The position numbers and the translations under genes are program-made. The notes beneath the pieces were generated by a model. It was not told where the DNA came from. It ran no database searches and saw nothing but the letters and a program-made list of their open reading frames with translations. DNA of 64,000 nucleotides from Phycisphaeraceae bacterium (GTDB taxonomy: Bacteria; Planctomycetota; Phycisphaerae; Phycisphaerales; UBA1924): the NCBI GenBank assembly GCA_019636655.1, contig JAHBXB010000002.1, positions 570,537-634,536 on the forward strand, read 5' to 3'. Below are positions 1-64,000 of this stretch, piece by piece (position 1 is the first letter of the stretch; each line of letters begins with the position of its first letter).

Positions 1-862
1 AGCCCTTGGCGTCGAGCGGAAGGCCGGAGCCATTGAGGAGCGGGCTGGGGGCGATGCCGGCGCACCAGAGGACGGTGCGGGCGCGGAGGGTGTCGCCGGA
101 CTCGAGCGTGACGGTGTTGGGGGTGACGCCGGAGACGGTGGTGTTGAAGCGGACATCCATGCCGCGGCGGGAGAGGTGGCGCAGGGCGTAGTCGGAGAGT
201 TCGGGGCCGAGGGGGCCGAGGATGCGGTCGGAGCGTTCGACGAGGGTGACGCGGACGTCGTCGGGGGTGAGGTTGGGATAGTGGTGGGCGGCGCGCTGCA
301 TGAAGGCGAAGTACTCGCCCGCGGCCTCGACGCCGGTGAAGTTGCCGCCGACGACGACCCAGTGCAGAATCTCGCGGCGGAGGGCGGGGTCGTCGACGGC
401 GTTGGCGAGTTCGAGGAGGGAGATGGCGCGGTCGCGGAGGGCGATGCCGTCGAAGATGCTCTTGATCTCGAAGGCGTGCTCGCGGAGGCCGGGAACGGGG
501 GGATCCGGCTGGCGGGTGACGCTGCCGAGGGAGACGACGAGGTGATCGGCGGCGAGGGAGCGGACGCCGGGCTCGCCGGGGAGGGTGTAGTCGACGCGCC
601 GGGCGGGAGCGTCGATGGCCACGACCTCCGACATGATGAAATCGACGCGGCGGATGAAGGAGCGGATGGGGACGACCGCGTGGCGGGGCTCGAGGCTGCC
701 GGTGCCGGCCTCGATGAGGAGGGGGAAGAACATGAGGTAGTTGTGGCGGTCGAGGAGGACGATGTCGGCCTCATCGGAGCGCAGGCGGCGCTCCAGGGCC
801 TGGGCGCAGTAGGCGCCGGCGAACCCGCCTCCGGCGATGACGATGCGTGGACGGGCGGGCAT
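1..862 (-). CDS. NDH-2-like NAD(P)/FAD oxidoreductase (C-terminus beyond window)
   Basis: The first 287 codons of a flavoprotein of the type-II NADH dehydrogenase family, which passes electrons from NADH to quinone at the membrane face without pumping protons. The N-terminus reads MPARPRIVIAGGGFAGAYCA, a Rossmann GxGxxG FAD-binding motif. HNYLMFFPLL follows, and a second dinucleotide-binding loop WVVVGGNFTGVEAAGE lies near residue 167. LWCAGI near the window edge is the usual motif before the second FAD contact. The start is the ATG at 862. No strong Shine-Dalgarno site or TAnnnT box is adjacent, so the start is only fairly secure. The 3' end is cut off by the window edge. Confidence 0.85.
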   Translation of the reverse strand, partial: MPARPRIVIAGGGFAGAYCAQALERRLRSDEADIVLLDRHNYLMFFPLLIEAGTGSLEPRHAVVPIRSFIRRVDFIMSEVVAIDAPARRVDYTLPGEPGVRSLAADHLVVSLGSVTRQPDPPVPGLREHAFEIKSIFDGIALRDRAISLLELANAVDDPALRREILHWVVVGGNFTGVEAAGEYFAFMQRAAHHYPNLTPDDVRVTLVERSDRILGPLGPELSDYALRHLSRRGMDVRFNTTVSGVTPNTVTLESGDTLRARTVLWCAGIAPSPLLNGSGLPLDAKG

Positions 863-1037
863 GGGGCGCTCCGCGGCTGGGCGGCGCTACGGCCACCCCG
901 GGGATCGTATTGGACCGCGCGGGTGCGGGCTTGGGATCCACGCGGGGTCTGGTAGCATGGGCAGCCCCCCTCCCCCCTCCCCCACACACTCCCCGCGTCT
1001 CCGGAATTGTGCGGGCGACTGATCGAGGTGATTGCTC

Positions 1038-2324
1038 ATGACGACATCGAGAACGGCGGTGTTGATGGCGGCGGGCGCGTGGGTGCTCGTGTTGGCGGGA
1101 GCCGGTTTGCCGATGCGCGAAGCGGAGGCGCAGACAACGCGCCGGGGCAATGCCGCCGCGGAGGAGCGGGCGAAGGCGGCCGAGGCGAAGGCCGCGGAGA
1201 AGGCGCGGCTTGACGCGGCGGTGAGCAAGGGCGTTGACCTGATCGTGGGGATGCAGGAGGGAGATGGGAACGGCGAGTGGCCGTACGAGGGGGTGTACCG
1301 CGTGGGCGGGAAGATCCCGGTCGGCTACCGCGTAGGGGGAACGGGGATCGCGGCGCTGGCGGTGGTGCAGTCGCCGGGGTATGCGGTGGAGGGAGCGGAC
1401 GGGCCGAGGCACGCGGCGGTGCGGCGCGGAGTCGAGTTCATCTCGAAGGGGCTGGAGCACCCGCTGATGTCGTACGAGGACTACGACGCGGGGTACGACG
1501 TCCGCGGCTGGGGGTATACGTATTCGCTGCTGCTGTGCCTGAGGCTCAAGGAGATGGGGCAGGTTCCGGCGGGGCTGGAGGAGGCGGTGGAGAAGATCAT
1601 TGCGTTTGACCTCGCGGCGATCCCGGCGACGGAGATCCCGCAGGCGGGCGGGTGGAACTACGCGAGGCCGGCGGGGCGGGACAAGGTGGCGCCGCCCTCG
1701 CCGTTCATGACCGCGCCGACGCTGCAGGCGCTGTTCGAGGCGAAGCGGCTGGGGTACGCGGTGGACGAGGGGGTGGTGAACCGGGGGCTGGATTCGCTGG
1801 AGCGGGCGCGCGGGCCGGCGGGGGCGATCTCGTACACGACGCCGCCCGAGGGGAAGCAGGCGCGGGACCCGGTGCCCGGTGCGGTGGGGCGAATGCTGGC
1901 GACGGAGACAACGCTGGCGCTGGCAGGGCGCGGGAGCGTGTCGAACATCCGCGGGGCGGTGGACGCATTCATCGTGCACTGGGAGTGGCTGAACAAGCGG
2001 CGGGCGCAGCAGGGGACGCACGTGCCGCCGTACATGATCGCGCCGTATTACTTTTACTACGCGCACTACTACGCGGCGCAGGCGATCGAGATGCTGCCGA
2101 GCGCGGAGCGGGCGGAGTACCGGCGGCGGGTGAACGACCTGCTCTTCTCGGTGCAGCTGGAGGACGGGTCGTGGAACGACCGGGTGTTCCCGCGGACGGC
2201 GAACTTCGGGACGTCGATGGCGGTGATGGCGCTGCGGATGCCGGACCTGAAGAGCCCGGCGCCGTGGAGGGCGGGGGCGCCGGCGGAGGGGGAAGAGAAG
2301 AAGGGCGAGGGTGATGGGGGCTGA
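1038..2324 (+). CDS. Secreted squalene-cyclase/prenyltransferase-like toroid protein
   Basis: A 428-residue protein with an N-terminal signal peptide (hydrophobic VLMAAGAWVLVLAGAGL). The body resembles the alpha/alpha toroid of terpenoid cyclases and prenyltransferases. It has repeated inner helices and QW-like motifs such as QLEDGSW near the C-terminus and a looser one, GMQEGDGNGEWPY, near residue 75. Similar exported proteins without cyclase activity are common in planctomycetes, and no DxDD catalytic motif is visible. A structural or binding role is therefore as likely as catalysis. ATG 1038 is preferred over TTG 1032 because GAGGTG lies 8-13 nt upstream. It is divergent from the NDH-2-like gene, with about 175 bp between them. 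Confidence 0.7.
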   Translation: MTTSRTAVLMAAGAWVLVLAGAGLPMREAEAQTTRRGNAAAEERAKAAEAKAAEKARLDAAVSKGVDLIVGMQEGDGNGEWPYEGVYRVGGKIPVGYRVGGTGIAALAVVQSPGYAVEGADGPRHAAVRRGVEFISKGLEHPLMSYEDYDAGYDVRGWGYTYSLLLCLRLKEMGQVPAGLEEAVEKIIAFDLAAIPATEIPQAGGWNYARPAGRDKVAPPSPFMTAPTLQALFEAKRLGYAVDEGVVNRGLDSLERARGPAGAISYTTPPEGKQARDPVPGAVGRMLATETTLALAGRGSVSNIRGAVDAFIVHWEWLNKRRAQQGTHVPPYMIAPYYFYYAHYYAAQAIEMLPSAERAEYRRRVNDLLFSVQLEDGSWNDRVFPRTANFGTSMAVMALRMPDLKSPAPWRAGAPAEGEEKKGEGDGG

Positions 2325-2422
2325 TGGCTCCGCGGCGAATCGCCCGGCTGTGATTGACCCGGATCGGCCTCGAAAACCAAAGCGGTCGTCGTGTGCGCCG
2401 GGTGTGTCGCGTGGGGTTCGGG

Positions 2423-2428
2423 TAGGCT
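2423..2428 (+). promoter_or_regulatory. -10 box TAGGCT, probable leaderless start
   Basis: TAGGCT fits TAnnnT and ends 6 nt before the GTG start at 2435, so the transcript would begin at or next to the start codon. No convincing -35 element is seen. Confidence 0.4.
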
Positions 2429-2434
2429 CGTGGC

Positions 2435-3664
2435 GTGGGCAGCGAAACGGGACAGCATGGGCCGCGGGTGTCGGGGGCGTGCTACGCGAGTTTCGCGTAC
2501 GACGTGGGGTTCGCCGTGGACTTGGAGAGGGCGCAGGGGCTGATCGCCGCCGCGGCGGAAGCGGAGGCGTCGGCGCCGGCCGGTGACGGGGAGCGGGGTG
2601 CGGCGGTGCAGCGCGGCGAGTTGCGGCACCATCGGCGGGCGCCCAAGTCGTTCCAGTTCAGGCCCGCGCCGCTGGTGGTGACGCGCGAGGCGAGGCCGAT
2701 GGAGATCATGCCCGGGTGGAGCACGGCGGGGATCGAGTATGTCGTCTACGACTTCGGGGCGGTGTCGGTCACGTACCGGATCCCGATCGAGGGCGAACGG
2801 GAGCTGGGGGCGCTGCAGGGGCTGGGCGAGGCGCTGTACGACTGCAGGCTGCTGCTGACCGACTCGCGCGAGCGCGTCACGCGGCTGATGGGGCTGCTGT
2901 CGGGGGCGATCAGCAGCCCGATGCTGGTGGACACGGTGGAGGACTACGTGGTGCACCGGCTGTCGCTCGTTGAGGGCGGCGGCGGGCGGACGGCGCCGGC
3001 AGAGTTCATCGAGCAGAACCGGCGGGCGGTGGCGCAGATCCTCCGCGGCGAGCGGGAGCGGCTGTCGGAGCGGGAGATCGCCGATGCGCTGAGCGCGCGG
3101 ATCGCCTACGGCGAGGAGGACGAGGCGGTGATCGACTTCAGCGCGGCGATCCTGGTCTCGCCGGACGCGGCGTCCGCGGCGGAGGACGAGGTTCGGGACG
3201 TGCTGGAGTTCGCGAACGTCGAGCTGCTGGAGATGCGGTACCTCGACGACCAGCTCGACGCGGCGATGGAGAGCGCGTACCGGTTGATGTCTCGCGACCG
3301 GTCGGGCCCGGGCGTTGGAGTGGCGGAGTCGGCGGCGGAGAGGCTGGGCGCGACGGAGGCGGGGCGGCTGGCGAGGCTGGCGCGGATGCAGGTGGACGGG
3401 GCGGTGCTGTACGAGGCGGTGAACAACTCGCTCAAGCTCATCGGCGATCACTACCTCGCCCGGGTGTACCGCCTGGCGGCGCAGCGCATGCACCTGCCGG
3501 ACTGGGACGCGAGCATCATGCGGAAGATCCAGACGCTCGAGAGCATCTACCAGAAGGTCTCGGACCGGCAGACGAACCGGCGGATGGAGATCCTCGAGTG
3601 GATCATCATCGTGCTGATCGCGCTGGAGATCGTGATCAGTTTCGTGCCGGGGCTGAGGCACTAG
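2435..3664 (+). CDS. DUF155/RMD1-like protein with C-terminal membrane anchor
   Basis: A 409-residue protein resembling the DUF155 (RMD1/Sif2-type) family, whose eukaryotic members are membrane-anchored and linked to mitochondria or sporulation; the bacterial role is unknown. Visible features are the YVVYDFGAVSVTY strand motif, a long helical middle (VLEFANVELLEMRYLDDQLD) and the family-like end, RRMEILEWIIIVLIALEIV, which forms a single C-terminal membrane segment. The GTG start is supported by the TAGGCT box 6 nt upstream. It is not obviously part of an operon. The next gene lies on the opposite strand, 3 bp away. Confidence 0.65.
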   Translation: MGSETGQHGPRVSGACYASFAYDVGFAVDLERAQGLIAAAAEAEASAPAGDGERGAAVQRGELRHHRRAPKSFQFRPAPLVVTREARPMEIMPGWSTAGIEYVVYDFGAVSVTYRIPIEGERELGALQGLGEALYDCRLLLTDSRERVTRLMGLLSGAISSPMLVDTVEDYVVHRLSLVEGGGGRTAPAEFIEQNRRAVAQILRGERERLSEREIADALSARIAYGEEDEAVIDFSAAILVSPDAASAAEDEVRDVLEFANVELLEMRYLDDQLDAAMESAYRLMSRDRSGPGVGVAESAAERLGATEAGRLARLARMQVDGAVLYEAVNNSLKLIGDHYLARVYRLAAQRMHLPDWDASIMRKIQTLESIYQKVSDRQTNRRMEILEWIIIVLIALEIVISFVPGLRH

Positions 3665-3667
3665 GCG

Positions 3668-4027
3668 CTAGGTGAACGTCGTCTCGTACAGCTCGCCCCA
3701 CTCGCGGGCCGTGTCGTCCAGGGAGTACGGCGTTCCGCACTCGGGGCAGCGGCCGGCGGGGGCGAGCCCGTCGAGCACGTAGTGGCAGACGACGCAGACG
3801 TGGCCGCGGTGGGCCCGCAGGTGCTGGACGTGGCGGCGGGTCGCCCATGCGTTGAGTTCGATGACCGGGATGATCATCACCGCGAAGGCGACCAGGAATG
3901 TGATTCCATACGGCGGCCAGCCTGGCAGGGTGGCGATCGCCTTGGCCAAGAGGGACGCACCGAGCAGCAGGAGCATCGACGCGATCTCGCACAGCCGCTC
4001 CACGCGGGAAATCCGCCTGTGGAGCAT
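3668..4027 (-). CDS. Two-TM membrane protein with C-terminal zinc ribbon
   Basis: A 119-residue protein. Two hydrophobic segments (about residues 14-32 and 40-60) are followed by a cytoplasmic-looking tail with CVVCHYVL and CPECGTPY, i.e. two CxxC pairs of a rubredoxin-like zinc ribbon. The sequence after the ribbon is a short acidic WGELYETTF. Small membrane proteins of this design are frequent in Phycisphaerae and have no assigned function. The start is uncertain because no clear ribosome-binding site precedes ATG 4027. The gene is convergent with the DUF155-like gene. Confidence 0.65.
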   Translation of the reverse strand: MLHRRISRVERLCEIASMLLLLGASLLAKAIATLPGWPPYGITFLVAFAVMIIPVIELNAWATRRHVQHLRAHRGHVCVVCHYVLDGLAPAGRCPECGTPYSLDDTAREWGELYETTFT

Positions 4028-4073
4028 GCGTTGCCGGCGGCGTCTGGCAAAGTAGCCGATGGATCGTCCTCGC

Positions 4074-5063
4074 TCACTGCTGCGTCGCGGCGGGCGGGCC
4101 CGGGGGTGGCTTTGCGGTGCAGCCCATCACCGACTTCAGCCCCGAGATCGCGGACTGCCATGCCCGGGATTGTGCCGGCGTCGGACGACCCACGTTCAAG
4201 AACGTGCCATCGAACCGGAGCTTGATCCTGACGCTTCGTCCCACGCGGGGGAGATCCCGGAAGTGCTGGAGCGTGAGCCGCTCGTCGACCCGGTGGAAGA
4301 ACTCGAGGACGAGCCGGACCTTGGCGCGGAGAACCGGGTTCTTCCGGTAGGCGTCCCAGAACGCCGGCTCGTTGTCCATCATCGCGCTGGTGATGCAGGA
4401 GAAGTCGCCGGCGAGGCTCGCCGTCGCGTGGGGGCACAGGAACCCCTTCGCCTGCAGTTCGCTGGTGCTCAGGCCGGCGAGGGCCCTGTCACTGCTGGTG
4501 GACCGGTAGTCAAAACCGTCCGGGAGCAGCAGCCCCCAGGCGCCAAGGTCCATCATGTCGAGCCTGGCGATGAGGACGGCTCGGCACAGGGCGAAGTGAA
4601 CCTCTCGCTCGATCACGGCCGAATGGAATGGCGCTCCGGATCGCGAGAGCGACGACAGGTAGATCGTCCGCTCGTCCCGGAGCGACCGGCAGTACCGGCC
4701 CTCTGCGCGGATCACGCCGGCGAAACAGGCCGAATCCATGTACGTTTCGAAGAACCCCGGCGGGTACTTGGACACGGCCTGTGCGATGGTCGCTTCGAGG
4801 TACGCCTTGTCGTCCTCTCGTGGCGGCACGACCGTTAGTCCCCAGCGCGGAGCCCGCCAGGACTCGGGGAATACGGACGTGTCGGTGACCCAGGAGACCG
4901 CAACCGGCCTCGACACGGGCTCGGCTCGCTCAGCCGCGCTCGCAGGTGGGTCGTTCGGGAGTCCTGCGCCGGACGACATGCCCACCACACCGGCGGCCGC
5001 GAGGCCGATGAGCAGACAGCGCAGGCCGCACCGTGGCAACTCGTCGTGTATCTGCTGCGCCAT
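4074..5063 (-). CDS. Exported metallopeptidase-like protein with degenerate active site
   Basis: A 329-residue protein with an N-terminal hydrophobic export segment (LLIGLAAAGVVGMSSGAGL). The mid and C-terminal pattern recalls exported putative zinc metallopeptidases: a conserved hydrolytic-helix position, then GFLCPHATASLAGDFSC, a MMDNEPAFWD segment and LRAKVRLVLEFF. Where a HExxH would be expected, residues 152-156 read EREVH, so the first zinc ligand and the catalytic Glu appear lost. I infer a non-catalytic relative, but the family assignment itself is tentative. A GGGGA Shine-Dalgarno-like stretch precedes the ATG. Confidence 0.55.
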   Translation of the reverse strand: MAQQIHDELPRCGLRCLLIGLAAAGVVGMSSGAGLPNDPPASAAERAEPVSRPVAVSWVTDTSVFPESWRAPRWGLTVVPPREDDKAYLEATIAQAVSKYPPGFFETYMDSACFAGVIRAEGRYCRSLRDERTIYLSSLSRSGAPFHSAVIEREVHFALCRAVLIARLDMMDLGAWGLLLPDGFDYRSTSSDRALAGLSTSELQAKGFLCPHATASLAGDFSCITSAMMDNEPAFWDAYRKNPVLRAKVRLVLEFFHRVDERLTLQHFRDLPRVGRSVRIKLRFDGTFLNVGRPTPAQSRAWQSAISGLKSVMGCTAKPPPGPPAATQQ

Positions 5064-5171
5064 GGGCCGATCCCCGTGGGGGTGCCGTATCGAGCGAGAC
5101 TCGGCCCAGCATACCCCGGCCTCCCGCGGCCTCCAACTGCATTCTTCCTGCCGGAACTGGGGGTGGGGAAC

Positions 5172-7091
5172 CTAGCAGCTCCCGGCCAGTTCGCTAAGCC
5201 AGGTGCTCACGAACGTCGCAACGTCGGCCGGCTCGATCGCGCTGTTGCCGTCGAAGTCGCCTGCGGTCGTGCCCTGCTGCAGGCTTGCCAACCAGTCGTT
5301 GATGAACGCCGCGACGTCGGTCGGCGTGACGGTTCCATCGAGGTTCCAGTCGCTGGCGCAGGCCGTCTGTATCCGGCCCCTGATGGTGAGCAGCAGCGGC
5401 GCTGGATTGTCCGAGGCGCCGGGGATGTCCTCATCACTGAACCGGAGGGAGAGCACCTCGGTGAACTCGCCCGGCACGGCCGTGCTGATCGACACAAGGA
5501 AGACATGTTGGCCGCCGGGCTCGAGAGCCTGGAACGGCGTCAGGGTGGCGGTGATCGCCGGTGTGTCGGGCGCGGTGAGAACCTCGTCCAGGTCGAGCGC
5601 CGCCGTGAGCAACCCGGGCGACGCCACGTTGAAGATCGACACCGGGGCTTCAGGAGCAGCGGAGCCCAGGGTGACGGCGCCGAAGTCGACTTCGAGACTG
5701 GTCGTCGCCGCCTCGGCGGAGAATGAGGCACGGGCGTGTTCGGCGACTTCGACATGAATCTCAGACGAGACCACCTGCGTCACGGGGGCGCCCGGGCTGT
5801 CGGTCGTCACCGTGACGCTGCCGCTTCGTGGACCGGAGGCCTGAGTGTCGATGGGGCTCTGGACCCGGACCGGCGCGGAGGCCGCCGCGGCGACGCCGCT
5901 GATCGGGGGCGCCGCGAGACCCCCAGCGGCCTGGACCGTGAATGAGAGCAGATCCGCGCCGATCGGGATGCTCACGAGCGCCGAGTTGGTGATGGACACA
6001 TCGAGCGAGAGAGGAGTTCCCCTGATGACCCTCGGCGCGGGCGTGGTCACCACCACGTTCATCCGTGCGGGAAGCTGGTAGTCGGCGACGACGGGGAGAT
6101 GGTCGGACACGCGTTCCAGGGTCTGGAGGAGACCGGTGATGTCCGCCGGGGTGACACCGGGGAAGTACGGTTGCAGCCATGATGGGGCGGCGACGGAGAG
6201 GTTGGCGTTGTAGCTGTGCCCGGAGTTGCCAAGGGCGTGGTACGTGCCGGGGATGTAGGCAAAGCCGCGCCCGGAGAGGACCGGAGCGGTCGTCATCTGC
6301 CAATCGAACCGATCGTCAAGGCCGCCGCCGGTCTGGCCCGGGTAGTTCTGGTTCATGGAGACAACGGGCGACTGGGTGTGGACGTCAGCGAAAGCGGGGT
6401 TGCTGCCCCAGAGGCCGACGCGATTCAGGGGATCGAACGCCTGGCCGTCGCCGGGAGCGGTCAGCGTGGACCACATGGTCTCGTTGCTGCCGTAGATGTT
6501 GAAGTCACCCGAATAGATGATCCGGGCATTGGGGCCGAGCGCGGCCGCATCAGCCCGGACCATCTGCGCCTCGACGTTGCGGCGGATCGCGTCCGAGTCG
6601 CCGGCCTTGTAATGGTTTGAGTAGAGGTAGAAGTCCGCCGCGGAGGTGTAGCCAACCGGGCGGAGCCGGAAGCGCATGGGCTGGCGTGGGGCGCCGGAGC
6701 CGCTGGTCGTGCCGATGCGATTCTGGCCGATCAACTGGACCGTCTGCGTGTTGAAGATGATCGCCTGCGTGGTGTCGCCGGCGCCGGCCAGTGTGGAGCG
6801 GGCGTAGATGCCCGTTCCGTAGGCCGCGTCCAGGGTCGCGAGGATCGATTGCGTTACGGCGAGCGCGGCGTCCTGCTCCTGGAGGGAGAGGACATCGATC
6901 GGCCGGGCGATTCCCGAGCGGGTCTCGGTTCCGATCGCGGTCAGGACGTCCTGCATCCCGGCGCGGTTGGCGCCGCCGGTGTTGTACGACACGATGCGGA
7001 GCTGTGCGCAGGCGGTCGAGGCGAGGACCATGGCGGCGGCGCAGGCCGCGGTGCGTCGGGCGGCGGGGAGTTCATGTCGTGGGTTCGGCAT
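5172..7091 (-). CDS. Exported endonuclease/exonuclease/phosphatase-family protein with GC-type dockerin
   Basis: A 639-residue exported protein. A signal peptide ending near ASTACA is followed by an EEP (DNase I-like) domain with the expected motifs in order: IVSYNTGG, LSLQEQD (metal-binding Glu), SNHYKAGDSD, SGDFNIYGSNE, DDRFDW and the closing SDHLPVVADY. This fits a metal-dependent phosphodiesterase acting outside the cell. Next come beta-rich ASH/choice-of-anchor-like modules. The last 65 residues are two dockerin-like calcium loops (DWNLDGTVTPTDVAAFIND and DFDGNSAIEPADVATFVST) ending in GSC. ATG 7091 is chosen over an upstream start because GGGAAG lies 6-11 nt before it and the signal peptide follows directly. 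Confidence 0.8.
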   Translation of the reverse strand: MPNPRHELPAARRTAACAAAMVLASTACAQLRIVSYNTGGANRAGMQDVLTAIGTETRSGIARPIDVLSLQEQDAALAVTQSILATLDAAYGTGIYARSTLAGAGDTTQAIIFNTQTVQLIGQNRIGTTSGSGAPRQPMRFRLRPVGYTSAADFYLYSNHYKAGDSDAIRRNVEAQMVRADAAALGPNARIIYSGDFNIYGSNETMWSTLTAPGDGQAFDPLNRVGLWGSNPAFADVHTQSPVVSMNQNYPGQTGGGLDDRFDWQMTTAPVLSGRGFAYIPGTYHALGNSGHSYNANLSVAAPSWLQPYFPGVTPADITGLLQTLERVSDHLPVVADYQLPARMNVVVTTPAPRVIRGTPLSLDVSITNSALVSIPIGADLLSFTVQAAGGLAAPPISGVAAAASAPVRVQSPIDTQASGPRSGSVTVTTDSPGAPVTQVVSSEIHVEVAEHARASFSAEAATTSLEVDFGAVTLGSAAPEAPVSIFNVASPGLLTAALDLDEVLTAPDTPAITATLTPFQALEPGGQHVFLVSISTAVPGEFTEVLSLRFSDEDIPGASDNPAPLLLTIRGRIQTACASDWNLDGTVTPTDVAAFINDWLASLQQGTTAGDFDGNSAIEPADVATFVSTWLSELAGSC

Positions 7092-7128
7092 CGGCGCTTC
7101 CCGGGGCGGGGGGGAGGGGGGCAAGCGG

Positions 7129-7161
7129 AAAAGGGGCTCTCCGCGCGAAGCGGAGAGCCCC
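7129..7161 (-). terminator. Rho-independent terminator of the 7191-8174 gene
   Basis: A perfect 12-bp stem (7133-7144 with 7150-7161, GGGGCTCTCCGC and complement) with a 5-nt loop, followed on the minus strand by four T. It lies 30 bp after the dockerin gene's stop, inside the leader of the next minus-strand gene. Confidence 0.85.
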
Positions 7162-7190
7162 CGGGGCAGAAACAAACAGGCGCGGGCCTC

Positions 7191-8174
7191 TTACGGACAG
7201 CCAAGGCCGCCTGGGGTGGTGCCGCCGACCCAGTTCTGAATAAACACGGCGATGTCGGACGGCTCGATGAGGCCGTTGCAGTCGACGTCGGCCTGGAGCG
7301 CGATGCTCGGGCCGGGGTTCGCGATCGCGTACGACCACGACTGGATGTACTGCGCGATGTCGGCGGGCTCGACCGTCCCGTTGCGATCCCAGTCGCCGAC
7401 GCACTCGCTGCTGTCCGAGACGCCGTTCGCGCCGCCCGCCACGGGGAAGCCGTTCTGGGCGGGAGCGCTCTTGGTGAAGCAGTCGGGTCCGATCACCACG
7501 GACTCCTCGGTCACCTCCATGCGGAGGTAGGGGGCGAGGTAGACGCCGTTGAAGGTGAACTGGCCTTCGAGCCCGGCGCCGACGTTGGCGACGCCCTCGA
7601 CGACGATGCGGAACGTGGCGCCGGAGTTGAGGGCGGAGATGATGATCTGCTTGCCGGTCGGATCGATCGTGGTGAGGTCCAGCGTGTGACGCTCGGCGCC
7701 GTTGCCCCAGTTGACGTCATAGAGCCCGGACCCGAGCAGGTACTTGGTGCCCAGCTGCGTGCCGCACTGGTCGGCGTCGAGCTGGCACACGATCGGGCTG
7801 CCGGGCTGGATGCTGGTGGTGGTGTCGGTCACGACGTAGAACATCAGCGTGCCCGTGGTGTACCAGCTGGACGGTGGGTACCCCTCGGTGAGGTCGATGC
7901 TCATGGCGGTGATGTCGCCGACGTTGCCCGAGAACGAGCGGGCAAACGAGTCGGCGTAGCCGTTGTTGCGGTAGTCCAGCACACCGAAGGAGCGGAACTG
8001 CCCCTGGCCGGGGCCCTCGATGTTGAAGTAGGACTTGCCGTTGGCGCCGGCGCGGGGGCCGCTGGCCAGCACCGTGGCGTTGTCGAAGCTGTAGCCGCCG
8101 ATGATCTCGCCGGCTTGCGCGATACCGACAGCACTCGAACAGGCGAGCAGGAACGCGGTCAGGGAACGCTGCAT
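7191..8174 (-). CDS. Exported protein with C-terminal GC-type dockerin repeats
   Basis: A 327-residue protein with a signal peptide (FLLACSSAVGIAQA) and a beta-rich N-terminal domain of about 215 residues with no recognisable family (GEIIGGYSFDNATV...). It ends in a tandem dockerin-like module, CVGDWDRNGTVEPADIAQYI and DVDCNGLIEPSDIAVFIQ, and WVGGTTPGGLGCP. The same tail, nearly word for word, ends the protein encoded at 15634-17805. The DxDxNG..EPxDI loops look calcium-binding. The function of the N-terminal domain is unknown. A GGAGG site lies just before the ATG. Confidence 0.75.
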   Translation of the reverse strand: MQRSLTAFLLACSSAVGIAQAGEIIGGYSFDNATVLASGPRAGANGKSYFNIEGPGQGQFRSFGVLDYRNNGYADSFARSFSGNVGDITAMSIDLTEGYPPSSWYTTGTLMFYVVTDTTTSIQPGSPIVCQLDADQCGTQLGTKYLLGSGLYDVNWGNGAERHTLDLTTIDPTGKQIIISALNSGATFRIVVEGVANVGAGLEGQFTFNGVYLAPYLRMEVTEESVVIGPDCFTKSAPAQNGFPVAGGANGVSDSSECVGDWDRNGTVEPADIAQYIQSWSYAIANPGPSIALQADVDCNGLIEPSDIAVFIQNWVGGTTPGGLGCP

Positions 8175-8592
8175 GGGGTTTCCTCCAGAATATAAAGATC
8201 ATGTCATCGTGGTGTATGGCACACGCCGCCGACCACATAACAAGTGACGTGATGAAATTAGACTGCACGCGGTGCAATCACAACTCTCCGGATGACAAGC
8301 TTGGATCAACGTTCCGTGAACGAGCCGCTACACAGAGCGGTCTCGGGCGGCGTCACGCAGGAATACAGGGGTTTCCGTGGGCACGAACCGGCAACATGGT
8401 GCGCCGACAGAGGAGTGATCTCTCTCGCTCCGGTGCGCGTGCGTGCGCTAAGAGTGCAAAGATTGCAAAGATCACTGCTGTGATCGTGTGCATTTCTTAA
8501 CCGGATCGACGCGATCCAGACCTGCGAGAGTTCCGCCTGCGTCCCTAGACTCGAACGAGGCTGCGTGATTTGGGCGGCCGTGTGGAGGACGC
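8175..8592. other. Long divergent intergenic region
   Basis: 418 bp between two divergent genes, less GC-rich than its surroundings. It holds a TATATT -10-like hexamer and GGAGG for the left gene, and TAGACT (8546-8551) and GGAGG for the right gene. The phrase TGCAAAGAT is nearly repeated in tandem at 8456-8472, and the inverted repeat described separately is at 8470-8485. No RNA gene was recognised. Confidence 0.5.
8470..8485. promoter_or_regulatory. Inverted repeat GATCAC-N4-GTGATC
   Basis: A perfect 6-bp dyad with a 4-nt spacer in a divergent intergenic region, directly after the repeated TGCAAAGAT words. It could be an operator or a small hairpin. There is no T-tract on either side, so it is not a terminator. 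Confidence 0.35.
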
Positions 8593-9591
8593 ATGAGACA
8601 ACGAGGATTTACGCTGATCGAACTGCTGGTCGTCATCGCGATCATCGCGTTGCTCGTCGGCCTGCTGCTGCCGGCGCTCGCGGGCGCCCGCGAGGCCGGG
8701 CGCGCGGTGGTGTGCCAGGCGCACCAGCGCGGCGTCGTGCTCGCCATGGCGGGCTACGAGACCGACAACAAGGGCTTCCTGGTCGGACCGAACACCTCGG
8801 GATCGGATCTGCAGCAGAATCGTCCGTATGTCGAGGGATCGGACTCGCCGACCCAGGACTGGGACTTCGTGTCGCCGCTGCTGGGCGACAGCCTCAACCT
8901 GCCGCGTGAGCAGCTCCTGAAGTTCCAGGAGATCTGCATGACCAAGCTGCGGTGCCCGTCAAACAGAACGAGGTACCTCCGGCGGTTCGCCGGATCACCC
9001 CTGCCGATGGAGGCCCGCGGCGAGCAGCCCTTCACGCTGAGCTACCTCACGCCCGCGTACTTCCAGTTGTACCCGACCGGTGTTAGCACCGTGAACGGAC
9101 GGTCCGTGGAGTCTGTGCCGTCAAACGAGCCGATCGCCCTGGACCGCGGGTACTCGCCGCGGATCGACCTGATCGGCGACAGCCCGTCGAGAAAGATCAT
9201 GGCCTTCGAGGGGGCGAGGTACTTCGACCCGGCGTACAACGGCTTCGACTACACGACGAGCACGAACGGCACCGGGCTGGTCGGAACCCCGCAGGGCAAC
9301 TTCCTCTCCCGCGGCAACGCGTTCATGGGCTCCGGGGAGAACTACATCCGGGAGTCGTGGCGCGGGTACAAGCCCAGCGAGGTGTGCAAGCAGATCTCGC
9401 TGAGGCACTCCGAGAAGATGAACGCCGGGATGTTCGACGGCCACGTCGAGGCGCTGGACAATGTCAAGAGCGCGAACCCGGCGCTGTACGCCCCGTCCCG
9501 CTCCAGGCTGGTGTCGCCGTTCCAGACGTGGTGGATGAACCTCGGGCCGGCCAACTCGCCGCTCAAGATTCCCAACGCGGTGATCCCCTAA
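8593..9591 (+). CDS. Prepilin-type, H-X9-DG planctomycete protein
   Basis: A 332-residue protein beginning [20 protein letters not shown], a classical type IV prepilin N-methylation signal: short basic leader, cleavage between G and F, Glu at mature position 5. The C-terminal part contains [19 protein letters not shown], i.e. His, nine residues, then Asp-Gly, which defines the large planctomycete H-X9-DG prepilin-like family. Members are probably pseudopilins or exported proteins handled by a type II/IV-pilus-like machine; the individual role is unknown. A GGAGG site precedes the ATG. No other pilus gene is in the window. Confidence 0.85.
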
Positions 9592-9819
9592 CTCAGAGCG
9601 GCGTCGTCGCGGGCGCCGGCTTCAGAACCGAGGCCCGGGCGCCGTTTGGCCCGGCCAGCCCCCCGGTCAACGTTCCCCCGCCTCAGGCGGCGGGGAACGG
9701 CCCGGGCGGTGATACCATGCGGACAGGCGCGGCTCCTGGGCACGACAACGGGCCACGCCGTGCTGTTGTGCCCGTCCGTCATCCACCCGCCCATCACCTG
9801 CCCGGGGATCTGGAAGCCA

Positions 9820-11417
9820 ATGAGCTACGCCGTTCTCGCACGCCGGTACCGGTCGCAGTCGTTCGACGAACTGGTCGCCCAGGATCCGATCACGCGGACG
9901 CTGCGCAACGCGATCGAACAGAACCGCGTCGGCCACGCCTACCTCTTCTGCGGGACGCGCGGCGTCGGGAAGACCTCCACCGCCCGCCTCTTCGCCAAGG
10001 CCCTCAACGCTCCCGGCGACGAGCCCGCGGACGTTGCCGAGGCGATCATGCAGGGGCGCGATGTCGACGTGATCGAGATCGACGGGGCGAGCACCAACAA
10101 GGTGGACGACGTCCGCGAACTGATCGCCAACTGCGTCTACCGCCCGCTCCGCGGCCGTAAGAAGATCTACATCATCGACGAGGTCCACGCGATCTCGACC
10201 CAGGCGTTCCAGGCCCTGCTCAAGACCATGGAGGAGCCGCCGGAGCACGTCGTCTTCATCCTCTGCACCACCGAGTCGCACAAGGTTCCCGCGACGATCC
10301 AGTCCCGCTGCCAGCGGTTCGACTTCCGGCCGATCCCCACGGCCAAGATCGCCGAGCACCTGCGGCGCGTGCTGGCGGACGAGAAGATCAAGGCCGAGCC
10401 CGAGCTGGTGCACATGGTGGCGCGGCTGGGGAACGGCTCGATGCGCGACGCCCTGTCGCTGCTGGACCGGCTGCTCGCCGCGCACGATGCGGACACGAGC
10501 GGGGCGCTCTCCGTGGCGCTCCTGGAGAGCCTGCTGGGGATGCCCGACCGGGTCCTCGTCACGGGCCTGATCGACGCGCTTGCCGACGGCGACGCCGCGG
10601 CGGCGCTGACCAGGTCCGACGAACTGCTCAAGCGCGGCACGCCGATCGATCAGTTTCTCTCTACGCTCGCCGACCGGCTCCGCGATCTCATGGTCATGGC
10701 CGCCTGCGGCGCCAAGACCGACCTTGTGGAGATCTCCCCCGAGGCCCGCGCGGAGACCGCGGCCCAGGCCGCCCGGTTCGACCCCGCGGGGCTGGTGCAC
10801 ATGATCGCGCTGTGCGACTCGGTCGCCCGCGCCGTGAAGAACACGGCGGCGCCCCGCGCGGTGCTCGATGCGCTCATGGTGCGGCTGGCGATGACGGAGA
10901 AGCTGGCGGACGTCACGAGCCTCGTCTCGGGGCGCGGCGGCGCCGCCGGGATAAGTGCCCCCGCGGGCAACGGGAGCGCCGGGCCAAAAAAACGCTGAGG
11001 GGAGCGGACGAGGCGCCCCCGCCCGCACCCGCGGCGGAGGCCGCACCGCTCCCCGGGCCCAACCCGCCCGCATCGTCCGATCCGCCACGCGCCGCTCCGC
11101 CGGCACCGGGTCCGTCCGGGATTGTCCCGCCGTGGAGACTTGCGACCGTGCGCGTTGGCGGCATCACCGGCTCCCCCGCCGCGGCCGCGCCCACCTCACC
11201 ACCGCCCCCGGCATCTGCACCGCCCGCGGCCCCCGCCCCCCCCCACTTCCATTCCGCATCAGCCGAGGCGGCCCCGGCCGGCGATGACGACAGGGAGCCA
11301 ACCACCGCTGCGCGGCCGCCGTCAGACCCGATGACGAATCCGCTCGTCAAGAAGGCGGTGGAACTGCTGGGGGCGAAAGTGGTCGACGTCCGGCCGCGAG
11401 GGCCTCGCCAGGAGTAG
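9820..11417 (+). CDS. dnaX: DNA polymerase III tau/gamma subunit, tau via -1 frameshift
   Basis: Clamp-loader ATPase. The zero frame from ATG 9820 (ends 10998) encodes a 392-residue gamma-like product with Walker A GTRGVGKT (45-52), Walker B IYIIDEVH (116-123) and sensor-1 LCTTESHKVP. At 10986-10992 a run of seven A, immediately before a zero-frame TGA, lets ribosomes slip -1 into a frame open to 11417. The joined product is about 532 residues, with a Pro/Ala-rich linker and the tail NPLVKKAVELLGAKVVDVRP, which looks like a conserved tau C-terminus. The four-cysteine zinc module usually found after Walker A is absent: ALNAPGDEPADVAEAIMQG runs straight into DVDVIEID. GGAAG precedes the ATG. 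A sequencing error in the A run is the alternative to a programmed shift. Confidence 0.85.
10986..11019 (+). promoter_or_regulatory. Probable programmed -1 frameshift signal in dnaX
   Basis: The slippery heptamer A AAA AAA (10986-10992) is in the correct phase for tandem lysyl-tRNA slippage. The zero-frame stop TGA follows at 10996-10998. Six nt after the heptamer, a hairpin can form from 10999-11005 (GGGGAGC) and 11013-11019 (GCGCCCC), with one internal A-G mismatch and a 7-nt loop. Heptamer, spacer and stem-loop match the known architecture of bacterial dnaX frameshift sites. Confidence 0.75.
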
Positions 11418-11420
11418 CCG

Positions 11421-11828
11421 CTACCTCGTGCGACACGCCCCGGTATCGCAGGACGCTCCGCCGGTGACGCGACCGCCAAGCCGGTGCCGGTTCGCCGCGA
11501 TTACGCGGTAGGAGGCGTCCGCGACCTGCCGCAGGCCGGGGATGTAGTACGCCATGGCAATGGGCCGCAGCAGCGGGCGGGTCGCCAGCATCCGCGACAC
11601 CGCCTCAAACCCGGCGAAGACCCGACCATCTGGCCGCACCAATCGGATTGCGCGGCTGGCCTCATCGAACGAGACCTGCGGGAACCGGGCCATCACCTTC
11701 GGGTCGTTGGAATCGAGGGCCACGACCGAGCCCGGTCGAGCGAGGCGCAGCAGCCGACGCGTGCTGGCGACGCAGAAGCGGCACTGCCCGTCGAACAGCA
11801 GCGCTGATGGCGCGGGGACGAGGGCCAT
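11421..11828 (-). CDS. DCC-family (DUF393) thiol-disulfide oxidoreductase-like protein
   Basis: A 135-residue protein with LLFDGQCRFCVASTRRLLRL at the N-terminus. The D-G-x-C-x-x-C motif names the DCC/DUF393 family, thioredoxin-like small proteins of predicted redox function. Later come the family-like IRLVRPDGRVFAGFEAVSRM and a C-terminal helix pair near residues 85-110. The protein ends in extra cysteines (ASCDTGACRTR). ATG 11828 is chosen because it directly precedes the DCC domain and has a TACGAT box 5 nt upstream. The gene is convergent with dnaX, 3 bp from its end. Confidence 0.8.
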   Translation of the reverse strand: MALVPAPSALLFDGQCRFCVASTRRLLRLARPGSVVALDSNDPKVMARFPQVSFDEASRAIRLVRPDGRVFAGFEAVSRMLATRPLLRPIAMAYYIPGLRQVADASYRVIAANRHRLGGRVTGGASCDTGACRTR

Positions 11829-11833
11829 GAGCC

Positions 11834-11839
11834 ATCGTA
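11834..11839 (-). promoter_or_regulatory. -10 box TACGAT, probable leaderless start
   Basis: TACGAT on the minus strand ends 5 nt before the DCC-protein ATG at 11828. Confidence 0.4.
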
Positions 11840-11974
11840 GTCGGTGGGCGCCGCACGCGGGCCCGTTGGTGGTAGGATCCGCACTCGCTCCGGCCGTACC
11901 GACCCCGTGCTCCCGCGACACTCCGTGGCGGAGCCGGCGCCGGGCTCGCCGGACGCTTCGAGGAGCACACGCCC

Positions 11975-12592
11975 ATGTCCAGCCGATTCGGGATGATCAC
12001 GATCGTTGGTGCGATGGCAGTGGTATCCGCCGCGATGCCCGGGTGCAAGAGCCCCGACAAGGGAGCGAGCGGCGCCACGCTGCCCGGTGTCAAAGTGAAC
12101 CCTGCAAACGTGCAGGCGATCGCGATGTCGCCGACGCCGCCCGCCAACGCCACGCAGACGACCTCGATCGGCGAGGGCGCGACCACGATGTGGACCGCGG
12201 ATTCGCCGACCGACACAGACACCTCATGGGTCGCCGAGATCGACATCGACGGGGACGGAGTCGTCGAGGAAACGTCGCTCCTCTGGGACGACGAGAACAA
12301 GATCCTTTTCGCCTATGCCAGCACCGACGTCCCCTGCGCCCAAGGCGGCATGGCGATGGCCTCGCTCCTGATCGGCGTGAACGGCAAGGACAACCCGCGC
12401 GGCAGGGCGCCCGGATCGGGCTTCTATGCCGTGTTCCTCGACGCGAGCGAATGCGGCGCCGCACTCGCGGGTCTGTATGGCGCCAGGTTTGATGCGAGCG
12501 GCGTCATCATCGCCGAGGGCGCGGTCGTCATCGATCAGACGGCCGACGATGTGACCATCGTCGCGGTGGGCATGCGTCAGGCCGGGAACTAA
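11975..12592 (+). CDS. Lipoprotein of unknown function
   Basis: A 205-residue protein with a lipoprotein signal: hydrophobic MITIVGAMAVVSAAMPGCKS, lipobox AMPGC with the acylated Cys near residue 28. The mature part is beta-rich and acidic: EIDIDGDGVVEETSLLWDDE, IDIDGDGVVEE resembling an EF-hand-like or dockerin-like calcium loop, then a strand-rich C-terminal half ending in VAVGMRQAGN. I do not recognise the family. It stands between the divergent DCC gene and the cyclodeaminase-like gene. Confidence 0.65.
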   Translation: MSSRFGMITIVGAMAVVSAAMPGCKSPDKGASGATLPGVKVNPANVQAIAMSPTPPANATQTTSIGEGATTMWTADSPTDTDTSWVAEIDIDGDGVVEETSLLWDDENKILFAYASTDVPCAQGGMAMASLLIGVNGKDNPRGRAPGSGFYAVFLDASECGAALAGLYGARFDASGVIIAEGAVVIDQTADDVTIVAVGMRQAGN

Positions 12593-12680
12593 TCCAAAGA
12601 AGCCGCGCCATCGGGCGCTCCCGCACCCCCAGAACGCGTTCGGGAGCGCCCCGCGGGTCCGCATCGAGTCACTGAGCACT

Positions 12681-12686
12681 TATACT
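12681..12686 (+). promoter_or_regulatory. -10 box TATACT, probable leaderless start
   Basis: TATACT ends 6 nt before the ATG at 12693, and no Shine-Dalgarno sequence fits in between. Confidence 0.5.
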
Positions 12687-12692
12687 CGCTCC

Positions 12693-13304
12693 ATGAAGGC
12701 CCTCGAGTCCTACACGATCCAGGAGTTCCTCGATGCCGTGTCGGCCAGGACCCCGACACCCGGCGGCGGTGCCGTCGCCTCGGCCGTGGGCGCCCTCGGG
12801 GCGTCGCTCGCGGGGATGGTGGTCGCGTATTCGGTAGGCAAGAAATCACTCGAAGCCGGACGCAGCGAGCTGGAAAAGGCTGTGCTGGCTCTCACACGGG
12901 CACGCGCCGTGCTGGCGGAACTGGCCCGCGAGGACGCGGCGGCGTACGAAGCCGTCAACACGCTGATGCGGCTCCCCGAGACCGATGAGCGCCGCGCGAG
13001 GGAGTGGGCGAGCGCGGCCTCGCTTGCCGTGGAGGTGCCCCGGAGCGTCGCCGGGGCGTGCTGCGATCTGCTGCGGCTCTTCGAGCACCTCGCGCCGATC
13101 ACCAACCCGCAGCTGCGGTCCGACCTCGCGATCGCGGCGGTGCTCGCCGAGGCGGCGGCACGCTCGGCGTGGTGGAACGTGGCGGTCAACCTCCCGCTGC
13201 TCGCGGATGAAGCAGAGCGCGGGCGGCTCCGGTCCGGGATGCTGGAGATGCTCGCCTCGGCGCGGGAGCGCCTGGCGAAGATCGAGCGAGCCTGCGGCGG
13301 CTAA
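12693..13304 (+). CDS. Cyclodeaminase/cyclohydrolase-family protein
   Basis: A 203-residue all-helical protein of the formimidoyltransferase-cyclodeaminase C-terminal (FTCD_C/FchA) family. The signature TPTPGGGAVASAVGALGASL is at residues 20-39, followed by VAYSVGKK and a long helical bundle with the typical helix-breaking VPRSVAGACCDLLRL. Relatives act on tetrahydrofolate-bound one-carbon units (cyclodeaminase or methenyl-THF cyclohydrolase). The length fits a stand-alone member. Which reaction it performs cannot be told from sequence. It is probably expressed from a leaderless transcript. Confidence 0.85.
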   Translation: MKALESYTIQEFLDAVSARTPTPGGGAVASAVGALGASLAGMVVAYSVGKKSLEAGRSELEKAVLALTRARAVLAELAREDAAAYEAVNTLMRLPETDERRAREWASAASLAVEVPRSVAGACCDLLRLFEHLAPITNPQLRSDLAIAAVLAEAAARSAWWNVAVNLPLLADEAERGRLRSGMLEMLASARERLAKIERACGG

Positions 13305-13307
13305 GGC

Positions 13308-14762
13308 CTACTTCTTCGCCGGCAGCAGCGGGTGGCGGAGAACCGCCATCGCGGGGATCGGCGGGTAACGCAGGCGGTAGCGAAACAGATGGAAGTCGCC
13401 AAGGTTGTGCCCCAGCCGCGACGCGACATTCGCGGCCAGTTCGTGGTACCTCGGCACGTCTGGCGAGGGTGTCTCCGGCTGCATCAGGCCCAGGTCGACG
13501 ATGTCGGTCGGCACCGGCAGGATCGCGGCCTCCGAGCCCGGATCCGGGTACTGCGGACCGCCCGGGAACTGGCTGTAGACATGCACGCTCGGATTAAGCG
13601 CAAACCCCAGATCGCGGTGCACGAACAGATCCAGCGAGAGCGATTCGACCGGGGTGCACAGGTTCGTACCGTGATCGCCGGGTTCGCCAGGGGAGGCCTC
13701 GTACATGGAAACCGAGCCGCGGTCGATCCACCCGCTGAAGACCGTCGCCGCCGCGGTATACCCGACGGGCCCTTCCGAGAGCATGTACCGCATCACACCC
13801 GGTGGATACTCGACCACGCGGAGTTCCGGAAGCGGCGCGGTGCAGTAGTCGTGCAGGAGCGGCGCCTCGAAGCCCGTGACCCGCGGGTCGATCGGCTCCT
13901 CGTGGCTGGCGTGCCCGTTCTGCGTGCCGATCTCCCCCCCCCAGTCCTTGCGCGACGCGATCGCCCACGGAACATCGGGCCGCAGCCGGCAGAAATCGAT
14001 GAGCCCGACGCACACGGCGAGATCGAGTTTGCCCGCCTCTTTGCTCGGCGCCATGAAACTCAGCCCGATCTGCGATGCCGCACGCACGCCAAGCAAGGCA
14101 CTATTGGCCTGGAACCCGTTGCGGCGGAAGGTCTCCAGCCTCTTGTGCGCCGATTTCCGCGCCCCCACGCTGACCATCATCTCCAGCGTCTCGCGGTCCC
14201 GGGTGTGGGTCTCGATGAACCGCTCGAACTCTTCCTGCGCCCGCCAGAGCGATTCGACCCGCTCCGCCGTGGCGCCGTGCTTGGCCATCGCCGAAGCGAA
14301 AATCCGCAGACCCGCGCGGCTGGGAAGGTGCTGCAGCGACTCCCACGGATCTTCCTCACGCACAGCCCGTGCAATCCGCCACGTCAGCGTCTTGTCCAGG
14401 CCAAAGCGTCGCGAGACGTCCTGCGGCTCATCAGGGTTTGCTCCGACCGAGGTCAGAAGCTCAACCAGTGCCCGGCGCAGACGGTGGACCGCCAGCTTGC
14501 CGTCGTTCAGTATCGGTTTGGGTTCAAGGGTTGTCACTGGATACTTGGGGGGAGTAATCGGCGCGTCATGGTGCTTGGCGTCACCGTACAGGGGTTTCAG
14601 CAACGGAACACCGGGAGTGTACGCCAAGACGAGCCGCCGCCCAATGTCAAAAGAAAATTCTCCTGAGAAAACTGGAAAGAAACCTTGCGAGGATCCTTTG
14701 CGAAGGTACAGTTGCCCCGTTGCGGTGTCCGTGTGACCGCGGGAGCGGAAGGAGCTCGGCAT
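13308..14762 (-). CDS. Uncharacterised protein with N-terminal HTH-like region
   Basis: A predicted 484-residue protein. The first 75 residues are poorly folded and may not be translated. From LNDGKLAVHRLRRALVELL onward the sequence is regular. A helical region (VSRRFGLDKTLTWRIARAV) looks like a winged-helix DNA-binding domain, followed by helices (residues 160-260) and a mixed alpha/beta C-terminal half containing HRDLGFALNPSVHVYSQ. I do not recognise a named family; a regulator with a ligand or partner domain is one guess. Candidate internal starts include GTG 14537. No good ribosome-binding site precedes either this or ATG 14762. It is convergent with the cyclodeaminase-like gene. Confidence 0.6.
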   Translation of the reverse strand: MPSSFRSRGHTDTATGQLYLRKGSSQGFFPVFSGEFSFDIGRRLVLAYTPGVPLLKPLYGDAKHHDAPITPPKYPVTTLEPKPILNDGKLAVHRLRRALVELLTSVGANPDEPQDVSRRFGLDKTLTWRIARAVREEDPWESLQHLPSRAGLRIFASAMAKHGATAERVESLWRAQEEFERFIETHTRDRETLEMMVSVGARKSAHKRLETFRRNGFQANSALLGVRAASQIGLSFMAPSKEAGKLDLAVCVGLIDFCRLRPDVPWAIASRKDWGGEIGTQNGHASHEEPIDPRVTGFEAPLLHDYCTAPLPELRVVEYPPGVMRYMLSEGPVGYTAAATVFSGWIDRGSVSMYEASPGEPGDHGTNLCTPVESLSLDLFVHRDLGFALNPSVHVYSQFPGGPQYPDPGSEAAILPVPTDIVDLGLMQPETPSPDVPRYHELAANVASRLGHNLGDFHLFRYRLRYPPIPAMAVLRHPLLPAKK

Positions 14763-14832
14763 GACTTCGAGGCGTTCTCGAGAGTTTGACCGGAGCGGAT
14801 TGCGGAACAGCCGCGTACTCAGGAGAGAGACG

Positions 14833-15537
14833 ATGACGAAGACTGCAGCACTGATGATGGTCGCGGCGGTGGGGTTGGCGAGCGTGGCGAACGCCGACGT
14901 CCTCTGGGACCAGCAGCCGGCTTACGACAACTTCAACCTGCCCGGCTTTATCGATACCGCGGGCACCGCGAGCCAGTTCGGCGGCTCGTACGCCAACTTC
15001 GTGGTGAGCGACGTCACGGTCCCGGCGGGCGGCTGGACGGTGCAGAGCGTGTCCACCTACTTCAGCGACCTCTCGTTCCAGGGCACGATCAGCACCGCCG
15101 TCCTGAACATCTTCCCCAAGTCCGGCGCCCTGCCGGTCGCGGGCAACGACCCCCGCCTGTCGCCCCTGGGCGGCGGCATCTCCGTCCCGGTGGGTGATGT
15201 GCGGACAACCGGGGGCGCCACGGTGCAGCCGGTCATGATCCTGACGGCCTCGGGCCTGAACATCAACCTCGCCGCCGGCGAGTACTGGATCGGCCTGACC
15301 CCCACGCTCACGGGCGGGTTCTTCGGGGTCGACGGCCACTGGCCGACCGAGCCCACGATCGGCGCCGCCTCGGCGAGCCGGTACTACGACAGCCAGTTCG
15401 GCGCGAGCCCGTGGACGAACGACAACCCCGGCGTTGACGCCGCGATCACCGTGACCGGCGTCGTCCCGGCCCCGGGCGCCGTGGCGCTCCTGGGTCTGGG
15501 CGGGCTGGTCGCGACGCGTCGCCGCCGCACCAACTGA
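14833..15537 (+). CDS. Exported protein with PEP-CTERM-like sorting tail
   Basis: A 234-residue protein with signal peptide TKTAALMMVAAVGLASVANA and a beta-sandwich-like body (VLWDQQPAYDNFNLPGFID...). It ends in VVPAPGAVALLGLGGLVATR followed by RRRTN, a hydrophobic helix plus basic tail preceded by VPAPGA. That is the layout of PEP-CTERM/exosortase-type surface sorting signals, here with PAPG in place of PEP. The body resembles exported choice-of-anchor proteins; its function is unknown. AGGAGAGAG precedes ATG 14833, which is why the upstream in-frame start is rejected. Confidence 0.75.
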   Translation: MTKTAALMMVAAVGLASVANADVLWDQQPAYDNFNLPGFIDTAGTASQFGGSYANFVVSDVTVPAGGWTVQSVSTYFSDLSFQGTISTAVLNIFPKSGALPVAGNDPRLSPLGGGISVPVGDVRTTGGATVQPVMILTASGLNINLAAGEYWIGLTPTLTGGFFGVDGHWPTEPTIGAASASRYYDSQFGASPWTNDNPGVDAAITVTGVVPAPGAVALLGLGGLVATRRRRTN

Positions 15538-15556
15538 GTTCTCACGACGTACCTCC

Positions 15557-15584
15557 GGGGGCTCCGCGGAAGCGCGGGGCCCTC
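15557..15584 (+). terminator. Imperfect GC-rich hairpin, possible terminator
   Basis: 15557-15568 can pair with 15573-15584 (GGGGCTCCGCG against CGCGGGGCCCTC, with mismatches) around a 4-nt loop, 19 bp after the sorting-tail gene. There is no T-tract, so termination activity is uncertain. Confidence 0.35.
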
Positions 15585-15633
15585 GCTTCCCCAGGTCAAC
15601 ATCCTCAGACACCGATCTCACGGAGGCTTCTAG

Positions 15634-17805
15634 ATGGCGAATCAACGCGTGTTGCGCTTCGTAACGCCCATGGTGTGCGCGGGCATCGCTTCTCTTGCGG
15701 CTGCGCAGCAGCCGAAGATGATCATCACCGGCATCAACAACGACATGGCGGCGACGGGCAACGGCGTTTCGGGCCTGGTCAACGTCGGACTCACCGGCGC
15801 CAACTCCAACTACTCGACCGTCCCGATCATCTGGTCGCGCGGCTCGGGGTACACGATGATCCCCGGCACGGCGCACCCGGGCGGCACGACCGTCTCGTGC
15901 TCCGCGGACATGGGCGCCCTGGCCATGGGCTCGCCCAACACCGCCAACTGGGGTTCGCTGAACTGCTTCAAGGGCTACGACTCGAGCGGCAACCTTCTCC
16001 CGCAAACCCAGCCGTGCTACATCCCCGCGATCAGCCACCGCTGGACGCAGGCTGGCGGATGGGTCAGCACCGGCTCGCTCCCCCGCTTCCCGGACCCGGT
16101 GACGGGCCGCATGATCGGCGGCACCCGCTGCGACGGGGACATCAACCTTCCCAAGGACATCTCCGGCAACGGCCGGTACGTGCTGGCCAACGCGTGGTCC
16201 GCCGTGGCGACCAACAGCTCCGGCGGCGTCGCGACCGGACTCTGCGGCAACTTCTTCCCCTTCCGCTACGACTCGGTGACGGGCGCCGTCGAGCAGCTCC
16301 CGGTGCAGCCGGGGACGAAGACCTCGCGCGCCGATTACATCAACTTCGACGGCAGTGTTATGACCGGCTACGACCTCGGCCAGACCGACTACGACGCCAA
16401 CGACGACGGCATCCCCGACTCGATCGAGATCGGCCGCCGCCTCTGCGTCTGGCGCAACGGCGTGCAGACCCTGCTCGACACGACCTTCGGCGCCAAGGAC
16501 AACGCGGCAATCAACGGGCCCGGGACGATCCTCGCCTCCGGCGCGACCTCGCTCTACGTCCGCCAGCACTTCCCCGGGCAATCCGGCGTCAAGCTCGTCC
16601 GCTGGACCTGGAACGGCAGCGCCTACATCCCCGAGAACCTCGGCCGCCCCGCGGACTATGTGGACCCCAACATCGGGACCCAGATCCCCTTCAGCGACCT
16701 GTGGGTCACCGGCGTCAGCGACGACGGCAACACCATCATCGGGTCAGCCCAGTACGGCGACCCGCCACCCGCGACCACCGGCCTCCGCCGGCCCTTCATC
16801 TGGCGTCCGTCGATCAACGGCGGCGTCCCGATGGACCTGCAGGCCTACATCGCCTCGATCGACAACCAGGCGTCGCCCATCTTCGTCCCCGGCCTGAGCC
16901 CCACCTACGCCTCGTCGCTCAGCGCCGACGGCAACGCCGTGCTCGTCACGCTCTTCGACGGCCGCAGCACCTGCGCCCCGCCGGTGCGCAGCCACCAGAC
17001 CGGCAACGCGGGCATCATCTATCTCGACGGCAGCGGCATCGCCTGCGACCCGCCGCGCATCGGGATGGGCCCCGAGAGCTGGGCGGACACCTCCGGTCTC
17101 CGCTACGGCGTCTCCCTCAACGTGGTCGCCTCCGGCTCCTGGCCCCTCGAGTACCGCTGGCAGCGTGAAGACCCCCAGAACCCCGGCACCTGGAACGACC
17201 TCGACGAGTCCTGCCTGAACTTCAACGAGTTCGTCGAGTGGGAATACGAGGGCGTGTACAAGAACCAGCTCCGCATCGGCCCCGGCAACTTCGGAGGCAA
17301 CCGCGCCGGCAACTACCGCGTGGTCGTCTCCAACTCCTGCGGCAGCGTCGCGAGCGCCCCGGCCACCGTCACCTTCGTCACCGGCGCCTGCTGCCTCAGC
17401 GGGGGGTGCTTCATCGACTACAGCTTCAAGTGCGTGACCGAGTACGGCGGCACGTACATGGGCGACAACTCCACCTGCGAGTCCGCCGTCTGCTTCCCGG
17501 TTCCCGCGGACTGCTTCAGGAAGGTCGCCGCTCCGCAGAACGGCGTGAACATCGCCGGCGGCAGCGACGGTATCGCCGATGAGACGCAGTGCGTCGGCGA
17601 CTGGGACCGCAACGGCGTCGTCGAGCCGTCCGACATCGCGCAGTTCATCCAGGCCTGGTCCTACGCCGTGGCCAACCCCGGCACGCCCGGCGTCAGTCTC
17701 TACGCCGATGTCGACTGCAACCAGGTGGTCGAGCCCTCGGACATCGCCGTGTTCATCCAGCGCTGGGTGGGCGGCACCACGCCGGGCAACCTCGGCTGCA
17801 ACTGA
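15634..17805 (+). CDS. Large exported protein with Ig-like, Cys-rich and GC-type dockerin modules
   Basis: A 723-residue exported protein. The signal peptide (AGIASLAAAQ) is followed by a long repeat-containing region (residues 25-430) with phrases such as INNDMAATGNGVSGLVN and VTGVSDDGNTIIGSAQYG, reminiscent of HAF-type extracellular repeats. An Ig-like segment comes next (LNVVASGSWPLEYRWQRED ... YRVVVSNSCGS). A cysteine-rich insert follows (GACCLSGGCF ... NSTCESAVC), then a tandem dockerin-like module (DWDRNGVVEPSDIAQFI, DVDCNQVVEPSDIAVFIQ) ending GGTTPGNLGCN. Probably a surface or matrix protein; no enzyme domain is visible. A perfect terminator follows. Confidence 0.75.
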   Translation: MANQRVLRFVTPMVCAGIASLAAAQQPKMIITGINNDMAATGNGVSGLVNVGLTGANSNYSTVPIIWSRGSGYTMIPGTAHPGGTTVSCSADMGALAMGSPNTANWGSLNCFKGYDSSGNLLPQTQPCYIPAISHRWTQAGGWVSTGSLPRFPDPVTGRMIGGTRCDGDINLPKDISGNGRYVLANAWSAVATNSSGGVATGLCGNFFPFRYDSVTGAVEQLPVQPGTKTSRADYINFDGSVMTGYDLGQTDYDANDDGIPDSIEIGRRLCVWRNGVQTLLDTTFGAKDNAAINGPGTILASGATSLYVRQHFPGQSGVKLVRWTWNGSAYIPENLGRPADYVDPNIGTQIPFSDLWVTGVSDDGNTIIGSAQYGDPPPATTGLRRPFIWRPSINGGVPMDLQAYIASIDNQASPIFVPGLSPTYASSLSADGNAVLVTLFDGRSTCAPPVRSHQTGNAGIIYLDGSGIACDPPRIGMGPESWADTSGLRYGVSLNVVASGSWPLEYRWQREDPQNPGTWNDLDESCLNFNEFVEWEYEGVYKNQLRIGPGNFGGNRAGNYRVVVSNSCGSVASAPATVTFVTGACCLSGGCFIDYSFKCVTEYGGTYMGDNSTCESAVCFPVPADCFRKVAAPQNGVNIAGGSDGIADETQCVGDWDRNGVVEPSDIAQFIQAWSYAVANPGTPGVSLYADVDCNQVVEPSDIAVFIQRWVGGTTPGNLGCN

Positions 17806-17856
17806 TTCAACTGATCGGAGTCGGCCTGCCTTTGGGGGCATGTCCGACGCCATCCT

Positions 17857-17894
17857 GGGGCGATCCGCTCTACCTCCGCGGATCGCCCCTTTTT
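17857..17894 (+). terminator. Strong Rho-independent terminator
   Basis: A perfect 12-bp stem (17857-17868 with 17878-17889, GGGGCGATCCGC), a 9-nt loop and a run of five T, 51 bp after the stop codon of the dockerin protein gene. Confidence 0.9.
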
Positions 17895-17965
17895 CATGCG
17901 CCGGTCGGACCCTGGACGGTTTCCCGCAGGTGCGTGCGGCCACATTCCACCCGGCATGCCGTCCC

Positions 17966-17971
17966 TACACT
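17966..17971 (+). promoter_or_regulatory. -10 box TACACT, probable leaderless start
   Basis: TACACT ends 5 nt before an in-frame GTG at 17977, which argues that this GTG rather than the upstream ATG 17956 is the start. Confidence 0.4.
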
Positions 17972-17976
17972 CGCCC

Positions 17977-19293
17977 GTGAACCCCGCCCTTTCCCGGACC
18001 GACCGGCTCACGATCATCCTCGAGATGCTCCGCGCCGTCAGCCGTCAGACCGATCCCAACCTCGCCTCGTTCGAGTTCTCCTCCCGCTACTGGCGCCTCA
18101 GGCACTTTGATTTCTTCCTCTCCCTTTCAACCCGCGGCCTCGACAAAGGCCAATACAAGATCACGCGCCGCCGCTCGGTCCAGCAGATCCTCGCCGACAT
18201 CGATCGCGGCGGCCCCGCCCAGAACCCCTGGGCCGAGTGGTCGAGCAACCCCGTGCTCACCGGCGGCTTCCTCGGCGAGATCATCGCCAAGGCCGAGCCG
18301 CAGTTGTTCCGCAACCTCCGGCTCACCAACGACCCGGTCGTCGGCGACCTGCTCGCCGAGATGGGATCGTGCATCGCCGTCCCGCTCTACGACTCCGGCG
18401 AGCCCCTCAACTGGGCGCTCACCTTCCGGCGCGAGCCCGACGGCCTGGACGAGGAGGACCTCGAGGAATCGCTCATGGTCGGCAACCTCGTCGGCACCTC
18501 CACCCGCAACCTCGTCGCCGCGAACGAGGTGCGCCGCCTGAACGCGACCCTGCGGGCCCAGTTCGACGAGGTCGCGCGCGTGCAGCAGTCCCTCCTGCCG
18601 GCCGCCCACCCGGAGATCCCCGGCCTGAAGCTCGCCACCAGCTACCTCCCCTCCGATGTGGCCGGCGGCGACTACTACGACTTCTTCGAACTCCCCGGCG
18701 GCCGCTGGGGGATCCTCATCGCCGATGCCTCCGGGCACGGCGTCGGCGCCGCCACCGTGATGGCCATGCTCCACGCCATCCTCCACGCCTACGACGGACT
18801 CGCGCACGGGCCCGCCGCGGTCATGCAGTACGCCAACAAGCGGCTCACCGCCGCCCGCATGGACGGCGCGTTCGTCACCGGCGTCTTCGCCACCTACGAC
18901 CCCGCCACCCACCGGCTGTCGTACGCCCGCGCCGGCCACCCGGCGCCGCTGGTCAAGGACGGCCGCTCGGGCGCCGTCTACCCGCTGGAAGGGGCCGCGA
19001 CGCTGCCCATGGGCATCACCGACGACTACGACGTCGCTGAAGCCTCCGTCACCCTCCGCCCGGGGGACACCGTGGTCATGTACACCGACGGCATCACCGA
19101 GGCCTTCGCGCCGGGGACCAAGTCGATGTTCGGCACCGCCGGAATGATCGACGCCATGCTCCACTGCTCCGGCGATCCGGACTGCATCGTGGACTCCATC
19201 CACTCGGCCCTGTACAAGTTCACCGGCGTGCGAACGCGGGCCGACGACCAGACGCTCGTGGCATTGCAGGTCAGCGCCCCGGCACGCGGCTGA
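17977..19293 (+). CDS. SpoIIE/RsbU-type PP2C phosphatase with N-terminal sensor region
   Basis: A 438-residue serine phosphatase of the PPM/SpoIIE class, which typically removes phosphate from anti-sigma-factor antagonists in partner-switching stress pathways. Residues 1-190 form a GAF-like sensor region (MGSCIAVPLYDSGEPLNWAL). A short coiled linker (EVRRLNATLRAQFDEVARVQ) leads to the catalytic domain, with metal-binding LPSDVAGGDYYDFFEL, LIADASGHGVGAA and VVMYTDGITEAF. QQSLLPAAHPEIPGLKLATS is the usual RsbU junction. Start: GTG 17977 (leaderless pattern); ATG 17956 is the alternative. No anti-sigma partner is in the window. Confidence 0.85.
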   Translation: MNPALSRTDRLTIILEMLRAVSRQTDPNLASFEFSSRYWRLRHFDFFLSLSTRGLDKGQYKITRRRSVQQILADIDRGGPAQNPWAEWSSNPVLTGGFLGEIIAKAEPQLFRNLRLTNDPVVGDLLAEMGSCIAVPLYDSGEPLNWALTFRREPDGLDEEDLEESLMVGNLVGTSTRNLVAANEVRRLNATLRAQFDEVARVQQSLLPAAHPEIPGLKLATSYLPSDVAGGDYYDFFELPGGRWGILIADASGHGVGAATVMAMLHAILHAYDGLAHGPAAVMQYANKRLTAARMDGAFVTGVFATYDPATHRLSYARAGHPAPLVKDGRSGAVYPLEGAATLPMGITDDYDVAEASVTLRPGDTVVMYTDGITEAFAPGTKSMFGTAGMIDAMLHCSGDPDCIVDSIHSALYKFTGVRTRADDQTLVALQVSAPARG

Positions 19294-19314
19294 CGCGCCG
19301 CAACGGCACGAACC

Positions 19315-19320
19315 TACCCT
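19315..19320 (+). promoter_or_regulatory. -10 box TACCCT, probable leaderless start
   Basis: TACCCT ends 8 nt before the ATG at 19329. Confidence 0.3.
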
Positions 19321-19328
19321 TCCTCCAG

Positions 19329-19826
19329 ATGAGCCCGCGCGACCCGACACCACCAGCCCGCCCGACCGAGTGGTTCGCCCAGCCCGATGGCCCCGAGCAG
19401 GGCAAGGGCCTCCGCTTCGGCTGCACCATGTGCGGCAACTGCTGCTCCGGCCCCGAGGGGTACGTGCTGCTCAGCCCCGCCGAGATCACCGCCCTCGCCG
19501 GCCGCCTCAAGATCTCCGAGACCGAGTTCCGCCGCGCCTACATGCAAACCACCTCCGAGGGCCCCTCGCTCAAGGAAGTGCCCGCCCCGGCGCCCGCCAA
19601 GGGTCTCGACTGCATCTTCCTCGACCGCGCGAAGTTCCCCGGCAAGGCGGTCTGCGGCGTCTACGAAGACCGCCCCACCCAGTGCCGCACGTGGCCCTTC
19701 TGGCCCAGCGTGGTCAAGACGCGCCAGACCTGGGAACGCGCGAAGCGCACCTGCCCGGGCATCGACTCGGGCCGGCTCGTGCCCGTCCAGCAGGTGCGCA
19801 TCCAGCGCGACGCCTTCGAGATCTAG
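19329..19826 (+). CDS. YkgJ-family cysteine cluster protein (first of pair)
   Basis: A 165-residue protein with the YkgJ/CxxCxxCC zinc- or iron-cluster signature: FGCTMCGNCCSGPEGYVLLS near residue 31, a single Cys in KGLDCIFLD, CGVYEDRPTQCRTWPFWP and a last Cys in KRTCPGID. YkgJ proteins are small cytoplasmic metal-cluster proteins of unknown function. The gene is followed 7 bp later by a second, divergent member, so the two probably form one transcription unit. Confidence 0.85.
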   Translation: MSPRDPTPPARPTEWFAQPDGPEQGKGLRFGCTMCGNCCSGPEGYVLLSPAEITALAGRLKISETEFRRAYMQTTSEGPSLKEVPAPAPAKGLDCIFLDRAKFPGKAVCGVYEDRPTQCRTWPFWPSVVKTRQTWERAKRTCPGIDSGRLVPVQQVRIQRDAFEI

Positions 19827-19833
19827 ACCGCCC

Positions 19834-20367
19834 ATGACCACCAGCGACGCCCACAACAAGAGCGACCTCGTCGCCGCGTGGCGCCACGCCGCGGCCCGCG
19901 CCGAGGTCTGCGAGGGGCTGCTGGGCATCTACGCCGATGTCGCCGCGGCGATTAGCGAGCGCGAGCCTGTCTGCCGCGTCTCGGGCCGGTGCTGCAACTT
20001 CGAGCGCTTCGGCCACCGCCTCTACGCCACCGGGCTCGAGACGGCGTACACCCTCTCGCGCGTGGACCGCACCGATTGGGGACGCGCTCCCTGCGGTTCT
20101 TCCCCCTCCTCCGGACGGGTCATCACGCTGGAGCAGGTGGGCGCGGCGCGCGTAGCGGGCGGCTGCCCGTTCCAGACCGGCACGCTCTGCGGCGTCCACC
20201 AGATCCGCCCCCTGGGCTGCCGCGTCTACTTCTGCGACCCCACGGCCCAGGAGTGGCAGCAGGACCTGTACGAACACCAGATGACGTCGCTCCGCGCCCT
20301 CCACGACCGCTTCGGCATCGAGTACCGCTACGGCGAGTGGCGCGAGATGCTCGAGGCCTTCGCCTGA
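19834..20367 (+). CDS. YkgJ-family cysteine cluster protein (second of pair)
   Basis: A 177-residue protein. Cysteine motifs are VCRVSGRCCNFERFG (residues 46-60), GGCPFQTGTLCGVHQIRPLG and CRVYFCDP, the same order as in other YkgJ-like proteins but with longer spacing. The C-terminus has HDRFGIEYRYGEWREMLEAF. The start is ATG 19834, 7 bp after the stop of the upstream YkgJ gene. A long in-frame upstream extension is rejected because it only overlaps that gene. Two YkgJ paralogues side by side suggest a shared metal-related role; this is inference. Confidence 0.8.
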   Translation: MTTSDAHNKSDLVAAWRHAAARAEVCEGLLGIYADVAAAISEREPVCRVSGRCCNFERFGHRLYATGLETAYTLSRVDRTDWGRAPCGSSPSSGRVITLEQVGAARVAGGCPFQTGTLCGVHQIRPLGCRVYFCDPTAQEWQQDLYEHQMTSLRALHDRFGIEYRYGEWREMLEAFA

Positions 20368-20374
20368 TCATCGA

Positions 20375-21055
20375 TCACCGCGGCGACACCCGCGTGAAGA
20401 CGTACGCCCCCGCGGTCGCGCCCCACACCTGCCGGCCCGAGGCGTCAAACCCGCGGTCCCACGAGACGATCTCGCCCGGCGTGACCCGGATCTGCGTCGT
20501 GGCGTACGCCGAACCGCCGATCGAACTCGCGCACCCGGTCCCAGTCGTCCCCCCCTCGAACGCCCCGTCCCCCGCGCGGCTCAGGACGACCGAGCACCCC
20601 GGGCTCAGCGTGAGGTCCGTCGGCGCCAGCGCATCGAGCGGAGTCGGCTCATCCCACGCGCCCGCAAAGGCGAACGCCGGCTCGGGGAGCGTGTAGACGT
20701 CGCATCGGATCTCGCCCGATCGCAGCGCCGTCAGGTGGTGCACGCGCTGGCGGTAGGGCTGCTGCTGCATGTCGGCCATCGACTGCTCGACGTACAGCCA
20801 GACCCCGCCGCTGCCGCTTGCCTGCGGGTTGTCTCCCCAGATCGGAACGATGTGCAGCACCACCGGCTTGTAGTTCGCCGGGTCCTCCTGGGCCTGCCTG
20901 GCGTTGGAGAACCCGCCGGTCATCCATGTGGCGAGGGCCTCCAGCCCCGGCCCCGAGCGCGCCGCGTTGTTCGACGAGCACGCCCCGAGCGCCAGCGCGC
21001 CCAGCAGCAGGCCCAACAACATCATCACGCGTCCGGTTCGTGCGGTGGTCATCAT
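20375..21055 (-). CDS. CpeT/CpcT-family lipoprotein
   Basis: A 226-residue protein with lipobox LGALALGAC (Cys at about residue 26). The mature part matches the CpeT/CpcT (DUF1001) fold pattern: LATWMTGGFSNARQAQEDP, HIVPIWGD, WLYVEQSMADMQQQPYRQRV, a GCSVVLSRAGDGAFEGGTTG segment and a final QIRVTPGEIVSWDRGFDASG. In cyanobacteria this family attaches bilins to phycobiliproteins. There is no sign of phycobiliproteins here, and such proteins occur in many non-phototrophs with unknown ligand. The start is the ATG at 21055 or 21052, directly before the signal sequence. It is convergent with the YkgJ pair. Confidence 0.8.
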   Translation of the reverse strand: MMTTARTGRVMMLLGLLLGALALGACSSNNAARSGPGLEALATWMTGGFSNARQAQEDPANYKPVVLHIVPIWGDNPQASGSGGVWLYVEQSMADMQQQPYRQRVHHLTALRSGEIRCDVYTLPEPAFAFAGAWDEPTPLDALAPTDLTLSPGCSVVLSRAGDGAFEGGTTGTGCASSIGGSAYATTQIRVTPGEIVSWDRGFDASGRQVWGATAGAYVFTRVSPR

Positions 21056-21116
21056 GCCCGCAGTCTCCCCGATCGCGTCCGCCCGGGCAAGCCGCGGGCT
21101 CCGTGCGTCCGTGCAG

Positions 21117-21148
21117 AAAAACGCCCGCACCGATCCGGCGCGGGCGTT
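21117..21148 (-). terminator. Rho-independent terminator of the cyclophilin gene
   Basis: AACGCCCGC and its complement (21120-21128, 21140-21148) extend to a 12-bp stem with one mismatch, followed on the minus strand by a run of T. It lies about 30 bp after the stop of the 21177-23708 gene. Confidence 0.8.
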
Positions 21149-21176
21149 GAGGGTGTTCGGCGAATCGAGGCCGGAC

Positions 21177-23708
21177 CTAGGCCACAGCATCCCCGAGCTG
21201 CTCCAGCCGCACGATCGTGCCGCCCGGAACGCCCATCGTCGCGAAGCCGCCGCTGGGCTGCAGGCCGCCCAGGGTCAGGTCGAAGTGCCGCATCTGCACG
21301 ACCACCGGCAGGTTCGCGGTCACCTCGATGCTGTAGTAGAACCGGCCGTTGTTGATCCCCTGGTCCAGCACGGCCTGGATCGAGTTCATCACGTAGTCGT
21401 ACCGCCGGCCGCCGTTCACGACCACCGGGTCCAGGTTGAGCACGAAGCCGTCGCTGTACCGCAGGGCCAGGTTGACGGTGACGGGCGTATTGGCGCCCGT
21501 GAAGAACACGCTGTTGGGGTTGTACACCGAGATCGTCTCGAACAGGTCTCGCCCGGCGCGGGGGTCAGTCCCCGTGCCGTCCATGAACCCCTCGCCGAAG
21601 GCCCACGACGTCGCCGCGATCGGCGAGATCGGGTTGGACGCCGCGTCCACGTTCGTCGGAACCGTCGGGAAGAACTGCGTGTGCACCCAGCCGCCGTAGA
21701 CCTTCGCCGACCCGGCACTGTACCGCACCGTGTACGCGCCGCGGTTGGCCAGGATCGGCGACTGCACGCCGAAGTTGTACGACCCGCGGCTCTGCGGCTG
21801 CACGATCACCGCCGCGGGGATCTGCAGATCGGCCTGCCCCGCCTCGCTGAACGTCAGGTTCAGGTTGATCACCGCGGAGGTGGTCCCGGGGTTGAAGAAC
21901 GACACGATGTCTGTCGTGCTCGTCCCCACGTTGCCGTAGGGGATGATCCCGAAACTCGACCCCGCGCCGTCGAGCCCGATCTGCGTGAACCCCTGCGGGT
22001 CCACCGGCGAGCGGGAATCAAACTGCGTCAGCGCCGCGACCAGCGGCTGGTTGGAGACGACCTGGATCGCGAACGGCGTGTTGTTCGCGATCTGCGCGAT
22101 CTCCGTCAGCGACAGCCCGCCGCGCCGGAAGTGGTCCGTGTCCACGTTCAGCGTGAACGACGAGAGGTTCTGGAAATAGAAGCTCACCTGGATCGAGGCG
22201 GTCTTGTCCGTCGGGTTCTGCCACACCAGGAATGAGTTCACGCCCGCGTTGCCGATGACCTTGAGCGCATCCGCGAAGCCCCACGTCGTCGACGACACGC
22301 GGGAGAACGACTCGCCCGTCGCCGTGCCGAAGTCGTAGTGCGAGATCGTCCCCACCAGCGGGTTGGTCCCGTTGATCTCGATCGAGTACGGGATCCCCTG
22401 CGGCACCAGGTCGTCCAGCGACGGCGCCCCGTTGGTGCCAAAGTGCGAGATCGTGATCCCGCCGCGGGAGTTGGGCGCGATCGAGCCCGTGTAGATCACC
22501 TTGTCGCGGAACCACTTGGTCAGCGACGGGTTGACGCCGATGTTCCCCGGCGTCAGCCCGGAGGAGTCAAGGACGAAGAACGCGTCCGCGTTCGCCAGCG
22601 TTCCCACCAGCGTGATCACGTAGTTCCCCGCCTGCCCCGTCACCTGCACGTTCGCCGGGCCGACCCCGCTCAGCGCGCCCAGCGCCGTCTGCAGCTCCGC
22701 CGGCGTCGTGTTCACGCTCAGCAGCGCCGTCTGCGCCGACGCCGTCGGGTTGAAGTACACCAGCCGGAACTGCCCCGTCCCGCCGCCCAGGTTCAGGAAC
22801 TGCGAGTTGTTCGCCACCTCCGACCGGACGATCACCTGGTAGTCCGTCTGCGTCGAGTTCAGGTTGCCGATCGGCAGGAACTCGTTGATCGTGCTCCCGG
22901 CGAAGCCCTCCGGGTAGTACGACGTCTGCGAGTAGTACGACTGGATGTTCTTGCCCTTCACCACCTGCGCCGCCTCGACGTACACCAGCTCCTCGCGCGA
23001 CACGCCGTCCGCCGGGTTGAAGCCGGGGCCGACCGGCGTCGTCGAGAAGTTCCCCGATTGCGGGCCCGTGAACCCCGGCAGCGCCGACAGGTTCTCCGTC
23101 TGCAGCCCCACGATCGAGAAGATCACGTTCCACGACGCGTCGTTCGCCACCCGCCCGAACACCGTAAACCCGCCCGAGTTGTTCGGGTTGTCCAGCGCCG
23201 CGTTGTCGTCCAGGTTGAAGTAGAACTGATCCGTCGCCGAGTTCGGATCGCTCGTCTTCGCCATCGCGATCGTCCGCTCGACATTCGGCCGCAGCGGGCT
23301 GAACTCGTTCACCACCGCCGTCTGCGTCGGGATCGTCCGCACGCCCTGCGTCTGGTTCTCGTAGCGGAACCCGCCGCCCTGCAGCACGAACGGCCGGTTC
23401 CGGTCGTCCTCGATGAACGCCAGCCGGTGGAACATCGCGTCACCGTAGTCGCCGCGCTGCACATACCCCAGGAAGTTCTGCACCGTCAGCGTCGGCAGCG
23501 GGGCCCCGTTCGGCGCCACCGAGTCGTACAGCTCGATGTACACATCCCCGTAGTTCGTGTCGAACAGCACCACCGTGTTGTTGATGCTCACCAGCTCCGC
23601 CGGCGTGGGGAACGGCGCCCCCGAGAACAGCGCCCGGGATTCCAGGTGCTCCAGCATCACGGCTTCACCGGCAGGACGGACCGAGGTCGCTTGGTGGCGG
23701 CGCTTCAT
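21177..23708 (-). CDS. Large extracellular cyclophilin-type peptidyl-prolyl isomerase
   Basis: An 843-residue protein. The N-terminus LEHLESRALFSG is a LEPR-XLL-like export or anchoring motif of planctomycete surface proteins. Residues 45-230 are a cyclophilin domain (VVLFDTNYGDVYIELYD, FLGYVQRGDYGDAMFHRLAF, VLQGGGFRYE, IAMAKTSDPNSATDQFYFNL, FTVFGRVANDASW). These are the usual proline-isomerase core elements, including FHR and the QF helix region. The remaining 600 residues are beta-rich and of no recognised family. It would fold or modify substrates outside the cytoplasm; this is inferred. A Shine-Dalgarno-like GGGAGA precedes the ATG, and a strong terminator follows. Confidence 0.8.
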   Translation of the reverse strand: MKRRHQATSVRPAGEAVMLEHLESRALFSGAPFPTPAELVSINNTVVLFDTNYGDVYIELYDSVAPNGAPLPTLTVQNFLGYVQRGDYGDAMFHRLAFIEDDRNRPFVLQGGGFRYENQTQGVRTIPTQTAVVNEFSPLRPNVERTIAMAKTSDPNSATDQFYFNLDDNAALDNPNNSGGFTVFGRVANDASWNVIFSIVGLQTENLSALPGFTGPQSGNFSTTPVGPGFNPADGVSREELVYVEAAQVVKGKNIQSYYSQTSYYPEGFAGSTINEFLPIGNLNSTQTDYQVIVRSEVANNSQFLNLGGGTGQFRLVYFNPTASAQTALLSVNTTPAELQTALGALSGVGPANVQVTGQAGNYVITLVGTLANADAFFVLDSSGLTPGNIGVNPSLTKWFRDKVIYTGSIAPNSRGGITISHFGTNGAPSLDDLVPQGIPYSIEINGTNPLVGTISHYDFGTATGESFSRVSSTTWGFADALKVIGNAGVNSFLVWQNPTDKTASIQVSFYFQNLSSFTLNVDTDHFRRGGLSLTEIAQIANNTPFAIQVVSNQPLVAALTQFDSRSPVDPQGFTQIGLDGAGSSFGIIPYGNVGTSTTDIVSFFNPGTTSAVINLNLTFSEAGQADLQIPAAVIVQPQSRGSYNFGVQSPILANRGAYTVRYSAGSAKVYGGWVHTQFFPTVPTNVDAASNPISPIAATSWAFGEGFMDGTGTDPRAGRDLFETISVYNPNSVFFTGANTPVTVNLALRYSDGFVLNLDPVVVNGGRRYDYVMNSIQAVLDQGINNGRFYYSIEVTANLPVVVQMRHFDLTLGGLQPSGGFATMGVPGGTIVRLEQLGDAVA

Positions 23709-23842
23709 CAGATGGATCTCCCGAGGTACCAGTGTGTTATGTATTGACCGCCCCCAGCGGCTTGTAGTTTATCCCACAATCCAGCCCGCTGCACGCCCGC
23801 CCCGCCGGTGACCCCAAGCCGCCTCGGAGCCTCCGCGCCCGC

Positions 23843-23848
23843 TACGAT
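23843..23848 (+). promoter_or_regulatory. -10 box TACGAT, probable leaderless start
   Basis: TACGAT ends 7 nt before an in-frame GTG at 23856, which favours this GTG over the upstream start at 23808. Confidence 0.45.
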
Positions 23849-23855
23849 CGGTCAC

Positions 23856-26222
23856 GTGACTCCCGCGACACGACAACTCACGCGTGGGGCGGTCGAGGTC
23901 CACGTCCCACCCCACGCTCTCGTCGCCCCGCGGCCGGCTCCCGACACCACCCGCCCCGGCCCCGCCGCCACCCGGATCGTTGCCGTCGTCCCCTGCTACA
24001 ACCGCCCGGACGACCTCGCCCTGCTCCTGCGCGACCTCGCGGCCTCCCGCCACACCGGGATCGACCTCTCCGTCCTCGTCGTCGACAACGCCTCCGACCG
24101 CGCCCTGGCCGACACACCCACCCCCCCCTCCCTCGCCGTCCGGACCCTCCGGCTTGACTCCAACACCGGCGGCAGCGGCGGCTTCAACGCCGGCATCGCC
24201 CGCGCCCTCGCCGATGGCGCCGCCTCCAACTCACTCCCCGACTTCCTCTGGCTCGTCGACAGCGACGCCCGGGTCCAGCCCGACACCCTCCGTCACCTTG
24301 CGACCCCCATGCTCGCCGACCCCGCCATCGCCGCCGCCGGCGCCGCCATCGCCGACCCGCGCACCGGCGAGGTCTTCGAACTCGGCGGCCGCGTCAACCG
24401 CCGCAACGGCAAGTTCGAGCCCGTCTGCCGCGGCCGCGCCGGCGCACCGGCCCTTGTCGAGTGCGACTACGTCGCCGCCTGCTGCGCCCTGGTCCGCACC
24501 AGCGCCGTCCTCCAGGCCGGCCTCATGCCCGACGTCTTCCTCAACGCCGACGACGTCGAATGGTTCATCCGCCTCGCCCGCGCCACAGGCGGACGAATCG
24601 TCGCCGTCCGCGACGCCCTCGCCGCCCATCCCACCTTCGACCGCTTCCCCACCTGGGCCCGCTACTACATCGCCCGCAACGCCTTCGGCCCGATCCAGTC
24701 TCTCCGCCTCGGCCCCCTCGCCCGCGCCCGCCGCGCCCTGCGCGAAGTCGCCCGCAGCGCCGGCCAGCGCCTCATGGGCCGGAGCGACCTCGCCGAACTG
24801 CACCTCCGCGGCCTCGCCGATGCCGGCCTCACCGGCCCGGCCCGCGAACCGCTCGAGTTCGAGGCCTTCCACCCCTTCCGCCTCCTCGCCGCCCACGCCG
24901 AGAGCCTCCGAATCCCCCGCCGCGCCCAGGTCCGCGTCGCCGTGGAGCCCCACCTCGGCGTTCCCTCCGCGGTCCGTGACGAAATCCTCGCCCAGGTCGC
25001 CCTCCTCGCCCGCGACGGCCGAACGGTTTCCCCCGTCCGCGCCCGACCGCTCTGGCTCCGCCTGCTCATCGGCCCCGGCGCCCACGTCGCCATCACCCCG
25101 GCCCGCGGCCGGCCACGCTCCTGGCTCACCGGCCGCGGCGTCATCGCCGTCACCCCCCAGGGCTTCGTCGCCGTCCGAGTCCCGCCGGTTCGAACCTCTC
25201 TCGCCGCCGCGCGCGTCGTCCTCCGCGGCCTGGCCCACACCACTCGCCTCACCCGGCGCGAGCCCGACCCCGTCGCCGCCCCCATCCCCCCGCTCACCGG
25301 CCTCCCGCGCCCCTCGCTCGGCGTCGTCGTCGTCTCCTACAAGCGGGCCGCCGCGGTCGTGCGCACCCTCGAGACCCTCACCGGCCCGTGCGGCCTCGAT
25401 CCCGCCTGCCTTATCGTCGTCGACAACGCCTCCGCCGACGGCACCGCCGACGCCGTCCGCGCCGGTCACCCCGGCGTCGAGATCATCGAACTCGCCCACA
25501 ACACCGGCGTCGAGGCCTTCAACACCGGCGCCGCCGCGCTCCTCGCCCGGGAGAAGGCCCCCGCGGCGATCCTGGTCCTCGACGACGACGCCGCGCCCGA
25601 TCCCGCCGCCCTCGCCGCGGCGCTCGACCTCATGGCCGCCCGCCCCGATGTCGCCGCCGTCGCCCTTCACCCCAAGCACCCCAAGACCGGCCAGAGCGAG
25701 TGGCGCTTCGGCGTCAACGCCCAGCCGCAGGACCGCTGGCCCGTCATGGGCTGCGGCAACCTCGTCCGCTCCGCCGCCTGGCAGCGCGTCGGCGGCTACG
25801 AGCCATCCCTTTTCCTCTACCGCAACGACACCGATCTCGCCCTCAAACTCCTCGGCGCCGGCCTCCTCGTCCACTTCAACCCCCAGTGGGTCGTCTGGCA
25901 CGACAGCCAGGCCACCCGCCGCAAGAGCCCCCGCTGGCACCAACTCGCCACCCGGAACTGGATCTGGGTCGCTCGCCGGCACGCCCGCGGCGGTCCCCGC
26001 CTCGCCGCGATCACCCTCGGCTGGCTCTGGGCCCACGCCCTGGCCGGCCTGAGCCCGTCGCGCCACTGGGCCACCCTGAAGGGTTTGATCCACGGGCTGG
26101 CCACGCCGCCGCGCCCCGCCGAGATCGCCGACAACGGTCGCGGCCTCGCCGCCCTCCTCCGGATGCAACTCCGCTCCCGGTCCGGAGCCCAGCCGGGCGA
26201 AACCACACGGCCAGCGCAGTAG
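23856..26222 (+). CDS. Two-domain GT2 glycosyltransferase (GlfT2-like arrangement)
   Basis: A 788-residue protein with two GT-A/family-2 glycosyltransferase domains. Domain 1 has VAVVPCYNRPDDLALLLRDL, SVLVVDNASD, NTGGSGGFNAGIARAL and the DxD-like WLVDSDARVQP. Domain 2 has GVVVVSYKRAAAVVRTLETL, CLIVVDNASADGTADAV, HNTGVEAFNTGAAAL and LVLDDDAAPDP, with FLYRNDTDLALKLLGAG downstream. The first domain with its CNR/GGSGGF signature resembles galactofuranosyltransferases, the second rhamnosyltransferase-like enzymes. The C-terminal residues look membrane-associated (LAAITLGWLWAHALAGL). It probably builds cell-surface polysaccharide. GTG 23856 is chosen for its promoter spacing. Confidence 0.8.
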   Translation: MTPATRQLTRGAVEVHVPPHALVAPRPAPDTTRPGPAATRIVAVVPCYNRPDDLALLLRDLAASRHTGIDLSVLVVDNASDRALADTPTPPSLAVRTLRLDSNTGGSGGFNAGIARALADGAASNSLPDFLWLVDSDARVQPDTLRHLATPMLADPAIAAAGAAIADPRTGEVFELGGRVNRRNGKFEPVCRGRAGAPALVECDYVAACCALVRTSAVLQAGLMPDVFLNADDVEWFIRLARATGGRIVAVRDALAAHPTFDRFPTWARYYIARNAFGPIQSLRLGPLARARRALREVARSAGQRLMGRSDLAELHLRGLADAGLTGPAREPLEFEAFHPFRLLAAHAESLRIPRRAQVRVAVEPHLGVPSAVRDEILAQVALLARDGRTVSPVRARPLWLRLLIGPGAHVAITPARGRPRSWLTGRGVIAVTPQGFVAVRVPPVRTSLAAARVVLRGLAHTTRLTRREPDPVAAPIPPLTGLPRPSLGVVVVSYKRAAAVVRTLETLTGPCGLDPACLIVVDNASADGTADAVRAGHPGVEIIELAHNTGVEAFNTGAAALLAREKAPAAILVLDDDAAPDPAALAAALDLMAARPDVAAVALHPKHPKTGQSEWRFGVNAQPQDRWPVMGCGNLVRSAAWQRVGGYEPSLFLYRNDTDLALKLLGAGLLVHFNPQWVVWHDSQATRRKSPRWHQLATRNWIWVARRHARGGPRLAAITLGWLWAHALAGLSPSRHWATLKGLIHGLATPPRPAEIADNGRGLAALLRMQLRSRSGAQPGETTRPAQ

Positions 26223-26484
26223 CGTCGCCGCCATCTCGGCCCCCAATCGCACGCCCGCCGACCCGCGCATTGACCGAAGATCGCCGCCAAATCAGCGCGA
26301 TGGGCGACCCCACGCCCCGCCGGTGGTACAAACCCCATAACCGCAACGTCCGAAAACCCCCGCAGACCACACCCCTCCCACCCGACCATCCCGAACACGC
26401 CGCACACCTTGCCTTGATTCAACGTCTCCCCCGATCCGGTCGATTCAACTCCCTGTCGTGGGCCGGCATCACGGAGTGTCTTTG

Positions 26485-28938
26485 ATGAACGCGACCAGCA
26501 GGGCTACGGGTCTCGGCGGCGTGGATTCCATCGGTCGGCTCGAGTCCCTCGAGCCGCGCGTCCTGCTCGCCGCGTTCACATGGACCGCCGAGGAGGTCTA
26601 CCTCACCGAACTGGTCAACCGCGCCCGCGCCAACCCCATGGCCGAGGCCGCGCGCCTCGGCATCGACCTCACCGACGGCCTCACCGCCGCGGAACTCGCG
26701 CGTCTCGTCCCCAGCGAGCCCCTCGCGCTCGAGCCCTCCCTCACCATCGCCGCGCGCCTCCACTCACTCGACATGGCCGAGCGCGACTTCTTCGACCACG
26801 TCAACCCCGACGGCCTCAGCCCCACGCAGCGCGCCCAGGACCAGGGCTACGCCGGCACCGCCGGCGAGAACATCGCCGCCGGCTACGACACCATCGACGA
26901 GGTCCACAAGGCCTGGCTCGTCTCCATCGGCCACCGCAAGAACGTCCTCAGCCTCCACTCCAACTTCTCCTCCACCTTCCACTACGACGAGTTCGGCCCC
27001 GGCTTCGCCTTCACCGAGATCTCGCCGTTCTACGACTACTACTCCCAGGAGTTCGGTGTCCAGTCCGGCGCCCCGGACCGCTACATCCTCGGCGTGGTCT
27101 TCACCGACGCCGACTCCAACGGCTTCTACGGCGTCGGCGAGGGCGCCAACGACATCCGCATCGATGTCTTCAGCGCCGCCAACCAGTCCCTCGTCGGCTC
27201 CTACACCACCGACTACGCCGGCAACTACCAGATCGCCGTCCCCTCGGGCACCTACAGCGTCGTCTTCACCAACCTCTCCACCGGCAAGACGCTCACCCGC
27301 CAGACCGCCGTCTCCGACGTCAACGTCAAGCTCGATGCCCTGACCACCCAGATCATCACCTCCCCCGGCGGAAACCCCGCGCCCATCGACGACCACGCCA
27401 ACGCCGGCGACTGGTCCGGCGCCACGCCCGTCTTCCTCCAGCCCGCCACCGGCGACGGCGCCGCCGGCGGCATCATCGACCCCGCCACCGACACCGATCT
27501 CTTCCGCTTCACCGTCTCCGCCACCGGCACGATGACCATCCGCGTCCTCACCCCCGGCAGTTCGCTGGTCGGGGCCGTCCGCCTCTTCGGCGAGAGCTTC
27601 AACCCCCTCGGCTCGGGCATCCCCAGCGGCGACGGCGGCGACTCGGTCCTCTCCATCTCCGTTGTCACGGGCCAGACCTACTACGTGCAGGTCGAATCCG
27701 GCGACGCGGCGAGCACCGGCGGCTTCACCCTCTCCATCGACGGCCCCGCGCTTCCCCCCTCCGGCGGCGGCGGCGGCACCGTCCCCGGCCTCCCCAACCC
27801 CTACATGGCCGGCACCGGCCAGAACATCTACGGCTCCGCCACCGCCTCCGGACGCCTCACCGTCCTCACCACCAACAACGCCGGGCGGCCCGTCGTCCTC
27901 CAGCGCGCCGAGGGCGGCGTCTGGGTCGCCGACGACCTGCTCCAACTCTCCGGCGGCCCCACCAGCGCCAGCGCCCCGCAGACCTGGACCGATCCCAAGG
28001 ACGGCCTCACCTACGCCGCGGCCCGCTCCTCCCAGGGCCTCTTGCTCTTCATCAACCACGCCAACGGCTCGTGGGATGTCCGCAACCTCACCGCCGAGAT
28101 CGCCGGCTCCACCGCCATCGTCTCTCAGCCCACCGTCTTCATCGAGACCGTCGGCACCGTCCACATCGCCGGCCTCAACGCCTCCGGCCATCTCGTTATG
28201 TACGAGCAGATCGCCGGCGCCGGTATCGCTGGTAAGTGGTCGTGGCGCTACGTCGATCTCACCACCCGCGACCTGAATCCCCAGGGCTTCACCACCCCCG
28301 CCTTCGCCGGCGACCTGATCTCCTACGTCACCTCGTGGAACGGCATGAACATCGCCGGCCTCGACTCCAACGGCGACATCCAGGTCGTCTGGATCGCGGG
28401 CGACATGACACAGTGGGCCGTCGACAACCTCAGCCAGATCACCGGCGCCCCGGCGCTCACCGGCAGCCTCACCTCGTTCCTCACCCCCTGGGGCGGCATC
28501 AACCTCGCCGGCGCGGATGCCCAAGGCAAACTCAGCATCACCTGGTGGCTCCCCGAGTTCCTCGGAGCCTGGCGGACCAACAACCTCACCGACGACGTCG
28601 GCGGCCCCGTTCTGAAAGCGACCTCCGCCGCCTCATACGTCACGCCCTGGGGCGGCCTGAACATCGCCGGCATCGACAACGACGGCCGCGTCGTCGTCTA
28701 CTGGTGGGCCCCGGGCATGAAGGAACTCTTCGGCAGCGACTACTGGCGCGTCGACGTCCTCTCCGACACCGTCCCCGCCGGCACCGACCTCCCCACCAGC
28801 CGCCTCATCGGCGTGAGCTACAACGCCACGATCAACCTGCTAGGCGCAGGCGAAACCGGCGAGATCATCCGCTACTTCTGGCAGATCGGCGGCGTCTGGC
28901 AGGCCGAGAACGTCTCCGACCTCGTCGCCCCGGCGTGA
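26485..28938 (+). CDS. CAP-domain surface protein with LEPR-XLL N-terminus
   Basis: An 817-residue protein. The N-terminal IGRLESLEPRVLLAAF is a clear LEPR-XLL signature. Residues 40-185 are a CAP/SCP-like domain (YLTELVNRARANPMAEAARL, LHSLDMAERDFFDHVNPDG, AGENIAAGY, WLVSIGHRKNVLS), with the conserved His/Glu set of CAP proteins. An SdrD-like beta segment follows (VVFTDADSNGFYGVGEGAND). A PPC-like domain (residues 300-420, DTDLFRFTVSATGTMTIRV) and a C-terminal half of repeated beta blades complete it (GLNIAGIDNDGRVVVYWW, NIAGLDSNGDIQVVW). Probably secreted and calcium-rich. ATG 26485 has GGAG 9 nt upstream. Confidence 0.8.
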   Translation: MNATSRATGLGGVDSIGRLESLEPRVLLAAFTWTAEEVYLTELVNRARANPMAEAARLGIDLTDGLTAAELARLVPSEPLALEPSLTIAARLHSLDMAERDFFDHVNPDGLSPTQRAQDQGYAGTAGENIAAGYDTIDEVHKAWLVSIGHRKNVLSLHSNFSSTFHYDEFGPGFAFTEISPFYDYYSQEFGVQSGAPDRYILGVVFTDADSNGFYGVGEGANDIRIDVFSAANQSLVGSYTTDYAGNYQIAVPSGTYSVVFTNLSTGKTLTRQTAVSDVNVKLDALTTQIITSPGGNPAPIDDHANAGDWSGATPVFLQPATGDGAAGGIIDPATDTDLFRFTVSATGTMTIRVLTPGSSLVGAVRLFGESFNPLGSGIPSGDGGDSVLSISVVTGQTYYVQVESGDAASTGGFTLSIDGPALPPSGGGGGTVPGLPNPYMAGTGQNIYGSATASGRLTVLTTNNAGRPVVLQRAEGGVWVADDLLQLSGGPTSASAPQTWTDPKDGLTYAAARSSQGLLLFINHANGSWDVRNLTAEIAGSTAIVSQPTVFIETVGTVHIAGLNASGHLVMYEQIAGAGIAGKWSWRYVDLTTRDLNPQGFTTPAFAGDLISYVTSWNGMNIAGLDSNGDIQVVWIAGDMTQWAVDNLSQITGAPALTGSLTSFLTPWGGINLAGADAQGKLSITWWLPEFLGAWRTNNLTDDVGGPVLKATSAASYVTPWGGLNIAGIDNDGRVVVYWWAPGMKELFGSDYWRVDVLSDTVPAGTDLPTSRLIGVSYNATINLLGAGETGEIIRYFWQIGGVWQAENVSDLVAPA

Positions 28939-30093
28939 TCACGGCACCAGCCGCTTCGCCGCGTGCAGCAGCGCGCGGAACGGCGCCGACACCACCCGCG
29001 GCAGGCGATCCATCACCCCGTACACCGACCGCGAGAACCGCACCGCCGGCTTGGCCTCGTAATGAACCCGCAGCGCCTCGACCTGCGCCGCCGCCGCCTG
29101 CACCTCACCCGTAAGCCGGGCCACATCGTTCCACGCCTGGTTGCGCTCGCGGATCAGGTCGTCCTTCCAGGCCCGCAGGTCGCGGATGGGAATCGCCTCG
29201 AGGCTCTCGTCCAGCCAGTTCGCCTCCGACCGACGCAGCAGCACGTTGGACTGCACCATCACCTCGTCGGCATGCCGCAGGTAGAACTCCCGGTGGTTCG
29301 CCACCAGCCGTGCGAACAGGGCCCCGTGCTTCTTGCCGGACTCGACGATCATCGTCACCGGGCTGTGCCGGCGCCACACGAACAGCGGCTCGCGCACGCG
29401 GACCCCGCGCCAGCCGCGGGACGCAAACCGCAGCCACAGGTCCCAATCCTCGTACCCATCGCGCATTGATTCATCGAACCCGCGAACCTCGTCGAAGCAC
29501 GCGCGCCGGACCAGCGTCGTCACCGGGTGCAGGTTGGTCACCATCAGCAGCACCGGGTCCCAGCCCGGCACCCGCCAGATGCCCGTGCCCAGTTCGACCA
29601 GCCGCTCCTGGCAGTACGCGTGCGATACCGGAGCGCCCCCCGGCTCGGCATCGGCCTCCGTCATGGCGCGCCGAAGACGAGCGACGAACGTCGGCTCTAC
29701 CCAGTCGTCCGCATCCAGGAACACGAGGAACTCGGCCTCCCGCGCCAGCGGGTGCGCCGCCCCCGCGTTGCGCGCGGCGGGAAGACCGGCATTCGCCTGG
29801 TGCACCACCTCGAGCCGGCCCCGAGCGCCCGGCAGATCGATGCACCGGTCGCACAGCGCGGGGGTTGAGCCGTCGTTCGAACCGTCGTCCACGATGACGA
29901 CCCGCATGTCGGCCAGGGGGCACCCCCCCGTTCCCCCCTCTCCCCCTTGCGACTCCTCCTGGATCTGGGCCAGACAGGAGATGACGGCATCCGCCACGAA
30001 CCGGCCGTGGTTGAAGCACGGAATGACAACGCACACCCCCCCCTTGCTCGGGTCGGCCACAGCGGGCGCGGCGGTTTCGGGTGGGTGCGGCAT
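28939..30093 (-). CDS. GT2 family glycosyltransferase
   Basis: A 384-residue glycosyltransferase. VCVVIPCFNHGRFVADAVIS opens the GT-A domain; VVIVDDGSNDGST and FLVFLDADDWVEP (DxD) supply nucleotide-sugar binding, and GYEDWDLWLRFASRGWRG is the acceptor-side ED motif. The C-terminal third is helical with a coiled-coil stretch (WNDVARLTGEVQAAAAQVEA). ATG 30093 is preferred over the upstream in-frame start because it lies close before the domain. It is divergent from the ABC exporter gene, about 115 bp away, and both fit export or assembly of a cell-surface glycan. Confidence 0.8.
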   Translation of the reverse strand: MPHPPETAAPAVADPSKGGVCVVIPCFNHGRFVADAVISCLAQIQEESQGGEGGTGGCPLADMRVVIVDDGSNDGSTPALCDRCIDLPGARGRLEVVHQANAGLPAARNAGAAHPLAREAEFLVFLDADDWVEPTFVARLRRAMTEADAEPGGAPVSHAYCQERLVELGTGIWRVPGWDPVLLMVTNLHPVTTLVRRACFDEVRGFDESMRDGYEDWDLWLRFASRGWRGVRVREPLFVWRRHSPVTMIVESGKKHGALFARLVANHREFYLRHADEVMVQSNVLLRRSEANWLDESLEAIPIRDLRAWKDDLIRERNQAWNDVARLTGEVQAAAAQVEALRVHYEAKPAVRFSRSVYGVMDRLPRVVSAPFRALLHAAKRLVP

Positions 30094-30209
30094 TGCTCGG
30101 GGGACCACCGGGTGCTGGAGGATAAGGTATGGCGGGGGGTCCGTGTTTGGCGGGTGGGTGGGTCTTGTGGTGGAGTCAGGGGGTTGGGGTGCCCATACTT
30201 CACCCTCGC

Positions 30210-32159
30210 ATGAAGCCTTTTTGGACCTACGCAAAGCAAATGCTCAGGCACCGCGGGCTCTTCGCGGCGTCGCTGCTGTTCGCGGTCCTGTCGGCCGGGG
30301 GACTGGGGGCCGGGCTGCTGGGGCTCGGGCCCATCCTTAAGAACATTCTCCCGGCCCCCGGGGCGGCGGACGCGGCGACCGGCCTGCGGGCGATGGCCCA
30401 GGGGCAGCAGGACAAACTGGCCCAGTGGGGCCTCCATATTCCCACGGCCTGGATCGAAGCGCTCCCCACGGACCGGTACACGTCGGTCGTCTGGGTGGTG
30501 GTGGCGCTCGGCGTGCTGACGGTCATCGGGGCGGCGTGCAACTTTCTGCACGCGTTCTGCTCGCTGACCGTGGTCAGCCGCGTGATCGCCACCATCCGGC
30601 GCGATGCGTTCCGCAAGGCGGTGCACCTTCCCCTCAAGACCGTGGTCGGCACGGGCACCGCGGACGTGGTGAGCCGGATCGTATACGACACCGCCACGCT
30701 CGGATCCGGGTTCAACGCCCTGTTGAGCAAGGTGACGGCGCAGGTCAGCAAGGGGATCGCGGCGTTGATCGCGGCGTTCATCCTCGACTGGCGGCTGACG
30801 CTGGTGGCGATGTTCGTGGCGCCCGGGGTGGCGATCGTCATCCGCAAACTGGGCAAGAGGATCCGGCGGGCCTCCCGCTCCGCGCTGCAGTCGCTGGCCG
30901 GGCTGTACCTCGCCGCGGGGGAGACCCTCGGCGGCCTGCGGGTGGTCAAGGTGTACACCTCGGAGCGCACCGAGGCGGGGCGGTTCCACCGGATCAACAA
31001 GGAGGTCGTGCGCCAGGAGATGCGGGTCCGTACCGCCCGGGCGATCTCGAGCCCGCTGATCGAGACCCTGACCATCTTCGTGCTCGGCGCCCTGGCGCTG
31101 GTCGCGGCGAAGCAGATCATCGACGGCGGGATCGACCCGCGGAACTTCCTGCTGGTCTTCGGCTCCCTCGGCATGGCCGCGGCGCAGCTCCGGCCGCTCA
31201 CCGGGTTCATGAACGACGTGCAGCAATCCAGCGCCGCGGCGGACCGGCTGGCGCAGCTGCTGGCCCACGAGCCCGAGCCCGGGCACGGGCGCGGCCCGGA
31301 CGGGAAGCGGCTGCCGACGCTGGCGCGGCACAGCCGGAGCATCGAGTTCCGCGGCGTGACGTTCTCGTACCCCGCCGCGGCGGCCCCGGCGCTCAGCGGC
31401 GTCAACCTGCGGATCGAGTACGGGCAGACCGTGGCGGTCGTGGGGCCCAACGGCTCGGGGAAGACAACACTCCTCTCGCTGGTCCCGCGCCTGTTCGACG
31501 CGGACCTTGGCGAGGTGCTGATCGACGGCACGGATGTGCGGAGCGTCTCGGTGCGCAGCCTGCGCCGGCAGATCGGCGTGGTCACGCAGGAGGTCGTGCT
31601 CTTCCAGGGGACGATCCGGGAGAACATCGCGTACGGCGCCGACGGCGAGGCGAGCGACGAGGAGGTGCACGCCGCCGCGCGCCGGGCGCGCGCGGAGGAG
31701 TTCATCCTCAAGAAGCCCGGCGGGTACGGCTGGATGCTGGGCGAGGGGGGCGGCGGGCTCTCCGGCGGGCAGCGCCAGCGGCTGTCGATCGCGCGGGCCA
31801 TCCTGCGCGACCCGGCGATCCTGATCCTCGACGAGGCGACCAGCATGGTCGACGCCGACAGCGAATCCAAGATCGCCGAGGCGCTGACGGAGTTCGTGCG
31901 CGGCGGGGCGGACCGGCGCGACCGGCGCACCTGCCTCATCGTCGCCCACCGCCTGAGCACCGTCGTCAACGCGGACGTCATCGTCGTGATGGACCAGGGG
32001 CAGATCGTGGACCAGGGGCGGCACGACGAGCTGCTCGCCCGCTGCGCCACCTACCGCCTGATTGCCCAGACCCAGCTCCTCCGACCGCCGCCGGAGCCGC
32101 CGGACACCACGCAACGGACCGCCCCCGTCGAATCGGCGCCGGCAACGGCGGGGGCGTAG
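30210..32159 (+). CDS. MsbA-like ABC exporter (TM domain fused to ATPase)
   Basis: A 649-residue half-transporter, probably a homodimer. The N-terminal membrane domain (residues 1-330) has about six segments (LFAASLLFAVLSAGGLGAGL, VVWVVVALGVLTVIGAA, IAALIAAFILDWRLTLVAMF). The ATPase has Walker A VVGPNGSGKTTLLSL, a Q-loop VVTQEVVLFQG, signature [15 protein letters not shown], Walker B LILDEATSMVD and the H-loop IVAHRLST. It exports lipids or glycolipids in relatives; the substrate here is unknown. The neighbouring glycosyltransferase suggests surface-glycan or lipid-linked sugar transport. ATG 30210 lies directly before the membrane domain. Confidence 0.85.
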   Translation: MKPFWTYAKQMLRHRGLFAASLLFAVLSAGGLGAGLLGLGPILKNILPAPGAADAATGLRAMAQGQQDKLAQWGLHIPTAWIEALPTDRYTSVVWVVVALGVLTVIGAACNFLHAFCSLTVVSRVIATIRRDAFRKAVHLPLKTVVGTGTADVVSRIVYDTATLGSGFNALLSKVTAQVSKGIAALIAAFILDWRLTLVAMFVAPGVAIVIRKLGKRIRRASRSALQSLAGLYLAAGETLGGLRVVKVYTSERTEAGRFHRINKEVVRQEMRVRTARAISSPLIETLTIFVLGALALVAAKQIIDGGIDPRNFLLVFGSLGMAAAQLRPLTGFMNDVQQSSAAADRLAQLLAHEPEPGHGRGPDGKRLPTLARHSRSIEFRGVTFSYPAAAAPALSGVNLRIEYGQTVAVVGPNGSGKTTLLSLVPRLFDADLGEVLIDGTDVRSVSVRSLRRQIGVVTQEVVLFQGTIRENIAYGADGEASDEEVHAAARRARAEEFILKKPGGYGWMLGEGGGGLSGGQRQRLSIARAILRDPAILILDEATSMVDADSESKIAEALTEFVRGGADRRDRRTCLIVAHRLSTVVNADVIVVMDQGQIVDQGRHDELLARCATYRLIAQTQLLRPPPEPPDTTQRTAPVESAPATAGA

Positions 32160-32186
32160 GCGGGCGCCCGACCGGAGTCCAGATCC

Positions 32187-32555
32187 ATGCACACCACTAC
32201 GCCCGACGGAACGGTGATCGAATCGCGGTGCGATTTCTGCTCCGCGCTGTACGGCGAGAACATCATGATCGAGGGACACCAGGGTAGCCTGCTGTGCCTC
32301 AAGTGCCTCACGGCGGCGTACACCGACCTCGTGCTCGCCGGCGGCGGCGACGCGAACCGCGGCCGCAAGTGCACGATGTGCCTCGAAGAGCGGAGCCAGC
32401 CGCAGTGGGAGAGCCCGGCGACCTCGGCGTGCGTGTGCCTGCGGTGCATCAAGCAATCCGCCACGGCGCTGGAGAAAGACGGCGAATCGGGGTGGGCGCG
32501 GCCGAAACGGCCCGACGGGACCACGCCCGAAATCGGAGACGGCGTGTACACCTGA
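32187..32555 (+). CDS. Small double zinc-ribbon protein
   Basis: A 122-residue cytoplasmic protein with two Cys pairs that look like two zinc-binding knuckles: CDFCSALYGENI ... LLCLKCLTAAY and CTMCLEERSQPQ ... CVCLRCIKQSA. The C-terminus is unstructured. I do not recognise the family. GGAG precedes ATG 32187, 27 bp after the ABC exporter stop, so the two may be cotranscribed. Confidence 0.7.
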   Translation: MHTTTPDGTVIESRCDFCSALYGENIMIEGHQGSLLCLKCLTAAYTDLVLAGGGDANRGRKCTMCLEERSQPQWESPATSACVCLRCIKQSATALEKDGESGWARPKRPDGTTPEIGDGVYT

Positions 32556-32598
32556 GCCGTCGCGGCGGGCGGGCGCGGGGTGGTCCGCGGCGAGCCGT

Positions 32599-33402
32599 TC
32601 ATGGGATCCATCCAAAGTGCCGGAGCACAGCCCGGGTGGGCGGGATGATCGCGTGGGCGTGCGCGGCGTCGAACTCGGGCGCGTCGCCGCGGGAGAGCCA
32701 GGCGGTATCGAGGTACTCCCACGCGCCGGCGGGGCTGGCCGGCGCAGTGCGCGGGTCGATCGGTTCGGCGAGGCGCAGCACGGCGACGAGATCGTCGCTC
32801 ATCGCGATCGAGTCGCGGGCGAGGCAGGCCACCTCGGCGCCCGACCAGTCCAGATCCAGGCCGAGTTCCTCTCGCGATTCGGCGGCGAGCGCGGCGGCGA
32901 TCTCGCGGCGGGCGAGGGTGTGCGGAGCCGCGGCCGGCGCGGCGGGCGGATCGATGCCCCCGGAGGGGGCGAGTTCCCACATCGCCGGGTAGATGCGGGT
33001 CTCCCGGGAGCGGCGCGCGATCAGGACGTGCTCGGCGCCGCTTCGTGAACGGCCGACGATCACGCCGGTGACGGAGAGTTGGTACGTGCCCGTGGTGACG
33101 CTCGCCGCGGCGGGCTCGGCGCGCTGGACGGCGAGGAGTTTGTACGAGCCGATTCGGGCGGTGATGGTGGCGGCTGGGGCATCGACCGAGACCGTCTGCA
33201 GGATCGGGGCATCGAAGAGGCGCGGGTTGGCGGCACGCATCGCGGACCAGGCGGCTTCGACTCGGGCGCTTTGGTCCGCGAGCCCGGGGGGCTCGTCGGG
33301 GGTTGGCGTGATGACGATCCGGAGTGATCGGCCTGGAGAGAGGGCGGTGACCTGCTGAGAGGCGAGGTAATCCGGCGCGGGGTTGCGGCCGGGCGTGGTC
33401 AT
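32599..33402 (-). CDS. Nudix hydrolase-like protein
   Basis: A 267-residue protein. The C-terminal half carries a Nudix box: GGIDPPAAPAAAPHTLARRE ... ALAAESREELGLDLDW, where REELG matches the catalytic helix of NTP-pyrophosphohydrolases. The N-terminal 110 residues are beta-rich (LRIVITPTPDEPPG, ARIGSYKLLAV) and unlike canonical Nudix proteins, so substrate and partner domain are unknown. The gene overlaps the ybaB-like gene by 4 bp (ATGA), indicating translational coupling. Confidence 0.8.
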   Translation of the reverse strand: MTTPGRNPAPDYLASQQVTALSPGRSLRIVITPTPDEPPGLADQSARVEAAWSAMRAANPRLFDAPILQTVSVDAPAATITARIGSYKLLAVQRAEPAAASVTTGTYQLSVTGVIVGRSRSGAEHVLIARRSRETRIYPAMWELAPSGGIDPPAAPAAAPHTLARREIAAALAAESREELGLDLDWSGAEVACLARDSIAMSDDLVAVLRLAEPIDPRTAPASPAGAWEYLDTAWLSRGDAPEFDAAHAHAIIPPTRAVLRHFGWIP

Positions 33403-33770
33403 GCGCCGGTGAGGGAGTCGAGGGTGGGGAGGTTGGGGATTCCGAGGGCCTCGGCCTCGCGGGCGAGTTCGCGGTGGGCCATGGCCTGGGCCTGGCGGAT
33501 GGCGTCGTTGATGGCCTCGGTGATGAGTGACTCGGCGTACGCGGCGGAGGCGGGATCAGCGAAGGCAGAACGGGCCATGGCGGGATCGAGGCGAACCTCG
33601 AGGACCCTGAGTTTGCCGTCCATGGAGACGCGGACGGCGCCGGATCCGGCGGTGCCGGAGGCGCGGATCTCGGTGAGGCGGACCTGGATGCGCTGGCCGG
33701 CGGCCTTGAGCGCGTCCTTGTTCTTCATCAGCCCGGCGAGGGCTCCAGCGGCTTTGAGGCCTTCGAACAT
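33399..33770 (-). CDS. YbaB/EbfC-family nucleoid-associated protein
   Basis: A 123-residue DNA-binding protein of the YbaB/EbfC family, which forms dimers and bends DNA. It has the expected N-terminal helix (FEGLKAAGALAGLMKNKDAL), the beta sheet (VRVSMDGKLRVLEVRLDP) and the long C-terminal helix (SLITEAINDAIRQAQAMAHR). AGGAGA precedes the ATG. In other bacteria this gene sits beside dnaX-recR. Here dnaX is 22 kb away, and it leads a two-gene unit with the Nudix-like gene. The tRNA-Ser fragment lies about 100 bp upstream on the other strand. Confidence 0.85.
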   Translation of the reverse strand: MFEGLKAAGALAGLMKNKDALKAAGQRIQVRLTEIRASGTAGSGAVRVSMDGKLRVLEVRLDPAMARSAFADPASAAYAESLITEAINDAIRQAQAMAHRELAREAEALGIPNLPTLDSLTGA

Positions 33771-33861
33771 CGGCGTGTCTCCTGGTTCAGAGGAGCGTAC
33801 ACCAGAGCCGGACGGATCTGTGCCGCACTCGGGCGGAATGCGCCGGGGATTCCGTCATCGC

Positions 33862-33867
33862 TAGAAT
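33862..33867 (+). promoter_or_regulatory. -10 box TAGAAT of the original tRNA-Ser promoter
   Basis: TAGAAT ends 10 nt before the 5' end of the tRNA-Ser fragment at 33878, the distance expected for a tRNA promoter. The downstream gene is broken at the anticodon loop, so this promoter now reads into the island. Confidence 0.4.
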
Positions 33868-33871
33868 CGGC

Positions 33872-33916
33872 GCCGCCGGTGGGGTGGCAGAGTGGTCGAA
33901 TGCGCCGGTCTTGAAA
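33872..33916 (+). repeat. Left copy of the 45-bp island-flanking direct repeat (attL-like)
   Basis: 45 bp identical to 38449-38493. It consists of 6 bp upstream of tRNA-Ser plus its first 39 bases, ending in TTGAAA of the anticodon loop. After that the two copies diverge. Confidence 0.85.
33878..33916 (+). pseudogene. 5' fragment of tRNA-Ser (acceptor to anticodon loop)
   Basis: GGTGGGG acceptor strand, D-arm and the anticodon 5' stem of tRNA-Ser(TGA), identical to 38455-38493. The sequence after TTGAAA is unrelated (CTCTGTC), so no tRNA can fold. Confidence 0.85.
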
Positions 33917-33992
33917 CTCTGTCATACCCCCTCCAGAACGCCAGAACCGCCATCAAGCAGTCGATTTAGGTCGACTTTGGCTCCATTCTCTA

Positions 33993-34010
33993 GTATACAT
34001 TCCTGTATAC
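33993..34010. promoter_or_regulatory. Perfect dyad GTATACA-TTCC-TGTATAC
   Basis: A perfect 7-bp inverted repeat with a 4-nt spacer at the left end of the island, 46 bp before the first small gene. It has the size and symmetry of an operator for a dimeric regulator. No regulator gene is recognised nearby. Confidence 0.5.
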
Positions 34011-34043
34011 AGAAACGGCCCTTGTCCGGAGCCGTTTGCCGGC

Positions 34044-34049
34044 TACGCT
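34044..34049 (+). promoter_or_regulatory. -10 box TACGCT, probable leaderless start
   Basis: TACGCT ends 7 nt before the ATG at 34057. Confidence 0.3.
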
Positions 34050-34056
34050 GCGGTCC

Positions 34057-34269
34057 ATGAGCAACCACGCCGACGCAATGATCGAGTCGATCTCCAGGGC
34101 CGTAGAACCAATCGATGCCAAGTTCGGACCCGGATATGCCGAGAAGAATCCTTCGCTGCTCGCCGGCGTCTTGATTGTCGGTGCCATCCATGATCTGAGC
34201 ACCGAGGTCAGCATCCTCGTTGAAATCCTCAACGGCATCAACGGCACCACCTTCAAGCGTCGAGACTAA
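34057..34269 (+). CDS. Small island protein, unknown
   Basis: A predicted 70-residue protein (MSNHADAMIESISRAVEPID...). Helical, with a moderately hydrophobic middle (LLAGVLIVGAIHDLSTEVSI) and a basic end (FKRRD). I do not recognise it. The start is ATG 34057 rather than 34036 because of the TACGCT box just upstream. It lies next to the dyad at 33993 and may be controlled by it. Confidence 0.5.
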   Translation: MSNHADAMIESISRAVEPIDAKFGPGYAEKNPSLLAGVLIVGAIHDLSTEVSILVEILNGINGTTFKRRD

Positions 34270-34358
34270 AGCAGCCCCACCTCCTCCGCTGCTCAATCTC
34301 TACCACAGACAGGCTCCTGGCCCCTTTTTCGAGCCGCTTCGCATACTCGCAACTGCGC

Positions 34359-34364
34359 TACCCT
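34359..34364 (+). promoter_or_regulatory. -10 box TACCCT, probable leaderless start
   Basis: TACCCT ends 6 nt before the ATG at 34371. Confidence 0.3.
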
Positions 34365-34370
34365 TGCCCC

Positions 34371-34643
34371 ATGGCGACCAAGCAGACAATTGCCTCTGAA
34401 GCGGCGGCATTGACCGAGGACGCGAATCGACTGCTCCGGTTCATGCGGATCTGCGACAACCGATGCAGACGGAACCGTGAGGGCGAGATCGTCGTTGGAG
34501 GGGCGACCTTTGACGAGAGCTGCTTGGAAAAGCTCGGTCGCATCGGGGCTATCGAGGATGCCCCCGGTACAGCTGCGGAGATTCGACTGCGCCGAGAAGG
34601 CAAAGCCTTTGCCGATTCTCTCCTCATCCATCGCCCCTGCTAG
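34371..34643 (+). CDS. Small island protein, unknown
   Basis: A predicted 90-residue soluble protein (MATKQTIASEAAALTEDANR...) with three Cys (ICDNRCRRNR, ESCLEKLG, final C) and a helical N-terminus. No family is recognised. It begins 101 bp after the preceding small gene on the same strand and has a leaderless-type promoter of its own. Confidence 0.5.
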   Translation: MATKQTIASEAAALTEDANRLLRFMRICDNRCRRNREGEIVVGGATFDESCLEKLGRIGAIEDAPGTAAEIRLRREGKAFADSLLIHRPC

Positions 34644-34937
34644 ACAGCCTCAACAATCTTCCGGTCGTTGATCTTCGGCGAGTCTGGCAATCCGACCGAG
34701 ACGCACCCTGCCTTTCTGCGAACATCGGTGGCAAAGAAATGTCCATGAATTCGATCTGCGCAATGGACAGAAAGTGACACGGCAACGGGGCAATCAGGTA
34801 GCATGTCAGAGTGAGATACTGGGTTTCGGCTGGAGGTTCAGTCGTGGGTTCGTTGACTTGATTGGAGAATGTTCACGGTGGTCCCATTTGGATCGTCACT
34901 TGATATAGTCGCACATAACCATGCATGGAGCCTTGTC
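34644..34937. other. Island intergenic region
   Basis: 294 bp between the small genes and the exported-protein operon. It presumably contains the operon promoter, but I see no clear -35/-10 pair, dyad or RNA. Confidence 0.4.
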
Positions 34938-36047
34938 ATGGAGAAGGTGGATTCCGGACATCATCGACTTTGGCGGCATGCGCTAGCGGCAATCGGATTG
35001 TCGATTGCGATCTGTCCCTCGGTATTGGGGTCGCCCACCTGCCCACCCGACTACGACAACAACGGGTTAGTTGAACCGGCTGATATTGCCGCATTCATTC
35101 AAGCTTGGACAAATAGCTTGAACCAAGGCACTCTTGAAGCAGACTATGACCACAACGGCGTTGTCGAACCAGTTGACATTTCAGTGTTTGTCGCCCAGTG
35201 GAACGCCCTGGTCAACGCCGGGGGTTGTCCGCCTTCGATTACGCTTTCGGTATCACCGACATCCGGATCGATCGGCACCCCGATCACTCTTTCACTCTCG
35301 CCCGCAAATGCTCCCAATGCATTTGACAGCAACTCGACGGCATCATGGACGGGGCGGTATGTTCCTACTGTTGGTTCGCCAACTTCTGTGTTCACGGTCT
35401 CTTTTAGTTCTGCGGACGTGCAAGAAACCAGCGGGTCTCAGGCGGTTATTCTGCTCGGATCTGGCACCTGCTCTCTGCCGACAGGAATTGAGAACCTAGG
35501 GCCTGGTATTTTCGATGGAGTGATCACCGCAAACCTGACTGGCGGCGCAACACCGGCAAGCGCCGTAACAATATCATGCGAGACAGATGCCGCCACTTGG
35601 GAATCTGTCCACTATCCCGATGGACCCGGCGGACTCGGCTCCCCCACTATTGGCGGTGCATTGACGAGCCCTCCGATCATGCGACTTGGCGTCACCCATC
35701 CAGATCCGCAGCATCCAGCTGCGGCCACTCTCATGGGCTCAAACGCATTTCACCTGGCGGCAGTGCTCAGGATATCTGAAAACGCTGCGAGCGCAACTTC
35801 GGCACCCTCCACAGTATCAGTTGACTTGGTGACATACGATTCTTCGGGTGCCGAGACAGATCGATATCGTGGATTAGTTTTGAATAAGATACTTTCTGAT
35901 GGCGACCCCTCGCACATCACTTATTCAAACGATCTTCTAAAACCGATCATCATTGTTGATACCGCCATCGATCGGTCGGCATATCCAAATTTCGTACTAT
36001 TGCGCGGCACGTCTGGCGGCAGCGCCGTAGTAGTTCCCGGAACATAA
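34938..36047 (+). CDS. Exported protein with N-terminal dockerin-like module (island)
   Basis: A 369-residue exported protein: signal sequence (HALAAIGLSIAICPSVLGSP), then immediately two dockerin-like loops (DYDNNGLVEPADIAAFIQAW and DYDHNGVVEPVDISVFVAQW) and INAGGCP. In the chromosomal relatives of this window the module is C-terminal. The remaining 285 residues are beta-rich (ITLSVSPTSGSIGTPITLSL...) without a recognised enzyme family. ATG 34938 has GGAG 7 nt upstream; the upstream in-frame start is rejected. First gene of a closely spaced three-gene set (16 bp to the next). Confidence 0.7.
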   Translation: MEKVDSGHHRLWRHALAAIGLSIAICPSVLGSPTCPPDYDNNGLVEPADIAAFIQAWTNSLNQGTLEADYDHNGVVEPVDISVFVAQWNALVNAGGCPPSITLSVSPTSGSIGTPITLSLSPANAPNAFDSNSTASWTGRYVPTVGSPTSVFTVSFSSADVQETSGSQAVILLGSGTCSLPTGIENLGPGIFDGVITANLTGGATPASAVTISCETDAATWESVHYPDGPGGLGSPTIGGALTSPPIMRLGVTHPDPQHPAAATLMGSNAFHLAAVLRISENAASATSAPSTVSVDLVTYDSSGAETDRYRGLVLNKILSDGDPSHITYSNDLLKPIIIVDTAIDRSAYPNFVLLRGTSGGSAVVVPGT

Positions 36048-36062
36048 TGAGGAGCCCTAGCG

Positions 36063-36929
36063 ATGGTTTGGCATAGGCGACACTGTTTATTCGTGCTAAG
36101 CAGCATATTATGTGCCCTTGCCGGCTTTGGCTGTTCGAGCGGGCGAAGTCCTATCAATGCAGGAACGGGACAGGTTTCTTTATACGCATGGGTTGTGCTT
36201 GCCCAAAATGAGGTGATGGGGAATGTGTCAAACCGTGGTTGTAGGCTTACAGTGGACGAAGTAATTGCGACGATGCGTCACCTTCAAGCCAACTCCTCCA
36301 TCTACGGATTAAATACTCAGTTTGTTTGGACGCCAAACGAGCTCGCGACGGTCCACGATATAGAAATCCCTGCTGGAGGCCCAACCCAACGAACACAGTC
36401 ATCGGCGTATTGGTACGAGCCCACAAATGGCTATATTATGTGGGAAAATCACTACTGGGATGATAATTGTATAAATGTATATTTTGTCGGCAACGTGCAG
36501 CCAGGTGGGAGCGCATTACCTCCAACACCTCCGCCCGACCCACGGGATATACTTGCTGCCACATATGACCCAGGGGCACCGAATGCGTCGTTTGTGCAAT
36601 CTCCGGCATACATCCGAATCAATGATGCTGGCTTTGATTTGGCTTCCGGGTTCTTCATCAATCCGAGCACTTTCCTTTCGCTCAATGTAATCGAGCACGA
36701 AATGACTCACTATTTGGGTCGATTTGCAGGTTCATATCCGGCAACGGGAAGTTTTTATGATGGTACCGAACACGATATCGCTACGCCGCTTCCTCGAAAT
36801 AATATTCTACGGGCCGGCGGAGCTCCGCCGGCCGCTCCATTGACAATTCCGGGCTCTGTCACGTTGGCGGATTCGGAAAAAAAGCAGATTTGGGACAGAA
36901 TAATTGCAGGCAGGTGGAATCTCCCGTGA
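36063..36929 (+). CDS. Metalloprotease-like lipoprotein (island)
   Basis: A 288-residue lipoprotein: hydrophobic CLFVLSSILCALAGFGCSS with the acylated Cys at residue 24. The C-terminal domain has a zinc-protease motif HEMTHYLGRFAG (HEMTH at 212-216), followed by YDGTEHDIATPL. HExxHxxG is as in metzincins, but the residue where the third ligand would fall is Ala, so the third ligand may be in TEHD or absent. The N-terminal half is unrecognised. It lies 15 bp after the dockerin protein stop and 27 bp before the next gene. Low GC compared with the chromosome. Confidence 0.65.
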   Translation: MVWHRRHCLFVLSSILCALAGFGCSSGRSPINAGTGQVSLYAWVVLAQNEVMGNVSNRGCRLTVDEVIATMRHLQANSSIYGLNTQFVWTPNELATVHDIEIPAGGPTQRTQSSAYWYEPTNGYIMWENHYWDDNCINVYFVGNVQPGGSALPPTPPPDPRDILAATYDPGAPNASFVQSPAYIRINDAGFDLASGFFINPSTFLSLNVIEHEMTHYLGRFAGSYPATGSFYDGTEHDIATPLPRNNILRAGGAPPAAPLTIPGSVTLADSEKKQIWDRIIAGRWNLP

Positions 36930-36956
36930 TATCCCATCAAAACACCCGAGGTCTAT

Positions 36957-38114
36957 ATGATTAGGACGCTTGCTATTACGATGTATTTCCTTTGTCTCTG
37001 TGCCCTTTCAGGCGAACCAGATTACGCATTGACTAGGTTGGAAAACTACAAGCCAACCGAAGGATCGTTGGTGCTCAAGGATATTCTGCATTCGGTCAAT
37101 CAGACCATGCCAACTGGTGATTATCAGAGTTGGCAACGTCTTCGTACGATTATCGGAGACGAATCGCTTGTGCCTCAAGTTCGAATGGGCGCACTAGATA
37201 TCGTCTTGCAGAAGGCCGACCAGCGGATTGCTAGCGAAGTGCTTGTAGACGGCTGCAGATGGTCTGAGCTTGTGGCATTAGGCCAGGGATCGAACTCTAC
37301 GCTCGTGTTGCTGGTCGATCGGCTGTTGGAACATCTTGCGACCTCTCCGTGGAGAGAATGGTCGGGATCGTCTGTCGCAGGAATGACCCTTATCCAGAAC
37401 GGGGCGATTGGCAAAGGACTCGGCTTAGAGTCCCACGGCAAAGCAATGCTCGCTCTATCGAACTCTACTGCGGCCATTGCTGACCGGCAGCAAATAGCAT
37501 TACGAATCATAGCGGCCACAATGGGACACACTGAGACAAGTCCAGTATTGATTGCCTTGCTCGACGAGTCGTGCTTCCCTGCATTGCGCGAAATGGTGCA
37601 TCGCAGCGCCGACCCCTTGACATTTCAATACCACGCTACTGCGTATCTAGCCTACCTCGGTGACGAAGGGGTGTTGCCAACTCTACGAGAACGGGAGCGG
37701 TCGTTTCGATTATTCACCAATCGAACTCCTGGCTATGAAGACATAGGCCCTCGAATGGCGAACTTGATCGGCATGTGGATCGAAGAGATTGAAATGCAGC
37801 ATCCTCCGACCGCGCTGCTGGACTTTATAGCATCAAATAGACGACTCGAAATAAACGAATCCCATTGGCGAGAATGGGCCGTAAGACGAGCTGTGGAGAT
37901 TGGGCTTGACAAGCGCGGTATCCGTGAGGCGATATTGAAGTTCGCTAGTCGAGTGCAGCCAACGGTTGTTCGCCATAAGAAGACTGGGGATAGCCGAGTT
38001 TTTTACTATCAGCTTGTTCCGGTCAAGCGAGTTGGATTATCACTGAATATTCTATCGCCCGAGGACTTGCCTCAAGTGCATGTGCCAGTTGATGCCAATC
38101 TCGAACAGCACTAA
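36957..38114 (+). CDS. Exported helical-repeat protein, unknown (island)
   Basis: A 385-residue protein with a short signal sequence (TLAITMYFLCLCALSG). The mature part is nearly all alpha-helical in a HEAT-like repeated pattern (RIASEVLVDGC, LVDRLLEHLATSP, IALRIIAATMGHTE, VLIALLDESCFPALREMVH, TALLDFIASNRRLE). No enzyme motif is seen. As the third gene of the exported-protein set, it may act with the metalloprotease-like lipoprotein. Function unknown. Confidence 0.6.
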   Translation: MIRTLAITMYFLCLCALSGEPDYALTRLENYKPTEGSLVLKDILHSVNQTMPTGDYQSWQRLRTIIGDESLVPQVRMGALDIVLQKADQRIASEVLVDGCRWSELVALGQGSNSTLVLLVDRLLEHLATSPWREWSGSSVAGMTLIQNGAIGKGLGLESHGKAMLALSNSTAAIADRQQIALRIIAATMGHTETSPVLIALLDESCFPALREMVHRSADPLTFQYHATAYLAYLGDEGVLPTLRERERSFRLFTNRTPGYEDIGPRMANLIGMWIEEIEMQHPPTALLDFIASNRRLEINESHWREWAVRRAVEIGLDKRGIREAILKFASRVQPTVVRHKKTGDSRVFYYQLVPVKRVGLSLNILSPEDLPQVHVPVDANLEQH

Positions 38115-38149
38115 GGGTGTCCTCTTTCGGTGATCGAAAGACACAAGGA

Positions 38150-38449
38150 ATGGCAAACGAGCACTCGTGGTTTGAGATCGTTGGCGCATGGGCAGGGCTG
38201 CTCGGGGGAGTGATAGGGGCACTCTCTCTTGTTGTCTCTTGGCCGTACCGCCAAGTCCACGGATGCAAAGCATGCGGAGGAGCGGGAGGCGAAGAAGCCG
38301 AGGCCATGCGCCTTGGAGGCGGGTCGCTTGTCATCCGAGTTGTCAATACAGGCTCAGTGCCGATTCAGCTTCGACTCCTGGAACTTGTATACAGCACTTC
38401 AAGGGCATTCGGAGATGCCCATAAGTCATTGATCTTAAAAGATTTATAG
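38150..38449 (+). CDS. Short one-TM protein ending at the right repeat (island)
   Basis: A predicted 99-residue protein with one hydrophobic segment (IVGAWAGLLGGVIGALSLVV) and a CKACGGAGG motif. Its TAG stop uses the first base of the right 45-bp repeat, so the gene may have been cut short when the island formed. The start is uncertain (ATG 38150 or 38117). Low confidence as a functional gene. Confidence 0.4.
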   Translation: MANEHSWFEIVGAWAGLLGGVIGALSLVVSWPYRQVHGCKACGGAGGEEAEAMRLGGGSLVIRVVNTGSVPIQLRLLELVYSTSRAFGDAHKSLILKDL

Positions 38450-38493
38450 CCGCCGGTGGGGTGGCAGAGTGGTCGAATGCGCCGGTCTTGAAA
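38449..38493 (+). repeat. Right copy of the 45-bp island-flanking direct repeat (attR-like)
   Basis: 45 bp identical to 33872-33916, here continuing into the intact tRNA-Ser. The repeat ends within the anticodon loop. Confidence 0.85.
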
Positions 38494-38541
38494 ACCGGTA
38501 GAGGCGTCAGTCTCTCGGGGGTTCGAATCCCCCCCCCACCG
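38455..38541 (+). tRNA. tRNA-Ser (anticodon TGA)
   Basis: An 87-nt class II tRNA: acceptor GGTGGGG/CCCCACC with discriminator G, D-arm, anticodon stem CCGGT/ACCGG with loop CTTGAAA (anticodon TGA, reads UCA/UCG), a long variable arm and T-arm GGGGG-TTCGAAT-CCCCC. CCA is not encoded. It is the intact copy at the right border of the island. Confidence 0.95.
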
Positions 38542-38691
38542 CTTGACCGCGGATGCACCGCAACCTTCTGCATGCATCTGGGACCATCGAGCGTTCTTCG
38601 CGAGAGCATTGGTTGTTCTCATCGACGGGGGTGGTGTCGGAGGCGCCTGCCGGCGCGATTGGCGCTCAATCGTCATTCGCTCGCGGGTCGC

Positions 38692-40971
<2,280 letters not shown>

Positions 40972-41442
40972 TCAGTCTTGCTTCGAACCGCGATTCTTCC
41001 GGGGTGTCGCCCCCGTCGAACCCCCACGCCTCGCGATGCACGCGGGGCACGTTCCCCAGTAGATCACTTCTGCTTCGTCAACCTGGAAGCCCAGCGCGCG
41101 CGCCGGCGTCAGGCACGGCGCGTCGCCGACGGCGCAGTCGACGTCCACCGTCGTCCCGCAGCCGCGGCAGATCATGTGGTGGTGGTTGTCGCCGATGCGG
41201 TCCTCGTACCTCGCCGGGGATCCAGCGGGCTGGATGCGACGGAGAATCCCCTTCTCGGCCAGAACGCCGAGCGCGTCGTAGACCGCCTGCCGGGAAATCA
41301 CGCCGATCTCGGCTCGCACGTCCTGCGCGACCTCGTCCGCCGTGGAGTGCGGCCGACGCGCGACAGCGCGCAGCACCGCGAGCCGCTGCACCGTCACGTG
41401 CACGCCGTGCTCACGCAGGATGTCCTCGGGCTCCTCCGGCAC
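40972..41442 (-). CDS. Fur/PerR-family regulator upstream of katG
   Basis: A 156-residue Fur-family repressor. The winged helix is at residues 12-75 ([40 protein letters not shown]); the metal-binding hinge has [21 protein letters not shown] later CPAC ([14 protein letters not shown]) forms the second Cys pair of the structural zinc site. Given its place directly before katG it is probably a peroxide or iron sensor controlling the pair. The start is GTG 41442, set by a TTGACA-18-TAGGCT promoter ending 5 nt upstream. An in-frame ATG at 41712 exists but would overlap the neighbouring gene. Confidence 0.85.
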
Positions 41443-41447
41443 GCGAG

Positions 41448-41477
41448 AGCCTATGAGCCAGTTGTGGACCTTGTCAA
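41448..41477 (-). promoter_or_regulatory. Promoter TTGACA-18-TAGGCT of fur-katG
   Basis: On the minus strand TTGACA (41472-41477) and TAGGCT (41448-41453) are 18 bp apart and TAGGCT ends 5 nt before GTG 41442, implying a leaderless fur transcript. The promoter lies inside the 3' end of the upstream gene. Confidence 0.55.
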
Positions 41478-42224
41478 GATTTTGATTGAGTCCAATGTCC
41501 TGGGTTGCCGCGGGGTTCGGCGCGAGGGTGTCAGGGGGCGCGCGGATGAATGGGGGGCGCGGGGCGGGGCGGAGACGGAGAACGCGCGAGCGAGAATGTC
41601 GGCCGTATCGCGGCTCGCGTGCATCGGTGTGTGGGAGATCGATGGCGCGGGGGCGGTTGGCGGTGGGGCTTCGATGTGGGAGGGGGTGGCCGCGGAAGGA
41701 GAGGGGGAGCACGGGGAGCCGTCGAGGAGGCGCGATGCCGGGGCGGGAGCGGGCTGCGGGGGCGTTGTGGATTGGCGCTGGGGAGGAGGAGCGGAAGGCG
41801 GGGGAGAGGCTGGCCGCGTGTCGGTGGCGCGGCGCGGGCCGGGGGTGAAGTTGGCGAGGCGAAGCAGGAGTGCTGCGGCGCGGCGGGCGGTCTCGCGGGA
41901 GCGGCGGCGGAGTTCTAACCCGCGCTGGTCGCCGGAGCGGACGGGGAAGTGGGCTTCGTCGGCGTTGTGCTCGTCGATGGAGCGGCCGAGGGCGATGGTG
42001 GCCGCGGGGAGGAAGTTGAAGGCGACGATGCGGGTGCGGCGGGCGATGGTGGACTCGATGTGATCGAGTCGCTCGGCGATCTCGGGCTCGGCGAACCAGA
42101 GGACGAGGGCTTCGACGGTGGTGTGGTGGAGGTCGGCGACGTCGCGGAGGGTGAGGGTGGGATCGGTGACGGAGTCGAGGATCTTGGCCGCGAGGTCGGG
42201 GGAGGGGTTGAAGGAGGGGAGCAT
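41451..42224 (-). CDS. HTH-like N-terminal protein with Pro-rich tail
   Basis: A 257-residue protein. Residues 1-90 are helical, with [20 protein letters not shown] looking like a helix-turn-helix and [20 protein letters not shown] after it. The second half is Pro/Ser/Arg-rich and probably disordered. Similar N-terminal domains occur in Phycisphaerae without known function; a regulatory role is inferred. The start is ATG 42224, supported by a near-consensus promoter ending 9 nt upstream. The 3' end overlaps the promoter of the downstream fur-like gene. Confidence 0.7.
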
Positions 42225-42233
42225 GACCCGGGC

Positions 42234-42261
42234 ATAATACGGGTTTTTAACGGTGTGTCAA
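42234..42261 (-). promoter_or_regulatory. Near-consensus promoter TTGACA-16-TATTAT
   Basis: TTGACA (42256-42261) and TATTAT (42234-42239) on the minus strand, 16 bp apart. The -10 ends 9 nt before ATG 42224, so the transcript is leaderless or nearly so. It is the best sigma-70-type promoter seen in the window. Confidence 0.8.
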
Positions 42262-42421
42262 TAGGGTTTTGATAGGAATGTGGAAAATGCAGCAAGTGGT
42301 GGGTGGGGCTTGGGTTGCGCTCAATGCAAGGAGGTGGTGTGGTTGCCATGAGGAGAACTGCTGCCGCCTGGTACCCCAAAACCCGAATGCGACCCCTACG
42401 CCCGGGCCGACACCTTCCGCA

Positions 42422-43636
42422 TCACGCGGTACCGTGCCCGACCTTCGCAGGCTTGGCTCGTCGCCAGCGTGACGCAAATCGCCGATTCGAATCACGCGCA
42501 AAATCTTCGGAGAGCACAGCCATGCTCAGGTCGTCGTAGCCGAAGAACGAGCCCGCTGACCAGTTGTGACTGCCGATAATTGTCTGCTCCTGGTCGATCA
42601 CGATCATCTTGCTGTGGAGGAGGCGGTTCTCGCGATCCGTGCGCACCGACACGCCATGCCGAAGCAGATACTGCACTGCCGCCGCGTTGATGACCTGCGA
42701 TCGATACGGATCACCGCGGCGATCGCGATCAACCAGTACCCGGATGCGGACACCACGATTGTGTGCGGCGATCAGAGCATCAAGAAGCGCTCGAGTGGGA
42801 TGGTTCTGCTTCGGCCAAGCTATATGGAACATCAGAACGTCGACGGAGCGCTGGGCCGCTCGAATCTCGTCCCGCGTGTAGTAGTAGTACTGGCGCCCCG
42901 GAAGCACCATCGATTCTGAGGCCATCCGGGCACGCGGGCGTTCGACCTGGGTGAAGGGCCGGGGCAGGTGGTGCTTGAGATGCGGGTGTCGATGCGAAGC
43001 GACGACATGTGCGACTCGCTGCAGAGCGGCGAGCAAGCGACTTCGGGAGTCCTGAGCCGGCTCTTGGGCTATCAATGCCTCAAGGTCGCGACGCCAGTCA
43101 CCGCTGGCACGGACGTGCGGAGTCGGCTCGCGGCGGAAATTCAGGAACTTCCTGAGGCGACTGGCACGGGCCTGTCCGACGAGAGAAACGCGACGCGCCA
43201 GATCGGAAGCGTCGCGAAACGGCCCGTTCTCGTCACGCTCTGCGATGGTGGCCTGGACTCGACGCGGCGTCATATCCGGCAGCGCCCCGAGCGCCTCTCC
43301 ATCGGCAAAGTTGATTTCGAGGCGCGTCACGGCCTCGATGACCAATCGGCTTCGTTTCTGATGGAACTGGTACCCCGGCGCGGGCGAAGCCGTCCCGCCG
43401 AGGGTATGGGAGAAAGCCTCGGCGAGCAGGCGCTGCGCGTGCATACGTGCCTGGCGTTTAGATGGCAGTGCCGCGGCGAAGGGCCAACCGCCCGTCGCGC
43501 GCAGTATCCCACCGACAATCGACCGGACCTCCTCGACGCGGAGCGTGCCTGCCAGCCCGGCGACCTCCGCGATGGCCTCCGTCAGCGAGCCATCCACAAG
43601 TTGCGGCCATTCAATCTGGTAACTACTCATTGCCAC
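42422..43636 (-). CDS. PLD-family protein with helix-hairpin-helix region
   Basis: A 404-residue protein. Residues 105-165 contain a HhH-like DNA-binding element (LEINFADGEALGALPDMTPR ... SLVGQARASRLRKFLNF). The C-terminal phospholipase-D fold has one HKD-type motif: HSKMIVID at 341-348 followed by GSHNWSAGSFF. A single HKD motif means the enzyme would need a dimer or its operon partner. Similar proteins are DNA nucleases or lipases; the HhH points to nucleic acid. Last gene of a four-gene overlapping operon (14-bp overlap with the preceding gene). Confidence 0.8.
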   Translation of the reverse strand: MAMSSYQIEWPQLVDGSLTEAIAEVAGLAGTLRVEEVRSIVGGILRATGGWPFAAALPSKRQARMHAQRLLAEAFSHTLGGTASPAPGYQFHQKRSRLVIEAVTRLEINFADGEALGALPDMTPRRVQATIAERDENGPFRDASDLARRVSLVGQARASRLRKFLNFRREPTPHVRASGDWRRDLEALIAQEPAQDSRSRLLAALQRVAHVVASHRHPHLKHHLPRPFTQVERPRARMASESMVLPGRQYYYYTRDEIRAAQRSVDVLMFHIAWPKQNHPTRALLDALIAAHNRGVRIRVLVDRDRRGDPYRSQVINAAAVQYLLRHGVSVRTDRENRLLHSKMIVIDQEQTIIGSHNWSAGSFFGYDDLSMAVLSEDFARDSNRRFASRWRRAKPAKVGHGTA

Positions 43637-44156
43637 TTTCCCCGCGGTGCTCTGGCCTGAGCCATTGTGCTGAAAAGAGGCTGCAGAGGTACGCGGTCAA
43701 CGACGCCGACTGGAACCATGCGCTGTCCTGCGTGCTGCTCAGGAAGGCCGATGGCGACCAGTTGTGCGATCCGAGAAGCGCCTCATCATCGGCGATCACG
43801 AACTTGCAGTGACTGCCTCGCCGCGCGCGAGCGCCGATCCACTTCGTGGGAATGCCCATCTGGCGGCTCACGGCCACGGAGGCCGCGACCGATTCGGCGA
43901 TGAGCAGGTTGTCGCGGCTGCCGCCCACAATCAGCCGCACATCCGCGCCGCGCCACTGCGCTGCCGCGAGCTCATTGAGGATTCCCAGCACCGCGTGTCT
44001 CGCGTCCGCCGTCACATCGAGATCGACCATGAACAACGAGGCCCAGACACGCTCGCGGGCGCGCTGAATCATCCCGGCGAGCACTCGGGCATAACGGCGA
44101 TCCGAGACAAGGGCAACACGGGAATCTTCAACCGCCAGTCTACTCGTCTCGGCCAT
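43623..44156 (-). CDS. Second PLD-family protein, HCK active-site variant
   Basis: A 177-residue protein made of little more than one PLD half: VWASLFMVDLDVTADARHAV, VRLIVGG and the HxK motif HCKFVIADDEALLGSHNWS (H116, K118). The same GSHNWS block ends the motif in its partner. Each protein has one HKD half, so an active heterodimer is plausible (inference). It overlaps the upstream gene by 17 bp and the downstream PLD gene by 14 bp. Confidence 0.75.
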   Translation of the reverse strand: MAETSRLAVEDSRVALVSDRRYARVLAGMIQRARERVWASLFMVDLDVTADARHAVLGILNELAAAQWRGADVRLIVGGSRDNLLIAESVAASVAVSRQMGIPTKWIGARARRGSHCKFVIADDEALLGSHNWSPSAFLSSTQDSAWFQSASLTAYLCSLFSAQWLRPEHRGESGNE

Positions 44157-44445
44157 TCAGATGCTCCTGTGCGCGATCCAACTGTCGCAGCAAGAAAGCC
44201 GCGCGTGTGATGGCTCGCTCTCGACGAAGGATGCCATCCGCCTGCTGATGCAGAAACTGAACACTTAGGCGTGTAGCGCGTGAGCCTCCGGGTTTCAGGG
44301 CTGCCAAGGCCCGTGAAGCGACCCATTCCGCAGCGGCCCCGCGGTGCCGTTCGATGATGGCGCTGCGCAGTTGGTCGCGGACGCTGTCATGAATACTCAG
44401 CCAGCGTGCCCGCCGGCCCGAGATCCTCGTAAATCCATGCATCAC
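44140..44445 (-). CDS. Small basic protein of the PLD operon, unknown
   Basis: A 101-residue, Arg-rich, mostly helical protein (RLSVQFLHQQADGILRRERA ...). Family not recognised. It overlaps the upstream HETVH gene by 4 bp (ATGA) and the first PLD gene by 17 bp, so translation is probably coupled. It could be an adaptor or an immunity-type partner; nothing in the sequence decides this. Confidence 0.65.
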   Translation of the reverse strand: MMHGFTRISGRRARWLSIHDSVRDQLRSAIIERHRGAAAEWVASRALAALKPGGSRATRLSVQFLHQQADGILRRERAITRAAFLLRQLDRAQEHLNGRDE

Positions 44446-45053
44446 CAGCCCTCCGGCGCGGCGAACAGGATGTCCACAGACATCTGGCCGCTCTCATCGG
44501 TCGAGTCAATCCACACACCCTGGCCCCAGTCGATGTCGAACTCGAAGTCGTCGGGCTTGGGGGCATCGGGATCGCTAGCCGATTCGGCAGCAGCCGCTCC
44601 TCCTCCAACCCCCCCTCCGCCCCCGCCCCCAACAGGAGAGAATCCGTCGTTGTCCAGCTCTCTCGCAGTATCCCCGACCTCTTTGTGCGCTTCCATCGAA
44701 CGGAGATCGTCTTCGGTGAAGTCGAAGTCATCGTCGTCTTTGAGGCTGTAGCTATAGTCGTCGATTCCATCCTCTTCGTTCATGGCGTGAACCGTCTCGT
44801 GGTTCGTCACGTGAATTGCGGAAGATGGGTCGGGGTCTTCGATCATGGCCGGATCGAGTGTGATCAATCCATCGTCGTAATAGCCCGGAACATCGCCGGT
44901 GTCACCGGTGTCGACATCTACATCGGTGTCGTAGGCGTACGAATCGAGGGTGCTGTTGGCCAGTTGCTCGAGCGCCTCGAGACGTTCGCTGTAGCTCCAC
45001 TCGTCCCATCCATCTCGGATGTCCTGTGAGCTATCAACTTCTCGCGGATCCAT
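44442..45053 (-). CDS. Acidic HETVH (HExxH) protein, first gene of PLD operon
   Basis: A 203-residue, very acidic protein. WDEWSYSERLEALEQLANST ... GYYDDGLITLDPAMI ... HVTNHETVHAMNEED resembles peptidase-like domains found in polymorphic-toxin and cell-surface contexts, where the pattern is WS..ERL..L, GYYD...I.L, then HExxH. HETVH is at residues 85-89. A Gly-rich linker (SPVGGGGGGGVGGGAAAAES) leads to an acidic tail (PKPDDFEFDIDWGQGVWIDS). The start is ATG 45053 with GGAG 7 nt upstream. No signal peptide. Confidence 0.6.
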   Translation of the reverse strand: MDPREVDSSQDIRDGWDEWSYSERLEALEQLANSTLDSYAYDTDVDVDTGDTGDVPGYYDDGLITLDPAMIEDPDPSSAIHVTNHETVHAMNEEDGIDDYSYSLKDDDDFDFTEDDLRSMEAHKEVGDTARELDNDGFSPVGGGGGGGVGGGAAAAESASDPDAPKPDDFEFDIDWGQGVWIDSTDESGQMSVDILFAAPEGW

Positions 45054-45273
45054 GGAGCGTCTCCTCCGAATTCTGCATCGCGCAACGGCGTGCTCATACG
45101 TATTGTAACAACTTGGTAGCCTGATATGCCATACCTGAGTGCCGATTGGCGTGTCAAGGCGTGTTGTCGCCATAATCAACCGATCCCAATGCTTCTAACT
45201 CAAGAAAAGACAACCACCTGCGGCATGATGGATAACCGCACGTGCCAGTCTGCGGGCTGGACACTTCATCCGT
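45054..45273. other. Divergent intergenic region
   Basis: 220 bp between the HETVH operon and the MmcQ-like gene, clearly less GC-rich than its surroundings. On the minus strand TTGACA (45152-45157) followed 17-18 nt later by GTATGG/TATGGC is a candidate promoter for the operon. No RNA or repeat was recognised. Confidence 0.4.
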
Positions 45274-45279
45274 TATTCT
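45274..45279 (+). promoter_or_regulatory. -10 box TATTCT, probable leaderless start
   Basis: TATTCT ends 9 nt before the GTG at 45289. Confidence 0.35.
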
Positions 45280-45288
45280 GATGCGGGC

Positions 45289-45675
45289 GTGGACGATGAG
45301 AATGGGAGAGGAGTGGCTCGCGGTATGAAGTCAGCGGGATTCAGGCGGGTGGCGTTGAGCATGCCGTTTGCCGTAGAGGGGGCGCACATGGGGCATGCGG
45401 ATTTTCGGGTGGCGGGGAAGGTGTTCGCGTCGTTGCCGCCGCCGGCGAAGGGGCGGGAGAAGGAGGAGCGGGGGATGGTGCGGCTTGGGGTGGCGGAGCA
45501 GCGGCGGGTGGTGAAGGAGATGCCGGGGGTGTTTGAGCCCGCGGCGGGGGCGTGGGGGAGGCAGGGGTGCACGTATGTGCGGCTGGGCGGGGTGGATCGG
45601 GGGACGCTGGGGCGCGTGATGGAAGCGGCGTGGAGAAGGGTGGCGCCGAAGGAGTTGGTGGAGGGGGTGGAGTAG
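45289..45675 (+). CDS. MmcQ/YjbR-family protein
   Basis: A 128-residue protein of the MmcQ/YjbR (DNA-binding, CyaY-fold) family: FRRVALSMPFAVEGAHMGHA, DFRVAGKVFASLPP and the family-like C-terminal YVRLGGVDRGTLGRVMEAAW with VAPKELVE. Function is poorly known; a DNA-binding role is proposed for the family. GTG 45289 fits the promoter spacing; ATG 45325 would start right at the domain and is the alternative. tRNA-Arg begins 27 bp downstream. Confidence 0.85.
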   Translation: MDDENGRGVARGMKSAGFRRVALSMPFAVEGAHMGHADFRVAGKVFASLPPPAKGREKEERGMVRLGVAEQRRVVKEMPGVFEPAAGAWGRQGCTYVRLGGVDRGTLGRVMEAAWRRVAPKELVEGVE

Positions 45676-45702
45676 CGGCGTAGACTCTGGCGAGTTGCTG
45701 AA

Positions 45703-46082
45703 GCTCCGGTAGCTCAGCTGGATAGAGCATCGGTTTCCTGTAGGAACGGGACCCGGCCCAGGAATGGGCCGGTGCCAACCGGGTGAACTCGGGGAAACCC
45801 AACCGCGGCCGCCGCGGGGGCAATCCCGAGCCGAGCCGTCGGCGGGGTTGGAGGCGTGAGCGCCTTCAAGCCGGCGGAAGGTGTAGAGACCAGCGGGTGA
45901 GTCGCCCCGACGATACTCCCGCACCTGATCGCGGCGTCGCGCCGCGAGAGGGAAGCGCCCGGCACCCGACAGCCGCGGGCCAGCGATGGCTCGCGGGAAG
46001 GGTGGTGAGATGGTCCGGCCCGGCGGGGTGACCGCCGGAGGGCTGAAACCGAAGGTCGCGCGTTCGAATCGCGCCCGGAGCG
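45703..46082 (+). tRNA. tRNA-Arg (anticodon CCT), interrupted by a group I intron
   Basis: Exons 45703-45739 and 46046-46082 join to a normal 74-nt tRNA: acceptor GCTCCGG/CCGGAGC, D-arm GCTC/GAGC, anticodon stem TCGGT/ACCGA, loop TTCCTAA with anticodon CCT (reads AGG), T-arm GCGCG-TTCGAAT-CGCGC, discriminator G. The 306-bp insert lies after the third anticodon base. CCA is not encoded. The 5' splice site is set by restoring the 7-nt loop and the 3' site by the terminal G of the intron. Confidence 0.95.
45740..46045 (+). ncRNA. Group I intron (IC3-like) in the tRNA-Arg anticodon loop
   Basis: 306 bp. Core elements match those of the Azoarcus tRNA-Ile intron in order: P element ACTCGGGGAAACCC (45787-45800), Q GGCAATCCCGAGCC (45819-45832), R GAAGGTGTAGAGACCAGCGG (45877-45896), S GTGAGATGGTCCGG (46005-46018). 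A perfect 8-bp hairpin with GGAA loop at 45753-45772 fits P2. The last base is G (46045). It lacks an open reading frame for a homing endonuclease. P1 pairing at the 5' splice site is imperfect on paper. Self-splicing is inferred, not shown. Confidence 0.9.
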
Positions 46083-46090
46083 TTTTGCGT

Positions 46091-47950
46091 TTATGGGGTG
46101 GGGGCGGCTGGGGGAGCCGGGGCGTCGGCGGCGGGGGCCGGGCCGGGCGAGGGCGTGGGCTCGGGGGGAGTCGCGGGGGGTTGGAAGGCGGGGAGTTCGG
46201 GCGCGATGGTGTTGACGGGGAAGAGGCCGGCGTCGCCGCGGGGCGCGGGCGGATCGGCGATGGCCTGCTCGGCGGGGGTTGGTGGGCCGGAGAGCCAGTC
46301 GACGCGGGCCTTGCCGAGGAGGGTGCCGGTGGCGAAGGCGAGGTCGACGAGGCCGATCTGGTAGTCGGTGATGGCGCTGATCTCGGAGAACTGGGCCTCG
46401 GCGAGGCGGGTGGCGGCGTCGAGGACGTCGGTGCTGGTGCGGAGGCCGACGTCGTTCTGGCGCTGCTCGGCCTCGAAGGTGCGGGTGGCGGCGAGGGTGG
46501 CCTGGCGGGCGGCGAGGATGCGCTGCCAGTTGGCGTTGACCTGGTCGATGGCGTTGAGGACTTCCTGGCGGATGGCCTGCTCGCGGGACTCGCGGGTGCT
46601 GAGGCGCTGGAGGCGAGCGAGGATGGCGCGGTCGACGCGGGCCTTGGCGGCCTCGTTGCCGATGGGGATCTCGCCGGCGAGGCCGACGGTCCAGCTCTGG
46701 AAATCGACGGAGGTCATCTGGCTGTTGGCGGCGGAGAACGAGGCGCCCAGGCCGGGGATGCGGTAGGTGAAGTCGAGGGTGAAGAGGGGAAGGGCCTGGT
46801 TCTGGGTGAAGTCGATGGTGGTGGCGTCGCGGGCGAGCTGGAGTTCGAGTTCGAGCATCTCCATGCGGGTGCCGATGGCGGATTCGCAGAGGGAGACGGG
46901 ATCGAACTGGTAGTGGATGGGCTCGGGGAGCGTGGCGGGGACGATGACGGTGGCGGACTCGATGGGGAGCCCGGGCATGTTGATGATGCGCTTGGTCTCT
47001 CGCTGCTGGGTGAGGACGTTGTTCTCGGCGATGATGATGGAGCCGAGGCGTTCGGCGAGGCCGGACTGGGAGCGGAGGACCTCGACCTCCGGGGTGGCGC
47101 CGGCGTCGAAGCGGCGCTTGACGCGATCAAGCTGAGCGGAGGCGAGTTCGTACTGCTGCTGGGTGACGTCGAGCTGCTGGCGGGCGGCGTAGAGGCGCCA
47201 GTAGGAGCGGTCGACGGCGGCGAGCTGGCGGATGATCTCGAGCTTGGTGCGGGCCTGGGTGATCTGGTCGTCGTAGGAGGCGATGCGGATGGAGTAGGTG
47301 GCGGTCTGGCGGCCGGCGTTGCGGAGCAGGGGCTGGCTGATGGAGAAGAGGGTGTTGGCCTGGTAGGACTTGCTGAGGGTGAGGAAGGGATTGGAGGAGT
47401 CGGTGGAGTTCTCCTCGATGCTGACGCTGGCGCGGCCGCCGGAGCGGAGGGGGACATCGACGGCGGCGCCGTAGGAGGTGCTGGTCTCCTCGTTGATGGT
47501 GGTGACGTCGAGGGTGGGGTCGTTGCGGTCGCGGTAGGTGACGAAGGGCTTGAAGACGGCCTCGAACTTGGCCTCCTCGGCGCGGAGGGTCTGGCCGGCG
47601 AGGCGGGGATCGACGAGGACGACCTTGATTTCGAGGTTGTTCTCGACGGCGGAGGCGCGGGCCTGTTCGAGTGAGATGTCGACCTTCTCGAGACCGGCGA
47701 AGCGGTTCTTGTCGAAGCGGCGGGCGATGACGTCTTCGGGCTGCTCGGGGAGCGAGGTGGGCCGGGCGTAGTCCTCGATCTTGAGTCGCTCGATGTTGCG
47801 GTAGCGCTGCTCGGGGAGGCGGAGGCCGTAGTCGGAATCGGCGGGGCCGAAGGGGTTGGAGCAGCCGGCGGCGAAGAGAGACGCGGCGGCGAGGAGGGAG
47901 GCGGGGGAGCGGCGGCGGGGAGGGCGAGGGACCGAGGTGGGTCGCGTCAT
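46091..47950 (-). CDS. TolC-family outer-membrane efflux lipoprotein
   Basis: A 619-residue TolC/OprM-like channel protein. A lipobox ends in FAAGCSNPF (Cys at about residue 30). The mature protein has two TolC repeats of long coiled-coil helices and beta strands: LEQARASAVENNLEIKVVLV, ISQPLLRNAGRQTATYSIRI, LDVTQQQYELASAQLDRVKR, then LQRLSTRESREQAIRQEVLN and AAARLAEAQFSEISA-like helices. The Pro-rich C-terminal tail of about 45 residues is unusual. Last gene of the operon with the MacA-like, ATPase and permease genes; it supplies the outer-membrane exit. Confidence 0.85.
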   Translation of the reverse strand: MTRPTSVPRPPRRRSPASLLAAASLFAAGCSNPFGPADSDYGLRLPEQRYRNIERLKIEDYARPTSLPEQPEDVIARRFDKNRFAGLEKVDISLEQARASAVENNLEIKVVLVDPRLAGQTLRAEEAKFEAVFKPFVTYRDRNDPTLDVTTINEETSTSYGAAVDVPLRSGGRASVSIEENSTDSSNPFLTLSKSYQANTLFSISQPLLRNAGRQTATYSIRIASYDDQITQARTKLEIIRQLAAVDRSYWRLYAARQQLDVTQQQYELASAQLDRVKRRFDAGATPEVEVLRSQSGLAERLGSIIIAENNVLTQQRETKRIINMPGLPIESATVIVPATLPEPIHYQFDPVSLCESAIGTRMEMLELELQLARDATTIDFTQNQALPLFTLDFTYRIPGLGASFSAANSQMTSVDFQSWTVGLAGEIPIGNEAAKARVDRAILARLQRLSTRESREQAIRQEVLNAIDQVNANWQRILAARQATLAATRTFEAEQRQNDVGLRTSTDVLDAATRLAEAQFSEISAITDYQIGLVDLAFATGTLLGKARVDWLSGPPTPAEQAIADPPAPRGDAGLFPVNTIAPELPAFQPPATPPEPTPSPGPAPAADAPAPPAAPTP

Positions 47951-47995
47951 GTCTGGGTTCCGGGCTGTCCGTCGGCGCGCCGCCGCGGGCTTGGG

Positions 47996-49243
47996 TCATT
48001 CGTGCCTGAGGGCGGCGATCGGGTCGAGGCGTGCGGCCTTGATGGCGGGGAACATTCCGAAGAGGACGCCGGTGACCACACTGAAGCCGACGGAGAGGAC
48101 GATGGCCCAGAAGGGGACGACCGCGTTCTCAAGGGGCGAGCCGGGGAGCTTGGTCATGGCGAGGGTGAGGCCCTCGCCGACGAGGAGGCCGATGCCCGCG
48201 CCGGCGAGGCAGAGGACGACGGCCTCGACGAGGAACTGCATGAGGATGACGGCGGGGCGGGCGCCCATGGCCTTGCGGAGGCCGATCTCACGAGTGCGCT
48301 CGCTGACGGAGACGAGCATGATGTTCATGATTCCGATGCCGCCGACGAGGAGGGAGATAGCGACGATACCGCCGGCGCCGGCGGTGATGGCGGTGGCGAC
48401 CTTGTTGAACTGATCGATGAACTGCTGGAGAACCTGGACGCGGAAGTTGTCTTCCTCGCCCGGGGGGAGGTTGCGCATGCGGCGGAGCATGAAGCCGACT
48501 TCGGCCTTGGCCTCTTCAGCCTTGTCGGGGGAGGAGAGTTCGCCGAGGAGGAAGTTGACGTGGCGGCGGCCGGGGTTGAGGCTCATGGCCATGGAGAGGG
48601 GGATGTAGACCTCGGCCTCGGCCTCGCCACCGCCGAACATGGGGCTGATGGTCTTGGTCTCGACGACGCCGACGACCTTGAAACGGCGGCCGCCGATGAG
48701 GATGGACTCGCCGACTGGCTCGCGGTCGAGGGTGAGCAGTTCGATGGCCTTGTCGTTGACGAGGCAGACGGAGAGACGCTGCTCCTCGTCGATGCTGGTG
48801 AAGCGGCGGCCCTGGGTGACGTAGCGGCTCTCGATGTCGTGCCACTGGGGCCAGATGCCGGTGACCTGAATGCTCTTGAGGAGCTGGTCGTTGTAGGCCA
48901 GGTCGTAGGAGCCGAAGAAGAGGGGCGTGAACTTGTCGATGGTGGTGGTGTGCTTGACGATGGCGTCGACCTCGGCCATCACGAGCTCGCTCTTCCACCA
49001 GGGGATGCCGCGGCCGCGCTTGCTGCGGGGCATCCAGCCGTCGATGTAGACCTTCTTGGTGCCGAAGGTCTCGAACTCCTTGAGGACGAAGCGCTTGAGG
49101 CCGTCGGTGGCGGAGACGGTGCCGATGACGGCGGCGACGCCGATGATGATGCCCAGGGTGGTGAGCAGGGCGCGGACCTTGTTGGCCCAGATCTGGGAGA
49201 CGGCGAGGAAGACGGTCTGGATGAGGACGCGGAGGATGATCAT
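47996..49243 (-). CDS. MacB-type ABC transporter permease
   Basis: A 415-residue permease with the MacB/LolE layout: one N-terminal membrane helix ([20 protein letters not shown]), a large periplasmic domain (residues 45-290) and three C-terminal helices ([59 protein letters not shown]) with the coupling motif [15 protein letters not shown] between them. The ATPase is on a separate gene that overlaps its start by 4 bp. Works with the periplasmic adaptor and the TolC-like protein to export an unknown substrate. Confidence 0.9.
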
Positions 49244-50013
49244 GCGCTGCCCTCGGCGGGGACGGCGACGGGCTCGGCGGCGCGCTGGGCGGCGTCGAGG
49301 GCGCGGTTGAGGTAGTCGCGGTGGATGGGGTCCTCGGCGGTGGGGTAGTCGGAGACGATGAGGCCGTCGCGGAGGCGGACAATGCGGTGGGCGTAGCCGG
49401 CGATGTCCTCTTCGTGGGTGACCATGACGATGGTCTGGCCCTCGGCGTGGAGGGCGTTGAAGAGGCCGATGATCTCCTCGCTGGTGCGGGAATCAAGGTT
49501 GCCGGTGGGCTCGTCGGCGAGGATGATGCTCGGCTCGTTGACGAGGGCGCGGGCGATGGCGACGCGCTGGCGCTGGCCGCCGGAGAGCTGGTTGGGCTTG
49601 TGGCGGACGCGGTCGCCGAGGCCGACGCGTTCGAGGGCGCGGCGGGCGCGCTTGCCCGTGCCCCACCAGAAGCGGCGGGAGTAGATGAGGGGGAGGGCGA
49701 CGTTCTTGAGGGCCGTGGCGCGGGGGAGCAGCTCGAAGGACTGGAAGACGAAGCCGATCTCCTCGTTGCGGACCTGGGCGAGGGCGGCGGCGCCCATGCG
49801 GTGGGTGGGCCGGCCGTTGAGTTCGTAGACGCCGCGGGTGGGCCGGTCGAGGCACCCGAGGATGTTCATCAGGGTGCTCTTGCCCGAGCCCGAGGCGCCC
49901 ATGATGGCGACGAACTCGTTCTTGCCGATGGTCAGGTCGATGCCGCGGAGCGCGTGGACGCGCTCGACGCCGATCTTGTAGATCTTCTCGACCTGACGGA
50001 TGTGGATGGTCAT
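49240..50013 (-). CDS. MacB/LolD-type ABC transporter ATPase
   Basis: A 257-residue ATPase: Walker [21 protein letters not shown] (residues 37-56), Q-loop [11 protein letters not shown], signature [16 protein letters not shown], Walker [15 protein letters not shown]-loop [15 protein letters not shown] and LDSRTSEEI are typical of MacB/LolD ATPases. A C-terminal extension of about 30 residues is Ala-rich. The stop overlaps the permease start (4 bp). It follows the adaptor gene by 10 bp. Confidence 0.92.
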
Positions 50014-50023
50014 GCGGCGGGGA

Positions 50024-51352
50024 TCAGTTCTTGGCGGAGGCGGCGGCCGTAGGCGCGGCCTCGCCGGGCTTGTCGGGCTTCTTCGCGTCGTTCTCGTCGA
50101 TGACGCGGTCGCCCTGCTTGACGGAGACGAGGGCCTTGTAGGGGCCGGTCACGACGCCCCACCCTTCCTCGAGGCCCGCGACGATGACGGTGTGCGAGAG
50201 GTCGCTGGCGCCGGTGATGACGGGGACGGCGACGGCCTTGCGGGTGTTGGGGTCGGTCGCGTCGGGGTCGTCGATGACGCGGTAGACGATGCGGGCGTAG
50301 GCCTTGCGCTGGCCGAGCGATGCGTTGGCGTCCTGAGCTTCCTTGGGGAGTTCGTCGACGCGCCGATCGACGACGGCCTGGCTGGGGATGCGGATGACGT
50401 CGGCGAGGGTCTCGACCTCGATATCAGTGTTGGCCTGGAGGCCGGAGCGGAGGAGCCGCTCCGGCGGCTTGTCGACGAGGATCTCGACCTCGAAGTAGCC
50501 GGACTGGTCCTGGGCGATGAGCCGCTTGAGGCCGACCTTGTCGACCCGGCCGCGGAGTTCCTCGCCGGGGTAGGCGTTGATATAGATGCGCGCGGACTGG
50601 TTCTCCTTGACCGGGGCGATGTTGGATTCATCGACGCGGGCCCTAAGGAGCATGACGGAGAGGTCGGCGATCTCCATGATGGAGGTGCCGGCGTTGTTGA
50701 AGGTTCCCAGAACGGTCTCGCCGACCTCGGAGTTGAGCTTGACGATGCGGCCGTCCATGGGCGAGGTGATGACGGCGTTGTCGAGGTCCTTGGCGGCGCG
50801 GGCGATGTTGGCGCGGGCGACCTCGATGGAGAAGGTGGCGGCGCGGAGGGCGGCGTCGGCCCGCCGGTACTCGGCCTCGGCGCGGTCGAGGTCGGACTTG
50901 GAGACATCGCGCGAGCTGAACAGTTCCTTCTGTCGGTCCAGTTCGGCCTTGGCGTTCTCGAACGAGGCGCGGGCGCCCTCGAGGCGGGCCTCGTCGGCCT
51001 TGAGTTCGGCCTGGGCGGACTCGAGGCGGGCGGCGAGGTCGACCGAATCGAGGCGGACGATGACGTCGCCCTTCTTGACGGCGTCGCCCTCGCGGAACGG
51101 GAGGGCGATGATCTTGGCCGAGACCTGGGCGCTGACGATGACCTTGGTCTTGGGCTCAATGGAGCCGGGGGCGTTGACGGTGCGGACCAGTTCGCCGCGG
51201 GCGACCTTCTCGATGCGGACCTGGGTGGCGTTCGCCTTGCCGGAGAACTTGCGGGCGAAGGACTTGCCGAAGTCACTGGTGGCGAGGAAGAAGCCCCCCC
51301 CGGCGCAGCCGAGGACACAGACTATGAATATGCCAAGGAGCCACTTCCACAC
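50024..51352 (-). CDS. MacA-like membrane fusion protein
   Basis: A 442-residue HlyD/MacA-type adaptor. An N-terminal membrane anchor ([19 protein letters not shown]) precedes the lipoyl half ([37 protein letters not shown]). A long helical hairpin (residues 105-200, [20 protein letters not shown] ...) connects to the second lipoyl half ([20 protein letters not shown]) and the barrel domain. It bridges the inner-membrane transporter and the TolC-like channel. First gene of the four-gene operon on the minus strand. Confidence 0.9.
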
Positions 51353-51536
51353 GCGGCAAGTCTCCTGTTCGGGGCCGTAGGCGGGATCACCCGCTCTTCT
51401 CTCGCCGCGGCGGGCCGCGGAACGGCGAGTGCCACATTGTTGGGAGTTCGGAAGGTGGGTTTCACCGTATCCCGGGACGCACCACTGTATACCCCGCGGC
51501 GGGCGCTGAGGTGCGGAAGTCGGGCCTCCCGCTCGA

Positions 51537-52073
51537 CTAGCGGGGCGCGGGCGGTGCGAGGATCGACAGGTAGGCCCGCCACGGGCCGACCTGGTCGCCG
51601 TATTGGAACGCCATTGCTTTACAAACCTGCGCGATGTGGTTCAGGTCGTGGACGACCCAGGTTGCCATGAGTTCTCGCAGGGTGACCGGGCCGAACGCGG
51701 GGTGCGTTCCGGGGCGATCGAGGTCGGGCTCGGAGAGCGCCATCTGGGCGAGGGCCGTGAGGCTGGCGCGGCGGGCGTGCGCGAACAGGTCGATGAGTGC
51801 GGCGGTGGTGTGGGCGCGGCTGAGTTCGGCGTGGCCGGCGCGATCAAGCGGGTCGAAGGGGCGCGCAGGGCCGTGCTGGAGGATGATCCGGGCGCGGGGG
51901 ACCCAGTCCGCCTCCTCGCAGTGGATGAGGTGGGCAACGACTTCGTGGGCGCTCCAGGTGCCGGGGCCGTAGGGACTGGTGGTCCACTCATCGGGAACGT
52001 CGGCGAGGAGCGCGCGGAGGACCTCGGGGGTGCGGGCCAGGAGTGTCTTGGCGTGATCGAGGCGGTACTGCAC
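51537..52073 (-). CDS. DinB-family protein
   Basis: A 178-residue four-helix protein of the DinB/YfiT superfamily (metal-dependent, role in stress or small-molecule modification). The conserved His are in WSAHEVVAHLIHCEEADWV (residues 37-55) and, near the end, ATWVVHDLNHIAQV. The start is uncertain: GTG 52073 is chosen because it gives a domain-length protein and avoids overlap with the neighbouring cytochrome gene, but no Shine-Dalgarno or promoter box supports it. Confidence 0.8.
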   Translation of the reverse strand: MQYRLDHAKTLLARTPEVLRALLADVPDEWTTSPYGPGTWSAHEVVAHLIHCEEADWVPRARIILQHGPARPFDPLDRAGHAELSRAHTTAALIDLFAHARRASLTALAQMALSEPDLDRPGTHPAFGPVTLRELMATWVVHDLNHIAQVCKAMAFQYGDQVGPWRAYLSILAPPAPR

Positions 52074-52110
52074 TATCGATTGTCCCGCGGCCGCGGTCTC
52101 CCGCGCCGCC

Positions 52111-52647
52111 CTAGCGGGCGTACCGCGTAAATACGTAGTCGCGTGCCTTGACCGCCTGGTGGCAATCAAAGCAGCCCTGGAGTTTCGCCTGGTCGGTCAT
52201 CGGCTTGCCGTCGTCGAACTGGAAGTAGCCCCACCCGCCGGTCGAGGCGTACCGGGCGGAGTCCTTCACCATGAACTGGATCCCGTTCTTGGGCGGGCCG
52301 GCCACGAACGACTGGGGCTTGCCGAAGACCTTGTTGTTCTCCTCCGATGGGAGGCAGGCCCAGGCCAGACGGGCGATGACGGCGCCGTCCGGAAACGGAA
52401 GGGTCTGCTCTCTGTAGGCGCTGATCGCCGCGTCGTTCCCCAGGACAGCGCGGATGTCGTCGAGGTCGCCTTCCTCGCGCGCGACGGAGATCAGCCTCCA
52501 GTCGCGGTATCCCGGAGGAAGTTGGTGTTCAACGTTCGGGTCGGACCCTGCTCCAGTTAATCCTGGCCCGCCGGCAAACGAGGCAACGATCACGGTCGCC
52601 GTGGCGGCCGCAACCATGACCAAAGCGGTGCGCTTCGCGGGGTGCAT
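52111..52647 (-). CDS. Cytochrome P460-like exported heme protein
   Basis: A 178-residue protein with a signal peptide (ALVMVAAATATVIVASFAG). The P460-type domain contains YRDWRLISVAREEGDLDDIR, WACLPSEENNKVFG and GYFQFDDGKPM, and the C-terminal heme-binding motif CFDCHQAVKARDYVFT (CxxCH). Cytochrome P460 proteins oxidise hydroxylamine or bind small ligands through a Lys-crosslinked heme. Whether this one does is unknown. It is periplasmic or extracellular. Monocistronic as far as seen. Confidence 0.8.
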   Translation of the reverse strand: MHPAKRTALVMVAAATATVIVASFAGGPGLTGAGSDPNVEHQLPPGYRDWRLISVAREEGDLDDIRAVLGNDAAISAYREQTLPFPDGAVIARLAWACLPSEENNKVFGKPQSFVAGPPKNGIQFMVKDSARYASTGGWGYFQFDDGKPMTDQAKLQGCFDCHQAVKARDYVFTRYAR

Positions 52648-52776
52648 TCTTCAGACCTGGGGGATGACCTGCTTCGGTCCGTGGCCACGCGGGCGAATGG
52701 TACCGTCCTGACCGCATCTGAGGAACACCGCCGAGCCGGGCCGCACTGCGGCCATCATCACACGGCAGCACCGGAC

Positions 52777-54498
52777 TTACCCAAGCCGCTCCGTCAGGTA
52801 GTCGTTCACCTTGTCGATCGCGATTCGCGACTGGGCGCCGGTGTCGCGGTCGCGGACGGTGACGGTCTGGTCCTTGAGGGTGTCGCCGTCGACGGTGAAG
52901 CAGAAGGGGCAGCCGGCCTCATCCATGCGGGCGTAGCGCTTGCCGATGGACTGCTTGGCGTCGATCTCGATGAAGCCGGTGCGGCCGAACCGGGCGGCGA
53001 TCGCCGCGTGGAGTTTCTCGCCGACCTCCGGCATGCCGTCCTTGTTGACCAGCGGGAAGACCGCCGCCTTGATCGGGGCGAGGCGCGGGTGGAACTTCAT
53101 GATCTCCGGGCTGGGGCGGGAGGCGTCCTTGGTGTAGGCCTCGCAGAGGATCGCCAGAACGCCGCGGTCGAGGCCCGCGGCGGGCTCGATGCAGTGCGGG
53201 AGATAGCGTTCGCCCTTCTTGGAGCCGTTGGGGAGGGTCTCGCCGCGGTCGGTGTCGAAGTACTCGAGTTTGGCGCCGGAGTGCTGCTGATGCTGGCGGA
53301 GGTCGTAGTCGCCGCGGTGGGCGATGCCCTCGAGTTCGCCGAAATCGGGGGCGGTGAAGGGGAAGCGGTACTCGACGTCGCTGGTGCCGACGGAGTAGTG
53401 GGAGAGTTCGTCCTTGTCGTGCTCGCGGAGGCGGAGGTTCTCGCCGGCGAGGCCGAGGGACTGCCACCACTCCATGCGGAAGTCGCGCCAGAACTTGTAC
53501 CAGTCGGCGCTCTCGGTGGGGTGGCAGAAGAACTCGAGTTCGGCCTGGTCGAACTCGCGGGAGCGGAAGGTGAAGTTGCGGGGCGTGACCTCGTTGCGGA
53601 AACTGGTGCCGGTGTTGCCGATGCCGAAGGGGACGCGGATGCGGGTGGTGTCGACGACGTTCTTGAACTGGACGAAGATGCCCTGGGCGGTCTCGGGTCG
53701 GAGGTAGGCGACGTCGTCCTCGGTCGCGGTGGCGCCGATGTAGGTCTTAAACATGAGGTTGAACTGGCGGGGCTCAATCAGAAATCCCTTCTTTCCCGTA
53801 AAGGGAGATGGCACCAGCATTGAATTAGTCTTAAGCTGATCCATTGGTACCGCGCGAATGGTAACGCGTATTGGCTTCCCCTTGAACTCCAATTCGCCAT
53901 ACCAGCCACCACCGTCCTCAACTAGCTTGAGATAAAAAATTGCACCGATACCAATGGCCTTTTGGAGCTTTTTGTCAGACTGCAACTGTTCCACCGCTTC
54001 GCCTTCGGTGGATGCGATGATCGTTGCCAGCGGAAGAATGTTGATGTCTGGCCGTGCGAGATTAGCAAAATGCCGAACTGTCTGCGATGTGGCCTCGTCC
54101 ATTCCTGGCTGTGTGTACACGCCGTACAGCTGATCTGCCCGAAACCTCTGCTTAGTCTCCTTATCATCCACCATCGGGTCATTGAACCCCGCGACGTGCC
54201 CACTCGCCGCCCACACCTTGGGGTGCTGGACAATCCGCGTCTCCACCGGCACGCACCGCACCGGCTCGTCGTTGGGCCCCTTGCGCCCCCAGCAGGGCTG
54301 CATGATCATGTCCTGCCACCATGCCTCGCGCAGGTTCTTCTTCAGTTGTGCGCCCAGCGGGCCGTAGTCCCAGAAGCCGTTGATGCCGCCGTAGATCTCG
54401 CTCGCCTGGTACACGAAGCCGCGGCGCTTGCAGAGCGCCATGATCTCGTCCATCGACTTCCTGGTGCTGGTCTCGGGGGCGGTGGGCTGCTCGGACAT
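52777..54498 (-). CDS. glyS: Glycyl-tRNA synthetase (alpha2 type) with low-GC internal segment
   Basis: A 573-residue class II synthetase. KRRGFVYQASEIYGGINGFW opens the domain, with motif 1 near WWQDMIMQPCWGRKG. Motif 2 is IGNTGTSFRNEVTPRNFTFR and motif 3 PAAGLDRGVLAIL. The C-terminal anticodon domain has VFPLVNKDGMPEVGEKLHAA. The catalytic halves use the local GC-rich codons. The insertion between motif 1 and motif 2 (about residues 106-240, bases 53780-54180) is visibly AT-richer, with codons ending in A/T. The reading frame is intact throughout. No second glycyl-tRNA synthetase is seen. Confidence 0.93.
   Translation of the reverse strand: MSEQPTAPETSTRKSMDEIMALCKRRGFVYQASEIYGGINGFWDYGPLGAQLKKNLREAWWQDMIMQPCWGRKGPNDEPVRCVPVETRIVQHPKVWAASGHVAGFNDPMVDDKETKQRFRADQLYGVYTQPGMDEATSQTVRHFANLARPDINILPLATIIASTEGEAVEQLQSDKKLQKAIGIGAIFYLKLVEDGGGWYGELEFKGKPIRVTIRAVPMDQLKTNSMLVPSPFTGKKGFLIEPRQFNLMFKTYIGATATEDDVAYLRPETAQGIFVQFKNVVDTTRIRVPFGIGNTGTSFRNEVTPRNFTFRSREFDQAELEFFCHPTESADWYKFWRDFRMEWWQSLGLAGENLRLREHDKDELSHYSVGTSDVEYRFPFTAPDFGELEGIAHRGDYDLRQHQQHSGAKLEYFDTDRGETLPNGSKKGERYLPHCIEPAAGLDRGVLAILCEAYTKDASRPSPEIMKFHPRLAPIKAAVFPLVNKDGMPEVGEKLHAAIAARFGRTGFIEIDAKQSIGKRYARMDEAGCPFCFTVDGDTLKDQTVTVRDRDTGAQSRIAIDKVNDYLTERLG
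53780..54180 (-). other. Low-GC segment within glycyl-tRNA synthetase gene
   Basis: Within the gene, 53941-54000 has 30 G+C of 60 and 54061-54120 has 31, whereas 53401-53460 has 42 of 60. The patch covers the insertion domain and leaves the frame intact. It may be a recombined segment or a domain gained later. Confidence 0.7.
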
Positions 54499-54601
54499 CG
54501 GCTCGGCTCTCCGGCGGCGCGGCGGGGACTTGGGGGCGCAGGGCCGGCGGCCCCGTCGCGGGCGGGGACTATAGGGGCTCGCGCTCAGCGTCCGTTCGCA
54601 G

Positions 54602-54607
54602 TACCAT
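54602..54607 (+). promoter_or_regulatory. -10 box TACCAT, probable leaderless start
   Basis: TACCAT ends 7 nt before the GTG at 54615. Confidence 0.4.
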
Positions 54608-54614
54608 CCGCGGC

Positions 54615-55484
54615 GTGACCCTGCTGACGTTCACCCTGATCCTGTTCGTGGGCTCGCTCGCCGCGGGCCTGCTGGGTTCGCTTACCGGCCTGGGCGGGGG
54701 CGGGATCATCGTTCCGCTGCTGGTGCTGGGGATGGGGGTGGACCTGCGGTACGCGATCGGGGCGTCGCTCGTCGCGATCGTGGCGACCTCGTCGGGGGCC
54801 GCCGCGGCGTACGTGCGCGAGGGGTACACCAACGTGCGGCTGGGGATGCTGCTGGAGATCGCGACCTCGTCGGGGGCGATGGCGGGGGCGCTGCTGAGCG
54901 CGCTGATCCCTGGCTCGGCGGTGGCGCTGGTCTTCGGGCTGATGCTGGTGTACACCGCGAAGTCGGCGATGCAGAACCCGCCGCCCGCCAACTCCGACGA
55001 CCTGCCCGATCCGCTGTCATCACGGCTGCGCCTGGCCTCGACCTACCCGGGGGACGCCGCGGCGGGGGTGGTCGTGGGAGCACGAGGCGAGGGGGGCGTC
55101 CCCTACAGCGTGCACCGGGTGCCGCTGGGGTTCCTGATCATGCTGCTGGGCGGGGCGATCTCCGGGCTAACGGGGACCGGGGCGGGTGTCGTGAAGGTGC
55201 TGGCAATGGACCGCGTGATGCGCGTGCCGTTCAAGGTCTCGACGACAACGAGCAACTTCATGATCGGCGTGACCGCCGCGACGGGGGCGGGCGTGTACTT
55301 CGCGCGGGGCCAAGTGGACCCGCGGCTGTGCGTGCCGATCATTCTGGGCGTCTCGGCGGGGTCGATCATCGGGGCGCGGCTGCTGACGCGGATGAAGACG
55401 CGGGCGCTGCGGATCATCTTCGCGATCATCGTGGCGGTCATCGGGGTGCGGATGATCATCGGGGCGCTGGGAGGTGGCTTCTGA
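54615..55484 (+). CDS. TauE/SafE-family membrane permease
   Basis: A 289-residue membrane protein of the TauE/SafE (DUF81) family, which exports sulfite, sulfonates or other anions. Two repeated halves carry the glycine-rich signature: SLTGLGGGGIIVPLLVLGMG and then GAISGLTGTGAGVVKVLAMD. Both are followed by membrane helices, about eight in total. The GTG start is placed by a TACCAT box. The following DUF1634 gene begins within its stop codon; this pairing occurs widely in bacteria. Confidence 0.88.
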   Translation: MTLLTFTLILFVGSLAAGLLGSLTGLGGGGIIVPLLVLGMGVDLRYAIGASLVAIVATSSGAAAAYVREGYTNVRLGMLLEIATSSGAMAGALLSALIPGSAVALVFGLMLVYTAKSAMQNPPPANSDDLPDPLSSRLRLASTYPGDAAAGVVVGARGEGGVPYSVHRVPLGFLIMLLGGAISGLTGTGAGVVKVLAMDRVMRVPFKVSTTTSNFMIGVTAATGAGVYFARGQVDPRLCVPIILGVSAGSIIGARLLTRMKTRALRIIFAIIVAVIGVRMIIGALGGGF

Positions 55485-55942
55485 CCCCCCCCACCCCCCC
55501 TCCCCCGCCGCTCGCTTCGTCGCCTTCCGGCCGGCCGCCCGAGGCCGCTGCGTCGCCGCCGTCGTACGCGCCGTCGCCGGGGGATCGCCGGCTTCAGGGG
55601 CGCATCAGCGTGCTGCTGACGTCGGGGCTGGTGCTGGCGTGCGCGATCTCGCTGGTCGGCGGCGTGATGCTGCTGGTGCAGGGGCACGGCGAGGTGGTTG
55701 AGTTCAAGAGTTTCGAGGCCGAGCCCACGGCGATGCGGTCGATCGGCGGGATCTGGAGCGGCGCGACGTCGCTGGACGGGGGCTCGATCGCGCTGCTGGG
55801 GGCGCTGGTGCTGGTCGCGACGCCGATCGCGCGGGTGGCGCTGGCGATGGTCGCGTTCCTGCTGGAGGGGGACCGGCTCTATGTCGTCATCGCCGCGATC
55901 GTGCTGGCGCTGCTGCTGACGAGCCTGCTGCTGGGCGTGTGA
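55481..55942 (+). CDS. DUF1634 membrane protein
   Basis: A 153-residue membrane protein. After a Pro/Ser-rich N-terminus of about 35 residues come three hydrophobic helices with DUF1634 motifs: RISVLLTSGLVLACAISLVG, SIGGIWSGATSLDGGSIALL, LLGALVLVATPIARVALAMV and a final YVVIAAIVLALLL. It is usually encoded next to TauE/SafE permeases and probably forms part of that transporter. The start is uncertain: CTG 55481, overlapping the upstream stop and preceded by GGGAGGTG, is the best candidate for coupled initiation; no ATG or well-placed GTG exists. Confidence 0.75.
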   Translation: MTPPTPPPPPLASSPSGRPPEAAASPPSYAPSPGDRRLQGRISVLLTSGLVLACAISLVGGVMLLVQGHGEVVEFKSFEAEPTAMRSIGGIWSGATSLDGGSIALLGALVLVATPIARVALAMVAFLLEGDRLYVVIAAIVLALLLTSLLLGV

Positions 55943-55968
55943 CGCGGGGACGTCGCAGTCGCCGGGCC

Positions 55969-57300
55969 TCAGGCGCGGAAGCGGCGGACGCAGATGGTGT
56001 CGTTCTGCCCGCCGAATCCGAAGGAGTTGCTGAGGCAGACGTCGACGCCGCCGGCGGGGTTGAGGTCGCGTGCGGCGTTGGGGACGTAGTCGAGGTCGCA
56101 CTCGGGGTCGGGGTTGGCGAGGTTCATGGTGGGCGGGAGCCAGCCGGTGCGGATCGCCATGACGCAGGTGATCAGTTCCACCGCGCCCGCGGCCTGGATG
56201 AGGTGGCCGAGCATGCTCTTGACGGAGGAGAAGGGGACGCGCGGGGCGAGATCGCCGAAGACGGCCTTGACGGCGCGGGTCTCGATCTTGTCGTTCTCCT
56301 CGGTGCCGGTGCCGTGGGCGGAGATGTAGTGCACGGCGGGGCGGCCGTCGGCCCCGGGCTCGCGCGGGCTGATGCCCGCCGCGCGGAGGGCGTGGAGCAT
56401 GGAGCCGGTGGCGCCCTTGCCGTCGGGCTGGATGTCGGTGATGCGGAAGGCATCGGCGGTGGAGCCGTAGCCGACGACCTCGCAGAGCGGGGTAGCGCCG
56501 CGCGCCAGGGCGTGGTCGAGGTCCTCGAGGATGACCATGCCCGCGCCCTCGCCCATGACAAAGCCGTCGCGCGAGGCATCGAAGGGCCGGGCGGCGTGGG
56601 AGGGATCGTCGGTGCGCTTGCTCATCGCGGTGAGCCGGATGAAGCCGGTCATGCCCAGCGGGTGGATCATGGTGTGCGAGCCGCCGGCGAACATCACCTC
56701 GGCGTCGCCGTGTCGGATCGTCTCGAACGCCTCGCCCACCGCCTGGGTGCTCGCGGCGCACGCGGTCATGCAGTTGCTCGCGGGCCCGCGGCAGCCGAAC
56801 TGCTCGGCGACGTGCCCGAGGGTCAGGTTGGGCTCCTGCTCGACCTCGCGCGTCGGGTCCATGCGCTGGTAGCCGGCCTTGGCCCACTTGACGGCGTCGA
56901 CCCGGCGCGATGCGGGGTCCCAGCCGGCGACGTTGGTGGCGAAGTAGTTGTCGTAGTCGAGCGTCCCCTCGCCCGAGCCCAGGTAGATGCCCAGGCGCCG
57001 GCGCTTGAGGGCATCGAACCCGTCGAGCCCGCTGGAGCGCCAGGCCTTGGTCGCCGCGGCGAGGGCGAACTGGGTGCTGGTGCCCACGCCCGCGTGCCGC
57101 ACGTTGGCCGGGACGAGTTCCTTGAAGCGGAAGTCCTTGACCTCCGCGGCGAAGTTGGTCTTGAACGAATGGGCGTCGAAGCGCGTGACCGGGCCGATGG
57201 CGTTCTCGCCCCTAAGCAGGCGGGCCCAGACGGACTCGATGTCGTGGCCCAGGGGCGTGACCCAGCCCATGCCGGTGATGACGACTCGTCGATCGCTCAT
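55969..57300 (-). CDS. fabF: Beta-ketoacyl-ACP synthase II
   Basis: A 443-residue condensing enzyme of fatty-acid elongation. The Cys-His-His triad is complete: C181 in NCMTACAASTQAVGEAFE, H329 in YISAHGTGTEEND and H366 in KSMLGHLIQAAG. The N-terminus VVITGMGWVTPLG and the C-terminal SNSFGFGGQNDTICVRRF are the family norm. Its minus-strand neighbours, upstream in the transcription direction, are a GxxExxY gene and a second ketoacyl synthase lacking both His. A TATAGT box lies 6 nt upstream of the ATG, so it has its own promoter. Confidence 0.92.
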   Translation of the reverse strand: MSDRRVVITGMGWVTPLGHDIESVWARLLRGENAIGPVTRFDAHSFKTNFAAEVKDFRFKELVPANVRHAGVGTSTQFALAAATKAWRSSGLDGFDALKRRRLGIYLGSGEGTLDYDNYFATNVAGWDPASRRVDAVKWAKAGYQRMDPTREVEQEPNLTLGHVAEQFGCRGPASNCMTACAASTQAVGEAFETIRHGDAEVMFAGGSHTMIHPLGMTGFIRLTAMSKRTDDPSHAARPFDASRDGFVMGEGAGMVILEDLDHALARGATPLCEVVGYGSTADAFRITDIQPDGKGATGSMLHALRAAGISPREPGADGRPAVHYISAHGTGTEENDKIETRAVKAVFGDLAPRVPFSSVKSMLGHLIQAAGAVELITCVMAIRTGWLPPTMNLANPDPECDLDYVPNAARDLNPAGGVDVCLSNSFGFGGQNDTICVRRFRA

Positions 57301-57306
57301 GGGCCA

Positions 57307-57312
57307 ACTATA
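57307..57312 (-). promoter_or_regulatory. -10 box TATAGT, probable leaderless start
   Basis: TATAGT on the minus strand ends 6 nt before the fabF ATG at 57300. Confidence 0.5.
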
Positions 57313-57354
57313 GACGGGGGCGTCCGGGGCTCGGACCCGCGGCGGAACCCGCGC

Positions 57355-58083
57355 TCAGGCCTTGTTCCCCGCATCCGGGTTGAAGACGCCGGGCTCGCCG
57401 GGGCCTTCGTCCTCGTACTCGTACTCGCCGTCTTCGCCGTCGTCGTCCTCGTACTCGTCCTCCTGCTCGGCGCGCATCGCGTTGAGCTTGTCGGGGTTGA
57501 GCACGCGGACGAGGCCGTCCTTGAGCCTCCGCTCGGCGAAGTTGATGATGAGGCCCAGTTCCATGTCCATCACGCGGAGCAGGGCGCGGAGGGCGGCCCG
57601 CTCGGTGCCGCCGATCTCGCCTCGCTGCGACATGAGTTCCACGACGAACCGACCGTCGATGACCAGGTCGGCGACGCGGGTGCCGACTTCGCGGCCCTTG
57701 TACATCACCGGCGCCGGGTGCTCGGCGTGGTACTTCACGCCGGCAGCGTCCAGTTCGGCCTTGAGGGCCTGGGTGTAGACGGACTTGTCGAAGCCCGGGC
57801 CGAGGCCCTTGTGCACCTCGATCGCGCACCCGATGACCTTTCGGCTGACCTCGGTCAGCGCCGGATCGAGTTCGCTCAGGGGCACGCCCTCGCCGCGGCC
57901 GTCGCCCCGCCCTCGCCCGCCGCCGCCGCCCCCCCCATTCCCACCGTACCCGCCGCCCTGGCTGCGGTATCCACCGCCCCCGCCCCCACCACCGCCATAG
58001 CCGCCACCATGCCCGCCGTAGCCGCGGCCCCCGCCGCCGTAGTTCCCCCGATCGTCACGATTTCGATTCCGGTCGTTGTACAC
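57355..58083 (-). CDS. Glycine-rich (GYGG/RGG-like) GxxExxY protein
   Basis: A 242-residue protein. Residues 1-60 are a low-complexity RNA-binding-like tail (YNDRNRNRDDRGNYGGGG, repeated GYGG and GGG, RGRGDGRGEG). The rest is a GxxExxY domain: SRKVIGCAIEVHKGLGPGFD, a core with VADLVIDGRFVVELMS, and LRALLRVMDMELGLIINFAE, a PD-(D/E)xK-type fold of unknown role. An acidic tail (QEDEYEDDDGEDGEYEYEDE) ends the protein. GTG 58083 is chosen because it starts the Gly-rich part and has GGAG upstream. It sits between the two ketoacyl synthase genes. Confidence 0.75.
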   Translation of the reverse strand: MYNDRNRNRDDRGNYGGGGRGYGGHGGGYGGGGGGGGGYRSQGGGYGGNGGGGGGGRGRGDGRGEGVPLSELDPALTEVSRKVIGCAIEVHKGLGPGFDKSVYTQALKAELDAAGVKYHAEHPAPVMYKGREVGTRVADLVIDGRFVVELMSQRGEIGGTERAALRALLRVMDMELGLIINFAERRLKDGLVRVLNPDKLNAMRAEQEDEYEDDDGEDGEYEYEDEGPGEPGVFNPDAGNKA

Positions 58084-58186
58084 GCCGCGTACTCCGTCTC
58101 TTGAGGGTTGTTGCAAGGCACCGTAGTGAAAGGACTTCCGGCCGGTCAACGGCTCGCCCTTGCGCGCCCGCCGCCGGGGCAGGACA

Positions 58187-59473
58187 CTAGCCCTCAACCG
58201 AGCGCAGCACCACCGCCCCGTTCTGCCCGCCCAGCGCGCCGCTGCAGACCAGCACGTGCCGGAGCCGGTCGGAGCGTCCGCCGCCGGGGAGTCGCTGGTG
58301 ACGCAGGCACAGCGCCGCCACCGCGGCCTGGATCCCGCCCGCGCCCGCCATGCAGTTGCCCACGCTGGGGCAGAGCAGGACCTTCGGCACGCTCGCCGCG
58401 CGATCGCCCAGCACCGCGCGGAGGGCGCCCGACTCCGGGCGGTCCATCATCGGGATGCCCGAGCCCAGGGGCACGACGGCGTCGATGTCGGCGCCGGTGA
58501 TCCCCGCATCCTCGATCGCGTTCTCGATCGCGTAGCGGAAGCCCTCGTCGTTCTCGGCGTCCTGGTAGTCAAAGGTCGAGTGCGAGGCCCCGAAGCCCGC
58601 GATCTCCGCGTAGGGCTTCGCGCCGCGCTTCGCGGCGGTCTCCTGCGCTTCGAGCACCAGGATGCCGCCCCCTTCGCCCAGCAGCGTGCCGCGGGCCTCG
58701 GGGCTGTAGGGGCGGATGATCCCGTCGGGGGAGGTCGCATCGCCGGTGGCCGCGAGGCGCCCGGCGAGGTCCATCCGCAGGATGCCCATGTGGTTGATCT
58801 TCGACTCGGCCCCACCGCTGAAGCACAGGTCCGCCGAGCCGCGCTCGATGATGCGCATCGACTCGCCGATCGACAGCAGGCCGCTGGCCTCGGCGCAGGT
58901 GATCGTGTTGCTCGGCCCCTCGGCGCCGTGGATGATCGTCACGTGGCAGGCGAGCATGTTGGGGAGGTACTTGAGCAGCCACAGCGGCGTCAGGTTGTCC
59001 ATCCCGGCAGCGCCGGCCTCGCCCCCCCACCGCGTCAGGCTCACGGCGCCCTGCTCGTCCAGCGACGACGAGAGCGCGAGGGTCAGTTCGTCGGTTTCCG
59101 CGGCGATCAGCCCGGCGCCGATGTGGCAGCCCATCCGCTCGCTGGGGTAGGTCCACGGGTCCGTCGAGCCCTCCGGCAGCGAGCCGCGGGTGAGCAGCCG
59201 GGCGTCCTCCACGGCGCACTTGGCCGCGGCGACGGCCAGTTCGATGTCGCGGGCCATGACCTTGACGGCCTTGCGGTAACTCTTGGGGACGAAGTCCTTG
59301 GCGGAGAAGTCCTTGAGTTCCGCCGCGAGGCGCGAGCGGAAGCCCGAGGCATCCAGGCGGGTGATGGGGCCGATTGCCGAGCGGCCGGCGAGCAGACCCT
59401 CCCACAGAGGGCCGGCGCCGATGCCAAGCCCGCTGACGGTACCAAGGCCGGTAATGACCACGCGTCGTCGCAT
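58187..59473 (-). CDS. Ketoacyl-synthase-like protein lacking both catalytic His
   Basis: A 428-residue protein of the thiolase-like condensing-enzyme family (RRRVVITGLGTVSGLGIGAG). The active-site Cys is present (C193 in NTITCAEASGLLSIGE). Where fabF has AHGTGT this protein has PLGSGI (335-340), and where fabF has GHLIQAAG it has GNCMAGAG (372-379), so both catalytic histidines are missing. This recalls chain-length-factor partners of ketosynthases, although those lack Cys. It may be a non-catalytic partner of the nearby fabF product. TACCAT lies 8 nt before ATG 59473. Confidence 0.8.
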   Translation of the reverse strand: MRRRVVITGLGTVSGLGIGAGPLWEGLLAGRSAIGPITRLDASGFRSRLAAELKDFSAKDFVPKSYRKAVKVMARDIELAVAAAKCAVEDARLLTRGSLPEGSTDPWTYPSERMGCHIGAGLIAAETDELTLALSSSLDEQGAVSLTRWGGEAGAAGMDNLTPLWLLKYLPNMLACHVTIIHGAEGPSNTITCAEASGLLSIGESMRIIERGSADLCFSGGAESKINHMGILRMDLAGRLAATGDATSPDGIIRPYSPEARGTLLGEGGGILVLEAQETAAKRGAKPYAEIAGFGASHSTFDYQDAENDEGFRYAIENAIEDAGITGADIDAVVPLGSGIPMMDRPESGALRAVLGDRAASVPKVLLCPSVGNCMAGAGGIQAAVAALCLRHQRLPGGGRSDRLRHVLVCSGALGGQNGAVVLRSVEG

Positions 59474-59481
59474 CAGGGCGG

Positions 59482-59487
59482 ATGGTA
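59482..59487 (-). promoter_or_regulatory. -10 box TACCAT, probable leaderless start
   Basis: TACCAT on the minus strand ends 8 nt before the ATG at 59473. Confidence 0.4.
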
Positions 59488-59520
59488 GGGACGCGGCGGG
59501 ACGATGGGGCGCCGAGCGGC

Positions 59521-59907
59521 CTAACTCGCCCGGGCGAGCTCGACCCGCACGACGTGCCGGGCCAGGAGCAGGCCCAGCGTCTCGGCGTCGGCGGCGGTCA
59601 GGCCGACGAAGCGGACGCCGGCGATGTGCCGGAACCACCCCGTGCGGCGGGACCAGACGCCGGTCACCCGCAGCCTCAGGGAGAAGGGCGCGGCCGAGAG
59701 GGTGATCGTCCTGGATCGCCCGGGACGCCAGCGGCGGGAGGTCTCCAGGCGCATCCCGGTCTGCGAGAAGTCGATCACCCGCCCGAGGGAGCAGGCCAGG
59801 CCCGAGACCGCCGCCCGGGAGGCCTCGCGCGAGTCCTCCCGCGGGTCGGGACGGATCAACTGAATGAACTGTCGCACCGGCTCAACCACGCCCATGACAT
59901 CGTCCAT
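59521..59907 (-). CDS. PilZ-domain protein
   Basis: A 128-residue single-domain PilZ protein, probable c-di-GMP receptor: RPDPREDSREASRAAVSG contains an RxxxR, then GRVIDFSQTGMRLET gives DxSxxG. After a beta sheet (RTITLSAAPFSLRLRVTG) it ends in AGVRFVGLTAADAETLGLLL. ATG 59907 is the likely start; ATG 59895 is an alternative. The long in-frame upstream extension is rejected as GC-rich coding noise. Confidence 0.8.
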   Translation of the reverse strand: MDDVMGVVEPVRQFIQLIRPDPREDSREASRAAVSGLACSLGRVIDFSQTGMRLETSRRWRPGRSRTITLSAAPFSLRLRVTGVWSRRTGWFRHIAGVRFVGLTAADAETLGLLLARHVVRVELARAS

Positions 59908-60071
59908 CCCCGGTGAAGGGAGCAGCCGTGACGTAACCGATTCGGGGCGGTCCCCAGCCCCCTCTGGCGTAGCCGTCAGAGTTTCACATCCTTTCTCGGC
60001 GTCCACCCGACTTTCGCTCCAGAAGCGAGTTTCACCACTTCCCGGGCCCGGACCGATAAAGAAAGCCGCAC

Positions 60072-60620
60072 ATGTCCGCCTTCTCCTCCAGCCCGGCCGG
60101 TCCGACCCATGGCTCCGCGCGCGCGCAGCCGCTGATCCGGTTCGACGCCGGGTGGCTGTTCCTGATCGCCGGCCTGTGCATCCTCGGGGCCACGGTGCTG
60201 ATCCCGGCCTTCGACGACCTCGCGGAAGCCCGATGGCAGCGTGACCGGGCCATCGCCATCGAGGAGCACCGCCTGCAGCGCCTGGAGCGGTACGGCCAGT
60301 ACCTCGACGCCGTGCAACGCGGCGAGGAATCCGTGGTGCTGGCGCTCGCCGCGGAGCAGTTGAACAAGGTGCCGGCGGGGTGGCGGCCGCTGCTGCCGGT
60401 GGTGGAGCCGGGGCTGCGCGGGGCGTCGGTGTTCCCGGCCCTCGAGCCGCCGGCGCTGCGGATCCCGGCCCGCGAACGGTCGGAATCGACGCTGGCCAAG
60501 CTGGCGATGGGGGATCGGTCGCGCCTGTGGCTGTTGATCGGCGGGGGCGTCTGCGTGCTGATCGGCCTGCTCCCCCCATCCTCTCGCCCCGCCTCCCCGC
60601 ACGGTCGAGCGGGTCAGTGA
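60072..60620 (+). CDS. Two-TM protein with helical extramembrane domain
   Basis: A 182-residue protein. One membrane segment near residues 27-46 (GWLFLIAGLCILGATVLIPA) is followed by a helical region (FDDLAEARWQRDRAIAIEEH, LQRLERYGQYLDAVQRGEES), a loop with VFPALEPPALRIPARERSES, and a second membrane segment near residues 152-168 (WLLIGGGVCVLIGLLPP). This is the layout of FtsL/FtsB-like or septum-associated small proteins, but no specific family is recognised. It is followed by rnpA and yidD. Confidence 0.6.
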   Translation: MSAFSSSPAGPTHGSARAQPLIRFDAGWLFLIAGLCILGATVLIPAFDDLAEARWQRDRAIAIEEHRLQRLERYGQYLDAVQRGEESVVLALAAEQLNKVPAGWRPLLPVVEPGLRGASVFPALEPPALRIPARERSESTLAKLAMGDRSRLWLLIGGGVCVLIGLLPPSSRPASPHGRAGQ

Positions 60621-60631
60621 GCGGCCCGACC

Positions 60632-60637
60632 TACTGT
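60632..60637 (+). promoter_or_regulatory. -10 box TACTGT, probable leaderless start
   Basis: TACTGT ends 6 nt before the rnpA ATG at 60644. Confidence 0.4.
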
Positions 60638-60643
60638 TGAAAC

Positions 60644-61075
60644 ATGCCAACCGGCGGCGCCTCTTCCGCGGCCCAAGCCTCCGGCCGGAGCCTCTTCCGC
60701 CGCCGGCACCGGCTGACCCACGCCCACGAGTTTCAGGCGGTGTTCGATGCCAAGGTGCGGAAGGTCGCCGGGCCACTGGTGGTCTTTGCCAAGCCCAACG
60801 ATCTGCCCCACTGCCGGCTGGGGCTCTCGGTGGGCCGGGTGGCGGGGAACGCGGTCAGCAGGAACCGGATCAAGCGGCTGGTGCGAGAGGCGTTCCGGCT
60901 GGACCACACCGGCTGGCCGGGGCCGTTTGATGTGGTTGTGAATGTGCGGGCCAACGCCCGGGCGATGCCGCTGGAGGAGGTGCGGGCGGCGTTATCGGAC
61001 CTGCTGTCGCAACTCGATCGCGAGTGGGCCCGGCGCCAGCGCCGGGCGGAGCAGCGCGAGGGGGGCACCGGGTGA
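60644..61075 (+). CDS. rnpA: Ribonuclease P protein component
   Basis: A 143-residue protein subunit of RNase P (tRNA 5' maturation). [20 protein letters not shown] gives the N-terminal helix, [20 protein letters not shown] the central strand and conserved loop, and [12 protein letters not shown] is the RNR motif. C-terminal helix: [20 protein letters not shown]. yidD follows within 10 bp. In most bacteria rpmH lies immediately upstream; no rpmH-like sequence is seen here. Confidence 0.92.
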
Positions 61076-61080
61076 TCGCC

Positions 61081-61353
61081 ATGCTGGCAGGCTGGATTCG
61101 GGGTGCGGTGGTCGCCGCGCTGGTCCTGCTGGTGCGGATCTACCAGGCAACGCTCGGGCCGTTCCTGGGGGGCCGGTGCCGGTTTGTCCCCTCGTGCAGT
61201 GAGTATGCGATCGAGGCGATTCGCGAGCGGGGGCCGGTGGTTGGGGCATACCTCGCGGCCCGGCGGCTGCTGCGGTGCCACCCATTTGGGGGATCCGGAT
61301 TCGACCCGGTGCCGCTTGCGCAGCACCGGTGCCGAGCAACCGAGGTCAAGTGA
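61081..61353 (+). CDS. yidD: Membrane protein insertion efficiency factor
   Basis: A 90-residue YidD-family protein. One membrane-associated helix ([20 protein letters not shown]) is followed by the family signature [20 protein letters not shown] and [16 protein letters not shown]. It assists YidC in inserting membrane proteins. ATG 61081 is chosen; GTG 61072, overlapping the rnpA stop, is an alternative start. Operon with rnpA. Confidence 0.92.
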
Positions 61354-61430
61354 GTGTAAACTAAGTTAGTGGCTATCGGGAACGACCGATGGTGGGGTGC
61401 GCGTTTGTCTCATAGAAGGAGGGCGCGGCG

Positions 61431-62063
61431 ATGAGCAGGCTGCCGGCGGCCAAACGAAGGGAGCAGCTCCTCGATACCGCCGCGAGGCTGTTCGCGAAGT
61501 TCGGCTACGCCGGGGCGACGACCGCGCAGATCGCCCGGGACGCGGGGATCACCGAGCCGATCATCTATAGGCACTTTGACTCGAAGCGAGACCTGTTCAT
61601 CGCGCTGATCGAGCGCACGGGCGACGACACGATCCGCCTGTGGGAGCACGAACTGAGTACCGCGCCCGACCCGGCGGAGCGGCTCAAGCGGCTGATCGGG
61701 GCGAACCCGATGGTCTCGACGCGGCACGAGCCGCCGTCGCCCGGGAGGGCCCTGTACCGGGTGATCATCCAGGCGATGACCGAGGTGGAGGACCCGCAGA
61801 TCCTGGCGGCGCTGTCGAGCCACATGCGGAAGCTGCACGCCTTCCTGACCGGCGAGGTTCGGCGCGCCCAGGAGGGCGGGCAGGTGTCGCGCCGGTTCAG
61901 CCCGGAGGTCACCGCGTGGGCGTTGATCCACATGGGGCTTGGGTACGGCACGCTGGCGGTCCTGGAGATCCCGGGGCACGGGACGGACCAGTCGGGCGTG
62001 CACGTGTCGGACCTGATCGGCGAGTTGATGCTGGGGGAGCGGTACCGCAAGCCGGCGGAATAG
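61431..62063 (+). CDS. TetR/AcrR-family regulator
   Basis: A 210-residue repressor. N-terminal helix-turn-helix (REQLLDTAARLFAKFGYAGA, TTAQIARDAGITEPIIYRHF) is intact. The C-terminal ligand domain (residues 65-205) has long helices and LYRVIIQAMTEVEDP, RSHMRKLHAFL-like helix positions, and ends in SGVHVSDLIGELMLGERY. GAAGGAGG lies shortly upstream of the ATG. Target genes and ligand are unknown. The protease gene starts 175 bp downstream on the same strand. Confidence 0.85.
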   Translation: MSRLPAAKRREQLLDTAARLFAKFGYAGATTAQIARDAGITEPIIYRHFDSKRDLFIALIERTGDDTIRLWEHELSTAPDPAERLKRLIGANPMVSTRHEPPSPGRALYRVIIQAMTEVEDPQILAALSSHMRKLHAFLTGEVRRAQEGGQVSRRFSPEVTAWALIHMGLGYGTLAVLEIPGHGTDQSGVHVSDLIGELMLGERYRKPAE

Positions 62064-62237
62064 TCCGTGCAGCGCGGCGACCCGGCGGGTTCTTGCGAAT
62101 CTCCGAATCTCTCGCGACCGAGTTCGGACTGTTACCTGTATACTCGACGCCGCGCGAACCAACATTGGCGTTGGTTCGGTGGAAGTGGCTCCGGCCTCCT
62201 GGTCCGGCGCGGACGAAAACTGAAAAGGAGTGGCGCC

Positions 62238-63644
62238 GTGCTCCATCGAACGCATATAGCCCTTGGGGTCGCCTTTGCGCTCGGTGCCGCGACCGGGGGG
62301 GTGGCGCAGCCTGTTCACGACAGCGGCGGGGCGGCCTCATCAGCCCTTCATGGGAGCGGGCAGCTTGACTTCCGGCAGGTTGTCCAGCAGGGCAAGTCGC
62401 GGGTGTTCCCCGCGGTGGTGTTCATCAAGTGTGTCCGCGAGAACAACATGGGCGGGGAGAAGAAGTCCGCGGAGGTCTCAGGCTCGGGCGTGCTGATCTC
62501 TCCGGAGGGGGAGGTGCTGACGAACTGGCATGTCATCGACAAGGCCGAGTCGGTCCGGTGCCTGCTGTCGGACGGGCGGCACTTCCCGGCGAAGGTGCTC
62601 GGCTCGGACAAGGACACGGATCTGGCGCTCATCGCGCTGCAGACCGACGCAGGAACCGGCTCGCTGCCGTACGCATCGCTGGGGGATTCGACGGTGATAA
62701 AGGAGGGAGATTTCGTGATGGCGATGGGGGCGCCGTGGGGGCTCAACCGATCGGTCTCGATCGGCATCATCTCGTGCGCCCGCCGCTTCCTCCCCGAGGT
62801 CAGCGAGTACAGCCTGTGGTTCCAGACCGATGCGGCGATCAATCCCGGGAACTCGGGCGGTCCGATGGTGAACACCGCTGGAGAGGTCGTCGGCATCAAC
62901 TCGCGGGGTATGTCGGGCTGGGCCGAGGGGATGGGGTTCGCGATCCCGTCGGAGACCGTGAAGTACATGGTGCCGCAGCTGCGCGAGCACGGGCACGTGG
63001 ACTGGACGTGGTTCGGGCTGCAGCTCCAGCCGCTGCGGGATTTCAACCGTGACATGTACTTCGAGGGGGTGGATGGCGTGATCGTGGCGGAGACCGATCC
63101 GGACAGCCCCGCGAGGTCGGCGGGTTTGCAACCGCGAGACCGCCTGCTGGCGGTGAACGGGACCCCGCTCAACGGCGTGACCGAAGAGGACCTGCCAGCG
63201 ATCCGACGCACGCTCGGCCTGCTGGCCAAGGGCGAACCGGCGACGTTCGCCGTGCGGCGGGGCACGGAATCGCTGTCGTTCTCGATCGTGCCGAGGGAGA
63301 AGGGGAAGGTTGAAGGGGAGGAACTTGCCTGCAAGCGGTGGGATCTGACCGCCAAGTCGATCAACCAGTTCGACAATCCCGAGTTGTACTTCCATCGGCA
63401 GACGGGCGTCTTTATCTATGCCGTGAAGTACCCGGGCAACGCGTCGTCCGGCGGGCTCAGGACGAATGACATCCTGCTCAAGATCGAGGGGAAAGACGTC
63501 GAGTCGCTGGCCGACGTCGAGGCGATCCACAAGGAGTCGCTCGCTTCAATCGAAAAGAAGAGCCGGGTGGTCTTTTCTGTGCTGCGGGGCGGGCTGATGC
63601 GCCAGGTGGTTGTCGACTGCACTAGGGACTACTCGAAGGAGTAG
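62238..63644 (+). CDS. Exported trypsin-like (S1C/DegP) protease with two PDZ domains
   Basis: A 468-residue serine protease. An N-terminal signal (IALGVAFALGAATGGVAQ) is followed by the catalytic domain with the triad H98 (LTNWHVIDK), D128 (KDTDLALIAL) and S206 (INPGNSGGPM). Two PDZ domains follow (about residues 285-370 and 395-460; GVIVAETDPDSPARSAGLQP and YPGNASSGGLRTNDILLKIE). It acts in envelope protein quality control. GTG 62238 is preferred: AAAAGGAG lies 7 nt upstream and the longer reading frame has no signal peptide. Confidence 0.88.
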   Translation: MLHRTHIALGVAFALGAATGGVAQPVHDSGGAASSALHGSGQLDFRQVVQQGKSRVFPAVVFIKCVRENNMGGEKKSAEVSGSGVLISPEGEVLTNWHVIDKAESVRCLLSDGRHFPAKVLGSDKDTDLALIALQTDAGTGSLPYASLGDSTVIKEGDFVMAMGAPWGLNRSVSIGIISCARRFLPEVSEYSLWFQTDAAINPGNSGGPMVNTAGEVVGINSRGMSGWAEGMGFAIPSETVKYMVPQLREHGHVDWTWFGLQLQPLRDFNRDMYFEGVDGVIVAETDPDSPARSAGLQPRDRLLAVNGTPLNGVTEEDLPAIRRTLGLLAKGEPATFAVRRGTESLSFSIVPREKGKVEGEELACKRWDLTAKSINQFDNPELYFHRQTGVFIYAVKYPGNASSGGLRTNDILLKIEGKDVESLADVEAIHKESLASIEKKSRVVFSVLRGGLMRQVVVDCTRDYSKE

Positions 63645-63734
63645 CCTTGCCTCTCTCGTCCGCGTTGGAGTTGCCAGGAGCCCGATGGAACGCCAGCCGC
63701 GCGGGACCGCGCAGCGACCAATGGAGGTTCGACG

Positions 63735-64000
63735 ATGCGCCGATGGACACTTGTGCTCGTGCTCGCGGTCCTGACCTGCATGACAACGCCGGCACTGCGT
63801 GCGGCAGCGCGTGGCGACGACGACTCGCCCAAGGCGCGAGCGTTGGCGGAGGTCGGGGCGAGCCTCGCACCCTCGCTGGTCCAAGTCGAGATCACCGGCC
63901 AGTACGACAAGGGGGAGGCCCCGGGCCAGGACCGGATGGCGATGTGGCGCGCGTATTACAGCGCGATCGATTCCAGCGGCGGAGTCTCGGAATCAAATGA
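63735..64000 (+). CDS. N-terminus of an exported protein, possibly a protease paralogue (truncated by window)
   Basis: 88 codons to the window edge. A signal peptide (MRRWTLVLVLAVLTCMTTPA) is followed by ARALAEVGASLAPSLVQVEI, which resembles the mature start of the preceding trypsin-like protease (VFPAVVFIK). GGAGG precedes the ATG. Probably another member of the same protease family, but the catalytic part lies outside the window. Confidence 0.6.
   Translation, partial: MRRWTLVLVLAVLTCMTTPALRAAARGDDDSPKARALAEVGASLAPSLVQVEITGQYDKGEAPGQDRMAMWRAYYSAIDSSGGVSESN

Follow-up and report, generated by a model that had tools for sequence, protein, structure and literature searches.

Group I introns of the IC3 subgroup occur in bacterial tRNA genes, including those for tRNA-Ile in Azoarcus, tRNA-Arg(CCU) in Agrobacterium, and tRNA-Leu in cyanobacteria. 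GNRA loops in L2 and L9 and a short P5 are typical of these introns, and we know of none with an extra domain between P7 and P3'. Group I introns in tRNA genes of Patescibacteria (CPR) have reportedly been described by Lui et al.

Published accounts of such introns in Patescibacteria exist: a 2021 paper mentions them (PMC8172020), and they are the subject of Nakagawa et al. 2025 (bioRxiv 2025.07.03.662931), as cited in PMC12641178. For another subgroup, IA2, with examples in phage Twort and IStrons, two domain 7 hairpins are listed as a feature (PMC4227781), and those of the Twort intron, P7.1 and P7.2, are described as encircling the guanosine pocket (PMC1995217).

The window analyzed here is a 64,000-nucleotide stretch of a Phycisphaeraceae genome (contig JAHBXB010000002.1, positions 570,537 to 634,536, forward strand), and positions given without a contig refer to it. 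It carries a tRNA-Arg(CCU) gene interrupted by a 306-nt intron. The intron lies in the anticodon loop like the IC3 tRNA introns, and by eye it resembles them in its short P5, its GNRA L2, and its P, Q, R, and S elements; we presume on this ground, rather than from a sequence comparison, that its core belongs with theirs. It differs from them in its host, a member of the Planctomycetota, and in the space between P7 and P3', where we found a P7.1 supported by covariation and a P7.2 region. The preliminary description had likened the P, Q, R, and S elements to those of the Azoarcus tRNA-Ile intron; the intron is not of the plain Azoarcus type. With IA2 introns it shares two hairpins beside P7. 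Unlike them, it resides in a tRNA gene, the rest of its core looks IC3-like by eye, its P7.2 is variable, and it has one short P9 instead of an extended domain 9. Overall, the core looks IC3-like, with an added P7.1 and a variable P7.2 beside the G-binding P7 helix.

Anatomy of the intron-bearing gene

The tRNA-Arg(CCU) gene occupies 45703-46082 on the plus strand. When 45703-45739 and 46046-46082 were joined, ARAGORN recognized a 74-nt tRNA-Arg(cct), whereas the unspliced gene was missed by ARAGORN run without introns. The preliminary description had placed a 306-bp insert after the third anticodon base of this gene, and its coordinates were right. The features of the gene are as follows.

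45703-45739 (+): 5' exon of tRNA-Arg(CCU), ending at U36; from the sequence, with the spliced exons folding as tRNA-Arg(cct)
45740-46045 (+): group I intron, 306 nt, final base G (46045); matched by model R2 (see below), boundaries alike in 22/22 parsed copies
45736-45751 (+): P1, U33-U36 (45736-45739) with GGGA (45748-45751), and a covarying extension of 45740-45741 with 45746-45747
45753-45772 (+): P2 hairpin with GNRA loop GGAA; by eye, GNRA loop in 20/22 copies (not L006 and L010)
45779-45785 (+): 5' strand of P3, CCGGGUG, with partner CGCCCGG at 45956-45962; compensatory changes
45788-45830 (+): P4 (45788-45793 with 45825-45830; P and Q elements), from the alignment, and P5, from the fold
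45888-45892 (+): 5' strand of P7, GACCA (R element), with partner UGGUC at 46011-46015 (S element); alignment A1 and R2 alignment
45893-45922 (+): P7.1 hairpin, 45893-45897 with 45918-45922 and an inner helix of 45901-45903 with 45909-45911; covariation
45923-45955 (+): variable P7.2 hairpin region; from the fold, strongly variable in A1
45963-46004 (+): P8, 45963-45967 with 46000-46004; both-side changes at 2/5 pairs
46020-46038 (+): P9 hairpin with a loop of five bases; by eye and from relatives
46046-46082 (+): 3' exon of tRNA-Arg(CCU), beginning A37 A38; from the sequence and spliced exons

The boundary count refers to the 22 copies parsed by script, one further copy (L038) having failed the parse; in all 22, the last intron base is G. 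Folding of 45706-46080 gave a z-score of -5.04, and none of 100 shuffles folded as well. Six open reading frames of at least 30 codons overlap the intron. Two of them lie inside (31 and 82 codons) and four run out of it; none is convincing, and no homing gene was recognized. The earlier statement that the insert has no open reading frame holds in this sense. Upstream of the tRNA gene, two neighboring genes for PLD-like nucleases, one with a helix-hairpin-helix motif, are encoded on the minus strand (42422-44156).

Pairing was assessed in two alignments: A1, with 21 Phycisphaerales copies plus the Candidatus Berkelbacteria copy L034 (22 sequences), and A3, with 23 Patescibacteria introns. L017, cut by a contig end, was left out of A1 and A2; L094, with an S motif outside the regular expression, was left out of A3, which also lacks L099-L104. 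The core helices P3, P4, P7, and P8 occur in order, with a P3/P7 pseudoknot and 98.8% of cells paired (22 sequences); P4, P7, and P8 each have 98-99% of cells paired in A1. Cells with changes on both sides of a pair numbered 24 in A1 (5.6 in shuffles) and 48 in A3 (15.6 in shuffles), values reached by 0 of 500 shuffles in either case. The count of further pair types was less striking, with shuffles as high in 59 of 500 (A1) and 40 of 500 (A3).

At the 5' splice site, P1 consists of U33-A, C34-G, C35-G, and U36.G, followed by two intron pairs. This extension has standard pairs in 23 of 23 members (P1 of L038 having been read from its sequence and added), with four pair types at each position: UA 19, AU 2, GC 1, and GU 1 at the first, and CG 18, UA 2, GC 2, and AU 1 at the second. 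The preliminary remark, which saw no simple U-G fit in P1, was thus mistaken; the helix is canonical.

P3 is nearly invariant in Phycisphaerales (22 or 23 of 23 at each position), and in Patescibacteria its first and second positions each have UA in place of CG in 10 of 23. An alternative P3, CGGGUG with CACCCG, was abandoned: it would take up bases that several members require for P8, and the CCGGGUG/CGCCCGG pairing covaries. P7.1, located between P7 and P3', pairs GCGGG with CCCGC around a conserved UGAG...CCC...AUA. Both-side changes affect one of its five outer and two of its three inner pairs in A1, and four of five outer pairs in the 23 Patescibacteria, where all cells of the outer helix are paired. 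These A1 and A3 counts use fixed columns; in the P3 comparison, the 3' strand of P7.1 had been chosen as the best-fitting among six offsets, which introduces a slight bias. P8, with its two covarying pairs in A1, has 87.8% of cells paired in the 23 Patescibacteria (14 cells unpaired). P7.2 is found in most Phycisphaerales and is absent from L013 and from the 23 Patescibacteria of A3. L9 is a GNRA loop in 11 of 17 copies (by eye), and the window's P9 loop has five bases. By analogy with the hairpins of IA2 introns, we infer that P7.1 may brace the guanosine site.

Group I identity and distribution among bacteria

The preliminary description had proposed an Rfam group I covariance search, a score below threshold to count against the intron. 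RF00028 did not report the window copy at its gathering score, up to E 10 on a 501-base stretch, or genome-wide, a result that, taken to the letter, speaks against the assignment. We read it as a failure of sensitivity because, of the 15 Phycisphaerales copies scanned besides the window's, RF00028 found one, L015 (39.6 bits, E 1.3e-6, under the cut-off of 50), yet all three Patescibacteria relatives of the same type (L077, 67.8 bits; L034, 52.6; L076, 50.5). These three are source introns of model R2, and all passed. Besides these 18, the scan of 19 sources other than the window included L075, a related intron without P7.1 (43.7 bits); L181 and L191 gave no match at E 0.1. The gathering score sets the limit of detection and does not define group I introns.

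Given that RF00028 is blind to the window copy, a covariance model built on introns of other organisms was used as the test. R2, derived from the 23 Patescibacteria introns of A3 alone, had a single match in the 64-kb window, at 45878-46016 (42.2 bits, E 1.6e-8). R1, a model built from the 22 sequences of A1, the window's own copy among them, matched one place in the window's whole genome. By its core helices, its covariation, and the independent R2 match, the insert is assigned to the group I introns, bearing out the preliminary identification of a group I intron in the anticodon loop of this tRNA.

Earlier it had been suggested that orthologous genes be surveyed for the insert and that its occurrence here would extend the known distribution of tRNA-Arg introns; the lineage, Phycisphaerales of the Planctomycetota, does extend it, the comparison with Agrobacterium being one of general knowledge. 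R1 matched 25 of 400 sampled genomes of the order Phycisphaerales, and 24 after rejection of one false positive (L073 in G170, 35.4 bits), which has no tRNA at the site and whose genome has an intron-free gene. A 20-base R/P7 pattern searched in genome contigs occurred in 18 stretches, 16 of them from Phycisphaerae, Phycisphaerales, or Phycisphaeraceae, one from an organism named only "bacterium," and one from Candidatus Berkelbacteria. In the phylum Planctomycetota, 11 of 392 genomes were matched by R1, three of them from other families; by eye, the intron of one (L181) lies in tRNA-Arg(CCU) after U36 and those of L182 and L183 lie in other tRNAs.

In the phylum of L034's genome, taken as Patescibacteria, R1 matched 55 of 379 genomes at E <=0.01 and down to 24 bits; 26 loci, including that of L034, were inspected, and the weakest matches (24-35 bits) are mostly outside that set. 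Several of these copies interrupt tRNA-Phe(GAA) after U33 (by eye). From these Patescibacteria introns, which R1 also matches, the window's differs in lying in tRNA-Arg(CCU) after U36, in a planctomycete, and in having P7.2. A related intron of the Berkelbacteria genome G400 (L075:929-1252, minus strand), the second in its tRNA genes, lies in a Met-type tRNA and by eye lacks P7.1. The Patescibacteria relative at L078:1111-1434 has a 107-aa HNH-like open reading frame upstream of the ribozyme core (motif by eye), and HNH-like motifs were also seen by eye upstream of the core in L080, L085, and L100.

Searches of phage, plasmid, and viral sequences for the planctomycete-type intron (blastn and exact pattern) gave no match. 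A group I-like core with P7.1 was seen in seven IMG/VR viral contigs (L184-L190; for example, L190:1021-1240 and L184:8405-8642), where it is apparently intergenic and followed by a conserved 3' tail. No tRNA or other exons were recognized at these loci, RF00028 scored four of them (L184, L185, L188, and L190) at 62-71 bits, and the seven group together at 100/99; they are possibly a stand-alone group I-type RNA. In a context unlike theirs, two other viral contigs (L191:11174-11262 and L192:3635-3723) have the same core (58 bits with R2) soon followed by an apparent open reading frame.

An intron tree of 53 rows (without L075, L085, L091, L094, L099-L104, L183, L191, and L192) separated a Phycisphaerales set, including L181, from a set of Patescibacteria and viral introns, including the planctomycete L182, at 98/86. 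Branches are long, above all that of L181, and bootstrap values had not settled. Transfer of the intron from Patescibacteria to Phycisphaerales is unsupported, the two sets being separate. Titles and abstract openings of literature on planctomycetes, CPR/Patescibacteria, tRNA-Arg, P7.1 with tRNA, and integrases or integration, a collection that most subscription journals fall outside, held no account of this case.

A sole gene copy and the G075 element

The window's genome has 45 other tRNA genes above the Rfam cut-off, none with anticodon CCT according to ARAGORN; its Arg anticodons besides that of the intron-bearing gene are CCG, ACG, TCG, and TCT. Of the 400 Phycisphaerales genomes, 295 matched a pattern for intron-free tRNA-Arg(CCT), comprising 0 of 24 intron carriers and 295 of 376 others (Fisher p 1.3e-15, relatedness ignored). 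In 81 genomes, some of them incomplete, neither form was found by the R1 and pattern searches. Judging from its sequence, the window intron is predicted to splice. It is highly improbable that the insert stays unspliced in a dead gene while the UCU tRNA reads AGG codons; a tRNA-Arg(TCT) gene is present and could read AGG by wobble, but the exons are intact, and the catalytic elements show compensatory changes in 23 genomes.

One carrier, G075, has its intron-bearing tRNA gene beside a tyrosine integrase gene; both lie on a 15-kb element that interrupts a resident tRNA-Arg(CCU) in its anticodon loop. A 12-bp direct repeat, GTTTCCTAAACG, is located at 401494 and 416484 of its contig C2, 14,990 bp apart; this core sequence comprises the anticodon loop and adjoining stem bases. 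The cut resident gene is on the minus strand, with its 5' part plus core at 416,484-416,495 and its 3' part plus core at 401,494-401,505; by eye it is restored at neither end. In the congener G006, tRNA-Arg(CCU) is intact at the same locus. Read from the end at 416,484, the 14,990-bp element encodes the integrase, with Arm-DNA-bind_3 (PF13356) and Phage_integrase (PF00589) domains, and then, about 1.5 kb inside, the intron-split tRNA gene. A HATPase protein, a DNA methylase, and a primase-polymerase follow further in. The intron site in the substitute gene, GTTTCCT/AAAC, is within the sequence that acts as core in the resident gene. The DNA methylase and HATPase protein of this element (C2:401494-416495; L162, L150) might form a defense module.

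Among the tRNA-gene islands of Islander, crossover in the anticodon loop is given as one of the main site classes (PMC4383910). The G075 element resembles these islands in its tyrosine integrase and crossover site, and both halves of the target tRNA flank it, as expected of a tRNA-gene genomic island. It differs from the islands as described there, which restore their target gene, in leaving the target cut and bringing a whole intron-split tRNA gene.

No adjoining integrase or target fragment was found for the window copy, and its contig (C2 of G000, the window's genome) has no PF00589 match at E 0.001. No broken half of a resident tRNA-Arg(CCU) was recognized in G000 or in G049, another carrier. 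A PF00589 match beside the intron-bearing gene was found in one of the 23 carriers searched (all but G039), namely G075; the search included short contigs, such as one of 3.1 kb in G026. In viral contigs, the G075 integrase had no confirmed relative, and among the gathered loci only G075's own was found. Elsewhere in the window's genome, 45 bases at C3:162782-162825 (L160) are identical to the 3' part of a tRNA-Met gene about 92 kb away (C3:254604-254678; L126), and a PF00589 match lies roughly 270 bp from that gene; a large genomic island probably occupies this tRNA-Met gene.

Probable origin of the gene and proposed link to integrative elements

The exons of the window, G075, and G049 genes, from three genera, are identical at all 74 positions, and the introns of these three cluster at 95/87 in the tree; whole-gene identity of the G075 and G049 copies to the window's is 84-85%. 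Intron-free genes differ from the shared exons at 17 (G006, a congener of G075), 13 and 17 (G356 and G263, congeners of G049), and nine (G065) of the 74 positions, by ungapped counts, gap-excluded identities being inflated. By eye, the window and G049 copies lie amid seemingly ordinary chromosomal genes, the latter bordered by a glycosyltransferase gene and trpF. Homologues of both these neighbors are present in G356, where the fetched flanks contain no tRNA. Output from tblastx was set aside as GC-driven noise.

We consider, with a probability of roughly 80%, that this IC3-like intron with P7.1 moved within a whole tRNA gene that arrived laterally, most likely on a G075-like integrative element, and replaced a resident intron-free gene. 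The intron would travel with the complete tRNA gene and not alone, and the incoming gene would take the place of the resident intron-free tRNA-Arg(CCU). The G075 case suggests that an intron-split gene spreads by replacing intact ones; the window gene would be a laterally acquired replacement of this kind, and a G075-like element its probable vehicle.

Vertical inheritance of an ancestral Phycisphaerales intron, lost in most lineages and captured late and oddly by the G075 element, seems unlikely. The intron was present in 7 of 7 sampled genomes of genus g23 and 2 of 2 of g43, the 23 Phycisphaerales introns form one group (weakly, 58/52), and the identical exons in three genera could also reflect conservation. 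However, genera g7 and g50 are split between carriers (G075 and G049) and intron-free genes (G006, G363, G263, and G356), the exons differ from those of congeners at 13-17 positions, and no tRNA lies in the fetched flanks of the G356 homologues of the two genes beside the G049 copy.

Movement of the intron alone into resident tRNA genes, by homing or reverse splicing, appears less probable still. The HNH-like frame of L078 would fit such a route, and the exon comparison with intron-free congeners covers the trio of window, G075, and G049. On the other side, the window intron encodes nothing convincing, and the three genomes share exons as well as intron, whereas the congeners of G075 and G049 have different exons.

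Under lateral arrival of the whole gene, the intron may have a further role, and here we hypothesize that it shields the gene from integrases. The integrase of the element would cut the anticodon loop of tRNA-Arg(CCU) and destroy the resident gene. The attachment core of the substitute, GTTTCCT/AAAC, is split in the DNA by the intron and would therefore be uncuttable by this or similar integrases, and splicing would restore the tRNA. The element could then decay and leave the intron-split gene as the only, integration-proof copy, as in the window. That the intron confers immunity in this way on behalf of a mobile element that replaces genes is rather doubtful. As a supporting circumstance, four of the six PF00589 matches in the window's genome are no more than 1 kb away from a tRNA gene.

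Related ideas have been put forward for archaea. Protection of tRNA genes by introns was proposed by Randau and Soll (as cited in PMC4390854), and the spread of archaeal tRNA introns by way of an attP that contains an intron was proposed by Sugahara 2012 (as cited in PMC8371274). Thaumarchaeal elements that reside in intron-bearing tRNA genes, as described in the latter source, argue against a general shield. These proposals share with ours the tie between integrative elements and tRNA introns; they concern archaeal tRNA introns, whereas here a group I ribozyme in bacteria is involved.

With this finding, the known tRNA-Arg(CCU) introns come to include examples from Planctomycetota. Their structure is also a variant, combining an IC3-like core with P7.1, and RF00028 and plain ARAGORN overlook it, so that the tRNA seems absent from such genomes. 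The link to an element is the interesting part: a connection between introns and integrative elements, as vector or shield, has so far been argued for archaea, and G075 provides an example in bacteria.
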